Positions 1 to 34,943 of a stretch of 34,943 nucleotides of DNA are shown here, in pieces (the first letter of the stretch is position 1; each line of letters opens with the position of its first letter). The position numbers were made by a program, and so were the translations under genes. Below the pieces are notes generated by a model. It saw only the letters and a list, made by a program, of their open reading frames with translations, did not search any database and was not told where the DNA came from. This DNA is from Pelagibacteraceae bacterium AG-345-F21 (GTDB taxonomy: Bacteria; Pseudomonadota; Alphaproteobacteria; Pelagibacterales; Pelagibacteraceae). Location: the NCBI GenBank assembly GCA_003281795.1, contig QCAW01000001.1, positions 79,206-114,148 of the forward strand, in the 5' to 3' direction.

Positions 1-458
1 AATCTGGATCTCTTTCTTTACCAGATTTAGTTATGATTGATGGTGGAAAAGGTCAATATTCAGTTTCTAGAGAAGTTTTAAATGAACTTGGTTTACATGA
101 TTTGCCTATTTTAGCTATTGCAAAAGGAAAAAGAAGAAACGCTGGAGAAGAAAAAATTTACTTTGAAAACAAAGAATTTATTTTAAATAAAAATGATCCA
201 TTACTATTTTTTATTCAAAGACTAAGAGATGAAGCGCATAGGTTTGCTATAAGCGCACATAGAGCAAAAAGAAAGAAAAGCTTAAGCAAATCTTTATTGG
301 ATCAAATTCAAGGAATAGGTCGACAGAGAAAAAGAGCTCTATTAAATCATTTTGGGTCTGCTCGTGCCGTGGAATCTGCTAGTTTTGACGATTTAAAATC
401 TGTAGAAGGAATAGAAGACAACATTGCTAAGAAAATATATAATTACTTTCACGAATAA
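1..458 (+). CDS. uvrC: UvrABC system protein C, C-terminal part (5' end outside window)
   Basis: Excinuclease subunit that makes both incisions in nucleotide excision repair, acting on the UvrB-DNA complex. The frame is open from base 3 and enters from upstream, so only about 150 C-terminal residues are present. The segment begins with the conserved [12 protein letters not shown] motif of the UvrC RNase H-like endonuclease domain, followed by the RDEAHRFA segment. It ends with a helix-hairpin-helix pair ([13 protein letters not shown] and [12 protein letters not shown]) that binds DNA. It stops two bases before pgsA; uvrC-pgsA is a common alphaproteobacterial order. The internal ATG at 33 is not the real start, because the conserved motif extends upstream of it. 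Confidence 0.95.
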
Positions 459-460
459 AA

Positions 461-1045
461 ATGAAAATACCTAATATTTTAACTATTGGCAGAATCATAA
501 TAGTACCAATATTTGTTTTAACTTTTTTTATTCCAGGTTTTTTTGGAGATTTAATACCTTTCTTTATATTTATTTTAGCAAGTTTTACTGACTATCTTGA
601 TGGTCTACTTGCCAGATTATTTAAAGAAGAGTCAAAATTAGGTGAATTGTTAGATCCAATTGCTGATAAAATACTTGTAGCTGCTGCTTTAGTTTTATTA
701 GTCATGAATCAAACTATAAAAAATTATGAAGTAATTGCTGCAATAATTATTCTAACTAGAGAAATTTTAGTATCTGGACTTAGAGAATTTTTGGCCAAAG
801 GAAAAATTGAATTACAAGTAACAGGACTTACTAAGCTAAAAACATTTCTTCAAATGCTTTCAATAGCAATACTTTTGACGGGAGACAGTGGAAATAGGAT
901 ATTAAATTTTCAAGATTACAATGCACAAACTATCGGGATAATACTTTTATGGCTCTCAGCCTTTTTAACTTTATACACTGGTTATGGTTACTTAAGAAAA
1001 GGTATTGATCACGCTATAAATGAGGATAAAAGAGAGGATATTTGA
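461..1045 (+). CDS. pgsA: CDP-diacylglycerol--glycerol-3-phosphate 3-phosphatidyltransferase
   Basis: Membrane enzyme that joins glycerol 3-phosphate to CDP-diacylglycerol, the committed step to phosphatidylglycerol and cardiolipin. The CDP-alcohol phosphotransferase signature is visible around residues 43-70 as ASFTDYLDGLLAR followed by LGELLDPIADK, giving the family pattern of D-G-x2-A-R and spaced Asp residues. Several hydrophobic membrane segments lie on either side. At 194 residues the length is normal. The start lies two bases after the uvrC stop, and the stop overlaps the next gene's TTG start by four bases, so the three genes are probably co-transcribed. Confidence 0.93.
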   Translation: MKIPNILTIGRIIIVPIFVLTFFIPGFFGDLIPFFIFILASFTDYLDGLLARLFKEESKLGELLDPIADKILVAAALVLLVMNQTIKNYEVIAAIIILTREILVSGLREFLAKGKIELQVTGLTKLKTFLQMLSIAILLTGDSGNRILNFQDYNAQTIGIILLWLSAFLTLYTGYGYLRKGIDHAINEDKREDI

Positions 1046-1785
1046 GTTTAACAGAAAAAAATATAAGAGAAAAAAAATTTCATAACGAGCTACAATCTCG
1101 AACAAAAGAGAGATTTGAAAATATTTTTTACAAGGCGATACATAATCTTAATGAAGATTTTTTCAAATATTTAGAAAAAAACGTTAAAAATTCTGAAGTT
1201 CTAGACTATGGTTGCGGAGTTGGTTCTTCAATAGAAAAAATTGTAAAATATAATCCAAAAAAAATATTTGGGATAGATATTTCTGAGGTATCAATCAATA
1301 AGGCTAAGGAAAGAGCAAAAAGAATATCCGCAAATATTTCCTATCAAGTAGATAATTGTGAAAAAACTAAGTTTCACGATAATACTTTTGATATTGTTTA
1401 CGGGACAGGAATTTTACACCATCTTCAGTTTAATAAATGTCTTGATGAAATTTTTAGAATTCTAAAGTCAAATGGAACCTTAGTATTTATTGAGCCTCTT
1501 GGGACGAATCCAATAATAAATCTTTATAGAAAACTTACTCCGAAATCTAGATCTATAGACGAACACCCATTAGTTAATAAAGACTTTGAATATATAAAAG
1601 ATAAATTTTCTGAATTTAAAGTAAGTTATTATGGATTCTTGACTTTAGTATTTTTTCCTTTTTACAAAAATCCAAATTCTTCGAAGGTATACAAAATGCT
1701 AAGTAAACTTGATGATTTTTTGTTTAAATTTAAACTCTTTAAATTATTTGCTTGGTCTGTTTTAATTACTGCGAAAAAAAATTAA
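1042..1785 (+). CDS. class I SAM-dependent methyltransferase, substrate unknown
   Basis: A Rossmann-fold methyltransferase of the Methyltransf_11/25 type. Motif I is VLDYGCGVGSS near residues 53-63, then IFGIDISE (end of strand 2, ribose-binding acidic residue) and the post-motif YGTGILHHL, which in small-molecule methyltransferases sits near the active site. The C-terminal 80 residues are aromatic and basic, with FFPFYKNPN, and could contact a lipid or membrane, but this is inference. It starts with TTG overlapping the pgsA stop by four bases (TTGA). Its TAA shares the palindrome TTAA with the stop of ilvE on the other strand. The acceptor cannot be named from sequence; a lipid or quinone precursor is only a guess from its neighbour. 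Confidence 0.8.
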   Translation: MSLTEKNIREKKFHNELQSRTKERFENIFYKAIHNLNEDFFKYLEKNVKNSEVLDYGCGVGSSIEKIVKYNPKKIFGIDISEVSINKAKERAKRISANISYQVDNCEKTKFHDNTFDIVYGTGILHHLQFNKCLDEIFRILKSNGTLVFIEPLGTNPIINLYRKLTPKSRSIDEHPLVNKDFEYIKDKFSEFKVSYYGFLTLVFFPFYKNPNSSKVYKMLSKLDDFLFKFKLFKLFAWSVLITAKKN

Positions 1786-2669
1786 GCTGCTGTCTTTTTT
1801 CTTACTAGGTTCTGATAATCTTCAACTAAACTAGATATAATATTACACACAGTAAAATTATAGTCTTGAATCTGAGCAACAGGGGTTATTTCTGCAGCTG
1901 TTCCTGTTAAAAAGCAACCAGTAAAATCTCTCATTTCTTCTGGTTTTATTTTTTTTTCAATAACTTTTATACCTTTTGCTTTCGCTAATTTTATTACTTC
2001 TCTTCTTGTAATCCCGTCCAAAAAAGAATCTGGAGTTGGTGTAATTAGTTGACCAGATTTATCTTTGAAAAAAACGTTAGCACCTGTTGCCTCTGCAACA
2101 TTACCATTATGATCTAACATTAGTGAGTCGGTATATCCTTGAGCTTCAGCTTCATGTTTTGATAAGGTGCAAATCATATATAAACCTGCAGCTTTAGTAT
2201 CCCATGGTATAGTGTTTGGCGCAGGTCTTCTCCAATTTGAAATATTTAATTTTATTCCTTTGAGTTTAAGTTTTGGATCAAAATATGAACCCCATTCCCA
2301 AGTAGCTATTGCAACATGTATTTTATTTTTTTGTGCGGATATTGCCATCATTTCACTTCCTCTCCATATCAAAGGTCTAACATAACCATTTTTAACTTTT
2401 TGAACGTTTACAATTTTTTTACAGGCTTCGTTAATTTCTTCTTCTGTATAGGGAACTAAAATACCCATTCGTTTAGCAGAATAAAATAATCTAGCAGTGT
2501 GTTCTTCTAATTTAAAAATTTCTCCATCATAAACTCTTTCGCCCTCAAACACGCAACTTGCGTAGTGTAAGCCATGATTTAAAACATGAATATTTGCATT
2601 GGCCCAATCAACAGTTTTGCCATTAAACCAAATTTTTCCAGATCTTTTATCGTAAGGTACGCTTTCCAT
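1782..2669 (-). CDS. ilvE: branched-chain amino acid aminotransferase
   Basis: PLP-dependent class IV aminotransferase performing the last step of leucine, isoleucine and valine synthesis, or the first of their breakdown. At 295 residues the length is typical. The PLP lysine is K159 in NTIPWDTKAAG. Further family marks are HYASCVFEGERVY near residue 35, YVRPLIWRG near 96, and the cofactor-binding stretch GNVAEATGANVFF. D-amino acid aminotransferase and 4-amino-4-deoxychorismate lyase share the fold, but the N-terminal FEGERVY and overall length favour the branched-chain enzyme. It lies back-to-back with the petP-like regulator across a 76-base divergent gap, an arrangement seen in other alphaproteobacteria. 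Confidence 0.92.
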   Translation of the reverse strand: MESVPYDKRSGKIWFNGKTVDWANANIHVLNHGLHYASCVFEGERVYDGEIFKLEEHTARLFYSAKRMGILVPYTEEEINEACKKIVNVQKVKNGYVRPLIWRGSEMMAISAQKNKIHVAIATWEWGSYFDPKLKLKGIKLNISNWRRPAPNTIPWDTKAAGLYMICTLSKHEAEAQGYTDSLMLDHNGNVAEATGANVFFKDKSGQLITPTPDSFLDGITRREVIKLAKAKGIKVIEKKIKPEEMRDFTGCFLTGTAAEITPVAQIQDYNFTVCNIISSLVEDYQNLVRKKTAA

Positions 2670-2704
2670 TAAAAGTAAATATATAGATTTTTTTGTTACA
2701 AAAA

Positions 2705-2731
2705 AGTATATTTCTTAATAGAATAAGTCAA
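2705..2731 (-). promoter_or_regulatory. candidate sigma-70-type promoter for ilvE
   Basis: On the minus strand TTGACT (2731-2726) is followed by TATACT (2710-2705), each one base from consensus, with a short 15-base spacer. Transcription would start about 28 bases before the ilvE ATG. The spacer is shorter than the ideal 17, which lowers confidence. It lies in the 76-base divergent region shared with the MarR-type gene. Confidence 0.35.
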
Positions 2732-2745
2732 TATAACTTACCATT

Positions 2746-3186
2746 ATGAAAGATTTACTTTATCTCAAAGATGATCAAATCAAAGACTTTATTCAATTGC
2801 TTTCTTATGCCCATAGAGAAACATTTTCTGACCCAAAAGAAATCTTAGCCAAAAAATTTTTTGGTCCTGCTCATTTGAGATCTTTAAATTTAATTGAAAG
2901 AAATCCTGGAATTAGCCTGGGAGAATTAATGTTTAAACTAAAAGTCACAAAACAAAGTCTTAATAGAGTGTTGAGAGAGCTAATAAAAGCAAAAATGATT
3001 AAGCAAATAAAAGATGAAGAAGATACAAGAAAAAAAAAATTATTTTTAGATAAAGAGGGCAAAATGTTTTTTGAAACAGTTTACAATTCTCAAAAAAAAA
3101 GGATTTTTAATGCATTAAAAAATTCCAATGCAGAGTCAGTAATTAGATTTAAAGAAGTTTTAAAAAGGATTATAAATGGAAAATAA
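2746..3186 (+). CDS. MarR-family transcriptional regulator, PetP-like
   Basis: A 146-residue winged-helix DNA-binding protein. The helix-turn-helix core is FGPAHLRSLNLIERNPGISL followed by LKVTKQSLNRVLRELIKAKMI (residues roughly 43-86), then the wing with the DTRKKKLFLD pattern typical of MarR. It overlaps the response-regulator start by 11 bases, which binds the two in one operon. In Rhodobacter capsulatus the same pair, PetP (MarR-like) and PetR (OmpR-like), lies beside the bc1 genes; the KQSLNRVL helix and gene order resemble PetP. Assignment to PetP is by family and context, not by alignment. The target genes are unknown. Confidence 0.8.
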   Translation: MKDLLYLKDDQIKDFIQLLSYAHRETFSDPKEILAKKFFGPAHLRSLNLIERNPGISLGELMFKLKVTKQSLNRVLRELIKAKMIKQIKDEEDTRKKKLFLDKEGKMFFETVYNSQKKRIFNALKNSNAESVIRFKEVLKRIINGK

Positions 3187-3853
3187 TAAAGCTCATATCT
3201 TAATTGTAGATGACGATAATCGAATAAGAGATTTGTTAAAAGAATATTTAAATGAGAATAATTATATTGTTACTACCGCAACAAATTCTGATAACGCAAG
3301 AACAAAAATCTCACAATTTAAATTCGATTTAATTGTTTTAGATGTTATGATGCCAGGTCAAGACGGGTATGAGTTAACAAAAGATTTAAAAAAAAAAATT
3401 AATATTCCAATAATTTTACTTACCGCAAAAGGTGAAGTTGAAAATAGAATTAAAGGTTTAGAGCTAGGTGCTGATGATTATATCGGTAAACCTTTTGAGC
3501 CAAAAGAATTACTTTTAAGAATAAAGAATATAATAAATAAAAATAAAAAAATTGATTTATCTTCAAAATATTCTATTGGTAGTGCGATAATTGATTTAAA
3601 TAAAATGAACATTAAATTAGGTGAAAAAACAAAAAAGATAAATTTATCTGAAAAAAAAATTTTAATTGAGATGCTTTCAAATCTTGGGAAAACTTTTTCT
3701 AGAAAAAAAATAGGTGAAATTTCTAACATTAGCCAAGAGAGGTCTATAGACGTAATGATAACTAGGCTTAGACAGAAAATAGAAAGTAATCCTAAAAATC
3801 CTAAATATCTTCAAACAGTAAGGGGGTCAGGTTATGTTCTCTGGATTGAATAG
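3176..3853 (+). CDS. OmpR-type response regulator, PetR-like
   Basis: A 225-residue two-component output protein. The receiver domain (residues 1-120) has the acidic pocket VDDDN at 11-15, phospho-acceptor D56 in VLDVMMPG, T83 and K85 in LLTAKG. A C-terminal winged helix (about 130-225) ends with the SIDVMITRLRQKI recognition region and VRGSGYVLW, typical of OmpR/PhoB. The ATG at 3176 is preceded by an AAAAGGA ribosome-binding site at a good distance and overlaps the MarR-type stop by 11 bases. It overlaps the downstream kinase by 20 bases, consistent with a translationally coupled regulator-kinase pair. Confidence 0.9.
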   Translation: MENNKAHILIVDDDNRIRDLLKEYLNENNYIVTTATNSDNARTKISQFKFDLIVLDVMMPGQDGYELTKDLKKKINIPIILLTAKGEVENRIKGLELGADDYIGKPFEPKELLLRIKNIINKNKKIDLSSKYSIGSAIIDLNKMNIKLGEKTKKINLSEKKILIEMLSNLGKTFSRKKIGEISNISQERSIDVMITRLRQKIESNPKNPKYLQTVRGSGYVLWIE

Positions 3854-5150
3854 ATTAATCAAAATAATTTTGCCAAAGAGATTATTTTACAGAGCTTTAA
3901 TAATAGTTGCAGCTCCCACAATTATATTGCAATTGATTGTTACCATAGTTTTTTTTGATAGCATTTGGATTAAAGCTAATAAAAATATAACAAGATCTTT
4001 AGTATCTCAATTAAAAACAATTCAAGATATCTATCTAAATGACAGGGAAAATTTAGATTTTTTTACAGATAGTTATAAAAATAATTTTAATTTTGAAATA
4101 GATATTAATAAAAATTCATTTCCTGTCTTAACTGGTGAGAGAAAATTTAGTCCGATGGATAGATCTCTTAGACGAGAGTTAAAGTCAGCTTTTGGTATGA
4201 ATAATTATTGGTTTAATACAACTAAGTTTAAAAAAGCTGTAGAAATAAAAATAAAATTAGAAAATGAAACAATGGAATTTTTAATCCCTAAAGAAATGAT
4301 TTCTGCGTCTTCCGTTAGATTATTTGTTTTATGGACTACACTACCTTCTATAGTCCTAATTTTAATAGCATTAATCTTTTTAAAAAATCAAACTAAACCT
4401 CTTGTGAAGCTAGCAAAAGCTGCTGAAAGATTTGGTAAAGGCGATTATGTAAATAATTTTAGACCCTCTGGAGCAGCTGAAATAAGAAAAGCCGCTTATG
4501 AATTTGATAGAATGGCAAAAAGAATAAATAGGCATTTAAACCAAAGATCAGAAATGTTATCTGGAATAAGTCACGATCTAAGAACACCTTTAACTAGATT
4601 AAAACTTCAATTGGCAATGATAGAGCAAAAAAATATATCTGAAAAAATGTCAAAAGATATTGACGAAATGGAAAATATGTTAAATGACTACCTTCAATTT
4701 GCAAAAACACAAACGCAAGAAACTACTTCGAAAATTGATCTTTCTCATTTAATTAATCAAATAAAAAAAGATTTAAATAATGAAAATTTGAATATTTCAA
4801 ATTTAAATAAAATTATTATAAATGGCAGATTATTTGCTTTAAAAAGATGTTTTGAAAATATTTTTCAAAACGGTCTAACTTACGGAAAAAAAGTCTACGT
4901 AGATATACAAAAAGGATCAAACATAATAACAGTAAATATAGCAGATGACGGCCCAGGTATATCAGAGGAACATTATAAAAATGTTTTTAAACCTTTTTTT
5001 AGATTAGATAAAAGTAGAAATTTAAACCAATCGGGTGTTGGTTTGGGTTTAGCGATAGTTGAAGATATAATTAACTCTCATGGAGGAAATATTCAATTAG
5101 GTAAAAGTAAATATAATGGGTTGCTAGTTAAAGTTTCTTTGCCTATTTAG
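3834..5150 (+). CDS. sensor histidine kinase (EnvZ-like)
   Basis: A 438-residue inner-membrane kinase, the likely partner of the preceding regulator. The first membrane helix spans residues about 20-42, followed by a periplasmic segment of about 115 residues and a second helix at about 162-183. A HAMP linker follows at about 184-236. The phospho-acceptor is H247 in MLSGISHDLRTPLTRLK. The ATP-binding domain shows the N-box FENIFQNGLTY, DDGPGIS at 371-377 and GVGLGLAIVEDI at 401-412. The GISHDLRTPL form and small sensor resemble EnvZ/RegB-class kinases; the stimulus is unknown. Its stop overlaps ubiK, read on the other strand, by eight bases. Confidence 0.9.
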   Translation: MFSGLNRLIKIILPKRLFYRALIIVAAPTIILQLIVTIVFFDSIWIKANKNITRSLVSQLKTIQDIYLNDRENLDFFTDSYKNNFNFEIDINKNSFPVLTGERKFSPMDRSLRRELKSAFGMNNYWFNTTKFKKAVEIKIKLENETMEFLIPKEMISASSVRLFVLWTTLPSIVLILIALIFLKNQTKPLVKLAKAAERFGKGDYVNNFRPSGAAEIRKAAYEFDRMAKRINRHLNQRSEMLSGISHDLRTPLTRLKLQLAMIEQKNISEKMSKDIDEMENMLNDYLQFAKTQTQETTSKIDLSHLINQIKKDLNNENLNISNLNKIIINGRLFALKRCFENIFQNGLTYGKKVYVDIQKGSNIITVNIADDGPGISEEHYKNVFKPFFRLDKSRNLNQSGVGLGLAIVEDIINSHGGNIQLGKSKYNGLLVKVSLPI

Positions 5151-5373
5151 CTTTTCTTTTTTTAGAAAGTTTTTTTATTATTAAATCTTGTTTTTGAACA
5201 ATTTTTTTTAGTATATCAAACTCTTCTCTCGATACTAACTTAAATTTGTTTATTAACTTATCTCTAGTAAATTTAAGATCAGTAGATATCTCTTTGCGAA
5301 AGTCTTTTGATGTCAAAATACCATTTTCAACAAAACTGGATAAAACTTTTAATAATTTTTCAGAATTTTTCAT
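5143..5373 (-). CDS. ubiK: ubiquinone biosynthesis accessory factor UbiK (BMFP/YqiC family)
   Basis: A 76-residue protein with two predicted helices. The C-terminal part has the hallmark VSREEFDILKKIVQKQDLIIKKL, a short coiled coil following the R-E-E-F motif of the YqiC/BMFP family (the window shows it at residues about 48-70). Members form trimers, interact with membranes and help assemble the ubiquinone-synthesis complex with UbiJ. The highly basic tail KKRKAK could contact lipids (inference). It is divergent from lgt with a 51-base gap and convergent with the histidine kinase. Confidence 0.75.
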   Translation of the reverse strand: MKNSEKLLKVLSSFVENGILTSKDFRKEISTDLKFTRDKLINKFKLVSREEFDILKKIVQKQDLIIKKLSKKRKAK

Positions 5374-5424
5374 AATTTATCTTATTTGATAGAAAACTTA
5401 ATTTCAAATATGTTATAAGGTGAC

Positions 5425-6213
5425 ATGTACACGCATAATTTAGACCCAATTTTATTTGATTTTGGGTTCTTGGTTATCAGATGGTACTCTCTTGCGTATA
5501 TTTTTGGAATTTTGATAGGATGGTGGTTAGGAAAAAAAATCATTCTTAAAAAATTTCAAAATATTTATTTTAATTTTGATATCAAAGAATTCGATAACTT
5601 AATTACTTGTATAATTATTTCTATGCTTCTAGGTGGTAGAATTGGTTATGTTTTATTTTATAATTTTGGATATTACTTATCAAACCCATTCGATATTTTA
5701 AAAATTTGGGAGGGTGGCATGTCCTTTCATGGAGCACTTGTAGGGATAATTCTTGGCACTTATTGGTTTTCAGTAAAAAAAAATATACCAACTTTTTTCT
5801 TGCTAGATATAATTGCCTTCGTTGCTCCTATAGGAATATTTTTTGGTCGTATAGCTAACTTTATTAATGGAGAACTTGTTGGTAAAGTAACAGGTGTCTT
5901 TTGGGGAATTATTTTTCCTAACATTGATAATAATATGAGACACCCATCTCAGCTGTATGAAGCTTTTTTAGAAGGTGTAATTTTATTTATTATTATGAAT
6001 TTAATTTTATTTAGAGATAATTATAAGACTGGGACTTGTTCTTATATTTTTTTAATTTTTTATGGCATTTTTAGAATATTTTCAGAGTTTTTTAGAGAAC
6101 CAGATTTACAGATAGGATATTTATTTGAACTTATAAGTATGGGGACAATGCTTAGTATTTTAATGGTATTAGCTGGTATAATTATTTTTTTAAAAAAAGA
6201 TGATATCAAATAA
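5425..6213 (+). CDS. lgt: prolipoprotein diacylglyceryl transferase
   Basis: Inner-membrane enzyme that moves diacylglyceryl from phosphatidylglycerol to the lipobox cysteine of prolipoproteins, the first lipoprotein maturation step. At 262 residues with about seven hydrophobic segments, length and topology are normal. Conserved residues are in place: H102 in MSFHGALVG, the Lgt signature GRIANFINGELVG (141-153) with R142 and E150, RHPSQLYEA (172-180), and EFFREPDLQIGY near the C-terminus with the essential arginine. It overlaps midA by 14 bases. The substrate phosphatidylglycerol comes from the PgsA pathway also encoded here. lgt-midA-pgeF is a recurrent alphaproteobacterial operon. Confidence 0.95.
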   Translation: MYTHNLDPILFDFGFLVIRWYSLAYIFGILIGWWLGKKIILKKFQNIYFNFDIKEFDNLITCIIISMLLGGRIGYVLFYNFGYYLSNPFDILKIWEGGMSFHGALVGIILGTYWFSVKKNIPTFFLLDIIAFVAPIGIFFGRIANFINGELVGKVTGVFWGIIFPNIDNNMRHPSQLYEAFLEGVILFIIMNLILFRDNYKTGTCSYIFLIFYGIFRIFSEFFREPDLQIGYLFELISMGTMLSILMVLAGIIIFLKKDDIK

Positions 6214-7264
6214 AAATTTTTTCAATAATTATAAAGCACTTCCTGCTGATAAATTTATTGAGAATGTGCTTTATAATAAAAAATTTGGTTATTACTCTTT
6301 GAAGAGTCCATTTGGTAAGAGAGGAGATTTTATAACTGCTCCAGGAATATCTAATTTATTCTCAGAAATAATTGGTATATGGCTTATAACAACCTGGAAT
6401 TCTTTGGGTAGACCTCAAAAATTTAATATAGTTGAACTTGGTCCTGGAGATGGAAGTTTAACAAAAATTTTACTTAAAACATTTCAACAATTTCCTAAAT
6501 TTAATAAAGCAATTAATATTTTTTTGTATGAAAAAAGTAATTTATTAAAGAATTTACAAAAAAAAAATATAAATAATTTAAAAGTAAAATGGATAAAAAA
6601 TTTTACCAATATAAAAAAGGGTCCTGTTATCTTTTTCGGGAACGAATTTTTTGATGCCATACCAATTAAACAATTCTCCCGCAAAAGAAATCTTTTGATG
6701 GAAAAATATTATTCGCTTAGTAAAAGGAATAAGATAGGTGAAATTTATAAAAAAGCTTCTAGCGCAGATATTTTACAGATAAAAAAATTCAAAATTTTAA
6801 AAAATTTAAAATTTATTGAATTTCCAAAGTTAGGGCTAAATGAATTAAACAAAATGATAAAAAAGATTTCAAAACTTGAAGGTGGACTTCTGTTAATTGA
6901 TTACGGTTATTTAACAGCCAAGAATAAAAATACTTTACAATCACTTGTAAAGCACAAACACAATAAACTATTGGACAATTTAGGCAAAGCTGACATAACT
7001 TCATTAGTTAATTTTAACTTACTTAATGAATATTTTATTAAGAATGATTTGAAAGTAAAAAAAGTTGTAACTCAAAAGTTTTTTTTAGAAAAAATGGGCA
7101 TAATAGAAAGAGCAAATAACTTAAGTCAAAAAATGAGTTTCAAAGAGCAGTCTAATTTATATTTAAGGCTTAAAAGACTTTTAGATAGGAAGTTGATGGG
7201 TAATTTATTTAAAGTTATTTTTGCATATAAATCTAAAAAAGATAATTTTTTAGGGTTTGAATAA
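6200..7264 (+). CDS. MidA/NDUFAF7-family SAM-dependent methyltransferase
   Basis: A 354-residue protein of the DUF185/COG1565 family. Mitochondrial homologue NDUFAF7 (MidA) methylates an arginine of a complex I subunit and is needed for complex I assembly. Family marks are FGKRGDFITAPGISNLFSE near residues 38-56, the SAM-binding VELGPGDGSLTKI near 76-88, the GNEFFDAIPIKQF acidic motif near 148-160, and LLIDYGY near 229-235. It starts inside the lgt 3' end and its TAA abuts pgeF by one base, so translation is probably coupled. The bacterial substrate is not established; complex I is an inference from the mitochondrial relative. Confidence 0.85.
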   Translation: MISNKNFFNNYKALPADKFIENVLYNKKFGYYSLKSPFGKRGDFITAPGISNLFSEIIGIWLITTWNSLGRPQKFNIVELGPGDGSLTKILLKTFQQFPKFNKAINIFLYEKSNLLKNLQKKNINNLKVKWIKNFTNIKKGPVIFFGNEFFDAIPIKQFSRKRNLLMEKYYSLSKRNKIGEIYKKASSADILQIKKFKILKNLKFIEFPKLGLNELNKMIKKISKLEGGLLLIDYGYLTAKNKNTLQSLVKHKHNKLLDNLGKADITSLVNFNLLNEYFIKNDLKVKKVVTQKFFLEKMGIIERANNLSQKMSFKEQSNLYLRLKRLLDRKLMGNLFKVIFAYKSKKDNFLGFE

Positions 7265-8022
7265 TGTTTTACTCAAAAAAATTTAAAAAATTTGAAAATA
7301 TTAAACATTGTTTTTTTTCTAAAAAGGGGGGATTTTCAAAAGGAATTTATCAAAGCCTTAATTGTGGAAGAGGGTCAAAAGATAAAAAAAAAAATATTTA
7401 TAGAAATCTATCTTTAGTATCAAATAAAATGAACGTAAGTTTAAAGAAACTATCGCTGATGAACCAGACACACAGTAATAAAGCAATAATAATCACCAAA
7501 AAAAATAAAAATTTAAAAAAATTTAACTCGGATGCATTAATAACAAAGCTTAGAGGGATTGCTTTAGGAGTTGTAACGGCAGATTGTGTACCGATTATTC
7601 TTTATGATTTTAATAATCAAATTATTGGATGTGTTCATGCAGGATGGAAAGGAGCTTCTTCTGGAATTATAGAAAATACAATTAAAAAATTTAAAAAACT
7701 TAATTCAAAAAATATAATTTTTGCAAGTGTAGGTCCGTGTATTGGAAAAAAAAGCTATGAAGTAGATATGGATTTTTATAAAAAATTTATAATAAAATCA
7801 AAAAAAAATGCAAAATACTTTTTAAAAAAGAATAATATTAAAAAATTATTTGATCTTAGAAAATACGTCAGTGATAAACTTGTAAAGCTTAATGTTATAG
7901 TAGATCATGTAAACCACGACACTTTTAAGCAAAAGAGTAGTTTTTTTAGTTACAGAAGGTCTCAAAAATTACTAGAAAAAGATTATGGAAGGTGTATTTC
8001 TGTAATAAGTCTTAACAAGTAA
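7264..8022 (+). CDS. pgeF: peptidoglycan editing factor PgeF (YfiH/laccase-domain family)
   Basis: A 252-residue protein of the DUF152/YfiH family, once annotated as multicopper polyphenol oxidase. E. coli PgeF removes wrongly added serine from cell-wall precursors; related proteins act on nucleosides. Metal-binding positions are visible: His in MNQTHSN, Cys in TADCVPI and His in VHAGWKGA, followed by SVGPCIGKKSYEVD. The C-terminal DHVNHDTF is the usual DxCT-like segment but with His in place of the common Cys. It starts on the midA stop (one-base overlap). The gene is followed by the 148-base gap before prs. Confidence 0.85.
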   Translation: MFYSKKFKKFENIKHCFFSKKGGFSKGIYQSLNCGRGSKDKKKNIYRNLSLVSNKMNVSLKKLSLMNQTHSNKAIIITKKNKNLKKFNSDALITKLRGIALGVVTADCVPIILYDFNNQIIGCVHAGWKGASSGIIENTIKKFKKLNSKNIIFASVGPCIGKKSYEVDMDFYKKFIIKSKKNAKYFLKKNNIKKLFDLRKYVSDKLVKLNVIVDHVNHDTFKQKSSFFSYRRSQKLLEKDYGRCISVISLNK

Positions 8023-8036
8023 ATAATTCAAAGAAA

Positions 8037-8093
8037 TTGTCAAAGTTTAGACAAAATTAATTATTATATTAATAATTGTTAAAGCTCTTTAAC
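8037..8093. repeat. three tandem inverted repeats with a boxA-like core upstream of prs
   Basis: Three inverted repeats follow one another in the 148-base pgeF-prs gap. The first has TTGTC/GACAA arms (8037-8041 and 8050-8054). The second has AATTATTA/TAATAATT (8059-8066 and 8070-8077, loop of three). The third has GTTAAAG/CTTTAAC (8078-8084 and 8087-8093, centre CT). The third contains GCTCTTTAAC (8084-8093), the core of the boxA antitermination element of rRNA leaders. The arms are AT-rich, so this is not a classic intrinsic terminator, though it could end pgeF transcripts. The role is unknown. Confidence 0.4.
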
Positions 8094-8129
8094 GTATAAA
8101 TCTTAAACAACTTATAACTGGGATTTGGT

Positions 8130-8158
8130 TTGAAAACATTTAAAAATAGCTATATAAG
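8130..8158 (+). promoter_or_regulatory. candidate sigma-70-type promoter for prs
   Basis: TTGAAA (8130-8135) and TATAAG (8153-8158) are separated by exactly 17 bases and each is one base from consensus. The predicted start is only about six bases before the prs ATG at 8171, so the transcript would be nearly leaderless; no Shine-Dalgarno sequence is seen. If so, the inverted-repeat cluster at 8037-8093 lies upstream of, not within, this transcript. Confidence 0.45.
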
Positions 8159-8170
8159 TAATTATATTTC

Positions 8171-9103
8171 ATGAAAATTTTAGCTGGAACAAGCAATAGT
8201 AAGTTAAGTCGAGATATAGCAAAAAGATTAAAACTAAAATTAGTTAATACCAATATAAGAAGGTTCGCCGATGGTGAAATTTATATTGAAATTAATGAAA
8301 ATATAAGAGGCAATAGTGTTTTTGTAATACAATCTACTTCAAACCCAGCTAACGATAATATTATGGAACTTCTTCTAGTTATAGATGCTTTAAAAAGATC
8401 TTCAGCAAAAAATGTAACTGCAGTAATTCCTTATTTTGGTTATGCGAGGCAAGATAGAAAAGTTGCGCCAAGAACTTCAATTTCTGCAAAAGTTGTCGCA
8501 AATCTAATTACCAATGCGGGGGCAAGCAGAGTCGTAACTGTTGATTTGCATGCGGGACAGATTCAAGGTTTTTTTGATATGCCAGTAGACAACTTGTTTA
8601 CCACTCCCCTATTTGCAAAATATATTAAGAAAAAATTAAATAATAAAAAATTAATTTGCGTTTCTCCTGATGTTGGTGGAGTTCAAAGAACCAGAGGACT
8701 GGCCACAAGAATAAAAGCAGATCTTGCAATAATTGACAAAAGAAGACCTGCTCCAGGAAAGTCTCAAGTAATGAATATTATTGGAGATGTAAGAAAAAAA
8801 ACTTGCATAATTGTGGATGATATAATTGATAGTGGAGGAACGATAGTAAATGCGGTTGATGCTCTCAAAAAACAGGGAGCCGCTGAAGTTTATGTCTTTA
8901 TAACCCATGCTGTTTTAAGCGGTGATGCGGTAAAGAAAATTAAAAATTCTAAAATTAAAAAACTAATTATAACTGACTCAATCGATGCTTCTCAAAAGAT
9001 AAAAAATAACAATAAAATAGAGGTCCTATCTATATCTCCTTTAATGTCTGAGGCTATTAAGAGAATAGCTAACTCAAATTCGGTATCAGATTTATTTAAT
9101 TAA
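8171..9103 (+). CDS. prs: ribose-phosphate pyrophosphokinase (PRPP synthetase)
   Basis: Cytosolic enzyme transferring pyrophosphate from ATP to ribose 5-phosphate to give PRPP for nucleotide, histidine and tryptophan synthesis. At 310 residues it is the normal class I length. The N-terminal RRFADGEIYIEINENIRG matches the class I pattern. VTVDLHAGQIQGFFDMPVDN carries the metal and ATP-binding His, and the PRPP-binding loop is VDDIIDSGGTI near residues 216-226. YFGYARQDRK near 97-106 is the flexible loop with catalytic basic residues. It stands alone with its own candidate promoter; rplY follows after 53 bases. Confidence 0.95.
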   Translation: MKILAGTSNSKLSRDIAKRLKLKLVNTNIRRFADGEIYIEINENIRGNSVFVIQSTSNPANDNIMELLLVIDALKRSSAKNVTAVIPYFGYARQDRKVAPRTSISAKVVANLITNAGASRVVTVDLHAGQIQGFFDMPVDNLFTTPLFAKYIKKKLNNKKLICVSPDVGGVQRTRGLATRIKADLAIIDKRRPAPGKSQVMNIIGDVRKKTCIIVDDIIDSGGTIVNAVDALKKQGAAEVYVFITHAVLSGDAVKKIKNSKIKKLIITDSIDASQKIKNNNKIEVLSISPLMSEAIKRIANSNSVSDLFN

Positions 9104-9106
9104 TAC

Positions 9107-9135
9107 TTGTTTTATGAAATAAGTTAAGTTATATA
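9107..9135 (+). promoter_or_regulatory. candidate promoter for rplY
   Basis: TTGTTT (9107-9112) and TATATA (9130-9135) are spaced by 17 bases in the 53-base gap between prs and rplY. The start would fall about 15 bases before the ATG at 9157. The match is moderate in an AT-rich background, so chance is possible. Confidence 0.35.
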
Positions 9136-9156
9136 CCTTTTCCAACAAAAATATAA

Positions 9157-9924
9157 ATGAGCAACTTAAAAGCTATAAAACGAGAGACTACTTCATCTGG
9201 TTCAAAGAATAAACTCAGAGCCTCAGGATTTATTCCTGCAATTTTGTATGGTGGAAAAGACCCTAATCAAAAAATTTCTATAGAGAAAAAAGATATAAAA
9301 AATATTATAAATTCTGATACATTTTTATCTAAAGTTTTAGAGCTAGATATTGAAGGAAAAAAAGAAAAAGTTTTGCCAAGAGAAATTTCATATCACGTTG
9401 TTTCTGATGAACCAATACATATTGATTTTATGAGAATAGTATCGGGTAAAAAAATTGTTATTGAAATCCCAGTCGTATTTATAAATCATCCAGACTCTCC
9501 TGGATTAAAAAGAGGAGGAGTGCTTAATATTGTGAGAAGAAAGATTGAGTTTAAGTGCCCTGCAGAAAATATACCTAATGATATAACTATTGATTTATCA
9601 GGCACAGATATTGGAACAAGCATTAAAATATCTTCTGTGAAGTTACCCGAAAATGTAATGCCAACTATTACTGATAGAGATTTTGTTATAGCTACTGTTG
9701 CAGCACCTACTGTAATTAAAGAGCCTGAAAAACCAGCTGAAGAGGTAGCTGAAGGTGCAGAAGGAGAAGCTCCAGCTGAAGGTGCAGAAGGAGCAGCTAA
9801 AGATGGGGATCCAGCTAAAAAAGATGAAAAAGGAAAAGAAGCAGCAGCTGGTGATAAAAAAACTGATGATAAAAAATCCTCTGAAAAAAAACCTGCTGAA
9901 AAAAAACCCGCTGAAAAGAAATAA
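9157..9924 (+). CDS. rplY: 50S ribosomal protein L25 (general stress protein Ctc form) with long charged tail
   Basis: Binds 5S rRNA in the large subunit. The L25 domain covers residues 1 to about 90 (NKLRASGFIPAILYGG, then KVLPREISYHVVSDEPIHIDFMRI), followed by the beta-rich TL5/Ctc domain to about residue 185 (INHPDSPGLKRGGVLNIVRR and IDLSGTDIGTSIKISSVKLP). At 255 residues it is longer than usual. The last ~65 residues are low complexity: first Ala/Glu/Gly/Pro-rich acidic, then Lys-rich with repeated EKKPA units. The tail composition differs sharply from the Asn/Ile-rich proteins around it. pth begins six bases after the stop; rplY-pth-ychF is a conserved order. Confidence 0.92.
   Translation: MSNLKAIKRETTSSGSKNKLRASGFIPAILYGGKDPNQKISIEKKDIKNIINSDTFLSKVLELDIEGKKEKVLPREISYHVVSDEPIHIDFMRIVSGKKIVIEIPVVFINHPDSPGLKRGGVLNIVRRKIEFKCPAENIPNDITIDLSGTDIGTSIKISSVKLPENVMPTITDRDFVIATVAAPTVIKEPEKPAEEVAEGAEGEAPAEGAEGAAKDGDPAKKDEKGKEAAAGDKKTDDKKSSEKKPAEKKPAEKK
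9748..9793 (+). repeat. 19-base direct repeat in the rplY tail
   Basis: The 19-base unit GCTGAAGGTGCAGAAGGAG occurs at 9748-9766 and again at 9775-9793, a period of 27 bases or nine codons, encoding repeated AEGAEG. A second, shorter period of 15 bases (EKKPA codons) follows at about 9886-9921. Both keep the reading frame and could change tail length by slippage. Confidence 0.8.
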
Positions 9925-9929
9925 TTAAT

Positions 9930-10502
9930 ATGCTTTTACTTGTTGGCTTAGGAAATCCTGGCTCAAATTATACAAATACTAGACATAACATAGGTTTTAA
10001 AATTATTGACGCAATTAACGCTCATTTTAAATTATCAAAACAAAAACCTAAATTTAAAGGATTGCTTACGACTGGGAATATTGAGTCGAAAAAAATTTAT
10101 GCTATTAAACCACTTACTTTTATGAATAATTCAGGAACTGCAATTAAAGAACTGATCGATTATTTTAAAATTGATGCTAAAGACGTAATAGTCTTCCATG
10201 ATGATTTAGATATCGATTTTGGAAAAATAAAAGCTAAGTTTGGAGGTGGCAGTGCTGGACATAATGGTATCGAGTCAATAGACAAATTCATAGGAAAAGA
10301 TTACTCAAGGGTACGAGTGGGAATAGGACATCCAAAAGAAAAAAAGAAAGTTAATAATCATGTTTTGGAGGATTTTAAAGAAGATGAAGAGGAAAAAATT
10401 AAAGAAATTACTGAAAGTATAGTTAAATTAATTCCTACCCTTATTGATAAAAAGATAGATTTATTTTCTAGTAAAGTTAATCAAAATCTTAATGGGATTT
10501 AA
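9930..10502 (+). CDS. pth: peptidyl-tRNA hydrolase
   Basis: Frees tRNA from peptidyl-tRNA that drops off the ribosome. At 190 residues it matches the bacterial Pth family. Catalytic residues are in place: N9 in LVGLGNPGSNY, H19 in TRHNIGF, and the acidic FHDDLDIDFGKIK segment with the family aspartate. FGGGSAGHNGIESI and YSRVRVGIGHP complete the substrate-binding face. It starts five bases after rplY and its 3' end overlaps ychF by 11 bases, indicating an rplY-pth-ychF transcript devoted to ribosome function. Confidence 0.95.
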   Translation: MLLLVGLGNPGSNYTNTRHNIGFKIIDAINAHFKLSKQKPKFKGLLTTGNIESKKIYAIKPLTFMNNSGTAIKELIDYFKIDAKDVIVFHDDLDIDFGKIKAKFGGGSAGHNGIESIDKFIGKDYSRVRVGIGHPKEKKKVNNHVLEDFKEDEEEKIKEITESIVKLIPTLIDKKIDLFSSKVNQNLNGI

Positions 10503-11562
10503 ATGTGGTATCGTCGGCCTTCCTAATGTGGGAAAGTCAACTTTATTCAACGCTCTTACCGCTTCGAAAAACGCCGAAGCGGCTAACTTTCCCTTTTGCA
10601 CCATAGACCCCAATATCGGAATAGTTGATGTTAAAGATGTTAGACTAGATAAATTAGCAAAACTATCTAATTCTAAAAAAAAAATTTATACTAATATTAC
10701 TTTTGTTGACATTGCAGGACTTGTTAAAGGCGCCTCTAAAGGAGAGGGATTGGGTAATAAATTTTTATCCCATATAAGGGAAGTGGATGCAATTATACAT
10801 TTAGTCAGATGTTTTGAGTCCGAGAAAATTACACACGTAAATTCAAGATTAGACCCTATAAATGACCTGGAAATTATTAAAACTGAAATCACTCTATCTG
10901 ATATAGGTCTAATTCAGAAAAAACTTGAAAAAAGTAAAAAAAAACTTCTTCAGAAAAAAGAGTTAGAAATTTTAGAAAAAAAACTGGAAGAATTAAATGA
11001 AAGTAATGATATTGCAACAGAAAATGAAGAGGATAAAAAATTTTTATCTAGTATAGGATTATTGAGCATCAAACCTAAAATAATTGTATGTAATGTAGAC
11101 GAGGAAAGTTTAAATAAGGGCAACAAATTTACTGATATGGTTAAATCAAAATATTCTAAAGAAAAAATTGTTGTAATATGCGCAGATATTGAAGATCAAA
11201 TAACTGGCTTGGATAAGAATGAAAGAGAAACTTTTATGAAAGAAATTGGTCTGGAAAAAACTGGACTAAATAAATTAATAAGAGAGGGATACGATCTTTT
11301 AAATTTAGATACCTTTTTTACTTCAGGGCCTGAGGAAAGCAGAGCTTGGACTGTCAAAAAAAATACATTAGCACCTAAAGCAGCAAGTGTAATTCACACA
11401 GATTTTGAAAAAAACTTTATCAGAGCTGAAGCAGTATCATGTGAGGAATTTATTAAATTTGGTAGTGCTGAAAAATGCAAAGAGAACGGTAAATTAAGAA
11501 TAGAAGGTAAAGACTATATTGTTAAAGATGGAGATGTATTACATTTCAGAGTCAATCCTTGA
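10492..11562 (+). CDS. ychF: ribosome-binding ATPase YchF (Obg-like)
   Basis: Universally conserved P-loop protein that binds ribosomes and prefers ATP to GTP. At 356 residues it has the usual length. G1 is GLPNVGKST (8-16), G2/switch follows with NFPFCTIDPN, and G3 is DIAGLVKGASKGEGLGN. In the G4 position it has NVDEE in place of NKxD, as expected for ATP-specific YchF. A charged coiled coil (about 125-175) and the C-terminal TGS domain (TFFTSGPEESRAWTV to [11 protein letters not shown]) complete it. Its last 24 bases overlap, convergently, the 3' end of petC. Confidence 0.96.
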   Translation: MGFKCGIVGLPNVGKSTLFNALTASKNAEAANFPFCTIDPNIGIVDVKDVRLDKLAKLSNSKKKIYTNITFVDIAGLVKGASKGEGLGNKFLSHIREVDAIIHLVRCFESEKITHVNSRLDPINDLEIIKTEITLSDIGLIQKKLEKSKKKLLQKKELEILEKKLEELNESNDIATENEEDKKFLSSIGLLSIKPKIIVCNVDEESLNKGNKFTDMVKSKYSKEKIVVICADIEDQITGLDKNERETFMKEIGLEKTGLNKLIREGYDLLNLDTFFTSGPEESRAWTVKKNTLAPKAASVIHTDFEKNFIRAEAVSCEEFIKFGSAEKCKENGKLRIEGKDYIVKDGDVLHFRVNP

Positions 11563-12321
11563 CCAGATTTTTTTCATACTCAAATAAACTAATATAGTTA
11601 AAAGTATTAAATAAATTATAACTTTTACTCCTAATTTATGTCTTTCTTCAAGCTCTGGTTCAGCTGACCAAGCAAGAAAAGTAGTAACATCTTTCGCCAT
11701 TTGATCTACTGTTGACTCAGTTCCATCAGCATATTCTACAAGACCATCCTCTAAATTATTTGGCATTTTGATCTTATTGCCTATCATATACTTATTGTAA
11801 TAAACGCCTTGGTCTAATTTTACTCCCGGAGGAGGATCTTCATAACCAACTAAAACAGAGTAAATATAATTTGCTCCACCTTTTCTTGCCTTAACTAAAA
11901 CAGACATATCTGGAGGATATGCCCCTCCATTTGCTGCTGCTGCAGCTTCTTTGTTTGGATGAGGACTAACAAACATATCTGAGGGTCTTCCGGGTCTTGT
12001 AAACATTTCACCTTGGTTGTCAGGTCCGTCAGTAACTTCAAAACTTGCTGCTATAGCTTTTACTTCTTCATCTGAAAACTCGGGACCACCTGGCTCACCT
12101 AGATTTCTATAGCTAAGATATTGCATTGAATGACAGGATGAACAAACTTCTTTGTATACTTGAAAACCTCTTTGAAGTGATGCCCTGTCAAATTTACCAG
12201 TTAAACCCTTAAAGCTCCAATTCACTTTTATAGGATCAATTTGCTCTGCGCTATTTATCAAATTTGGAAAGAAAGTAATTAAAGCTACTGCAAGTAATTT
12301 CTTTAAATTAAATTTTTTCAT
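11539..12321 (-). CDS. petC: cytochrome c1 subunit of the bc1 complex
   Basis: Membrane-anchored c-type cytochrome that passes electrons from the Rieske protein to soluble cytochrome c. From the ATG at 12321 the protein has 260 residues: a signal peptide (to about residue 24), the haem site CSSCH at 60-64 followed by SMQYLSYRN, a soluble domain with the expected MPNNL segment, and a C-terminal anchor helix ([16 protein letters not shown]). The longer reading from TTG at 12336 adds five residues (MQRRI), but AAGAAGG lies just upstream of the ATG at 12321, favouring the shorter form. It overlaps petB by 14 bases and, at the other end, ychF by 24 bases. Confidence 0.94.
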
Positions 12322-13567
12322 TATCCTTCTTTGCAAGAGAAGGTTCTGCTCCTCCTGATAAAACTGGCTCTGAAATACTCATTGGAATAGGATCTGTTTT
12401 TTCAAAAAAACCAACCAATGGTATAACAACTAAGAAATGTAGAAAATAATAAATAGTCCCTACTCTAGCTAATACTAGATAAATACCCTCTGCAGGCATA
12501 GCGCCCATATATCCAAGCATTAAAACATCTATAACAAAGATCCAGTAAAACTGTCTATAAATTGGTCTAAATACTGCTGATCTTACTTTGGAAGTATCTA
12601 ACCAAGGAAGAACAAAAAGAATAAATATTGCTCCGAACATTAAAATTACTCCACCTAGTTTATCAGGAACCGATCTTAAAATTGCATAAAATGGCAACAG
12701 GTACCACTCGGGCACTATGTGCGCAGGAGTTACTAATGGATTTGCAGGTATGTAATTGTCTGAATGACCCAAAACGTTAGGTGAAAAAAATACAAAGCCT
12801 GCGAAAATAATCATAAACATCAATAAAGCGAAAGCATCTTTTATGGTTATATAAGGATGGAATGGCACAGTATCTTTAGAAGGCTTTTTAATATCTATTC
12901 CAACGGGGTTATTGTTTCCAGGAATGTGTAATGCCCATATGTGTAAAACAACTAGACCCAAAATTAAAAAAGGGAAGAGATAATGTAAGCTAAAAAATCT
13001 ATTTAAAGTTGGATTATCAACTGAATATGCGCCCCACAACCACGTCGTAATACTTTCGCCCACTAAAGGAATTGCACTAAATAAGTTAGTTATCACAGTT
13101 GCTCCCCAAAAACTCATTTGTCCCCATGGTAAAACATAACCGAGAAAAGCAGCAGCCATCATAAGTAAGTATATTAATAATCCTAATATCCAAATTATTT
13201 CTCTAGGTGATTTATAAGACCCATAAAATAACGATCTAAAAATGTGAATATATACAGCTAGGAAAAACATCGATGCTCCGTTACTATGAATGTATCTGAT
13301 TAACCAACCATAATTTACGTTCCTCATAATATGCTCAACGCTACCAAAAGCTAAATCTGCATGAGCAACGTAATGCATTGCAAGAACTATTCCGGTAACT
13401 ATTTGAGTAATTAAACAAAATGTTAAAATTCCACCAAAAGTCCACCAATAATTTAAGTTTTTTGGTGTTGGGTAATCTGTTAAATGTGCGCCAAGGGTCA
13501 ACAATGGTAAACGATCGTTAAACCATTTTCCTGCTTTTGATTTTGGTTGATATTCGTGATCACTCAT
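12308..13567 (-). CDS. petB: cytochrome b subunit of the bc1 complex
   Basis: Core membrane subunit carrying both b haems and the two quinone sites. At 419 residues with eight predicted helices it is full length. Two His pairs, each with 14-residue spacing, lie in [18 protein letters not shown] and [17 protein letters not shown], as expected for the two haems. The quinol-oxidation motif PEWY occurs in [14 protein letters not shown], and [17 protein letters not shown] is also conserved. It lies between petA (five bases upstream) and petC (overlapping), the standard petABC/fbcFBC order of alphaproteobacteria. Confidence 0.97.
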
Positions 13568-13572
13568 ATTTT

Positions 13573-14094
13573 TTATCCAATTTTAATAGTATTATTGTCA
13601 ACAAATTCAAATTTAGGTATTTCCATGTTAGTAGGTGCAGGACCTTTTCTAACCCTGCCAGACACATCGTAATGGGAACCATGACAAGGACAAAACCAAC
13701 CATTGTAATCTCCTTTGTCTTTAAGAGGTACGCATCCAAGATGAGTACAAACGCCTAGCATAACTAACCATTCATCTTTGCCCTCTTTTACTCTTTCTTC
13801 ATCTTTTTGAGGATCGGGCAAATCGTCCATTCTTACTGCTCTCGCCTCAGCTATTTCTTCTTCAGTTCTTCTTTTTAAAAAAACTGGTTTTCCCCTCCAT
13901 AAGACTGTTATTGATTTTCCTGGTTCAATTTGACTTATATCAACCTCTGTAGTGGCAAGGGCTTTCTGTGCTTTATCGGGATTCATTTGATCAATTAAAG
14001 GCCAAACTACAGCTCCTAAGCCTACAGCTCCTACAGTATAACTAGCTGTAAATAAAAAATCTCTCCGATTTGCGTTTTTTTCTTCTTTGCTCAT
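13573..14094 (-). CDS. petA: Rieske iron-sulfur subunit of the bc1 complex
   Basis: A 2Fe-2S protein exported by the Tat path and anchored by its N-terminus. The twin-arginine NRRDFLF lies at residues 9-15, followed by one hydrophobic helix to about residue 36. Cluster ligands are in CTHLGC (116-121) and CPCHGSHYD (135-143), with the two bridging cysteines C121 and C137. The [12 protein letters not shown] segment is typical. It is the first gene of petABC; the upstream 98 bases to trmL contain no obvious strong promoter on this strand and no clear Shine-Dalgarno sequence. Confidence 0.96.
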
Positions 14095-14192
14095 TTATGT
14101 ATGTGTTTATAATGTAATTATTAAATAAGACTAAATAATTCTATTTTCTAGGGTCAGAATGACACATAAATACAGCAAATTAGGGCTAAATA

Positions 14193-14642
14193 ATGCACAT
14201 AGCTCTATATAAACCAGACATACCTCAAAATACTGCAGCAATAATCAGGCTTAGTGCTTGTTTAAATTTTAAAATACATATTATTGAACCTTGCGGCTTT
14301 AATCTGAGTGACCCAAGATTTAAAAGAGTTGTGATGGACTATATTGGTTTTAGTAAAATTTTTAGATACGATGATTATAATCAATTCGAGAAAAAAAATA
14401 AAAAATCGAGAATTATATTAATGACAACAAAAGCTAAAAAATTTTACCATAAATTTAAATTTAAAAAAAATGATATTCTTTTATTTGGTAGAGAAAGTGC
14501 GGGCGTACCGGAAAATTTACATAAAACAATTAAAAATAAACTTAAAGTACCAATAAATAAAAATACTCGTTCGCTAAATGTCGCTATGACAGTCGCTATA
14601 GTTTCTTCAGAGGCTTTAAGACAAAGTAATTTCAAAAAATGA
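14193..14642 (+). CDS. trmL: tRNA (cytidine(34)-2'-O)-methyltransferase
   Basis: A SPOUT-class enzyme that methylates the wobble ribose of leucine tRNAs. At 149 residues it is the minimal single-domain TrmL size. The N-terminal IALYKPDIPQNTAAIIRLSACL fits TrmL, and the knotted SAM site shows LLFGRESAGVPENL and RSLNVAMTVAIVSSEAL near the C-terminus. It begins after the 98-base divergent gap from petA; a TATAAT hexamer on this strand at 14108-14113 may be its -10 element, but no good -35 is seen. Its TGA overlaps the hemF ATG (ATGA). Confidence 0.92.
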   Translation: MHIALYKPDIPQNTAAIIRLSACLNFKIHIIEPCGFNLSDPRFKRVVMDYIGFSKIFRYDDYNQFEKKNKKSRIILMTTKAKKFYHKFKFKKNDILLFGRESAGVPENLHKTIKNKLKVPINKNTRSLNVAMTVAIVSSEALRQSNFKK

Positions 14643-15457
14643 AAAATTCTGAATATAGAAAAAAAATGGCTGATAGTTGGTTTTCTTATTTACAAACTCA
14701 AATTTGCAAAGAATTTGAAGTCATAGAAAAAGGAAAGAAAAAATTTGTAAAAAGAAACTGGTATAAAAAAAAAGAAGGTGGTGGAACTTCATTTCTACTA
14801 TCTAATGGAAGTATATTTGAGAAAGTTGGTGTAAATAAATCTACAGTTACAGGTACTTTTCGAAAAGAATTTAGATCAAAAATATTGGGAGCTAACAAAA
14901 ATGGAAGATACTGGGCGTCTGGTGTTTCTGTGGTTGCACACATGAAAAATCCTAAAATACCTGCTATTCATTTTAATACACGATTCATTGTAACATCAAA
15001 AGAATGGTTTGGGGGAGGTATTGATGTAACACCAAGTTTTGAAGATAAGAAAGAAAAAATATTTACTCATAAAATTCTTAAAAAGATTTGTGTTCAAAAT
15101 AAAAAAAATTATATCAAATATAAAAAATGGTGTGATAAATACTTTTTTTTACCACACAGAAATGAAACAAGAGGAATTGGGGGTATTTTTTTTGATTATG
15201 AACAAAATAATTGGAATAAAGATTTTAAGTTTGTAAGAGATTTAGGATCAGCCTTTATTCAAATCACAAAAAGTATTATTAAAAAAAAAAGAAAATTAAA
15301 ATGGAAAAAAAAAGACAAAGAAAAACAATTGATTAAGAGAGGAAGGTATGTTGAGTTCAACTTATTATATGACAGAGGCACGAAATTTGGTTTAAACACA
15401 GGGGGGAATACAGAGTCTATTCTTATGTCTCTCCCTCCGCTAGCAAAGTGGAAATAA
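14639..15457 (+). CDS. hemF: oxygen-dependent coproporphyrinogen III oxidase
   Basis: Converts coproporphyrinogen III to protoporphyrinogen IX with O2, in haem synthesis. At 272 residues it is a little shorter than E. coli HemF (about 299) but has all main motifs: AIHFNTRFI, WFGGGIDVTPSF, FFLPHRNETRGIGGIFFD and the C-terminal GRYVEFNLLYDRGTKFGL followed by GGNTESILMSLPP. The N-terminal part is abbreviated. Choice of the O2-dependent enzyme fits an aerobic surface-ocean life. It overlaps trmL by four bases and precedes greA by three. Confidence 0.95.
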   Translation: MKNSEYRKKMADSWFSYLQTQICKEFEVIEKGKKKFVKRNWYKKKEGGGTSFLLSNGSIFEKVGVNKSTVTGTFRKEFRSKILGANKNGRYWASGVSVVAHMKNPKIPAIHFNTRFIVTSKEWFGGGIDVTPSFEDKKEKIFTHKILKKICVQNKKNYIKYKKWCDKYFFLPHRNETRGIGGIFFDYEQNNWNKDFKFVRDLGSAFIQITKSIIKKKRKLKWKKKDKEKQLIKRGRYVEFNLLYDRGTKFGLNTGGNTESILMSLPPLAKWK

Positions 15458-15460
15458 TTT

Positions 15461-15937
15461 ATGAATAAAGAACCTATTACAATAAAAGGTTTAGAAAATT
15501 TAAAAATTGAACTTGAGGACTTAAAAAATGTACAAAGACCCAAAATAGTTGCTGCCATTGCTGAAGCTAGATCGCATGGAGATCTCAAGGAAAACGCAGA
15601 GTACCATGCAGCAAAAGAGCAACAAGGTTTAATAGAAGGAAGAGTGCTAGCTATAAATGATTTAATTGCAAGAGCAAACGTGATTGACGTTACCAAATTA
15701 GAGAACGATGGAAAAGTTGTATTTGGCTCTACAGTTAAAGTTCAAGATATAGAAAGTAATAAAGAAATTTCTTATAGAATAGTAGGTCAAGATGAGGCGG
15801 ATATTTCTAAAAATTTAATTTTTTATAAAAGTCCAATTGGTAAGGCCCTGATAGGTAAGAACAAAAATGATTTAGTAATTGTTAACACTCCATCAGGGGA
15901 GAGGAATTTTGAAATTAAAGACGTTGAGTATATTTAA
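15461..15937 (+). CDS. greA: transcription elongation factor GreA
   Basis: Binds the RNA polymerase secondary channel and stimulates cleavage of backtracked RNA. At 158 residues it has the standard two parts: an N-terminal coiled coil with the loop acidic residues in [16 protein letters not shown] (residues about 41-56), and the C-terminal FKBP-like domain with [18 protein letters not shown] and [10 protein letters not shown]. It lies three bases after hemF. Its TAA forms the palindrome TTAA with the cca stop on the other strand, leaving no room for a terminator between them. Confidence 0.97.
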
Positions 15938-17178
15938 TATCTTTGCTTTTCAATTATTTCAGTAACTTTTTGACTAGAAATACTAAAATTGTTACTTAAC
16001 CATTCATTTTTTAGAAGCTCAAGGGTTTGACCTATAATTAAACCCTCTTTAAGACCTTTATCTCTTAAAAAATTTCCATCATAAGGAAATTCAGGTATTT
16101 TAAAATTATTAATAATAGAGAATATTTTTGAATATTCTGCTAACTTTGTTTTTTTGTTATTACAATAATTTAATTTATTTACATTCATCAAGTGTTTTTT
16201 TCCAAATAAATATATATTTCTCTTTAAATTCTTTTTTAAAAAATTTGTATCATTAAAATTTTTTGAAATTAGATTTAAATTTTTTTTTAAATCATTTGAT
16301 GTTTTGTATTTATGTGAAAAATATTCATGATTGTTTGTTTGATCAATTAACAAAATAGCTAATAAAATTTTGTAATCTACATTTTGTTTCTCAGAAATTT
16401 GTCTATATTTATCTAGCCTAAAAATGTATTTAAACTCCGGAAAAATAAGTGAGAAAATTTCCTTCAAAATTTTAAACCTGTTTATATGAATAAAATTTTT
16501 TACTTTTAAAATTTTTATCAATTCTACTAATATTCTTTCTTTTGAAATATTTTTAATACCATTTAAATTCAATTTAATTGTCTCTAGTGTTTCTTGACTA
16601 GTTTCATTTTCATACTCAAGAGAAAATCTTAGATAGCGAATTATTCTTAAATAATCTTCTTCTATTCTTTTTTGTGGATCTCCAATAAATTTTAATTCTT
16701 TATTTTTTAAATCTACTGTACCTAATTGTGGATCAAATATTTTTCCTTTGATGTCTAGATAAATTGCATTTATTGTAAAATCTCTTCTACTAGAGTCTTC
16801 TTGCCAATTATTGGTAAATTCAACTTGAGCATGTCTACCATCAGTTTTTATATCTTTTCTTAATGTGGTTATTTCTAATTTTAAATTATTCGAAATAAGA
16901 GTAACAGTTCCATGTTTAATACCGCTATCAATAACTTCAAATTCTGTTTCTTTAAATCTTTCTTTAATTTGATCCGTTGTTAAGGAGGTAGCTATATCAA
17001 TATCGTCAATTTTTTCTTCTGTTAAAAACTTTCTAACACACCCTCCGACAAACATCGCTGTTTTCTTTTCTTTTGGAAAACCTTCCTGTAATTTGTTGAA
17101 CACAAATTTAATCTTGTTATTCTTGTAAAAAGGAAAAAATAAATTTTTAATCTTTTGAAATGAACTTATATTAAACAT
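15934..17178 (-). CDS. cca: CCA tRNA nucleotidyltransferase / poly(A) polymerase family
   Basis: Template-independent polymerase that adds or repairs the tRNA 3' CCA. The nucleotidyltransferase core has [10 protein letters not shown] (43-52) and DDIDIATS with D59 and D61 as metal ligands. It is followed by [30 protein letters not shown] and the RNA-binding [19 protein letters not shown]. The C-terminal 200 residues are helical and poorly conserved. At 414 residues it fits the alphaproteobacterial enzymes. The family also contains poly(A) polymerases that cannot be told apart by eye. The start codon is only seven bases after the end of tRNA-Gln on the same strand, with no Shine-Dalgarno sequence. 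Confidence 0.9.
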
Positions 17179-17185
17179 ATTTTAT

Positions 17186-17259
17186 TGGCTGGGGCACTAG
17201 GATTCGAACCTAGGATGGCGGTATCAAAAACCGCTGCCTTACCGCTTGGCTATGCCCCA
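17186..17259 (-). tRNA. trnQ: tRNA-Gln (anticodon TTG), CCA encoded
   Basis: Read on the minus strand, this folds as a 74-base cloverleaf. The acceptor stem is TGGGGCA/TGCCCCA, the D-stem GCC/GGC, and the anticodon stem GCGGT/ACCGC with loop TTTTGAT (anticodon TTG, glutamine). The T-stem is CTAGG/CCTAG with loop TTCGAAT. The discriminator is G and CCA is encoded (17188-17186). A possible -10 box TATGAT lies about 20 bases upstream (17284-17279) in the 36-base gap after ispE, near the palindrome TGATATATCA (17273-17282). It is sandwiched between ispE and cca, all on one strand. Confidence 0.96.
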
Positions 17260-17295
17260 ATTTTTAAGATTTTGATATATCATAAATCAATAAAT

Positions 17296-18132
17296 TTAAA
17301 TAGTTTTAGCTATTGATAACCAAAAATTAGGATATTTTTTCCTCATTTTCCTAAAGGCTATTTTTGCATTATTTTTACTCTGAAAAACTCCATAACATAC
17401 CGAACCTGATCCAGTCATCCTAGAAAAATAACACCCCTGATTTTGCCCAATTTCATAGGTCAATTTTTTTATTATTGGATGTTTTTTTTCTACAATTGAT
17501 TGAAGATCGTTTTTTTTGTCATGAAGAAATTTAATAAATTTAAAATTAGAATTAATTTTATTTAAGCTGTATATGGCTTTTGGTGAATATTTTCTCACTT
17601 TTGAATATACAGATTTTGTTGAACTTCTTATATTTGGATATATTAACAAAAAATGAAGATTATACTTTGTCTTAAAACTACCTATCTGTTTTAAATTTTT
17701 CAAATAGCCTTGTTTATAAAAAAATAATTTAAAATCAGAACCAATTTTTCTTTCTAGTACGTTCATTAAACTTTTTTTTATTTTACCTTTAACTAATTTT
17801 TTGACAAGAAATGCTCCGTTGCTAGTCCCTCCTCCTAGTCCAGCAAATACAGGTATCTTCTTATTTACAGTGACAGTATAATAATTTTGAATTAATTTTT
17901 TTTTTCTTAATATCTCTAAAGTTTTTGAAATTGAATTGTTTGAATTATTGATTAAATTTGAAAATTTACCTTTAAACTTAATTATATCTTTTTGGCCAGA
18001 AATTTTTTTTATATTCACACTGTCGAATAAATTTAAAATGCAAAAAATTGATTGTATATTATGTAAATTTCTATTTACTTTTTTATTTACATTTAATGAT
18101 AAATTAATTTTAGAGAAAGATTTTAATATCAT
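17296..18132 (-). CDS. ispE: 4-diphosphocytidyl-2-C-methyl-D-erythritol kinase
   Basis: GHMP-family kinase of the MEP isoprenoid pathway, phosphorylating CDP-methylerythritol. At 278 residues the length is normal. The N-terminal FSKINLSLNV carries the catalytic lysine. The ATP-binding glycine loop is PVFAGLGGGTSNGA (residues near 91-104), followed by the catalytic aspartate in KIGSDFKLFF. SRMTGSGSVCYGVF is the third GHMP motif. It starts six bases after the TPR gene, an order found in many alphaproteobacteria. It and ispH at the window end give two MEP steps in this region. Confidence 0.93.
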   Translation of the reverse strand: MILKSFSKINLSLNVNKKVNRNLHNIQSIFCILNLFDSVNIKKISGQKDIIKFKGKFSNLINNSNNSISKTLEILRKKKLIQNYYTVTVNKKIPVFAGLGGGTSNGAFLVKKLVKGKIKKSLMNVLERKIGSDFKLFFYKQGYLKNLKQIGSFKTKYNLHFLLIYPNIRSSTKSVYSKVRKYSPKAIYSLNKINSNFKFIKFLHDKKNDLQSIVEKKHPIIKKLTYEIGQNQGCYFSRMTGSGSVCYGVFQSKNNAKIAFRKMRKKYPNFWLSIAKTI

Positions 18133-18138
18133 TAAAGC

Positions 18139-19833
18139 TTATAGGCCTAAAATTAGTTTCTCTTCAATTATTTTTTTTTGCTCTTGTTTTGTGTTCTTTA
18201 ATTTTAAAACATAATTCCAATAGTATCTTGCTTGTATTTTTTTTCCATTTTTCCATAATACATCACCGAAATGATCATTGACTATTGGATCTGCTGGCAT
18301 CAACTCCACTGCTGTTTGAAGGTATTTTTTAGCTTCTTTAAATCTTTTCAATTTGTAGAACGCCCACCCCAAAGAGTCTATAATATAAGGGTCGTTAGCT
18401 TTCAGTCTGTTTGCTTGTTTAAGCATTTCTAGTGATTGCTCAATTTTGACACCTTGCTCAATCCATGAATAAGCTAGATAATTTATTACATAAGCTTGAT
18501 CAGGACTAGCTTCAAGTGAAGCCAATAAATCTTTTTCAGCTTTTTTCCATTTTCCTAATCTTTCATAAGAAACGCCTCTTCCCTCTAAAGCTTTTGGAAA
18601 TAAAGAATGACTCGGTTCAATCTTATCAATTAATTCAGTGTAAAATTTTATAGAGTATTTGAATTTTTCATTATTTTTTAAAAAATCTGCATAATCGTAA
18701 GTTTCATAAATACTCTTAGTTAATATTTTTTCATAAGCTTTGGACAGTAATTTAAGAGCTTTTTCTTTTTTATTTTCTTTAAGAAGTATCCTTGCATTTT
18801 GTTTAGTAGCGTACCACAAATATGCATCACCATGCTTTCCAATTTCAGTGTAAATAGCTTTGGCAACTCCATAATTAGATATTTTATAAAAATTTTCCGC
18901 AAGTAATGTATCAAATGATTGAAAATCATCATTTAGATATTTAGACAAATTGATATAAAAATTTGAGAAAATATAAAATGATTGAGAAGACAAAGCATTA
19001 GCTGTTATGTAAAGAATTTCTGCAACAATATGTGATTGATTTTGACAATTGAAACTATTTTTAATTTTTTTATCGATCAAGTCTATTTTCAGCTGATTAA
19101 GAAGCAAATTTCTAGGATACAAAGTAAGAGAGAAATTTAAAAACTGTATGGCTTTTTCTGTTTTTCCAACGTTAATTAAGTATTTTACGTAAAAATAATT
19201 GTACCTCGAAAAATCTGTATTAGGGTCAGCGGTTAACTTTTTATAAAAAAAATCAGTATTTGGACTGTTGTGAAAACATTGCAAAAAGACATTTTGAATA
19301 TTTTTTAAATTTTCAAATCTAGAATCTAGATTGTTTAATTTTTTTTGAGAACTTAATAAGTCCAAATCGCCAAAATTTGTCCAGTTTAAAAGGGACTCGG
19401 ATATAAACTCACTTAATAAAAATCCAGAATTTCTATTTTTAAGTTTTAAAAAATACTTTTTTGCTAATCTAAATTGTTTTTCCTTTAGGTAAAAAATACC
19501 TATAATTAAATTACTTTCAAAATTCGCTAAATTCTTTTGTTCTAATTTTTTAGAATACTTGTACGCATCCTTTATTCTGCCTGAATTAACCAAAGAATAT
19601 AAATATTTTGATGAGTAGTTGCTATGACTCTCCTCGAGTCCGTTGAGCTTATCAAAATTTTTATAAGAATCTCTATAATTGTTTTCATTTAAGTATATAA
19701 CGCCAGAAAAGTAATTAGATATATAATTTTCTTCATTAAATTGATCAATATTTTTAGCGCCTAAAGATGAAATAAAAGTGATTACAAAAAGAAATTGTAT
19801 TATAATCCTTAAATGAAATTTAAATACGTTCAT
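18139..19833 (-). CDS. exported TPR-repeat protein upstream of ispE
   Basis: A 564-residue protein with an N-terminal signal-like segment (basic start, then FLFVITFISSLGA up to about residue 26), so it probably acts in the periplasm or at the membrane. Tetratricopeptide repeats are clearest at residues about 410-550, e.g. EGRGVSYERLGKWKKAEKDL, DSLGWAFYKLKRFKEAKKYL and NDHFGDVLWKNGKKIQARYY. Weaker helical repeats fill the rest. The last repeats resemble the TPR protein that commonly sits next to ispE in alphaproteobacteria. No catalytic site is seen; a scaffold role is inferred. Its start is only eight bases from the divergent uracil-DNA glycosylase gene. Confidence 0.8.
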   Translation of the reverse strand: MNVFKFHLRIIIQFLFVITFISSLGAKNIDQFNEENYISNYFSGVIYLNENNYRDSYKNFDKLNGLEESHSNYSSKYLYSLVNSGRIKDAYKYSKKLEQKNLANFESNLIIGIFYLKEKQFRLAKKYFLKLKNRNSGFLLSEFISESLLNWTNFGDLDLLSSQKKLNNLDSRFENLKNIQNVFLQCFHNSPNTDFFYKKLTADPNTDFSRYNYFYVKYLINVGKTEKAIQFLNFSLTLYPRNLLLNQLKIDLIDKKIKNSFNCQNQSHIVAEILYITANALSSQSFYIFSNFYINLSKYLNDDFQSFDTLLAENFYKISNYGVAKAIYTEIGKHGDAYLWYATKQNARILLKENKKEKALKLLSKAYEKILTKSIYETYDYADFLKNNEKFKYSIKFYTELIDKIEPSHSLFPKALEGRGVSYERLGKWKKAEKDLLASLEASPDQAYVINYLAYSWIEQGVKIEQSLEMLKQANRLKANDPYIIDSLGWAFYKLKRFKEAKKYLQTAVELMPADPIVNDHFGDVLWKNGKKIQARYYWNYVLKLKNTKQEQKKIIEEKLILGL

Positions 19834-19841
19834 ATTCTCTC

Positions 19842-20543
19842 ATGACAAAAAAAGTTAATTCTAAGACTATAAAGTTAGTAAAATTTTATAATCTAATTAA
19901 TTATAATTTAATTTATAACAACCAAGCAATCAATAGGTATAAAAAAGATTTTCTTGAAATATCTGGAAAAAAATCTGAAAGCCTTCAAAAACTTAAAAGA
20001 TCTATAACTAATATTAAAAATTGTGAATTAAAAGAAAATGCTACAAATATTGTTTTTAGCGATGGTAATCCCAAATCCAAGATAATGATCGTAGGAGAAG
20101 CTCCAGGATTTAATGAGGATCAAGAAGGATTACCATTTGTAGGTAGAGCTGGTGCTTTATTAGATAAAATGTTAGCAGCAATAGATTTAAACAGAAAAAA
20201 TGTCTATATTTCTAATATAATAAATTACCGGCCTCCCGAAAATAGAAGGCCATCAGAAGAAGAAACTAAAAGGTATTTGCCATTTATTACAAAACATATC
20301 GAAATTATAAGTCCAAAGATATTAATTTTACTTGGTAGCACTGCACTGAATGCGCTAATAGGAAATGAAGTTGTTATTTCAAAAGCCAGAGGAAAATGGA
20401 TTGAAAAGAAATTTGGTCAATGCAAAGCTTCGGTTATTATCACTTTTCATCCAGCTTTTTTAATGAGACAGCCTGCCCAAAAGAAATTGGCATGGATTGA
20501 TTTAAAAATGATAAGAGATAGAATATTAAAATTGAAAATTTAA
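19842..20543 (+). CDS. uracil-DNA glycosylase, family-4-like, without the usual Fe-S cysteines
   Basis: Removes uracil from DNA to start base excision repair. The 233-residue protein has the family-4/5 core: IMIVGEAPGFNEDQEG (motif A), PFVGRAGALLDKML, YISNIINYRPPENRRP and the C-terminal ITFHPAFLMRQP (motif B with catalytic His). Classical family-4 enzymes have four cluster cysteines. Here only C53-region KNCELK remains, and the positions in NYRPP and RYLPF carry Tyr. The form NCELKENATNIVF matches alphaproteobacterial relatives for which a cluster-free class has been described from Bradyrhizobium. It abuts rnhB with no gap. Confidence 0.88.
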   Translation: MTKKVNSKTIKLVKFYNLINYNLIYNNQAINRYKKDFLEISGKKSESLQKLKRSITNIKNCELKENATNIVFSDGNPKSKIMIVGEAPGFNEDQEGLPFVGRAGALLDKMLAAIDLNRKNVYISNIINYRPPENRRPSEEETKRYLPFITKHIEIISPKILILLGSTALNALIGNEVVISKARGKWIEKKFGQCKASVIITFHPAFLMRQPAQKKLAWIDLKMIRDRILKLKI

Positions 20544-21116
20544 TTGAAAAAAAGTTTAACTATAGCTGGTGTTGACGAAGTGGGAAGAGGATGTTTGGCT
20601 GGCCCAGTAATTTCAGCAGCAGTAATTTTGAAAAAAGGTATAAATTTAAATCTTTTGAAAGACTCGAAGAAAATTTCGTTTAATAAAAGAGCAAAAATTT
20701 CAGAACATATCAAATTAAATTCTTATTATGCTATAGGAATAGCTTCTGTTGAAGAAATATTAAAACTTAATATTTTACAAGCCTCTTTGCTTTCTATGAA
20801 AAGAGCGATAGGTAAATTGTCAGTTAAACCAGAGTTAATACTAATTGACGGTAATTTTGCTCCTAAAAACCTAAAAAATTTTAAAACGATTATTAACGGA
20901 GATGAGAAAATTAAAGCAATAAGTGCTGCCTCAATAATTGCAAAAGTTTATAGAGACAATTTAATGCTTAAATTATCTGAAAAATTTTCAAATTATTCTT
21001 GGGATAAAAATTTTGGGTACGGAACTAAAGCTCATTTAAATGGTTTAAAAAAATTTGGTGTTACTTCCCACCATAGGAAAAACTTTAAGCCGGTACACAA
21101 GATATTGTCAAAATAA
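20544..21116 (+). CDS. rnhB: ribonuclease HII
   Basis: Cuts RNA strands in RNA-DNA hybrids and removes single ribonucleotides from DNA. The 190-residue protein has the RNase HII signature AGVDEVGRGCLAGPVISAAV with the D-E pair (residues 10 and 11), LILIDGNFAP with the third acidic residue, and ISAASIIAKVYRD with the fourth. HHRKNFKPV is the usual C-terminal segment. The start is TTG, immediately after the TAA of the glycosylase (TAATTG), suggesting translational coupling. rnhB followed by ccrM is a known alphaproteobacterial neighbourhood. Confidence 0.94.
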   Translation: MKKSLTIAGVDEVGRGCLAGPVISAAVILKKGINLNLLKDSKKISFNKRAKISEHIKLNSYYAIGIASVEEILKLNILQASLLSMKRAIGKLSVKPELILIDGNFAPKNLKNFKTIINGDEKIKAISAASIIAKVYRDNLMLKLSEKFSNYSWDKNFGYGTKAHLNGLKKFGVTSHHRKNFKPVHKILSK

Positions 21117-21188
21117 GAATCCTTAACACAAGAGAGTCCATTTTTTTTATAAAATGGTTTGACCCTAAATTCAATTTAGAGTTGAATC
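21117..21188 (+). promoter_or_regulatory. cluster of three GANTC methylation sites before ccrM
   Basis: GAATC (21117-21121), GAGTC (21134-21138) and GAATC (21184-21188) lie in 72 bases between the rnhB stop and the ccrM ATG. The last is five bases before the start codon and lies in an inverted repeat (ATTCAA 21169-21174, TTGAAT 21182-21187). A second inverted repeat, CCATTTT/AAAATGG (21138-21144 and 21151-21157), lies between. GANTC is the target of CcrM, so self-regulation by methylation is suggested. No complete CtrA box is visible. Confidence 0.55.
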
Positions 21189-21193
21189 TAAAA

Positions 21194-22267
21194 ATGACGA
21201 ATTATTCCAACAAAATTTTAAATGCCGATTGCTTGAAAGAGCTGAAGAAAATTCCTGACAAAACTTTTGATTTAGTTTTTGCTGACCCGCCTTATAACAT
21301 GCAGATTGGAGAAAAACTAACACGACCTGATGCAAGTAAAGTTGCAGGAGTAAATGATAAGTGGGATCAGTTTAGTAGTTTTGAACATTATGATGGTTTC
21401 TGCAAAGCATGGTTGACTGAATGCAAAAGAATTTTAAAAGACAATGGAAGTATTTGGGTAATAGGTTCTTATCATAATATTTTTAGATTAGGATATCACT
21501 TACAAAATTTAGGTTACTGGTTGCTAAATGATGTGATTTGGAGAAAAAATAATCCAATGCCTAATTTCAGAGGTACTAGATTTACTAATGCTCATGAAAC
21601 TTTAATCTGGGCTTCAAAAAATAAAAAATCTAAATATACTTTTAATTACCAGTCTCTAAAATGTCTAAATGATGATTTACAAATGAGATCGGATTGGACG
21701 TTCCCTATTTGTAACGGAAAAGAAAGATTAAAAAAAAATGGAAAAAAAGTTCATTCTACACAAAAGCCAGAGGTGTTACTTCATAGAATTATTTTAGCTT
21801 CTACTAATAAAGGCGATGTAGTTTTTGACCCTTTTTTAGGAACTGGGACTACAGCGGTAGTATCTAAGAAGTTAGGTAGATATTACTGTGGAATTGAAAA
21901 AGATAAAAAATACTTTAGTGCTGCAAAAGAAAGAATTAATAAAACAACAAAGATTGAAGATGATTATCTTGACACAATAGAAAACAACAAATCAAAACCT
22001 AGAATACCTTTTGGATCACTAGTTGAACTAGGAATAATAAAGCCTGGAACAACTTTAATGGACTCTAAAAAAAGAATTAATGCAAAGATAATGGCTGATG
22101 GAAGTATCAAGTATAAAGAATCTGAGGGCTCAATTCATAAAGTAGCAGCAAAAATTATGGGGACAGAGAGTTGTAATGGTTGGACTTACTGGCACTATAA
22201 TTCAAATGGATCAATTGTGTTAATTGATAGTCTAAGACAAAAATTTATTGCAGGAAATCAGTCCTAG
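21194..22267 (+). CDS. ccrM: CcrM-type adenine DNA methyltransferase (GANTC)
   Basis: Solitary beta-class N6-adenine methylase, known in alphaproteobacteria as the cell-cycle methylase. From the ATG at 21194 it has 357 residues. The catalytic DPPYNMQ is at 31-37 and precedes the SAM motif FDPFLGTGTTA (211-221), the beta-class order; HSTQKPEVLLHRI lies just before it. The C-terminal ~85 residues (IPFGSLVELGIIKPG, then KIMGTESCNGWTYWHY) form the RAMA-like DNA-recognition domain of CcrM. A TTG at 21182 would add four residues but lies in the putative regulatory hairpin, so ATG is preferred. No restriction gene is nearby. The stop shares CTAG with the convergent monooxygenase gene. Confidence 0.95.
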   Translation: MTNYSNKILNADCLKELKKIPDKTFDLVFADPPYNMQIGEKLTRPDASKVAGVNDKWDQFSSFEHYDGFCKAWLTECKRILKDNGSIWVIGSYHNIFRLGYHLQNLGYWLLNDVIWRKNNPMPNFRGTRFTNAHETLIWASKNKKSKYTFNYQSLKCLNDDLQMRSDWTFPICNGKERLKKNGKKVHSTQKPEVLLHRIILASTNKGDVVFDPFLGTGTTAVVSKKLGRYYCGIEKDKKYFSAAKERINKTTKIEDDYLDTIENNKSKPRIPFGSLVELGIIKPGTTLMDSKKRINAKIMADGSIKYKESEGSIHKVAAKIMGTESCNGWTYWHYNSNGSIVLIDSLRQKFIAGNQS

Positions 22268-23394
22268 TTTTTATAAACTATACCCAAATAAGATCTGATA
22301 AAACTCTTTCTTTTTATTAAAAATTTCATAAAATAATTTCTTATTATCTGCATAATTGAACTTGAAAAATGAAATGCAAAAAAGTTAAGATTTGACCTTT
22401 TTCTAATTATTTTTATTCTTTTCAGTCTATGTTGAAAATAAATATTTTGAGAGTCCAATTTGCCTTCTTTGAGTAAATTAAACAATTCAAAGGCGCTTTC
22501 AATTGATTGCCCAGCGCCTTGCGCTAAAGTTGGCAAAAATCCATTAAATGCATCACCAATATAAAAAACTTTATTGTTTGTTGAGGGAAGAATTTTTTGC
22601 ACAGAGTATAGTGGCCAATATTTTAAGTCTCCTTTAAAAACTTCTTCTAAACTTGCGTTTTGACTAATTACTTTTTTAATGAGAGATTTAATATTGTCAG
22701 GATCATATTTCTTGTCTCTTGCTATACAAACAAAATTCAGCTCATTATCTTTATTTATTGGATAAATAACTAAATGACAATTTTTTCCCATCATTATGCT
22801 TATTCTTTCATCATTTATGTTTAATTTAGATTTTGACTTAAGTATTGTTCTTATAGCTATAGCTTTTTTAAATTCAGGCTTATTTTTTTTCTTCTCAAAA
22901 AAAGACCTTGTATTAGAAAACATGCCATCAGCACCTACAATAATATCTACTAGATCATTAGTATTATCTTCAAATTTAATAAGTACTTTGTCTTTTACTT
23001 CAGAGACTTCTTTAATTCTTTTTCCAAATCTCAAATGTTGGGTATAGATTTCATCTTTTAAAAACTCAATTAATGTTGATCTTTGTAAAGTAGTATATTT
23101 AGTTTCTTCGGAATTAAACTGCGCAAGATTCAAATCACAAATTTTTTTATTTTGAATATTATAAAAATCTACTCCTTTAGGGTGATAAATTTGTCTTTTA
23201 TCTATTTTTTTAAAACCAATTTGATTTAAAATTTTTACACCATTAGTTGACAGTTGAATTCCATAACCTTCATCGAGAGATAAACTTTCTGCTTTTTCAT
23301 ATAACATAAATTGATGTTCAGAAAACTTTTTAATTAAATTTGCGAGAGTTAGTCCTGCTATACCAGCACCTATTATGGCTAATTTTTTTTGCAT
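22264..23394 (-). CDS. FAD-dependent monooxygenase (PHBH/UbiH-like), substrate unknown
   Basis: A 376-residue flavoprotein of the FAD_binding_3 family. The dinucleotide fold IIGAGIAGLTLAN is at 7-19, the GADGMFSNTR motif (DG, binding FAD and NADPH) near 154-163, and the second FAD motif YIGDAFNGFLPTLAQGAGQ near 279-297. Most relatives have GDAAH there; here His is replaced by Asn. YGIQLSTNGVKILNQIG resembles salicylate hydroxylase-like members. A ubiquinone hydroxylase role is possible but not supported by a specific motif. It follows mutY with the overlap TAATG, so the two are probably co-transcribed. Confidence 0.82.
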   Translation of the reverse strand: MQKKLAIIGAGIAGLTLANLIKKFSEHQFMLYEKAESLSLDEGYGIQLSTNGVKILNQIGFKKIDKRQIYHPKGVDFYNIQNKKICDLNLAQFNSEETKYTTLQRSTLIEFLKDEIYTQHLRFGKRIKEVSEVKDKVLIKFEDNTNDLVDIIVGADGMFSNTRSFFEKKKNKPEFKKAIAIRTILKSKSKLNINDERISIMMGKNCHLVIYPINKDNELNFVCIARDKKYDPDNIKSLIKKVISQNASLEEVFKGDLKYWPLYSVQKILPSTNNKVFYIGDAFNGFLPTLAQGAGQSIESAFELFNLLKEGKLDSQNIYFQHRLKRIKIIRKRSNLNFFAFHFSSSIMQIIRNYFMKFLIKRKSFIRSYLGIVYKN

Positions 23395-24395
23395 TAGAAT
23401 AAAGTTGAAACCTGTCTTAATATTTTCTTTGTAAAATTTGGTATAAATTCTTTATTATTTTTTAAAGAGTACCAGTTATGTGTTGCGGGTATTTTATTTG
23501 AAAATTTATAATATAAATTGATGTTCAGTTTCAAATTTGAAATATTGTTCTTATAGTTTTTTAAAAAAATCCAGTTTTTATTATTTGAAAAACCATAAGA
23601 TTCCTTCATTGTTGGTAAGTTAAAATTTCTCAAAAAACTTACTTGATTTTGTTTTGTTAAAGCTATCTGTTTTTTTGTATTAATATAACAAAAAACATCG
23701 TAATTTTTATCTATAATCATTTTTTTGCTAAAGTTTTTTATTTTATCAGTAGATTTAAAATATTTACAAGTTTTATTCAAACAGCAAGAAACGCAATTTG
23801 GGTCTTTTGGTTTACATACCAATGCACCAAATTCCATCAAAGCTTCTACAAAATCTGCATTTCTTTTTGAATAAAATAGTTTTTTTTTATTTTTCATAAT
23901 AAATTTTTCAAAATTTATTTTCACCGCCTGTTTGTTTAAGTATCTTGAAAAAACTCTCTTAACATTTCCATCAACAGCAATCGTGGGTTTATTGTAAACT
24001 AAACCTAATAGTGCATTTCCTGTATAATCTCCTATACCGGGTAGTTTTTTAATTTCCATTAATGTGTTTGGAAGTTTTAATTTATAAATATTCACTAATT
24101 GTCTGGAACATGACAAAAGATTTCTGGCCCTTCGATAATACCCCAGACCCTCCCACATTTTTAAAATTTCTTTATTATTGCTTCTTGATAAAGCTCTTAA
24201 ATTTTTAAATTTTTTTGTAAAATTATTAAAATAAGGTATAACAGTTTTTACTTGCGTTTGTTGCAACATAAATTCACTTAAAAGTCTATAATAAAGCTTT
24301 TTAGGCGAATTTTTGCTAACACGCCAAGGTAAACTGCGTTTATTATTATCGTACCAAGCAAGAATTTTTTTTGGTAAATTAATATTTAAATGCAT
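23394..24395 (-). CDS. mutY: A/G-specific adenine glycosylase
   Basis: Removes adenine mispaired with 8-oxoguanine. The 333-residue protein starts near the typical N-terminus (ILAWYDNNKRSLPWR). It carries the catalytic Glu in SEFMLQQTQVKTVI, the helix-hairpin-helix LPGIGDYTGNALL, and the catalytic Asp in TIAVDGNVKRVFSRY. The 4Fe-4S loop is C-x6-C-x2-C-x5-C in CKPKDPNCVSCCLNKTC. The C-terminal NUDIX-like domain (about 225-333) is divergent but complete. Its ATG lies in the palindrome ATGCAT, shared with the divergent start of the dciA-like gene. Confidence 0.95.
   Translation of the reverse strand: MHLNINLPKKILAWYDNNKRSLPWRVSKNSPKKLYYRLLSEFMLQQTQVKTVIPYFNNFTKKFKNLRALSRSNNKEILKMWEGLGYYRRARNLLSCSRQLVNIYKLKLPNTLMEIKKLPGIGDYTGNALLGLVYNKPTIAVDGNVKRVFSRYLNKQAVKINFEKFIMKNKKKLFYSKRNADFVEALMEFGALVCKPKDPNCVSCCLNKTCKYFKSTDKIKNFSKKMIIDKNYDVFCYINTKKQIALTKQNQVSFLRNFNLPTMKESYGFSNNKNWIFLKNYKNNISNLKLNINLYYKFSNKIPATHNWYSLKNNKEFIPNFTKKILRQVSTLF
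24390..24395. other. ATGCAT palindrome giving start codons on both strands
   Basis: Plus strand: ATG at 24390-24392 starts the dciA-like gene. Minus strand: ATG at 24395-24393 starts mutY. Each protein therefore begins Met-His and the genes overlap by six bases. No other in-frame ATG lies near either conserved N-terminus. The promoter and leader of each must be inside the other gene, or the messages are leaderless. Confidence 0.8.
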
Positions 24396-24875
24396 AATAA
24401 ATATAATAATAAATTAAACAATTTCACACAAGGACTAAGGCCCTTTTCAAATTCTTTGCCTAAGACTCTAAAAAAATATTTAAGAAAGGGCGGATACAAC
24501 TATTCAAACATTATTGATAATTGGACTAATATGATGAACAAAAACATATCTGACTCTTGTTATCCTGTAACTATAAAGATGAAGAAAGAAATGAGAAAAG
24601 GCACTTTAATTCTTAATGTAATTCACGGAAAAGAATTAGAAGTAGAATATGCAAAAAAAGAAATTATAGATAAAATAAATAGCTTTTTTGGATATGAGTG
24701 TATTAGCAAAATAATTTTAAAAATTGTACAAGAAAAAATTAAAACAAAAGAAAATAAATTTCCTAAAATAAAAAATGTCGATAAAGTAAACAAAAATATT
24801 GATAAAATAAATAATACACAATTAAAAAGTTCACTTAATAATTTTTTAAAGGCATTCAATGAAAGAGAAAAGTAA
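24390..24875 (+). CDS. DUF721 (DciA-like) protein
   Basis: A 161-residue basic protein of the DUF721 family. The N-terminal KH-like part shows LPKTLKKYLRKGGYNYSNIIDNWTN, matching the family's L-x-K...W-x-x-(I/V) pattern, followed by GTLILNVIHGKELEVEYAKKEIIDKINSFFGYE. DciA members load the replicative helicase DnaB in bacteria lacking DnaC. Alphaproteobacterial DUF721 proteins next to mutY and a DsbA-like gene are commonly found, but loader activity here is inferred. The last 45 residues are Lys/Asn-rich and low complexity. The 3' end overlaps the next gene by 17 bases. Confidence 0.75.
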   Translation: MHNKYNNKLNNFTQGLRPFSNSLPKTLKKYLRKGGYNYSNIIDNWTNMMNKNISDSCYPVTIKMKKEMRKGTLILNVIHGKELEVEYAKKEIIDKINSFFGYECISKIILKIVQEKIKTKENKFPKIKNVDKVNKNIDKINNTQLKSSLNNFLKAFNEREK

Positions 24876-25452
24876 ATATATATTAGTAACTTTTGTGTTT
24901 ATTGCTTTGTTTGCTTTTACAAAGGCTGAAAGTAAAGCATTAAGTTTAGGTGACTTAGATGCAAAAATAGTTGTAAAAGTCTTTTCATCTCTTACATGTC
25001 CCCATTGTGCGAGCTTTCATGAAAAAATTTTTCCTGATTTGAAAAAAGAATATATTGATAAAGGATTGGTAGTGTTTGAACACCATAGTTTTCCGCTGGA
25101 TTTAGCAGCTCTAAATGCAGAAATAATTTTAAAGTGTAATTTGGAAAATAATAAAAGTTTTCAATTACTAGGCGAAATTTACAGAAAACAAAATAAATGG
25201 GCTGTTGGATCTGATATAAATGTAATTAACGAATCTATAAAAAAGATTGGTTTAGGTTTTGGCTTAACTAAAATTAATATGGAAAAATGTCTAAATAACG
25301 AAAAATTACAAGATCAAATTTTAAATGAAAGAATTGAAGCTCAAAAAAAATATAAAATCCAGTCAACTCCTACAATTTATATTAATGAAAAACAGTATAA
25401 AGGTACTCATGAATATGAGTTGTTTAAGAAAGAAATACAAAAATTACTTTAA
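24859..25452 (+). CDS. DsbA-family periplasmic thiol oxidoreductase
   Basis: A 197-residue thioredoxin-fold protein with an N-terminal signal peptide (basic start, hydrophobic ILVTFVFIALFAF, to about residue 24). The active site is SLTCPHCASFH with C47 and C50, and the cis-proline lies in IQSTPTIYINEKQY near residue 174. The CPHC pair is that of DsbA/DsbG-type proteins. It may form disulfides in exported proteins; a DsbB partner is not in the window. It is fixed between the dciA-like gene and smc, with smc starting on the base after its stop. Confidence 0.88.
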   Translation: MKEKSKYILVTFVFIALFAFTKAESKALSLGDLDAKIVVKVFSSLTCPHCASFHEKIFPDLKKEYIDKGLVVFEHHSFPLDLAALNAEIILKCNLENNKSFQLLGEIYRKQNKWAVGSDINVINESIKKIGLGFGLTKINMEKCLNNEKLQDQILNERIEAQKKYKIQSTPTIYINEKQYKGTHEYELFKKEIQKLL

Positions 25453-27897
25453 ATGAAATTTAAAAAATTAGAGATTATTGGCTTCAAGTCGTTTTCTGAG
25501 AAAACGAATTTTTTAATTGAGGATGGTTTAACAGGAATAGTTGGTCCTAATGGTTGTGGTAAATCCAATATAGTTGAGTCCCTAAGATGGTGTATGGGAG
25601 AAAACTCTGCCAAAAGCATGCGTGGATCTGGAATGGAAGATGTAATTTTTTCTGGGACTTCTAATCGACCTTCTAAAAATATTTCTGAAGTAACAATATC
25701 AATGGATAATAAAAGTAAAAATGGCCCTTCTCAATATAATGAAATTGAAGAATTATTAATAAAAAGAAAAATTGAGAAAGACAAAGGATCAAAATATTAT
25801 ATTAATGATAAAGAAGTAAGAGCACGAGATGTTCAAACTTTTTTTGCGGATCTTTCAACTGGAGCACATTCGCCTTCTCTTATCAGCCAAGGAAAAATTG
25901 GTCAGCTAGTAACTTCAAAGCCTATAGAAAGAAGATCAATACTTGAAGAAGCTGCAGGTATATCTGGAATACACGCAAGAAGACAAGAAGCTGAAACTAG
26001 ACTAAATGCTGCTGAAAATAATTTAAAAAGAGCAGATGAACTAAAAAAACAACAACAGAAACAATTAGATAATTTAAAGAAACAAGCAGAAGAAGCGACG
26101 AGATATAAAGAAATATCAAAGGAAATAAAAAGAATTGAAGCGGGATTGTACTATTTGAAAATACAAGAAATTGAAAAAGAAAAGAAACAAATTTCGGAAA
26201 AACTCAGCGAACTAGATGATGAAATTAGTGCAGTAAATATTGATATGAACCATAATAATACACTTTTGGATGAAGAAAATAAAAAACTATCTCCTTTAAG
26301 AGATAAAAAAATGGAAAGCGCTGCAAAACTTCAAAAATTAAATTTAGAAATGACAAATCTTGATGAAGAAGAGACAAGAGTAAAATCTTTACAAATAAAA
26401 TTAGAAAAATCTAATAACATTATCGACTCTGACTTAGAACGTGAAAAAAGTATTTTTTTGGACGCAGGCATAAATGACAAAAGAATTTTAAAAGAAAAAG
26501 AAGAATTATTAAAAACAGAAAATGAATTGCTTGAAGTTGAAAACGTTTCTTATAAAGAATTAGCTTCTTCAAAGGAGAGTTTAAAAAATTTACAGTCTCA
26601 ACTAAATAATTTATTAGATAAAATTGAAAATTATATTGACCAAGATAAAAAGTTAACTAAAGATATTTTTAGAGAATTGAAAGAGCTAGTAAACAAAATC
26701 ACTTTATCTCAAGAAAAATACGCGGAAAAATACGGAAAAAATAAATCTATTCAAAGCGATTCTATTAAAAGAAAAGAAAGAATTAAAAATATTGATATTG
26801 AGCTTGAAAATTGGAGAAATTTAAAATCGAATTCAGAAAAGATGATTTCTGAACTAAATGAAAGAAAAAATAAAATTCAAATTGAGATAGATGAAAATAA
26901 AAAAAACCCAGAAAAGATAGCAATATTGAAAGGTCAGAATTTACAAAATTTAGAAAATACAAAAAAAAGAAATTCAGAAATAGAGCAAGAATTGCTTGAC
27001 TCAGAAAAAAAATACGATCTAATAAATAATAACCTCAAAGAGATACAAATTAAAATTTCAGATCTTAAAGAAAATAAAGCCAGAAACGAAGCAACAATAG
27101 ATGGAATTAATAATAGGAAAAAAGATTTATTATACTCAGTAAAAAATGAATTAAATATTGAGAATGAGACGGCAATATTGGCTCAATCAGACCTAGTTGA
27201 TTTAACACAAGAAAATTATCCTATAATTGAAGACCAGACTTTAAAAGTTGAAAAAGTAAAAAAGAAAAGAGAGTCTTTGGGGTCAGTAAATTTACGAGCG
27301 GATGAAGAGACAAAAAAATACGAGGTTGAAATTAAAAAAATGGAAGATGATAGAGCTGATCTATATTCTGCAATTGTAAAATTAAAAGCTAGTATTAATG
27401 AATTAAATCAAAAAGGAAGAGAGCGCCTGCTAGAAGCTTTCACAAAAGTTAACAGAAAATTTAATGAAGTTTACACTAAGCTTTTTAGTGGAGGTACTGC
27501 AAAAATTGAATTGGTAGACTCTGATGATCCTTTGGAAGCTGGTTTAGAAATGTTTGTTTCACCTCCAGGAAAGCGACTCCAATCAATCACATTGTTGTCC
27601 GGAGGAGAGCAAGCGTTAACGGCTTTATCTTTAATATTTGCAGTTTTTTTAGTCAATCCTTCTCCAATTTGTGTTTTAGATGAAGTAGACGCTCCCTTGG
27701 ATGATGCTAATGTAACTAGATTTTGTTCTCTTTTAGATGAGTTAACTAAAATAACTAACACAAAATTTATTATTATTACTCACCATGCATTAACTATGTC
27801 TAGAATGCACAGATTGTATGGGGTGACGATGGCAGAACAGGGAGTAAGTCAACTGGTTTCTGTAGATTTACAAAAAGCTGAAGAACTTGTAGCTTAA
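25453..27897 (+). CDS. smc: chromosome segregation protein SMC, short form without visible hinge
   Basis: ATPase of the condensin type. At 814 residues it is far below the usual 1100-1200. The N-terminal head is complete: Walker A GPNGCGKSN (31-39) and SLISQGKIGQL (142-152, Q-loop region). So is the C-terminal head: signature LLSGGEQAL (714-722), Walker B ICVLDEVDAPLDD (739-751) and the His switch FIIITHHAL (772-780). Residues 175-650 are highly charged coiled coil with few glycines, and no globular hinge or CxxC zinc hook is seen. ALGSVNLRADEE-like SLGSVNLRADEE (608-619) marks the return to the C-terminal head. The gene is one open frame, with no sign of a frameshift. atpZ begins eight bases later. 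Confidence 0.93.
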   Translation: MKFKKLEIIGFKSFSEKTNFLIEDGLTGIVGPNGCGKSNIVESLRWCMGENSAKSMRGSGMEDVIFSGTSNRPSKNISEVTISMDNKSKNGPSQYNEIEELLIKRKIEKDKGSKYYINDKEVRARDVQTFFADLSTGAHSPSLISQGKIGQLVTSKPIERRSILEEAAGISGIHARRQEAETRLNAAENNLKRADELKKQQQKQLDNLKKQAEEATRYKEISKEIKRIEAGLYYLKIQEIEKEKKQISEKLSELDDEISAVNIDMNHNNTLLDEENKKLSPLRDKKMESAAKLQKLNLEMTNLDEEETRVKSLQIKLEKSNNIIDSDLEREKSIFLDAGINDKRILKEKEELLKTENELLEVENVSYKELASSKESLKNLQSQLNNLLDKIENYIDQDKKLTKDIFRELKELVNKITLSQEKYAEKYGKNKSIQSDSIKRKERIKNIDIELENWRNLKSNSEKMISELNERKNKIQIEIDENKKNPEKIAILKGQNLQNLENTKKRNSEIEQELLDSEKKYDLINNNLKEIQIKISDLKENKARNEATIDGINNRKKDLLYSVKNELNIENETAILAQSDLVDLTQENYPIIEDQTLKVEKVKKKRESLGSVNLRADEETKKYEVEIKKMEDDRADLYSAIVKLKASINELNQKGRERLLEAFTKVNRKFNEVYTKLFSGGTAKIELVDSDDPLEAGLEMFVSPPGKRLQSITLLSGGEQALTALSLIFAVFLVNPSPICVLDEVDAPLDDANVTRFCSLLDELTKITNTKFIIITHHALTMSRMHRLYGVTMAEQGVSQLVSVDLQKAEELVA

Positions 27898-27905
27898 AAC
27901 TGTAA

Positions 27906-28190
27906 ATGGAAAACAAAGAAGATTTTAAAACTCGCCTTAAGATTGCAAAATCTAAAATAAATAAGCACCTTACTTCTGAAAGCGAAAAAAAAGGCTCTTT
28001 TATGGGTAGTGCTTTCAAATTAGGCTCTGAATTAGTTGCTGCAGTGGGAGTTGGGACAATAATTGGGTTTATTTTAGATAGTTGGTTTGGTACTAAACCA
28101 TGGTTGATAATTATTTTCTTTTTTTTAGGGGCAGCTGCTGGAATACTAAACGTTATCAAGACAGCTAACCAGATGCAAAAAGAAGATTAA
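27906..28190 (+). CDS. atpI: ATP synthase F0 assembly protein AtpI/AtpZ
   Basis: A 94-residue membrane protein with two helices (about 38-58 and 66-84). The first carries ELVAAVGVGTIIGFILDSWF and the second LIIIFFFLGAAAGILNVI, the alphaproteobacterial AtpI/AtpZ pattern. Family members help assemble the c-ring or supply magnesium, and lie first in the atp operon. It starts eight bases after smc and 18 before atpB. Its N-terminal 35 residues are charged and cytoplasmic by prediction. Confidence 0.88.
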   Translation: MENKEDFKTRLKIAKSKINKHLTSESEKKGSFMGSAFKLGSELVAAVGVGTIIGFILDSWFGTKPWLIIIFFFLGAAAGILNVIKTANQMQKED

Positions 28191-28208
28191 ACTTAAATTG
28201 AGAACTTT

Positions 28209-28943
28209 ATGGCTAATAACCCGATGCAACAATTTACGGTTCACAAAATCGGACCTGAAATAAAAATTGCAGGAATAGATCTATCCTTTACTAATGCCAG
28301 TTTGTTTATGGTCATAAGTGCCGTGTTAATTTCTTTTTTTTTATTTTTAGGTACAAGAGAAAAAAAAATAATACCTGATAAAATACAATTAATAACTGAA
28401 ATGCTTTATAATTTTGTTGCAAAAATGATAAGTGATACTGCTGGCTCTAAAGCTAAGCCATATTTTCCTTTTATATTTAGTTTGTTTATGTTTGTTCTAT
28501 TGTGCAATATGGTAGGTATGCTTCCTTATTCTTTTACAGTAACTAGCCACATAATAGTTACTTTAATCATGGCTTTATTTATTTTTGTTGCAGTTACTAT
28601 TATTGGTTTTGTCAAACATGGATTTAAATATCTTAGCATTTTTGTACCTAGTGGTGTACCTGCTATTCTTTTGCCTTTAATAACAGTAATTGAGATAATT
28701 TCTTATTTAAGTCGTCCTGTTAGTCTATCAGTGAGATTATTTGCTAACATGATGGCGGGTCATACTATGTTAAAAGTTTTTGGAGGATTTGTAGTGAGTT
28801 TAGGAATATTAGGTGGGTGGTTACCACTTAGTTTTTCAGTAGCATTAACAGGTTTGGAAATTCTGGTAGCGTTTTTACAAGCATATGTTTTTGCAATATT
28901 AACCTGCATCTATTTAAATGATGCATTAAATTTACATCATTAA
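28209..28943 (+). CDS. atpB: ATP synthase F0 subunit a
   Basis: Stator channel that conducts protons to and from the c-ring. At 244 residues with five to six helices it is the usual alphaproteobacterial size. The essential arginine is R176 in SLSVRLFANMMAGH, preceded by EIISYLSRP. The last helix has LEILVAFLQAYVFAILTCIYL with its conserved Glu and Gln. It is second in the F0 cluster, 18 bases from atpE. The F1 genes (atpHAGDC) are not in this window, as is common in alphaproteobacteria, where F0 and F1 lie apart. Confidence 0.97.
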   Translation: MANNPMQQFTVHKIGPEIKIAGIDLSFTNASLFMVISAVLISFFLFLGTREKKIIPDKIQLITEMLYNFVAKMISDTAGSKAKPYFPFIFSLFMFVLLCNMVGMLPYSFTVTSHIIVTLIMALFIFVAVTIIGFVKHGFKYLSIFVPSGVPAILLPLITVIEIISYLSRPVSLSVRLFANMMAGHTMLKVFGGFVVSLGILGGWLPLSFSVALTGLEILVAFLQAYVFAILTCIYLNDALNLHH

Positions 28944-28949
28944 CTAAAG

Positions 28950-28956
28950 AAGGAGG
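28950..28956 (+). promoter_or_regulatory. strong ribosome-binding site of atpE
   Basis: AAGGAGG lies five bases before the atpE ATG at 28962. It is the closest match to the anti-Shine-Dalgarno consensus noticed at any start in the window, where most genes show little or none. This fits the need for many c subunits per complex. Confidence 0.75.
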
Positions 28957-28961
28957 AAACA

Positions 28962-29189
28962 ATGGAGTTAGAAGCGGCAAAAATGATTGGAGCAGGTCTT
29001 GCTGCAATCGCGTTAGCGGGAGCTGGAGTAGGTATCGGAATAATTTTTGGTAACTACCTGTCTGGAGCTATGAGAAATCCGTCTGCAGCTCAAAAACAAT
29101 TCCCTAATTTACTTTTGGGATTTGCTTTAGCAGAAGCAACAGGATTATTTGGATTAGTAGTAGCTTTAATTATTTTATTTGCGTTTTAA
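28962..29189 (+). CDS. atpE: ATP synthase F0 subunit c
   Basis: A 75-residue two-helix hairpin forming the rotor ring. The first helix is Gly/Ala-rich (AGAGVGIGIIFGNYLSGA), the polar loop is RNPSAAQKQ (38-46), and the ion-binding carboxylate is E58 in ALAEATGLFGL. The place equivalent to the sodium-coordinating Gln of helix 1 is hydrophobic (GVGIGI), so a proton rather than sodium ring is expected from known sodium-binding patterns. It is preceded by a strong AAGGAGG site, which fits high expression. Confidence 0.97.
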   Translation: MELEAAKMIGAGLAAIALAGAGVGIGIIFGNYLSGAMRNPSAAQKQFPNLLLGFALAEATGLFGLVVALIILFAF

Positions 29190-29201
29190 TTTAAAATTTA
29201 A

Positions 29202-29777
29202 ATGAAAAGGTACTTAAGTTTAATAATTGGATTTTTTGTTATAAAAACAAATTTGTTTGCAGCTGAGGCTGGTATGCCTCAGCTGGATCCAACATATTGG
29301 GCTTCCCAAGCATTCTGGCTTATTTTAGTTTTTGCAATTTTGTACCTCTCGATATCAAAACTTTATCTTCCAAAAATAAAAGGTAATCTTGATGATAGAG
29401 AAAATAAAATTAAGGAGGACTTAGATAATGCTAATAAATTTAAAGAAAATTCAGAAGCAAAGATAAAAGAGTATGCAACTATTTTAGAAAATGCAAAAAG
29501 GGAAGTTGCTAAGATTCACCTAGAGTCAAAAAATAATTTAAATAAAGATATTCAATCCAAAAAACAAGTAATGGAAAAAGAAATTGAAAGAGAAATTTTC
29601 AAAGCTCAAAAAGAAATAATAGAACTAAAAAAGAGTTCGATTGCTTCAATTCAAAATATTTCAATAAATGTTGCTTCAAATATTATTGAAGATATATCTG
29701 GTGATAAATTAAATGAAAGCAGTATCAAAGCTACAGTAGATGAAGTTTCAAAAAAAAATATGGGTAAATATTTATGA
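29202..29777 (+). CDS. atpF2: ATP synthase F0 subunit b' (first of two b-type genes)
   Basis: Peripheral stalk subunit. The 191-residue protein has an N-terminal extension, a membrane helix at about 33-52 (AFWLILVFAILYLSISKLYL) and the PKIKGNLDDRENKIKEDLDN start of a long coiled coil. Alphaproteobacteria and phototrophs have paired b and b' subunits; the first gene with the signal-like N-terminus is b'. FFVIKTNLFAAEAG looks like a cleavable or second membrane segment. Its stop overlaps the next gene (ATGA). Confidence 0.9.
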   Translation: MKRYLSLIIGFFVIKTNLFAAEAGMPQLDPTYWASQAFWLILVFAILYLSISKLYLPKIKGNLDDRENKIKEDLDNANKFKENSEAKIKEYATILENAKREVAKIHLESKNNLNKDIQSKKQVMEKEIEREIFKAQKEIIELKKSSIASIQNISINVASNIIEDISGDKLNESSIKATVDEVSKKNMGKYL

Positions 29778-30271
29778 CAATAGATGCAACATTTTGGGTA
29801 ACCGTTTCTTTTTTTATGTTCCTCGGTATTTTAATCTATTTTAAAATACCCCAGAAAATTAAAACTGTACTTGAAGAAAATATTTTAAATATAAAGAATC
29901 AAATTAACGAAGCTGAGAAACTAAAAGAAGAAGCTAAAAATATTTTAACTGAGAATGAAAAAAAAATTAGTAATTCTAAATCTGAAGTAAAAAAAATGTT
30001 GGATAAAGCCGTTGAAGAAACTGAAAAAAATGTAATTAAGGTTAATAAAGAATTTCACAATTTGATGGAAAATAGAAAAAAACACACGGAAGAAAGAATT
30101 AAACAAATTAAAAATAAAGCAATCAAAGATATTAAAAATACTTCAGTTAAAATAGCCATAGAGTCAGTTGAAAAACTAATAAATAATTCTCTTGATAAAA
30201 GCAAATTAGACAAAATTTACCTTTCCAGTATCGAAGAAACAAAATTAGCACTTAAGAAAAAATCCAGTTAG
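29774..30271 (+). CDS. atpF: ATP synthase F0 subunit b
   Basis: The second b-type stalk subunit, 165 residues. It begins with TFWVTVSFFMFLGILIYF, a single membrane helix with the usual W near its start, then KIPQKIKTVLEENILNIKNQ and a long, Lys/Glu-rich coiled coil. The C-terminal AIESVEKLINNSLDKSKLD matches the end that contacts subunit delta. It overlaps b' by four bases. crtI starts 17 bases after its stop, with no visible terminator between them. Confidence 0.92.
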   Translation: MTIDATFWVTVSFFMFLGILIYFKIPQKIKTVLEENILNIKNQINEAEKLKEEAKNILTENEKKISNSKSEVKKMLDKAVEETEKNVIKVNKEFHNLMENRKKHTEERIKQIKNKAIKDIKNTSVKIAIESVEKLINNSLDKSKLDKIYLSSIEETKLALKKKSS

Positions 30272-30288
30272 TATAGGCCATATATAAA

Positions 30289-31758
30289 ATGGCAAAAAAA
30301 ATAATAGTTATAGGCTCAGGCTTTGGTGGTTTAGCTGCCTCATTGAGATTAAAAGCTAAAGGTTATGAAGTGACTTTAGTTGAAAGGCATCCGGATTTAG
30401 GAGGTAGAGCAAGAGTTTTTAAGAAGGGGGATTTTATTTACGACGGGGGTCCAACCGTTATTACCGCTCCATATCTTTTAGAAGAATTGTTTAATTTATT
30501 TAATAAAAAAATGTCTGACTATGTTGAAATAGTTCCTTTGGATTTATGGTATCGATTCGTATTTAGTGATGGACAAACTTTCGATTACTCTGGTGATAAA
30601 AAATCAATGGAAAATGAAGTAAAAAAATTCTCAGATAAAGATTTAAAAGGTTATAATAATTTAGTTAATTTTACTGAAAAAATTTTTAATAAAGGCTTCA
30701 CTGATTTATCAGATAAACCATTTAACAATTTAATATTTATGCTTAAACAAATACCTTCGTTACTAAGTTTAAAAAGTTATAAGTCAGTTTATAAATTAGT
30801 TTCAAATTATATAACAAACGAAAAACTAAGAAGAGTTTTTAGTATGCATCCTCTTTTAGTAGGTGGAAATCCTTTTACAACTACTTCAATTTATACTTTA
30901 ATTTTATTCTTAGAAAAAAAATGGGGTATTCATTATTCAATGGGAGGTACTGGTAGCGTTGTAAAGGCATTGGAAAAATTAATGAAAGAACAAAATATAC
31001 AAGTTATCAAAAACGCTGAAGTAACAGAAATTATTTCAAATAGTAATAAGGTTGAAGGAATAAAAATTAATAACTCAAAATTAATGAATTGTGATTATAT
31101 AATTTGTAATTCAGATCCTCCAAATGTTTACCAGAATTTAATTAAATCTAAAAATAATTATAGTTTTTTATTTAAACAAAAGATGAAAAGAATGGACTAC
31201 TCTATGGGTCTATTTGTTTATTATTTTGGATCAAAAAAACAATACAAAGATGTGGCACATCACACAATATATTTTGGAAATTCTTATGAAAATCATTTAA
31301 ATAAAATTTTTGAGAAAAAGATATTATCTAAAGATATTAGTTATTATTTGCATAGACCGTCTGCGACTGACCCAAATATGGCTCCAAATGGTCAGGATGC
31401 ATTTTACGTTTTAGTCCCAGTTCCAAACAATCTATCAAATATAAATTGGTCAAATGAGGGAGAAAAATTTAAAAATTTGGTTTTAGATAAAATGGATAAA
31501 ACAGTATTACCTGGAATTGCAGAAAATGTAGTTAGTGATTTTTATTTAACGCCAGACTACTTTGAGAAAGAATTAGCAACTTTACATGGGTCTGGATTTT
31601 CAATTCAACCAAAGTTTTCCCAGTCTGCATATTTTAGATTTCATAATCAATCAGAAATATTTGAAAATTTATACTTTGTGGGTGCTGGAACACACCCAGG
31701 GGCAGGAATGCCTGGAGTGCTTTCATCTGCAAAAGTTTTAGATAATTTGTTTAAATGA
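30289..31758 (+). CDS. crtI: phytoene desaturase
   Basis: FAD enzyme that introduces four double bonds into phytoene to give lycopene. The 489-residue protein has the N-terminal fold IIVIGSGFGGLAASLRL (5-21), VERHPDLGGRARVF and YDGGPTVITAP, and the C-terminal CrtI signature VGAGTHPGAGMPGVLSSAKV. MHPLLVGGNPFTTTSIY is the typical central segment. It is the first carotenoid gene here and lies 17 bases behind the F0 genes. The short repeat GCCAT/ATGGC (30277-30281 and 30289-30293) flanks its start codon. No separate promoter is evident. Confidence 0.95.
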   Translation: MAKKIIVIGSGFGGLAASLRLKAKGYEVTLVERHPDLGGRARVFKKGDFIYDGGPTVITAPYLLEELFNLFNKKMSDYVEIVPLDLWYRFVFSDGQTFDYSGDKKSMENEVKKFSDKDLKGYNNLVNFTEKIFNKGFTDLSDKPFNNLIFMLKQIPSLLSLKSYKSVYKLVSNYITNEKLRRVFSMHPLLVGGNPFTTTSIYTLILFLEKKWGIHYSMGGTGSVVKALEKLMKEQNIQVIKNAEVTEIISNSNKVEGIKINNSKLMNCDYIICNSDPPNVYQNLIKSKNNYSFLFKQKMKRMDYSMGLFVYYFGSKKQYKDVAHHTIYFGNSYENHLNKIFEKKILSKDISYYLHRPSATDPNMAPNGQDAFYVLVPVPNNLSNINWSNEGEKFKNLVLDKMDKTVLPGIAENVVSDFYLTPDYFEKELATLHGSGFSIQPKFSQSAYFRFHNQSEIFENLYFVGAGTHPGAGMPGVLSSAKVLDNLFK

Positions 31759-32600
31759 AAAATTTACTTAAAAAACATGCAAAATCTTTTTACTGGGCTA
31801 GTTTTTTCTTACCAAAGATAGTCATTAAAAAATCTACATCTTTATATAATTTTTGCAGAACTATCGATGATATTGCAGATGAAAGTAATGAATTAAAAAT
31901 TAAAAAGGAAAAATTTTCAAGATTTAAAAGAGATTTTTTAAAAAAAAATAAGGAAAATTCAACAATTAGCGAAATGTGGTCAGTAATAAGTAGTGAAAAT
32001 ATCTCTGAGAAAATCGTATTAGATTTATTTGATGGTGTGGAGTCTGATTTGCAAACTAAAGTTAATCTTAATTCTAAGAAGGATTTATTGCTCTATTCTT
32101 ATAGAGTTGCAGGAACCGTAGGTTTAATGATGTCTAAAATACTGCATGTCAAAGATAGAGAGGCTTTAAAAGGTGCAATAGATTTAGGAATAGCAATGCA
32201 GCTTACAAATATAGCTAGAGATGTGATTGAAGATAAAAAAAGTAATCGTAAATATATAGAATCAAAATTTTCTTCTATTAAAGAAACAATAAATTACTCT
32301 GAAATATTCTATGAAAAATCTTTTAATTCTATAAGCAAAATACCTTTGAGGTCTAGATTTTCAGTTATTGTAGCTAGAAGGGTTTATAGAAAGATTGGTG
32401 ACTATATTCTTAAACAGAAAAATATAGAAAACTATTATAAAGCTGGAAAAATATATGTACCTTTATTTGGTAAAATAAATCAAACTTTCCTATCAATATA
32501 TGATTTTTTTAAATTATTATTTGTTAAGAACATTAATTACGATAATTATGAAAATCATAATATCTTAGCACAGGAGATAAATTTTAATGAAAGAATTTGA
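31755..32600 (+). CDS. crtB: phytoene synthase
   Basis: Condenses two geranylgeranyl diphosphates head-to-head to phytoene. At 281 residues it is slightly short. The two Asp-rich magnesium sites are visible: FCRTIDDIADE near residues 33-43 and LTNIARDVIEDKKSNRKYI near 150-168. HAKSFYWASFFLP at the start is the family N-terminus, and YSYRVAGTVGLMMS is conserved. It overlaps crtI by four bases (ATGA) and crtY by 14. No geranylgeranyl diphosphate synthase (crtE) is next to it, so that enzyme must be encoded elsewhere. Confidence 0.94.
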   Translation: MKNLLKKHAKSFYWASFFLPKIVIKKSTSLYNFCRTIDDIADESNELKIKKEKFSRFKRDFLKKNKENSTISEMWSVISSENISEKIVLDLFDGVESDLQTKVNLNSKKDLLLYSYRVAGTVGLMMSKILHVKDREALKGAIDLGIAMQLTNIARDVIEDKKSNRKYIESKFSSIKETINYSEIFYEKSFNSISKIPLRSRFSVIVARRVYRKIGDYILKQKNIENYYKAGKIYVPLFGKINQTFLSIYDFFKLLFVKNINYDNYENHNILAQEINFNERI

Positions 32601-33654
32601 TTACGTAATAATTGGAGGTGGATGCGCTGGTTTATCTTTAGCTTATGAACTAGAGATTGGTAATAAACTTAATGACAAAACCTTAGCAATTATTGAACTT
32701 CGAGAAGAGTACAAGAGAGATAAAACGTGGTCTTTTTGGAAAATGTTTGATCATAACTTTGAAGACTGCGTAATCAAAAGTTGGAATAATTTTACAATTA
32801 ACACCTCGGAAAGTTCTTGTGAGTTAAAAAATAAAAAATTTCCATACCAAAGTATCGATAGTGGAAAATTTTACGAGAAAATTAATTCTAAACTTTATAA
32901 AAATCCTAATATAAAATTTTTCAAAAATTTGAGAGAGATCAATTCAGAAAATTCAATAGTCTTTAATAGTGTATTTATGGAAAAGCCAGATAAATCAGAG
33001 TTTTGGCAACATTTTCAAGGCATTGAAATCGAAACATCAAAAAATATTTTCGATGACGAAATTTTTAATCTAATGGATTTCCATTGTGATCAGAGAAATG
33101 ACGTTCATTTTTTTTATACACTGCCTTTTAATAAAAATAGAGCTCTAATAGAAACAACTTGGATATCAAATTTAGAAGATCAAAGTCTTATGGATTATAA
33201 TTTACAATTAGAAAATTACATTAAAAATAATTTAGGCATCAAAAATTATAAAATTAATTTCACAGAAAAAGGGGCTATACCTCTTTTTTATCCTACAGTA
33301 AAAAATGATGGTAGAAATATAAATATTGGATCTGCTGGAGGTATGACTAGACTAAGCACAGGATATACTTTTTTAAATATTCAAGAGCATAGTAAATATA
33401 TTGTAAAAAATATTGATCAAATTGAAAAAATAAAGATGTTCAATCTAGGAAGAAAATACCAGTTTTTAGATAAAGTATTCTTAAATGTTTTAAAAAAACA
33501 TCCAGAAAAAATGCCAAAAATATTCTACAATATGTTCAAAGCATCTTCGAATACTGTTATTAAATTTTTATCGAACAAGAGTAATATTTTTGAAGATATA
33601 AATATTATAAGCAAAATGCCTAAATTAATCTTCATAAGAGCATTATTTAATTAA
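32587..33654 (+). CDS. crtY: lycopene beta-cyclase
   Basis: Closes both ends of lycopene to give beta-carotene. The 355-residue protein has the dinucleotide site YVIIGGGCAGLSLAYEL near the start, followed by the cyclase motif RDKTWSFW (residues about 44-51). Later it shows RALIETTWIS and GAIPLFYPT, then IGSAGGMTRLSTGYTF. It is somewhat shorter than typical CrtY (about 380). It overlaps crtB by 14 bases. The last base of its TAA stop is the first base of an ATG (33654) that appears to be the ancestral start of blh. Confidence 0.92.
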   Translation: MKEFDYVIIGGGCAGLSLAYELEIGNKLNDKTLAIIELREEYKRDKTWSFWKMFDHNFEDCVIKSWNNFTINTSESSCELKNKKFPYQSIDSGKFYEKINSKLYKNPNIKFFKNLREINSENSIVFNSVFMEKPDKSEFWQHFQGIEIETSKNIFDDEIFNLMDFHCDQRNDVHFFYTLPFNKNRALIETTWISNLEDQSLMDYNLQLENYIKNNLGIKNYKINFTEKGAIPLFYPTVKNDGRNINIGSAGGMTRLSTGYTFLNIQEHSKYIVKNIDQIEKIKMFNLGRKYQFLDKVFLNVLKKHPEKMPKIFYNMFKASSNTVIKFLSNKSNIFEDINIISKMPKLIFIRALFN

Positions 33655-33734
33655 TGAAAACAATAAATTTTAAGCATTCAGTTATATTTTTTAATTTTTT
33701 GTATTTTGATAAGTCCTTTTTATCTTGTGTTTAA
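33654..33734 (+). other. out-of-frame natural start of blh: ATG plus 26 codons across T6 runs
   Basis: ATG at 33654 overlaps the crtY TAA by one base (TAATG), the same coupling style as the other genes of the block. Its frame runs 26 codons and stops at TAA 33732-33734. The frame crosses T6 runs at 33687-33692 and 33695-33700. Reading with one T fewer continues [17 protein letters not shown] into blh, a good membrane helix. This may be a sequencing error, a true mutation or a slippage site. Confidence 0.6.
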
Positions 33735-34560
33735 ATTTGAACCAATAATATTCTGTTTGTTTTTGATATTAATTCTAGGAATTTCCCATGGAGCTTTAGA
33801 TAATATTAAAGGAAAGAGACTTTTGAAAATATTTGGTTTTAAATCGACTATATATTTTTATCTTACTTATATATTAATTTCTCTTATAATAATTGTTTGC
33901 TGGTTAGTATTGCCAAATATTGTTTTATTTCTATTTTTAATTGTTGCGGCTTATCATTTTGGTAGAGAAGATACTGTATTTTCTTTTAATAGAAGATATT
34001 TAATATCTGAATGTTTGTTCTTTTTAAAAGGGTCATCAGTAATTATAGCTCCATTATTGTTACAAAGAAGTGCTACAAATGAAATATTTAGTATTTTAAA
34101 TTTTAATGTTTTTGAGTCTCCAGTTTTCAGTGATCAATTTTTAATTATACTATTGTGTTTAAGTTTTTTTTCTTCTTTATACATTTCAAATAAAAAAAAT
34201 GCTGAATTTAAAGGAATTATGTTGATGGATTTTTTTTCTTTAATTATATTAAATTTTTTTCTAACTCCTATTTTAGCTTTCACACTTTATTTTTGTTTTC
34301 TTCATTCGATAAGACATTCAATTACATTGGTTTTTGAACTAGATAAATCTTTCAAAACAGGACTAAAAAAGTTTGTGGGTAGAGCAATTCCTCTAACTTT
34401 TATTACTGGAATATTATTCTTATTTGCAATATATTTTTTAAATAATTTTTACAAGCTCGATGAGGCCATTTATAAGGTAATTTTTATTGGTTTGGCGTCA
34501 CTTACTTTTCCGCATATATTGTTAGAATATCTTTTAGAAAAAAATGAAAAAAAAACTTAA
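33706..34560 (+). CDS. blh: beta-carotene 15,15'-dioxygenase, Brp/Blh family (possibly frameshifted at its 5' end)
   Basis: Cleaves beta-carotene to two retinal molecules, the proteorhodopsin chromophore. It is a membrane protein with about seven helices. The iron-binding histidines of the family are visible, numbered from TTG at 33706: H28 in GISHGALD, H84 in [10 protein letters not shown]200 and H204 in FLHSIRHS, and H270 in [10 protein letters not shown]. In this reading only TTG is usable as a start, and it cuts into the first helix. An ATG overlapping the crtY stop (33654) lies in another frame. Loss of one T from a T6 run (33687-33692 or 33695-33700) would join it to this frame and restore a full first helix. 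The 3' end overlaps ispH by 17 bases. Confidence 0.88.
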
Positions 34561-34943
34561 AATTTATTTAGCTTCTCCAAGAGGGTTTTGTGCTGGAGTA
34601 AAAAGGGCAATTGAAATTGTTGAAAAATCGATCAATAAGTTTGGCTCTCCTGTATACGTTAGGCATGAGATCGTGCACAACAAACAAGTAGTTGAGGAAC
34701 TAAAAAAAAAAGGTGCAATTTTTGTAGATGAACTTTTTGATATTAAGGAAACTAGTAGACCAGTAATTTTTTCTGCTCATGGAGTTCCTAAATCTGTTCC
34801 TGAAGAAGCTAAGTTAAAAAATTTATCTTATGTAGATGCCACTTGTCCTTTAGTTTCTAAAGTCCATAGAGAATCTGAACAATTAAATAAAAATGGATAT
34901 GAAATATTATTAATTGGCCATAAAAATCATCCTGAGGTTATCG
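34544..34943 (+). CDS. ispH: 4-hydroxy-3-methylbut-2-enyl diphosphate reductase, N-terminal part (cut by window end)
   Basis: Last enzyme of the MEP pathway, a 4Fe-4S reductase giving IPP and DMAPP. Only the first 133 residues are in the window. Cluster cysteines C16 ([12 protein letters not shown]) and C101 ([12 protein letters not shown]) are present, with substrate-binding histidines in YVRHEIVHN and SAHGVP (H79) and the GHKNHPEV motif close to the edge. The ATG at 34544 lies inside the blh 3' end, overlapping by 17 bases. Its position at the end of the retinal block suggests precursor supply is co-expressed with carotenoid synthesis. Confidence 0.95.

Follow-up and report, generated by a model that had tools for sequence, protein, structure and literature searches.

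Locus and protein features

The window examined in the present study is a stretch of 34,943 nucleotides from the SAR11 member Pelagibacteraceae bacterium AG-345-F21 (contig QCAW01000001.1), in which an smc gene lies between genes for a DsbA/thioredoxin-like and an atpI-like protein. Conservation of the encoded protein was assessed over 127 near-complete SAR11 SMC rows (124 distinct sequences, the window's own included), after leaving out three of 130 rows: L071, a fragment of 712 aa, and the pair L054 and L084, one and the same gene carrying a TAG in frame. The features are as follows:

24390–24875, plus strand: dciA, replicative helicase loader, upstream of smc (PF05258)
24859–25452, plus strand: DsbA/thioredoxin-like protein, directly upstream of smc (PF13462)
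25453–27897, plus strand: smc, orthologue of 814 aa without a recognisable hinge (above the TIGR02168 cut-off; no PF06470 match at E ≤ 1)
25543–25569, plus strand: Walker A, GPNGCGKSN, residues 31–39 (K37 and S38 in 127/127 near-complete SAR11 rows)
25948–26640, plus strand: predicted N-terminal arm helix, residues 166–396 (anchored spans and AlphaFold)
26641–26658, plus strand: predicted hairpin turn QDKKLT, residues 397–402 (AlphaFold, with helices to 396 and from 403)
26659–27153, plus strand: predicted C-terminal arm helix, residues 403–567 (both AlphaFold models)
27154–27225, plus strand: predicted coiled-coil break, residues 568–591 (both AlphaFold models)
27592–27618, plus strand: ABC signature, LLSGGEQAL, residues 714–722 (S716, G717 and G718 in 127/127 rows)
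27667–27705, plus strand: Walker B, ICVLDEVDAPLDD, residues 739–751, E744 included (D743 and E744 in 127/127 rows)
27906–28190, plus strand: atpI-like gene, the first after smc (PF09527)
28209–28943, plus strand: atpB, ATP synthase subunit a (PF00119)

The smc gene is a single open frame (the stop codon is included in its coordinates) and its product has only 814 residues, both as recorded in a first-pass annotation of this DNA. According to TIGR02168 the protein is a bacterial SMC, scoring 669.9 bits against a curated cut-off of 567.35. Its best PDB matches are SMC heads (3zgx at 330 bits, and 5xg3), and the best named records are Pelagibacteraceae SMCs of 87% identity; one of the 80 matches listed is from Candidatus Pelagibacter ubique HIMB058. 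The three head motifs are complete at the positions first assigned to them, and two ABC-type half heads with Walker A, signature and Walker B are present in every one of the 127 rows, together with ten invariant ATPase-site positions (K37, S38, R57, Q146, S716, G717, G718, D743, E744 and H777). Between the heads, residues 175–650 are rich in Lys, Glu and Asn as had been described (15.5% K, 14.5% E and 9.9% N), with six glycines counted rather than about seven. There is no Cys between residues 47 and 740; because residues 175–650 hold none, the protein lacks a CxxC hook, as the annotation had noted, and this zinc hook, a trait of Rad50/SbcC, is likewise absent from all 127 rows.

A DsbA-like gene directly upstream of smc is also found at loci L241, L141, L179 and L101, and dciA lies upstream at L101 and L241, the latter from a second hinge-less order described below. 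Downstream, atpB follows smc in the hinged L141 and L206 and in the hinge-less L179 and L241, and the order DsbA-like, smc, atpB is common to the window and the hinged L141. Since the neighbourhood is shared with hinged relatives, the window gene is the orthologous smc and not a paralogue. Elsewhere in the window, positions 21182–22267 (plus strand) encode a CcrM-like adenine methylase with a RAMA domain, which scores 577 bits against the 830-bit curated cut-off of the Caulobacter-type CcrM model.

Search for a hinge domain

In canonical SMCs it is through the hinge that two proteins dimerise and the ring is closed. The first-pass annotation had proposed that this domain is missing from the window protein, in keeping with which an HMM search with PF06470 (SMC_hinge) gave no match in that protein, none elsewhere in its own genome and none in the 117 sampled genomes of the order. 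This model is insensitive in the class: it matched 93 of 289 genomes, in many cases along only a portion of its length, and was silent on a Caulobacter control. Because PF06470 was too insensitive to serve alone as the deciding test, an alphaproteobacterial hinge profile was built from residues 494–645 (L141 numbering) of 30 full-length alphaproteobacterial SMCs, 20 of which are in alignment A2; the profiled region covers the place where PF06470 does match the same protein (G225:C100, about residues 505–555).

The profile matched 51 of 60 further frames, a set not wholly independent of the training rows, as L111–L140 were chosen through a PF06470 match and seven of these are the same genes as training rows. 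All 30 frames of L111–L140 were matched, as were 21 of the 30 from L191–L220, whose genomes were not used for the profile, at ≥59.5 bits. The nine misses comprise eight fragments of 274–480 aa, which need not span the hinge, and the hinge-less L199 of the second order, and shortened hinged proteins of 869 and 876 aa still score 73–103 bits. The 130 SAR11 SMC rows score at most 2.3 bits and none has a hinge; with no hinged SMC among the sampled relatives, the lack is a trait of the order as sampled and not a peculiarity of one genome. A PDB search with one alphaproteobacterial hinge returned no match.

Extent of the loss and predicted arm structure

The position of the missing residues was located by spans between four anchors (residues 165, 331, 454 and 613 of the window SMC), counted in the 127 near-complete SAR11 rows and in 14 full-length hinged proteins. 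The span 165–331 measures 166 aa in 127/127 SAR11 rows and 14/14 hinged proteins, and the span 454–613 measures 155–165 aa in SAR11 versus 155–160 aa in the hinged proteins. The distal span 331–454, by comparison, is 123 aa in the window and 110–196 aa across the order versus 457–478 aa in the hinged proteins. The head-proximal arms thus keep their old length and the cut is roughly symmetric around the predicted turn, amounting to the hinge (about 152 aa assumed) and about 95 aa per arm, which agrees with the initial proposal that a hinge of about 150–200 aa and part of both arms were lost.

AlphaFold modelling of residues 160–626 (36 sequences; mean pLDDT 88.8, pTM 0.42) predicts helices at 161–396 and 403–567 with one break at 484, so that the arms would form one helical hairpin with a six-residue turn and no globular piece between them. 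The full-length model has the same hairpin turn, its heads being poor from a shallow alignment (pTM 0.32). At the position of the turn, hinged SMCs have about 95 aa of arm, the hinge and about 95 aa of arm. The coiled-coil break at 568–591 sits at the place of the SMC joint, which we take it to be by its position. A PDB search with the SAR11 arm profile matched only head-proximal SMC segments.

Distribution and history

Of the 117 genomes sampled from the order, 108 gave an SMC match; most of the open frames listed for them measure 799–891 aa, and shorter ones of 533 aa (G099) and 479 aa (G047) also occur. Three of 75 near-complete genomes gave no match. Families f1 and f2 form one clade in a quick tree (SH-aLRT 99). 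The SMC tree covers the SAR11 proteins and other alphaproteobacterial SMCs; three of its rows, L203, L207 and L215, come from cut loci and so fall short of the full open frame. In a single genome (L054:5001–7442, AG-917-K20, identical to L084 of G108) the frame is interrupted at codon 392 by a TAG, immediately ahead of the predicted hairpin turn. The halves on either side of it are equally conserved (89% and 88% to L009), with no in-frame ATG, GTG or TTG in the printed stretch after the TAG, which may be a single-cell sequencing error, decay or the mark of a split SMC.

A second alphaproteobacterial order (L241–L245, from G138 and G402–G405) also has SMCs without a recognisable hinge, of 803–817 aa in five of six genomes, none of the five with a CxxC motif; the sixth genome gave no SMC match. 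These assemblies are of 600–1,100 kb and 54–89% complete. The quick tree does not resolve where the second order belongs, its branch measuring 1.99 changes per column; a constraint that groups all hinge-less rows raised the likelihood by 5.08 over the free search (p-AU 0.621). Because this test does not reject one clade of all hinge-less SMCs, a single hinge loss is allowed, though not demonstrated, and long branches affect this part of the tree.

Short arms do not force the loss of the hinge, as families f31, f135, f48, f58 and f113 (assemblies of 1.2–1.6 Mb) have shortened arms and keep it. The shortest hinged alphaproteobacterial SMCs consist, outside the heads, of the proximal arms (166 aa between anchors) and the hinge, with almost no outer arm. 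SMC lengths vary widely in the class, from frames of 869–882 aa (L201, L206 and L213) to 1523–1531 aa (G141 and G264). Many genomes of the class sample (for example G118, G121, G122, G126 and G134) gave only weak matches to the SMC model (E about 1e-4 to 1e-9) and may lack a canonical SMC, although with two candidates scored per genome this is possibly a search artefact. A scan of viral contigs gave 14 loci, nearly all of them short matches, at ≤52% identity.

Condensin partners

The genes for the partners of a bacterial condensin, scpA, scpB and parB, are all present in the window's own genome, where ScpA and ScpB are encoded side by side (C6:18029–19233). Across the order, ScpA was found in 98 and ScpB in 100 of 117 genomes, each in 69 of the 75 near-complete ones, the same six of which gave neither. 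Missing contigs likely explain the near-complete genomes without SMC (3/75) or without ScpA and ScpB (6/75). The ScpA profile covered no more than the first 70–98 of its 232 positions in f2 and in many f1 genomes, so the C-terminal end of the kleisin is profile-confirmed in part of the set. ParB was found in 27 of the 31 genomes searched, the window's own included. A second SMC-like gene was looked for in this genome, which gave one match to the window SMC (8 of 15 candidates scored), and hence nothing else was seen to fill the SMC role.

Selection and conservation of the arm tip

Rough dN/dS estimates for the window's genus (27 sequences; 92 of 351 pairs at pS ≤ 0.65, with synonymous sites near saturation) are 0.03–0.07 in the heads, 0.09 and 0.16 in the two arms, and 0.26 in the tip, the most relaxed part. 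The window smc is under purifying selection and its neighbourhood is kept, which upholds the earlier suggestion of a probably functional gene in a conserved place. Within the genus, tip residues 361–420 are among the least conserved, with an entropy of 1.27–1.78 bits per 20-aa block; head blocks range from 0.08 to 0.65 bits with one exception of 1.37, and the arm block 581–600 is as variable as the tip (1.78).

The length of the tip is also variable. The distal span takes values of 110, 123–124, 164–170 and 195–196 aa between genera and inside genus g3, and in f1 the length has changed more than once, with forms of 798 and 857 aa mixed in g3 and forms of 814 and 859 aa occurring together in g1/g6. 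In family f2 (L179–L190, SMCs of 851–864 aa), the tip at about residues 421–438 carries a conserved motif, E.YDD...W..IF..KFY, in 12/12 proteins; it lies at residue 421–422 and could be a new contact site.

Proposed mode of action and alternatives

In Smc-ScpAB, ScpA links the two heads, and ATP engages them. From the anatomy observed here we infer, with reasonable though far from complete confidence, that the SAR11 SMC is a working Smc-ScpAB condensin whose subunits are held by heads, kleisin and arm contacts, without a hinge-closed ring. An ancestral event or series of events would have deleted the hinge together with the outer third of each arm; what is left would be a two-headed ATPase with a simple helical turn at the end of its arm. 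This protein most likely still acts as a bacterial condensin with ScpA and ScpB, in which two SMC subunits would be joined by ATP-driven head engagement, one ScpA would bridge neck and cap, and the retained arm segments may touch side by side. Because the subunits would meet by heads, ScpA and arms, the complex would be an open-topped V or rod and not a closed ring, handling DNA at the heads and the kleisin.

This proposal draws on general knowledge of Smc-ScpAB and on arm contacts in Bacillus subtilis, for which the text of PMC5526789 describes a rod state formed by side-by-side arm contacts that contribute to the dimerisation of hinge-less Smc. The middle arm segment crystallised there (residues 246–379/793–929) falls inside the arms that SAR11 retains, when mapped by residue offset. 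We advance more tentatively, and with somewhat more doubt than belief, the broader view that the SAR11 order as a whole and at least one more small-genome alphaproteobacterial order organise their chromosomes without ever closing an SMC ring, arm-end dimerisation having been dispensable in evolution.

The alternative that survives best, although we consider it rather unlikely, is that the hairpin tips still dimerise through the coiled-coil end, for example by a four-helix contact, with the ring closed by a new minimal interface. It is favoured by the f2 tip, whose motif makes it more conserved than much of the outer arm around it, and by the successful replacement of the B. subtilis hinge with a zinc hook described in the text of PMC5344682; as the zinc hook is still a dimeriser, that swap does not show arm-end dimerisation to be dispensable. 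In the window's own family, by contrast, the tip is poorly conserved and varies in length, which speaks against a dedicated interface there. Neither the 127 SAR11 rows nor the five SMCs of the second order have a CxxC, and comparison of the tips of f1, f2 and the second order with the hinge profile, from shallow tip alignments, gave probabilities of only 0.1–0.5% for a vestigial hinge, compared with 99.6% for a true short-armed hinge; the f2 motif is likewise not recognisable as a hinge remnant. Judged by its sequence and length variation, and having neither a Cys pair nor a recognisable hinge remnant, the tip would be the least likely contact in f1.

Distinctly less probable is a departure from the condensin role towards a RecN- or SbcC-like repair or bridging ATPase. 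From general knowledge, a two-headed ATPase on a hinge-less hairpin does resemble RecN in outline, and the first-pass annotation had called the arm RecN-like. The family models do not bear this description out, as the protein scores 50.8 bits with the RecN model (TIGR00634) against a cut-off of 407.85, and 17–29 bits with four Rad50 models against cut-offs of 700–1087. The missing hook cysteines, the presence of scpA, scpB and parB, the ancestral neighbourhood and the single SMC match in its own genome also argue against such a role, and the protein is an SMC by model, neighbourhood and ScpAB partners.

It would be most surprising if the hinge persisted in trans, on another protein linking the arm tips, since a six-frame whole-genome search with the alphaproteobacterial hinge profile found none in the 117 genomes of the order or in the six of the second order. 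The same search matched 6/6 control genomes with a hinged SMC, even one with an SMC of 869 aa; these controls were already known to match such a profile, and only G227 and G286 also match PF06470. By these profile searches, SAR11 has no recognisable hinge, in cis or in trans. An assembly deletion or a decaying gene, for which one could cite the incomplete draft status of the window's assembly (31 contigs, 85% complete) and the in-frame TAG of L054, was rejected, because 0/130 SAR11 rows have a hinge, all 127 near-complete rows share the short middle, one-contig genomes included, and the gene is under purifying selection.

Comparison with known systems

The SAR11 protein shares with Smc-ScpAB (SMC_prok_B, TIGR02168) both heads, head-proximal arms of the same length and a joint-like break. 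Its genome also encodes ScpA, ScpB and ParB, and its gene keeps the neighbourhood of a hinged relative. The protein differs in having no recognisable hinge and about 95 aa less per arm. In general outline it resembles RecN and Rad50-SbcC, the heads of which also sit on an antiparallel coiled coil that has no SMC hinge, but it lacks a CxxC hook, has no family-level match to them and has different partners. Natural SMC arm lengths have modes of 238, 341 and 515 aa in the text of Buermann et al. 2017 (PMC5344682), and the predicted SAR11 N-terminal arm helix (166–396, 231 aa) is near the shortest of these, with head boundaries that differ between the two counts. The Mini-Smc and Smc(zinc hook) constructs of B. 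subtilis described there have shortened arms like SAR11 and keep a dimerisation domain, of which none is recognisable in the SAR11 SMC.

SMCs without a hinge are not new as such, having been described in the text of Sussfeld et al. 2025 (PMC12153180) for a marine actinobacterial environmental clade. By that description, the actinobacterial and SAR11 proteins are alike in being marine, SMCs by sequence, and without hinge or CxxC, and no regular SMC was found beside the hinge-less one. The actinobacterial clade branches with Actinobacteria, at the base of the actinobacterial SMCs, and is known from environmental ORFs. The SAR11 case differs in being alphaproteobacterial, order-wide and in an scpA/scpB context; the two were set side by side by description only. 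SAR11 and Pelagibacter are not named in the main text of PMC12153180, which screened GORG-Tropics genomes with a retrieval step that needed 80% length coverage. This rule would miss a protein of 814 aa against seeds of about 1200 aa, which may be why SAR11 went unseen. We found no report of a hinge-less SMC in SAR11 in open-access papers, and what appears to be new is an Smc that lacks the hinge across the SAR11 order, together with its boundaries, ScpAB partners and contrast to short-armed hinged relatives.

Implications

The SAR11 order includes some of the ocean's most abundant bacteria and has cultured members. A hinge-closed ring is a common element of models of how SMCs act, DNA entrapment among them, and ring closure by an arm-end dimerisation domain is generally taken as essential; the closed tripartite ring is described in the texts of PMC5344682 and PMC5526789. 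Because heads and partner genes are kept and the hinge is lost, the SAR11 SMC may show whether a closed ring is needed, and a natural SMC-ScpAB under selection without a recognisable hinge, across an order with cultured members, would make that need directly testable. The alphaproteobacterial case beside the actinobacterial one suggests that hinge loss may be recurrent in marine bacteria. If the proposed mode of action is true, heads, kleisin and arm contacts would suffice for SMC-kleisin chromosome organisation without a closed ring.
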